Source: Betaproteobacteria bacterium (GTDB lineage Bacteria > Pseudomonadota > Gammaproteobacteria > Burkholderiales > Rhodocyclaceae). Taken from it: DNA of 7,156 bases. Below are positions 1-7,156 of the stretch, one piece after another (within the stretch, counting starts at the first letter, position 1; every line of letters begins with the position of its first letter). Both the position numbers and the translations under genes were made by a program. Below the pieces are notes generated by a model. The model was not told the origin of the DNA, did not search any database, and saw only the letters and a program-made list of their open reading frames with translations. The stretch spans positions 1 to 7,156 of the forward strand of contig JAGWUW010000136.1 in NCBI GenBank assembly GCA_028868235.1. The letters are read 5' to 3'.

Positions 1-191
1 TCGATACCATAGCGTTCAGCGGCGTCCAGATAACATTCTAAGGCTTTCATCAAAATGGTTGAGGGCGACGGCTCGCCGAGGGCTTGCCGCTCAAAAAACG
101 TGACGAGGCGCGTGACGAGAGTCTCAGGCACCCTGCACGACATCGTGATGGTTCGGGCGGTCTGCTTGGTGAGGCGTTTTCCTAGACGCAT
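1..191 (-). CDS. Ribbon-helix-helix (RHH) like DNA-binding protein, 3' end cut by window edge
   Basis: Reading leftward from the ATG at 191-189, 63 codons are open and run off the window. The start of the protein (MRLGKRLTKQTARTITMSCR) is basic. It is followed by a likely beta strand (TITMSCRVP), a helix (ETLVTRLVTFFERQ), a turn rich in Gly, Pro and Ser, and a second helix (STILMKALECYLDAAE). This is the strand-helix-helix order of Arc/MetJ/CopG-type repressors, which dimerise and insert the strand pair into the major groove. No other ATG, GTG or TTG start exists between this ATG and the upstream in-frame stop. A weak AAAGGA lies about 13 bases before it. It is transcribed from the leftward promoter at 230-258 and may repress that promoter or its neighbour; this role is inferred from position. 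The RHH assignment is by pattern only. Confidence 0.65.
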   Translation of the reverse strand, partial: MRLGKRLTKQTARTITMSCRVPETLVTRLVTFFERQALGEPSPSTILMKALECYLDAAERYGI

Positions 192-229
192 GACAATATC
201 TACATCCTTTAGGTTGTCTACCTGGGCTC

Positions 230-258
230 AGTATATATGGCGTCGATTCGTACATCAA
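230..258 (-). promoter_or_regulatory. Leftward sigma70-type promoter
   Basis: On the minus strand TTGATG (258-253) and TATACT (235-230) are separated by exactly 17 bp. Each differs from the consensus hexamer by one or two bases. It points at the minus-strand RHH-like gene, with a leader of about 30-35 bases before its ATG. The first base of the -35 box overlaps an inverted repeat at 258-275, so a protein bound there would be expected to block this promoter. The promoter call rests on sequence match only. Confidence 0.65.
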
Positions 259-275
259 TACGTAGTGGAACGTAT
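258..275. promoter_or_regulatory. Operator-like inverted repeat O1
   Basis: ATACGT (258-263) and ACGTAT (270-275) are perfect reverse complements around a 6-base spacer. The flanks partly extend the symmetry (CATCA on the left, GATG on the right). It abuts the -35 box of the leftward promoter. The position and symmetry suggest a repressor site; the ligand is unknown. Confidence 0.45.
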
Positions 276-302
276 GATGAAAAATAATTCATAAACTAAG
301 TA

Positions 303-331
303 TTGACATCGCTATGGATGCGATGTATAAA
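303..331 (+). promoter_or_regulatory. Strong rightward sigma70-type promoter
   Basis: A perfect -35 box TTGACA (303-308) and a near-perfect -10 box TATAAA (326-331) are spaced by 17 bp. The region just upstream (281-302) is AT-rich, like an UP element. The predicted transcript start is near 337-339, giving an untranslated leader of about 55 bases before the ATG at 395. This is the best promoter I can find for the rightward genes and probably drives the early operon. It is overlapped and followed by inverted repeats, so it is expected to be tightly regulated. Confidence 0.8.
306..326. promoter_or_regulatory. Operator-like inverted repeat O2 inside the rightward promoter
   Basis: ACATCGC (306-312) and GCGATGT (320-326) are perfect 7-bp inverted arms with a 7-base spacer. 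The repeat fills the space between the -35 and -10 boxes and overlaps the end of one and the first base of the other. A dimeric repressor bound here would occlude RNA polymerase. Its half-site differs from those of the other repeats nearby, apart from a shared ATGTATA heptamer at 323-329. Confidence 0.6.
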
Positions 332-342
332 TGTAAACATTG

Positions 343-357
343 CACACAAAATGTGTG
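343..357. promoter_or_regulatory. Operator-like inverted repeat O3 at the transcript start
   Basis: CACACA (343-348) and TGTGTG (352-357) are perfect arms around AAA. The repeat lies a few bases after the predicted start of the rightward transcript, a usual place for a repressor site. It could also form a weak hairpin in the leader RNA, but the three-base loop and six-base stem do not look like a terminator because no U run follows. Confidence 0.5.
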
Positions 358-360
358 ACG

Positions 361-378
361 TATACATAGTAATGTATA
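361..378. promoter_or_regulatory. Operator-like inverted repeat O4 before the first rightward gene
   Basis: TATACAT (361-367) and ATGTATA (372-378) are perfect 7-bp arms around a 4-base spacer. The same heptamer ATGTATA occurs again at 323-329, across the -10 box of the rightward promoter. Three copies of one heptamer in 56 bp suggest shared half-sites for one regulator. The right arm ends five bases before the GGAGG ribosome binding site of the gene at 395, so an RNA-level effect is also possible. Confidence 0.5.
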
Positions 379-394
379 TTATGGAGGATGGAGC

Positions 395-574
395 ATGAAG
401 CCGATGAAGAAAAAGCCAAGGCTGAAAAAGGATCTGGTCGCCGTCTACCTCGATCCTGAGATGAATCGCTGGATCAGGGATGAGGCTGTGAAGGGGCGAC
501 GGCCCCTCTCCATGCAGGCCACGATCGTGCTAGAAGCTGGGCGGAAGGCGCTCGATGAGGACGCGCATGTCTAA
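395..574 (+). CDS. Small RHH-like DNA-binding protein, first gene of the rightward operon
   Basis: A 59-residue protein with a good ribosome binding site (GGAGG at 383-387) seven bases before the ATG. It opens with a very basic tail (MKPMKKKPRLKK), then a likely beta strand (LVAVYLDPE), a helix (MNRWIRDEAVKGR) and a second helix (SMQATIVLEAGRKALDED). That layout and length fit an RHH repressor or antitoxin-like protein. It lies directly behind the promoter and operator cluster, so autoregulation is plausible but inferred. Its end overlaps the next gene by eight bases, which suggests coupled translation. No toxin gene of a recognisable family follows, which argues against a classical toxin-antitoxin pair. 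The family call is based on pattern, not a database match. Confidence 0.65.
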   Translation: MKPMKKKPRLKKDLVAVYLDPEMNRWIRDEAVKGRRPLSMQATIVLEAGRKALDEDAHV

Positions 575-767
575 TGCCGTCAATGTGGATCGGAAAATCC
601 AGCTGACCATCACGGTGAGTCCGGAATGTGCGTTCATTGCGCGCACCATGGCGGATGAGATGGACCTCTCGCTCGGTGAAGTGTTTGATATGTTGATGCA
701 GGCGGCGACCCATGCCGCAATCCGTGTAGATCGGCAGGAGAAACAGCGGGCGGTGAGGCCGTGCTAA
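567..767 (+). CDS. Second RHH-like small protein
   Basis: A 66-residue protein starting MSNAVNVDRK. I chose the ATG at 567 rather than the in-frame ATG at 555 because GAGGA (557-561) sits at normal spacing before 567, while 555 has no such site and lies deeper inside the previous gene. The likely strand is KIQLTITVSP, followed by the helix ECAFIARTMADEMD, the turn LSLG and the helix EVFDMLMQAATHAAI, again RHH-like. The C-terminus is polar and basic. It overlaps the upstream RHH-like gene by eight bases (ATGTCTAA), a typical coupled junction. It may act with or against the neighbouring RHH protein as a heterodimer or a competing regulator; this is inference. The role could equally be unrelated to transcription. 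Confidence 0.6.
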   Translation: MSNAVNVDRKIQLTITVSPECAFIARTMADEMDLSLGEVFDMLMQAATHAAIRVDRQEKQRAVRPC

Positions 768-885
768 ATGCTCGCCACACGAATCGCCCGGTGCCCGAGC
801 TGGCCAGCAGGCCGAGGCACCAGGCTCCGCCAGGTCCCTCACTCGCGCATCGGGCCTCTTTACGTGATGAGAAAGGAAGGCGTCG
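768..885. other. Intergenic gap with a GC-rich potential hairpin
   Basis: This 118-base gap is the longest between genes on the right-hand side. It contains GGTGCC (790-795) and GGCACC (816-821) as perfect arms, with an inner GGCC (802-805) that can pair with GGCC (810-813) around AGCA. No U run follows, so it is not a standard intrinsic terminator. It could be an RNA structure or chance in GC-rich DNA. A 44-codon frame at 768-904 exists but has no ribosome binding site and runs into the next gene. I see no promoter here. Confidence 0.3.
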
Positions 886-1080
886 ATGGATCGATTGCTA
901 ACTAGACAGGAACTCGCGGAGCGGCTGGGCGTGAGCGCGCAGACGGTCGATCGCATGGCGGCGCGAGGAGACATCCGGGTGCATCGCGTCGGGAAAGCGC
1001 CGCGCTTCCTCTGGTCGGAGATCTTGCAAGACACCGCCGAGCAACCGGTCTCGATGGCGCAAGCCTTGAGGAGGGTCTAA
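886..1080 (+). CDS. Excisionase/MerR-type helix-turn-helix protein
   Basis: A 64-residue protein with a strong ribosome binding site (AAGGAAGG, 873-880) five bases before the ATG. The sequence LLTRQELAERLGVSAQTVDR is the classic first part of the HTH_17/excisionase-family domain. It is followed by a second helix and a short wing (AARGDIRVHRVGKAPRFLWS) that ends in the usual aromatic and basic residues. Such proteins are Xis-like recombination directionality factors, or small regulators in phages, plasmids and integrative elements. No integrase is in the window, so an Xis role cannot be confirmed. A regulatory role is equally possible. The short C-terminal tail (residues 50-64) shows no motif. 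The gene is followed after two bases by the Cys-rich gene at 1083, whose ribosome binding site lies within the last codons here. Confidence 0.75.
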   Translation: MDRLLTRQELAERLGVSAQTVDRMAARGDIRVHRVGKAPRFLWSEILQDTAEQPVSMAQALRRV

Positions 1081-1082
1081 TT

Positions 1083-1262
1083 ATGCTCCCCTGTCAATGC
1101 TGTCAGTCGAGACCTATTGAGATGTCGATCTATTCCACTCGGGAAGGCGCCGTGCATCTCTGTGGAGAGTGCGCCCAGAAGGTGAAGGACCTGATGGCCG
1201 ACCCGGAGCTGCTTCGGCTGGAAGCGCAATGGGTCGCGCCGTGCGCGGGGATGGACCGATGA
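1083..1262 (+). CDS. Small zinc-ribbon-like protein with a duplicated C-terminal tail
   Basis: A 59-residue protein with a strong ribosome binding site (GAGGAGGG, 1068-1075) seven bases upstream. Cys4-x2-Cys7 and Cys27-x2-Cys30 form a CxxC-x19-CxxC pattern that would bind one zinc ion. An additional Cys sits at position 6. The helix after the second pair continues into a tail (ADPELLRLEAQWVAP) that is found again, almost unchanged, in the short reading frame at 2053-2142. The stop TGA overlaps an ATG at 1259, but the next gene more likely starts at 1274. A folded zinc ribbon could mediate protein-protein or nucleic-acid contacts. I do not recognise the family and assign no function. Confidence 0.6.
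   Translation: MLPCQCCQSRPIEMSIYSTREGAVHLCGECAQKVKDLMADPELLRLEAQWVAPCAGMDR
1195..1262 (+). repeat. Direct repeat, left copy
   Basis: This 68-base segment matches 2075-2142 without gaps. The first 34 bases are identical and nine mismatches fall in the second half, so 59 of 68 positions agree. It encodes the C-terminal 21 residues and stop of the Cys-rich protein at 1083-1262. It ends in the ACCGATGA junction at which the next frame could start. Confidence 0.9.
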
Positions 1263-1273
1263 AAGGAGTCGAG

Positions 1274-2056
1274 ATGCCATTTCAGATTACGGAACCGATG
1301 GTCAGGAAGATGCTCGCAACCGTCGATGCGGGACTCGTGAAAGGTGTCGGCGAGCCGGTTCCTGGGAAGATGTGCGTAGAGGCCGCCATTAGCTATGCGC
1401 TGGGTGAGCCGCATAGCGATAGGCCGAGTTGCGTTGATTCGGTGGTACGGCACGCAAAAATTCGTTTGAATGATGCGTCCTGGTCGAGCGATGCGGCACG
1501 CGCACTCGGCATGCGCCGAGTCGCCATCGCGCAGCTTGGGTCAAAAGGCACGATTGATCAGGCAAAGTTCGTCAAGCTGTTGGCAGAATATACAATTCGT
1601 GAAATCCTGCCGGTTGCCCTACGGGCTGCTGCAATACTCAATCCATCATACAGTGCCTCATTGCAAGAGGCCGCGAGTCGATGCGAGGCGGAAGGTACTC
1701 GTGCGGCGGCGGCGGCGGCGGCGGCTCGTGCGGCGGATGCGGCGGATGCGGCGGATGCGGCGGGTGCGGCGGCGGCGGCGGCGGCGGCTCGTGCGGCGGA
1801 TGCGGCGGATGCGGCGGGTGCGGCGGATGCGGCGGATGCGGCGGATGCGGCGGATGCGGCGGATGCGGCGGCGTATGCGGCGGCGGGTGCGGCGTATGCG
1901 GCAGTGTGTGCGGCGGATGCGGCGGCTCGTGCGGCCGTCGAACGAGACCGCATTCTAACGCTCTGTGCATCTCTGATGGTCAAATCCTTACAAGAGTGCG
2001 GCTCTCCTGGCTGTGAGTGGCTGTGGTTGGCGGATAAAACGGACGGTGCGGCGTGA
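1274..2056 (+). CDS. Phage-type hypothetical protein with N-terminal domain and long Ala/Asp repeat
   Basis: A 260-residue protein. I chose the ATG at 1274 because AAAGGAG (1262-1268) lies five bases before it; the in-frame ATG at 1259 lacks such a site. Residues 1-143 look like a real folded domain, with a conserved-looking core ([39 protein letters not shown]). I have the impression of a phage family with this pattern but cannot name it. Residues 144-221 are almost only Ala with regular Asp, plus a few Gly, Arg and Tyr, and should form a long helix. Residues 222-260 return to ordinary sequence and end with [14 protein letters not shown]. Tandem Ala-Ala-Asp units suggest a rod or spacer between the two ends. 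Function is unknown. The gene sits between two copies of a 68-bp duplication. Confidence 0.75.
1703..1936 (+). repeat. GC-rich 9-bp coding repeat (Ala-Ala-Asp units)
   Basis: The unit is GCGGCGGAT, read as Ala-Ala-Asp. It occurs in tandem blocks, the longest being five units at 1820-1864, separated by GCG runs and by GGT, TAT or GCTCGT variants. A higher-order period of 63 bp is visible: GCTCGT at 1724-1729 recurs at 1787-1792 with the same flanks. Because the unit contains no stop in most frames, several false open frames cross it on both strands. Such tracts are prone to replication slippage, so length may vary between relatives or be misassembled. Confidence 0.9.
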
Positions 2057-2142
2057 GCATATCCGACCACGACCTGGCCGACCCGGAGCTGCTTCGGCTG
2101 GAAGCGCAGTGGGTGGCACCGAGTGCCCAGAGGGACCGATGA
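2053..2142 (+). CDS. Very short reading frame carrying the duplicated tail
   Basis: GTG at 2053 overlaps the stop of the alanine-repeat gene (GTGA) and opens 29 codons. After MSISDHDL the protein repeats the tail of the Cys-rich protein at 1083-1262 (ADPELLRLEAQWVAP), then ends in RDR. Of the differences from the first copy, four are silent (CAA/CAG, GTC/GTG, GCG/GCA, GCG/GCC), which argues that the peptide is, or recently was, translated. The ribosome binding site is poor, so translation would rely on coupling to the upstream gene. It may be a remnant of a partial gene duplication that lost its zinc domain, or a functional micropeptide. I cannot decide between these. Confidence 0.4.
   Translation: MSISDHDLADPELLRLEAQWVAPSAQRDR
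2075..2142 (+). repeat. Direct repeat, right copy
   Basis: Second copy of the 68-base repeat at 1195-1262, offset by 880 bases and ending in the same ACCGATGA junction. The repeats flank the whole alanine-repeat gene, so recombination between them would remove it cleanly. Confidence 0.9.
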
Positions 2143-2327
2143 GGCGCATCACGACCGTCTGCATCTATTGCCTCAAACGGACGGCGACGATCTTTTGTGG
2201 GCATGTCAAGAACGGGCGTGAGGGGGTGATTGCTGGGTGGTGTCAGGCCTGTTATGCGAGGAATCATCTTGGATTCTTGGGGCACTACCGGCCCGTGATG
2301 AAGGCGAAGAAGAATGTCGTTACCTGA
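2139..2327 (+). CDS. Small zinc-finger-like protein
   Basis: A 62-residue protein that starts MRRITTVCIYC. The ATG overlaps the preceding stop (ATGA) and has AGAGGGA (2129-2135) just upstream. A longer in-frame extension to 2013 runs through the duplicated region in the wrong frame and is rejected. Cys8-x2-Cys11, Cys20-Gly-His22 and Cys35-x2-Cys38 give enough ligands for one or two zinc ions. The tail is basic (KAKKNVV), which would suit nucleic-acid contact. It overlaps the next gene by 14 bases. I recognise no family. It is one of five Cys-rich small proteins in the window. Confidence 0.6.
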   Translation: MRRITTVCIYCLKRTATIFCGHVKNGREGVIAGWCQACYARNHLGFLGHYRPVMKAKKNVVT

Positions 2328-2469
2328 AACGCAGCTCGATGACCCCTGCCACGAGTGCGAGCAGTGCGGCGTGTGGTGTGAGCAGCGGCTCTGCCAGGCG
2401 TGTCGAGCAGATGTCGAGGATCAATATGCTGACTGGAAGCATGAGGACATGGAAAGGGGACGATCATGA
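2314..2469 (+). CDS. Small six-cysteine protein
   Basis: A 51-residue protein starting MSLPETQLDDPC. Its six cysteines (12, 15, 18, 22, 27, 30) are packed as CxxCxxCxxxCxxxxCxxC, followed by an acidic helical tail (RADVEDQYADWKHEDMERG). This could bind one or two zinc ions or another metal. The start overlaps the upstream gene by 14 bases and is preceded by purine-rich sequence (AAGAAGA) rather than a clear GGAGG, so coupled translation is likely. The stop overlaps the next ATG (ATGA). No family is recognised. The dense cysteine spacing, with the last pair followed by a helix, is unlikely by chance and supports this as a real gene. Confidence 0.6.
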   Translation: MSLPETQLDDPCHECEQCGVWCEQRLCQACRADVEDQYADWKHEDMERGRS

Positions 2470-2675
2470 CGGACACCGTGAGCTATGACGAACATAAGGC
2501 ATTCCTGAAACGTCAGAGAGAGGGTGCCTTGGCCGAATATGCCGGGTTCGCGAATGCCAGTGTGTATGACGAGATCTCCACGAATTACTATGACGATCCG
2601 CATATGCAGGCGCGGTATGAGCTGGGGTTTCGATATGGGAAGGCGATGTTGAGGCAAGGGGAGGGAGTGTCATGA
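2466..2675 (+). CDS. Hypothetical phage protein, 69 residues
   Basis: It starts MTDTVSYDEHKAFLK after the ribosome binding site AAAGGGGA (2453-2460), five bases from the ATG. The protein is soluble and charged. It is likely mostly helical, with an aromatic-rich middle (VYDEISTNYYDDPHMQARYE) and a C-terminal stretch GFRYGKAMLRQGEG. No signal peptide, membrane segment or metal motif is seen. It overlaps both neighbours by four bases (ATGA), so it belongs to the tightly coupled block. I do not recognise the family. Confidence 0.65.
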   Translation: MTDTVSYDEHKAFLKRQREGALAEYAGFANASVYDEISTNYYDDPHMQARYELGFRYGKAMLRQGEGVS

Positions 2676-2839
2676 CGGGGAAACAACTCAAGGAATGGGC
2701 CAATGCGCAGCATGACGACGCTCTGATCGAAGTGAGAGAAAACTATTCATGGAGTGAAGATTTCGCAGTGCGCGCGACCACACAGAACCTGTTGCATACC
2801 AATGACCTGAAACCAAGGAACGAACTGGTGGAATCATGA
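2672..2839 (+). CDS. Hypothetical phage protein, 55 residues
   Basis: It starts MTGKQLKEWANAQHDDALIE after a strong purine-rich ribosome binding site (GAGGGAG, 2661-2667). The N-terminal half looks like a short helix followed by a strand with alternating charged residues (DDALIEVRENYSW). A second helical part (VRATTQNLLH) follows. It overlaps its neighbours by four bases on each side. The start resembles small proteins common in phage early regions, but I cannot name a family and assign no function. Confidence 0.6.
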   Translation: MTGKQLKEWANAQHDDALIEVRENYSWSEDFAVRATTQNLLHTNDLKPRNELVES

Positions 2840-3006
2840 GCCGAGATCCGATCCGCCTCGAACCACTCTTGACCCGCGATTATATCGACCGGGCGGCGAA
2901 GATGCGGGAGTTGCAAACGGTGCGAGTGTCGGTCTCGACGTGGGATTTGATTGCCACCTGGATCGTGCTGCTCGGGGTGGTCGCGTGGATCGTGATGGTG
3001 TGGTGA
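2836..3006 (+). CDS. Single-helix membrane microprotein, tail-anchored type
   Basis: A 56-residue protein with a charged N-terminal half (residues 1-34) and one strongly hydrophobic C-terminal segment (residues 36-56, WDLIATWIVLLGVVAWIVMV) that ends at the last residue. Basic residues in the first half suggest the N-terminus stays in the cytoplasm. GGTGGA (2827-2832) precedes the ATG, which overlaps the upstream stop. It sits directly before the exonuclease gene, four bases apart. It could be a holin-like or inner-membrane docking microprotein. A holin is less likely because this is an early recombination region with no lysin nearby. Function unknown. Confidence 0.65.
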   Translation: MSRDPIRLEPLLTRDYIDRAAKMRELQTVRVSVSTWDLIATWIVLLGVVAWIVMVW

Positions 3007-3010
3007 GGAG

Positions 3011-3889
3011 ATGAACAGGCTATCCGCTGGCGTCCATACCATCCCGCTGAGTGACTATGTGGCTGATCCGGCCCCTTGTCCGTCGCTCAATGCCGGAACC
3101 GCGCATACGCTGTTGACGCTGAGTCCTCAGCACGCCTTTCTGCAACACCCGCGCTTGAATAGCGATCATGCCTCTGACCAATCGAGCCGGTTAGACATCG
3201 GCACGATTGCTCACGCCTTGCTGCTGGAAAATGATTCCAGCCGAGTAGTGGTCATCGATGCTGAGGATTGGCGGAAGAAAGAGGCGAAAGATCAGCGCGA
3301 CGAAGCGCGGGCGCTTGGACAATTACCGATCTTGAGCAAAGACTATTTCGGTATCCAAGAAATGGTCATCCAAGCGCAGGCACAGATTGCGAAGAGCGAG
3401 TTTGCGAGTGACTTTCAGGAAGCGATAGCGGAGCAAACCTTGCTCTGGGAACACGACGGCGTGTGGTGCCGCTCGCGACCTGATAAGGCCACCCCGGATT
3501 GGAGAATCTTATTCGATTACAAGACGGTGGCTGGGTCAGCCAATCCGCACGCGTTCATGCGGACCATTATTCAGCAAGGGTACGATATCCAAGCGGAGCT
3601 CGGCAGGTTGGGGGTTGAGGAGCTTGGCCTCTGTCATCAGGTCAACTTTGTCTTTCTGGCTCAGGAGATTGAACCGCCCTATGCCATGTCCTTCATCAGC
3701 CTGAGCCCTGCCTGGCAAGACCTGGCCCATCGAAAGCTGAAGATTGCCATGTCGATGTGGAAGGGGTGCCTGCGCAAGAACGAATGGCCAACCTATCGAT
3801 CAGATGTGGCCTATCTCGAACCGCCTGCCTATGCCTCACTGGACTGGGAAGACAATCTGTCACCCATCGATGCGGAGGATTTCGTGTAA
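3011..3889 (+). CDS. RecE/DUF3799-type PD-(D/E)xK exonuclease
   Basis: A 292-residue putative 5'-3' double-strand DNA exonuclease that would resect ends to leave 3' overhangs for annealing. The N-terminal pattern (GVHTIPLSDYVADP, then PSLNAG and LLTLSP) matches the usual opening of the exonuclease VIII C-terminal/DUF3799 family. Candidate active-site residues are His68 in DIGTIAHALLLE, Asp158 in CRSRPDKA, and Asp169 with Lys171 in LFDYKT. Tyr191 and Gln194 in GYDIQAELG form the RecB-family helix motif. The length suits a stand-alone nuclease domain. AGGAG lies immediately before the ATG with no spacer, so initiation may depend on reinitiation from the stop four bases upstream; no earlier in-frame start exists. 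The neighbours, a coiled-coil protein and a Sak4-like ATPase, support a recombination role. Confidence 0.85.
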   Translation: MNRLSAGVHTIPLSDYVADPAPCPSLNAGTAHTLLTLSPQHAFLQHPRLNSDHASDQSSRLDIGTIAHALLLENDSSRVVVIDAEDWRKKEAKDQRDEARALGQLPILSKDYFGIQEMVIQAQAQIAKSEFASDFQEAIAEQTLLWEHDGVWCRSRPDKATPDWRILFDYKTVAGSANPHAFMRTIIQQGYDIQAELGRLGVEELGLCHQVNFVFLAQEIEPPYAMSFISLSPAWQDLAHRKLKIAMSMWKGCLRKNEWPTYRSDVAYLEPPAYASLDWEDNLSPIDAEDFV

Positions 3890-3918
3890 TGAGCACTCAC
3901 ACAAAAGAAAGGATTGAC

Positions 3919-4743
3919 ATGACTTCTGTACAAACAACCGAGGTAGCGATTATCCCCACGTCCATCCAGGAGTATGAAAAGACAGCGGCGGCGTTAGCTG
4001 AGCTGGATCGTCGCTACAAAGGCATCCGGTACGATGTGCTCACCAAGGACGGGTTACTCGCGGCGACGAAGGCGAGAGCTGAATTGCGTACGCTCCGCAT
4101 TGCCTTGGAAAAAACGCGCGTGGCGATTAAAGCCCCCGCGCTCAAGCGCACGCAGGAAATCGATACCGAGGCGCGGCGACTGACGGCGGCAATATGCGCG
4201 CTGGAAGATCCGATTGACGCACAGATTAAGGCAGAGGAGATGCGCAAGGAACAGGAACGGCTGGCGGCGGAACGCGCCGAGCAGGAGCGGATCGAGGCCG
4301 AGCAGCGCGCAATCCGAGAGGCAGAGCAACGCAAAATCGAGGAAGCGCAAGCTGAGATTCGACGACGGCAGGACGCACTCGACCGAGCCGAGCAGGCGAG
4401 ACGAGAGGAAGAAGCCGAGCACCGTCGTGTGATCGAGGAGCAGGACCGTGCGGCACGGTTACGCATCGAGGAGGAGGATCGGAAGGCCAGAGCGATTCGC
4501 GAGGAGCAGGACCGTGTGGCTCGAATAGCACGGGAAGAAGAAGAGCGAAAGACTCGCAAGGCACGAGAGGAAGAGGAGGCGCGGTTAAAGGCGGAGCGAG
4601 ACAAGATGGATGCCGAGCGCCGGGCGGTGGAGGAGGCCCAGAGGAAGGCACGGGAGGAAGAGGAAGCGCGAGCCAGGAAAGAGCGTGACAGGAAAGAGGC
4701 CGAGCAGCGAGCTATTGAGGAAAGGAAGCGCAAGGCGAGATAG
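3919..4743 (+). CDS. Coiled-coil phage recombination-associated protein (DUF1351-like), N-terminal part up to an in-frame TAG
   Basis: 274 residues. I chose the ATG at 3919 because AGAAAGGA (3906-3913) precedes it by five bases; the in-frame ATG at 3889 overlaps the exonuclease stop but lacks such a site. Residues 1-105 form a helical head (PTSIQEYEKTAAALAELDRR, TKARAELRTLRIALEKTRVA, IKAPALKRTQEIDTEARR) resembling DUF1351-type proteins found beside phage annealing proteins. Residues 105-274 are a long, highly charged Glu/Arg/Ala coiled coil like TolA. At 4741 the codon is TAG, directly before CAG, yet the same frame continues for 54 codons to the start of the ATPase gene. The gene is therefore either broken by a point mutation, read through, or misread at one base. 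Its position between nuclease and ATPase suggests a bridging or loading role, inferred. Confidence 0.75.
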   Translation: MTSVQTTEVAIIPTSIQEYEKTAAALAELDRRYKGIRYDVLTKDGLLAATKARAELRTLRIALEKTRVAIKAPALKRTQEIDTEARRLTAAICALEDPIDAQIKAEEMRKEQERLAAERAEQERIEAEQRAIREAEQRKIEEAQAEIRRRQDALDRAEQARREEEAEHRRVIEEQDRAARLRIEEEDRKARAIREEQDRVARIAREEEERKTRKAREEEEARLKAERDKMDAERRAVEEAQRKAREEEEARARKERDRKEAEQRAIEERKRKAR

Positions 4744-4908
4744 CAGGAAGAGGAGAAACAGCGTGAAATTCAACGCCGCGAGAGTGCGGTGCTGGACGCG
4801 AACGCGATGCTCGCGACATTCATGGAACGGTTTGGGCATCTCGAGGAGTTTGCACCCGTCGTGACGGCGATCACGAAATTTCTCGTGAAGGGGAAGGGGA
4901 CACGATGA
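4744..4908 (+). pseudogene. C-terminal continuation of the coiled-coil gene beyond the TAG
   Basis: 54 codons continue in the same frame after the TAG and end in a TGA that overlaps the ATG of the ATPase gene (ATGA), the junction style seen throughout the window. The first part (EEEKQREIQRRES) carries on the coiled coil. The rest (VLDANAMLATFMERFGHLEE, then FAPVVTAITKFLVKGKG) looks like a compact helical tail. No stop or frameshift has accumulated, so the interruption is recent or tolerated. Independent translation is doubtful: in-frame starts (GTG 4789, ATG 4807) have no good ribosome binding site. With the TAG read as an amino acid the whole protein would be 329 residues. Confidence 0.65.
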
Positions 4909-5930
4909 GCATTACCTTTCGACGAGCCATACGCGAAAACATTGGGTTGATTATCGGGTTGGCTGGTCCATCGGGTGGAGGGAAAACACTCAGCGCCATG
5001 CGCCTGGCGAAGGGCCTCTGTGCAGGAAAGCCGTTTGCCTTCATCGATACGGAAAATGGACGCGGCAAGCATTATGCGGACAGTTTCGAGTTCGACCATG
5101 CCGATCTCTCCGCTCCGTTCCGGCCGTCGAGCTATGCGGACGCGATTAAGGCCGCTGATGCCGCGCACTATCCGGTCATCGTGGTGGATAGCTGCTCACA
5201 TGAGCATGCCGGAGAGGGAGGGCTCTTGGATTGGCATGAAGAAGAACTCGACCGCATGGCCGGGGACGATTGGAAGCGACGAGACGCCTGCAAAATGGCG
5301 GCATGGATCAAGCCGAAGATGGACCACAAGCAATTTGTCAGCCGACTCTTGCAAGTCCGTGCGCATCTCATCCTCTGTTTCAGAGCCGAGCAGAAGGTGG
5401 AGATGAAAAAGATTGATGGACGGATGGAGATCGTGCCAAAGACGGTAGCCAGTGGCTTTAGTGACTGGATACCGATTTGCGAAAAAAACATGCTGTACGA
5501 ACTGACCGCCTCGTTCCTGCTCACGCCGGAAGCCCCAGGGGTGCCGAAGCCGATCAAGCTGCCTGGTGCGGTGCGTCCGTTCATCAGTCTCAAGGACCCG
5601 CTCAATGAACAAGTCGGAAAGGACCTGGCCGAGTGGGCCAGCGGAACGAAGTCTGCTGCGCCGCCCGGTGCGAAGACGGAACGCCATGAACAAGTTGAGC
5701 GGGGTGACGCGCTCGCCCATGACACGTCCAAGCCAGCTCGCGAGGCTGCTTCGACAGGACCAACCATGACGGCGGCGAACGCCTGTCAACAGTTTCGGTT
5801 GTCCGAAAGCGTGGCGGAAGCCGCGCAACTCATGAATCAGTGGATGGCGGAAGCGCACAGCGCCGAGGACCGTCAGCGCGTGAATGCGGCCTTTGCCGAG
5901 GCAAAACAACGTTTAGCGAGGAGGAAATAA
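4905..5930 (+). CDS. Sak4-like P-loop ATPase, phage single-strand annealing/recombination
   Basis: A 341-residue RecA-superfamily ATPase of the AAA_24/Sak4 type, which in phages supports single-strand annealing or strand pairing and replaces RecT, Erf or Redbeta. Walker A is GPSGGGKT (residues 21-28), followed by FAFIDTENGRG (44-54) and Walker B VIVVD (91-95). Other typical features are AHLILCFRAEQK (153-164), where Arg160 could act as a sensor, and EKNMLYELTASFLL (193-206). Residues 245-288 are a Pro/Ala-rich linker. Residues 289-341 are a helical tail that may bind a partner, possibly an SSB protein; no SSB gene is seen here. AAGGGGA (4894-4900) precedes the start, which overlaps the coiled-coil frame. 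With the exonuclease upstream it forms a complete resection-plus-annealing pair. Confidence 0.82.
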   Translation: MSITFRRAIRENIGLIIGLAGPSGGGKTLSAMRLAKGLCAGKPFAFIDTENGRGKHYADSFEFDHADLSAPFRPSSYADAIKAADAAHYPVIVVDSCSHEHAGEGGLLDWHEEELDRMAGDDWKRRDACKMAAWIKPKMDHKQFVSRLLQVRAHLILCFRAEQKVEMKKIDGRMEIVPKTVASGFSDWIPICEKNMLYELTASFLLTPEAPGVPKPIKLPGAVRPFISLKDPLNEQVGKDLAEWASGTKSAAPPGAKTERHEQVERGDALAHDTSKPAREAASTGPTMTAANACQQFRLSESVAEAAQLMNQWMAEAHSAEDRQRVNAAFAEAKQRLARRK

Positions 5931-5932
5931 CC

Positions 5933-6082
5933 ATGATGACGATGGTGTGGGTCGGATTAGGGGCAATGATCGGGGCGGTGCTCGGGATTGGCGTCTTTGT
6001 CGCCTATGCCTGGTGGCGGTATGAAGGCATCTTTGAGATGCCGCCAGACTGCACGAAGCATAAACGCGATATTTACCCATAA
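5933..6082 (+). CDS. Single-helix membrane microprotein
   Basis: A 49-residue protein starting MMTMVWVG, with GAGGAGG (5918-5924) upstream inside the end of the ATPase gene. Residues 5-27 form one membrane helix (VWVGLGAMIGAVLGIGVFVA) with several GxxxG-like glycines that could drive helix packing. The rest (residues 29-49) is a short soluble tail containing one Cys and basic residues (KHKRD). The start could also be the second or third Met. It is the first gene after the recombination cassette. Function unknown. It pairs in style with the membrane microprotein just before the exonuclease. Confidence 0.65.
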   Translation: MMTMVWVGLGAMIGAVLGIGVFVAYAWWRYEGIFEMPPDCTKHKRDIYP

Positions 6083-6103
6083 TCCGAGAGGAGCAGGACG
6101 GCC

Positions 6104-6319
6104 ATGCGGCATGATCTGATGCGGTACCGTATCCAACAATATATCTCCGATGTCCATGCACTCGCGCTGGATAGGAAACCCTGCACCATGAAGAGCTTTG
6201 CGCGGCCCAGGCCGCGAGTGAGCGTGTTGCGGGGGAGGTCGCATAGCGTGGCGGTGCGTGCCGGCACGCGAGGGGCGAGGCGGGTGTGGGAACAGGTCAT
6301 GGGAGGCGGCCATGAGTGA
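6104..6319 (+). CDS. Small basic hypothetical protein
   Basis: A 71-residue protein with ribosome binding sequences GAGGAG (6088-6093) and AGGA (6095-6098) before its ATG. The first 25 residues may be a helix (RHDLMRYRIQQYISDVHALA). The rest is Arg-rich (SFARPRPRVSVLRGRSHSVA) and probably unstructured or nucleic-acid binding. The stop overlaps the next gene by eight bases. Support is moderate, because the composition in the second half is unusual and the same DNA is open in other frames. Without this gene a gap of about 230 bases would remain. I recognise no family. Confidence 0.5.
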   Translation: MRHDLMRYRIQQYISDVHALALDRKPCTMKSFARPRPRVSVLRGRSHSVAVRAGTRGARRVWEQVMGGGHE

Positions 6320-6491
6320 TGAAATCTGCGAAGACGACAACGAAGAGACGGAATGCGGGAAGCCCTGTTCTCCTCAGAGCCGTTGCGAAGAGTGTAGCGC
6401 GTACTGGGATCGGATGATCCAGGAAGGATTGTGGGACCCGGACAAAGGCTGGACGGATAAAGGCTGGCGATCCATTACGGGAATCTTTTAG
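6312..6491 (+). CDS. Acidic cysteine-rich small protein
   Basis: A 59-residue protein starting MSDEICEDDNEETECGKPC after GGGAGG (6301-6306). An acidic N-terminus precedes Cys15-x3-Cys19 and Cys25-x2-Cys28, likely one zinc site. The following part (SAYWDRMIQEGLWDPDKGW) is aromatic and well defined; a CxEC-x-x-YW-x-x-M pattern seems familiar from phage proteins but I cannot name it. It ends in TAG, the only other TAG stop among the complete genes here. If TAG were read as an amino acid the frame would run on for only 13 further codons to a TGA. Role unknown. Confidence 0.6.
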   Translation: MSDEICEDDNEETECGKPCSPQSRCEECSAYWDRMIQEGLWDPDKGWTDKGWRSITGIF

Positions 6492-6533
6492 GTGGTTCTA
6501 TGCAAAATGATGACCTCGCCACCTGGGAGGTGA
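6489..6533 (+). promoter_or_regulatory. Competing hairpins around the ribosome binding site of the LuxR-type gene
   Basis: CCACCT (6519-6524) can pair with upstream AGGTGG (6490-6495), extended by a G-U pair on each side, or its CACCT (6520-6524) can pair with AGGTG (6528-6532) across a GGG loop. The second hairpin hides the core of GGAGGTGA, the ribosome binding site of the gene at 6540. The first hides the AGGTGG that would serve a 15-codon frame at 6500-6547. The two structures exclude each other, as in translational attenuation. This is a paper prediction; the stems are short. Confidence 0.35.
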
Positions 6534-6547
6534 CGATCCATGATTGA
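6500..6547 (+). CDS. Possible 15-residue leader peptide
   Basis: ATG at 6500 opens MQNDDLATWEVTIHD and stops at 6545-6547, eight bases inside the next gene. AGGTGG (6490-6495) lies four bases before it. A ribosome on this frame would pass through the hairpin that masks the downstream ribosome binding site. It may equally be chance, since 16 open codons are common. I list it because of its position relative to the competing hairpins. Confidence 0.25.
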   Translation: MQNDDLATWEVTIHD

Positions 6548-6764
6548 GCTCTCTCCCCGCGAACGCGATGTCTTGCAAATGATGTGGGATGGATTGACCT
6601 ACGCAGAAATCGCAAAATGCCTGTCGGTGACCAAGCACTATATCGAACAAATCAGAGGACGGATTGGTCTGAAATTGCAAGTCAAGGCCTATCGCAATCG
6701 CGAGTATACGTCGAACATTCAGGTAATCAGGAAGGCGTTAGAGAAAGGACTGATCCAATTATGA
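6540..6764 (+). CDS. Stand-alone LuxR/GerE-type HTH protein
   Basis: A 74-residue protein that is almost entirely a LuxR-type HTH domain: LSPRERDVLQMMWDGLTYAE followed by IAKCLSVTKHYIEQIRGRIG, where residues 31-42 are the likely recognition helix. The C-terminus (SNIQVIRKALEKGLI) closes the fourth helix. There is no receiver or autoinducer-binding domain, so activity would depend on dimerisation and expression level. It may regulate later phage genes or host genes. GGAGGTGA (6526-6533) is a near-ideal ribosome binding site six bases upstream, but it can be folded into a hairpin. A Cys at position 27, in the turn region, is slightly unusual. The stop overlaps the next start (ATGA). Confidence 0.85.
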   Translation: MIELSPRERDVLQMMWDGLTYAEIAKCLSVTKHYIEQIRGRIGLKLQVKAYRNREYTSNIQVIRKALEKGLIQL

Positions 6765-7018
6765 TCACCTGTCCCCGCTGCCAGGGCTGCCTGGTCCAAC
6801 AGTGGAACATGGAGTTGCGGTGCAATGATTCGCGGTGTATCGCCTGCGGCCACTATCCGACCTGGCCGACGAAAGACAGGCCGGTGGAGAACCGAGGGAA
6901 GCATGCGCGCGAGAGCTGCGTGCATAGTTGTAGATGTGGCCGGCCAAAAGTGTCGTGGCGGTCGGTGTGCGCGAAGTGTTTGATTCAGGTGGGGGTGATA
7001 CAGCCGCAGAAACACTGA
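6761..7018 (+). CDS. Double zinc-ribbon-like protein
   Basis: An 85-residue protein starting MITCPRCQGCLVQQW. The first unit is Cys4-x2-Cys7 with Cys26-x2-Cys29-Gly, a typical zinc-ribbon pair of knuckles, with further cysteines at 10 and 21. The second unit is Cys53-x3-Cys57-x-Cys59-Gly and Cys70-x2-Cys73. A basic linker (residues 37-51) joins them. The start overlaps the LuxR-type gene stop by four bases. Its own ribosome binding site is weak (AAAGGA 12 bases away), so translation is probably coupled. Zinc ribbons of this sort often bind nucleic acid or RNA polymerase, but no specific role is supported. Confidence 0.65.
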   Translation: MITCPRCQGCLVQQWNMELRCNDSRCIACGHYPTWPTKDRPVENRGKHARESCVHSCRCGRPKVSWRSVCAKCLIQVGVIQPQKH

Positions 7019-7056
7019 GGAACGAGCGAGAGGATGAACACAACCAAGGAGGCGAC

Positions 7057-7156
7057 ATGACACAGCAGCAAGGAGACGGCATGGAGTCGGTCGGCAACCA
7101 GGATGACATGATTTCCACGGAGTACGAGGAACGTGTACTTCAGATTCATTTGACCG
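7057..7156 (+). CDS. Unknown protein, 5' end only
   Basis: The ATG at 7057 follows a strong AAGGAGG (7046-7052). It opens 33 codons to the window edge (MTQQQGDGMESVGNQDDMIS then TEYEERVLQIHLT). The first 20 residues are Gln, Asp and Gly rich and probably disordered; a folded part may begin after TEYEER. Too little is visible to name a family. The 38-base gap after the previous gene shows no promoter or terminator. Confidence 0.55.
   Translation, partial: MTQQQGDGMESVGNQDDMISTEYEERVLQIHLT

What the first reader, a model, noticed from the sequence alone, without database searches (positions are those of the whole stretch)
4741..4743. In-frame amber codon inside an otherwise intact coiled-coil recombination gene
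The frame from 3919 meets TAG at 4741 but then continues for 54 sense codons, keeps the coiled-coil character, and ends in the ATGA overlap with the Sak4-like gene, as expected for the true gene end. The bases read CGA TAG CAG; a single C-to-T change at 4741 would turn a Gln codon into TAG, and Gln suits the coil. Options are a recent nonsense mutation, a sequencing error, programmed readthrough giving two protein forms, or UAG reassignment to Gln as known in some phages. In favour of a reassigned or rare UAG, only one other complete gene here ends in TAG (6489-6491); all the others end in TAA or TGA.
Basis: partly seen in the sequence, partly recalled or inferred. Interest (0 to 1): 0.75.

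Follow-up and report, generated by a model that had tools for sequence, protein, structure and literature searches.

The report
Lone stop codon in phage-type gene
One phage-type gene in a DNA-recombination operon carries a premature stop codon on this contig, while other database contigs encode the same protein whole, so this is likely an ordinary private mutation or assembly error and not a changed genetic code.

Summary
In detail: an in-frame TAG (4741-4743) splits one gene. Its 5' piece (3889-4743) and 54-codon tail (4744-4908, TGA in an ATGA overlap with the AAA_24/Sak4-like gene) belong to one DUF1351-like coiled-coil protein. The tail is the family's conserved C-terminus: 117 of 120 listed homologues match it. 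The database holds the whole protein (P0003, 339 aa, identical at all 338 other residues) from two contigs of at most 6433 bases; the neighbouring AAA protein is on three contigs, the longest 7156 bases, the window's length. The window's record is thus the odd one out. At the stop column P0003 has Glu, as do 74 of 107 homologues; Gln is in 4 of 107, against the Gln reading. Code reassignment has no support: normal coding density under the standard code, another gene ending in TAG, no CUA tRNA in the window or among 19 tRNAs of a 70%-complete genome. Conserved readthrough has none either: the 25 relatives' loci with both parts (24 contigs) are unsplit. Best reading: a private nonsense change, as consensus error or very young allele; reads would decide. 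Low interest.

The parts
3011..3889 (+). DUF3799 PDDEXK-like / exonuclease VIII-like gene, first of the three-gene recombination module
   Evidence: Pfam PF12684 46.2 bits (cut-off 26); phrog_412 exonuclease VIII E 1.3e-55
3889..4743 (+). 5' piece of the DUF1351-like coiled-coil gene, ending at the premature TAG
   Evidence: PF07083 24.2 bits, under the cut-off of 27.8
4741..4743 (+). in-frame TAG, seen in this contig only among the copies and relatives examined
4744..4908 (+). 54-codon tail piece: the family's conserved C-terminus, predicted to be lost under normal termination on this contig
   Evidence: 117 of 120 listed homologues match it; 25 of 25 relatives' loci with both parts have them in one ORF, the window does not
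4905..5930 (+). AAA_24 (Sak4-like) ATPase gene, overlaps the tail by ATGA
   Evidence: PF13479 41.5 bits (cut-off 27); phrog_1366 (unknown function) and weakly phrog_124 Sak4-like; identical protein on 3 contigs, longest 7156

Best explanation
The TAG at 4741 splits one otherwise intact DUF1351-like coiled-coil gene on this contig, and it is likely a private point change (a consensus error or a very young nonsense allele), not a recoded or programmed-readthrough codon. Shown: the whole protein is recorded from two contigs and differs from the window's two pieces only at the stop column; the tail is the family's conserved C-terminus; none of the relatives examined with both parts is split there. 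Inferred: if the change is real, ribosomes would stop after residue 284, and the protein would lose the end of its predicted long helix and the short helix after it. It would probably keep its N-terminal domain but work poorly as a partner of the exonuclease/Sak4-like pair. I cannot tell error from young allele without reads and hold them about even; the confidence is for the two together.
For: P0003 (339 aa, 2 contigs, longest 6433) begins with the whole 284-residue 5' piece and ends with the whole 54-residue tail, with one sense residue between. The adjacent AAA protein is recorded 100% identical on 3 contigs, the longest 7156 = window length. Tail matched in 117 of 120 listed homologues. 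Loci of relatives with N-part and tail: 25 of 25 in one ORF (24 distinct contigs), the window alone split. The closest whole-length relatives, P0004-P0009 at 75-80% identity, run through the site, as does L002. The predicted structure of P0003 has a helix 53-315 and a short helix 319-337, so the stop at residue 285 lies in the long helix.
Against: No reads were available, and the two contigs with the whole protein could not be fetched as DNA; that the three contigs of P0123 are the window plus the two of P0003 is inferred from counts and lengths. The source field of both proteins is blank, so the two contigs may come from the same sample as the window. No truncated 274-284 aa protein at 100% identity is among the 120 listed hits, although the 7156-base record seems to be in that database; I cannot explain this. 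A second amber in this gene family (L030, 1 of 92 loci; the only mismatch in 6344 bases against L027) against 0 of 80 AAA loci leaves room for something less trivial.
Confidence: 0.9

Rival explanations
1. First half of the best explanation: the TAG is a real nonsense allele in the phage population, tolerated because the coiled-coil protein or its C-terminus is dispensable in some hosts.
For: A second family member, L030, carries a lone early TAG (127-129) while two otherwise near-identical contigs do not (1 mismatch in 6344 and in 6067 bases). The tail shows no decay: 54 of 54 residues equal P0003, as for a young allele. The site is mid-contig.
Against: The C-terminus is conserved in 117 of 120 listed homologues, so its loss should cost; L030's TAG lies near its contig's start, where assembly is less safe (general knowledge).
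Confidence: 0.45
2. Second half of the best explanation: the TAG is a consensus or base-calling error of this assembly.
For: Fragmented, 70%-complete assembly of 646 contigs; two contig records encode a sense residue; the rest of the gene is identical to them.
Against: The site is mid-contig (4741 of 7156), and the three module genes show no other break; the small genes have no relatives in the fetched loci, bar one hit for the HTH gene, so their integrity was not judged.
Confidence: 0.45
3. UAG is reassigned to Gln (code 15) in this phage.
For: One in-frame TAG with a conserved frame after it; TAG is a rare stop here, 2 of 18.
Against: Genes called under table 11 already cover 0.889 of the window, against medians of 66.8-69.0% in phages predicted to use code 15 before re-annotation (PMC11210395, passages); 94 Gln codons in those genes; another gene ends in TAG; Glu, not Gln, in most relatives; no CUA tRNA seen. 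That the called genes hold no other TAG is so by construction and is no separate test.
Confidence: 0.02
4. Programmed readthrough makes a short and a long form.
For: Both forms would be largely helical by the model of the whole protein.
Against: No stop at this column in the 25 loci with both parts nor in the otherwise identical P0003.
Confidence: 0.03
5. The tail is a separate small gene restarted within 4744-4908.
For: ATG codons occur in the tail.
Against: Tail and coiled coil are one ORF in 25 of 25 relatives' loci with both.
Confidence: 0.02

Closest known systems
duf1351-sak4 phage gene neighbourhood (PMC8093625, passages seen)
   Same: A DUF1351-type gene directly upstream of an AAA_24/Sak4-type gene, as that paper reports for Streptococcus phages
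   Different: Here a PDDEXK nuclease gene precedes it; the same order with the tail was found in 3 of 92 fetched loci, two of them the same contig (L002/L016, L018); one AAA homologue is named Nitrospira sp.; the middle gene is split by TAG on this contig
Phages that use code 15, TAG to Gln (PMC10607447 and PMC11210395, passages seen)
   Same: An in-frame TAG inside a conserved phage gene
   Different: One TAG only, no suppressor tRNA seen, Glu and not Gln at the column, normal coding density
Lone nonsense differences between near-identical metagenome contigs, e.g. L030 versus L027 and L028
   Same: Single TAG in one of several near-identical contigs, in the same gene family
   Different: Different position in the gene (near the start), and Gln there in the sibling contigs

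Membership tests
DUF1351 (PF07083) | Pfam gathering score reached by the window's 5' piece | tested here: not met
   24.2 bits against 27.8. Homologues at 78-80% identity (P0004-P0006) carry the PF07083 label, P0003 does not; so I write DUF1351-like
AAA_24 / Sak4-like | PF13479 gathering score for the downstream gene | tested here: met
   41.5 bits against 27
UAG-to-Gln code (table 15) | Several conserved genes interrupted by TAG, low coding density under table 11 | tested here: not met
   One interrupted gene; coding fraction 0.889 under table 11. Only 7.2 kb of the phage is in view
UAG-to-Gln code (table 15) | Suppressor tRNA with CUA anticodon (present in about half of predicted code-15 phages) | tested here: inconclusive
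   None in the window nor among 19 tRNAs of G000, but the genome is 70% complete and the phage's other contigs are not identified; 375 of 715 predicted code-15 phages had one (PMC11210395)
UAG-to-Gln code (table 15) | Gln at the TAG column in relatives | tested here: not met
   Q in 4 of 107, E in 74 of 107
Programmed stop-codon readthrough | Stop conserved at that place in relatives | tested here: not met
   25 of 25 loci with both parts unsplit; 67 of the 92 loci had the N-part only and could not be judged
Private nonsense variant or error | Whole copy of the same gene in other records | tested here: met
   P0003, 2 contigs, longest 6433
Private nonsense variant or error | Reads at the site | not testable with these tools
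   No reads are held

The most novel reading that the evidence does not exclude
Nonsense alleles arise repeatedly in this coiled-coil recombination gene in natural phage populations (the window; L030), because switching the protein off or shortening it is an advantage in some hosts.
Probability: 0.05. Interest if true: 0.45.

Novelty: already known. Interest (0 to 1): 0.1.

Why it matters
Mainly as a caution: a lone in-frame TAG in a metagenome contig should be checked against other contigs of the same phage before a changed code or readthrough is proposed. The useful by-product is a conserved C-terminal motif of the DUF1351-like proteins, fused to the coiled coil, whose role beside Sak4-like ATPases is untested here.

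Tried and rejected
Exact-match search of the 24 bases before the stop in viral contigs: 0, so no DNA copy of the whole gene could be read; the collection tools warn that records of the window's own or a very near genome may be left out, so this is no proof of absence. DNA and protein searches of 76 genomes of the genus, the own one included, found only the window itself. In 50,697 phage records the 5' piece matched 47, all under 60% identity, none over 80% of the query. Open frame past the stop as evidence by itself: rejected, because other genes stay open as long or longer. Rarity of TAG stops as evidence of recoding: rejected. Counting internal TAGs in the called genes as a test of recoding: rejected as circular, since the genes were called as open frames. 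A frame slip of mine for the gene at 6761-7018 made one search fail and stands in the table; it was corrected. A fold search of the model was left out, since a 263-residue single helix with pTM 0.33 would give empty matches. The third protein-database search was left unused. Recurrence of nonsense alleles could not be tested: among the 92 family loci only one set of near-identical contigs (L027/L028/L030) differs within the aligned gene; the L019/L020 match begins past the gene, and the other pairs are 100% identical.

Full report
What is there. The window (contig C53 of a 3.18 Mb, 646-contig, 70%-complete assembly) carries a run of small + strand genes and a three-gene module: a DUF3799 PDDEXK/exonuclease VIII-like gene (3011-3889), the gene in question, and an AAA_24/Sak4-like ATPase gene (4905-5930). 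The middle gene starts at ATG 3889 in a TAATG overlap, meets TAG at 4741-4743, and its frame goes on for 54 sense codons to TGA 4906-4908 in an ATGA overlap with the ATPase gene.

Is the tail part of the gene? An open frame of this length is common here: three other genes stay open 78, 72 and 54 codons past their stops. But 117 of the 120 listed homologues of the 5' piece (653 passed the threshold) match the tail near their C-terminus. The three without a hit are P0014 and P0099 (172 and 163 aa, from contigs of 1114 and 656 bases) and P0041, whose end looks similar by eye. Profiles of the N-part and of the tail, built from A1 and searched apart over 92 family loci (1, 11, the best 80 of 122), found both in 25 loci and in one ORF in all 25; 67 had the N-part only, with other tails or cut short, and say nothing here. 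L002 and L016 are the same contig, so the 25 are 24 contigs; in the 80 AAA loci one more unsplit case is again that contig (L166). L030's early TAG cuts only the first positions of the N-part model, so it counts as unsplit there. Against the nearest DNA relative, L002, differences in the tail favour third positions (31 of 59), and 21 of 42 changed codons are synonymous, against 3 of 39 when the tail is read in a shifted frame. The tail has thus been selected as coding in this frame, more loosely than the body (162 of 238 third positions; 127 of 182 changed codons synonymous).

What stands at the stop in other copies? P0003 is 339 residues: the window's 284-residue 5' piece, one residue, and the 54-residue tail, all letter for letter; the one residue is Glu. 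It is recorded on 2 contigs, the longest 6433 bases. The neighbouring ATPase protein is recorded, 100% identical, on 3 contigs, the longest 7156 bases, which is the window's length. The simplest count is the window plus two contigs with the whole gene; this is inference, since no contig names are given and the source fields are blank. A truncated protein from the 7156-base record is not among the 120 hits listed, which I cannot explain. Of 107 homologues whose tail match reaches the column (10 of 117 dropped because the match began later; positions extrapolated without gaps; P0003 included), 74 have Glu, 11 Asp, 6 Ala, 6 Arg, 4 Gln, 3 Leu, and one each Trp, His, Val; among those with tail identity of 60% or more, 16 of 18 have Glu.

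Recoding. Eighteen complete + strand genes called under the normal code, with 94 Gln codons (tail piece counted), end in TGA 10, TAA 6, TAG 2, this stop among the two; with the left-edge gene they cover 0.889 of the window. That these genes hold no other TAG is so by construction. Phages predicted to use code 15 have median coding capacities of 66.8 and 69.0% before re-annotation (PMC11210395, passages), and phAss-1 has TAG in 41 ORFs and three suppressor tRNAs (PMC10607447, passages). ARAGORN found no tRNA in the window. The 19 tRNAs of the assembly were read for their anticodons from 15 of the 19 loci, which hold all 19 genes; none has CUA (a tRNA-Leu with anticodon TAG is the ordinary one). 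That last test is weak at 70% completeness.

How common are such stops? In-frame stops in the first 130 residues of the family protein: 1 of 92 loci (L030). In the first 245 residues of the ATPase, as a control: 0 of 80 loci, the best 80 of 106. L030 differs from L027 at one base in 6344 and from L028 at one in 6067, and that base makes the TAG; its siblings read Gln there. It lies at 127-129 of its contig. Two lone ambers in one gene family are a small curiosity, but they are what errors or fresh mutations, not yet filtered by selection, would look like; one case against none is no difference in rate.

What a real truncation would do (inferred). The model of P0003 (mean pLDDT 81.2, pTM 0.33) is mainly one helix 53-315 followed by a short helix 319-337. 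Stopping after residue 284 would remove the end of the long helix and the short helix, a stretch with several nearly invariant positions (R292, D303, L308, F311, R314, G316, I328 of P0003). One paper notes that DUF1351-type genes sit upstream of erf-ssb modules and of sak4 genes, in the place of gam-, DUF2483- and gp157-type genes, and takes the shared place to imply an analogous function (PMC8093625, passages); it does not speak, in what I saw, of this C-terminus.

Verdict. A private nonsense change on this contig: consensus error or very young allele, about even. Not recoding, not programmed readthrough. Interest low.

Noticed in passing
1702-1925: About 24 copies of a 9-base repeat (TGCGGCGGA) inside ORF 1274-2056 give an Ala- and Asp-rich repeat; no Pfam or PHROGs match for the ORF.
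   Followed up: partly
1195-1262 and 2075-2142: A 68-base direct repeat, 87% identical, 880 bases apart; the first copy is the 3' end, stop included, of the small gene 1083-1262.
   Followed up: partly
L030, 127-129: Early in-frame TAG in another gene of the family, the only mismatch in 6344 bases against L027.
   Followed up: partly
window 4744-4905: Conserved C-terminal motif (LDA-AML-TFV-RFGHL-EF) in most listed homologues, while many distant loci carry other C-termini after the same N-part: the N-terminal domain is combined with several different tails.
   Followed up: partly
3-191, - strand: A divergently read small ORF at the left edge, open at the window's end, faces the + strand gene run.
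   Followed up: no
4905-5930: An ATPase homologue (P0131, 77% identity over 83%) is named as from Nitrospira sp. in public records, a hint at the host.
   Followed up: no
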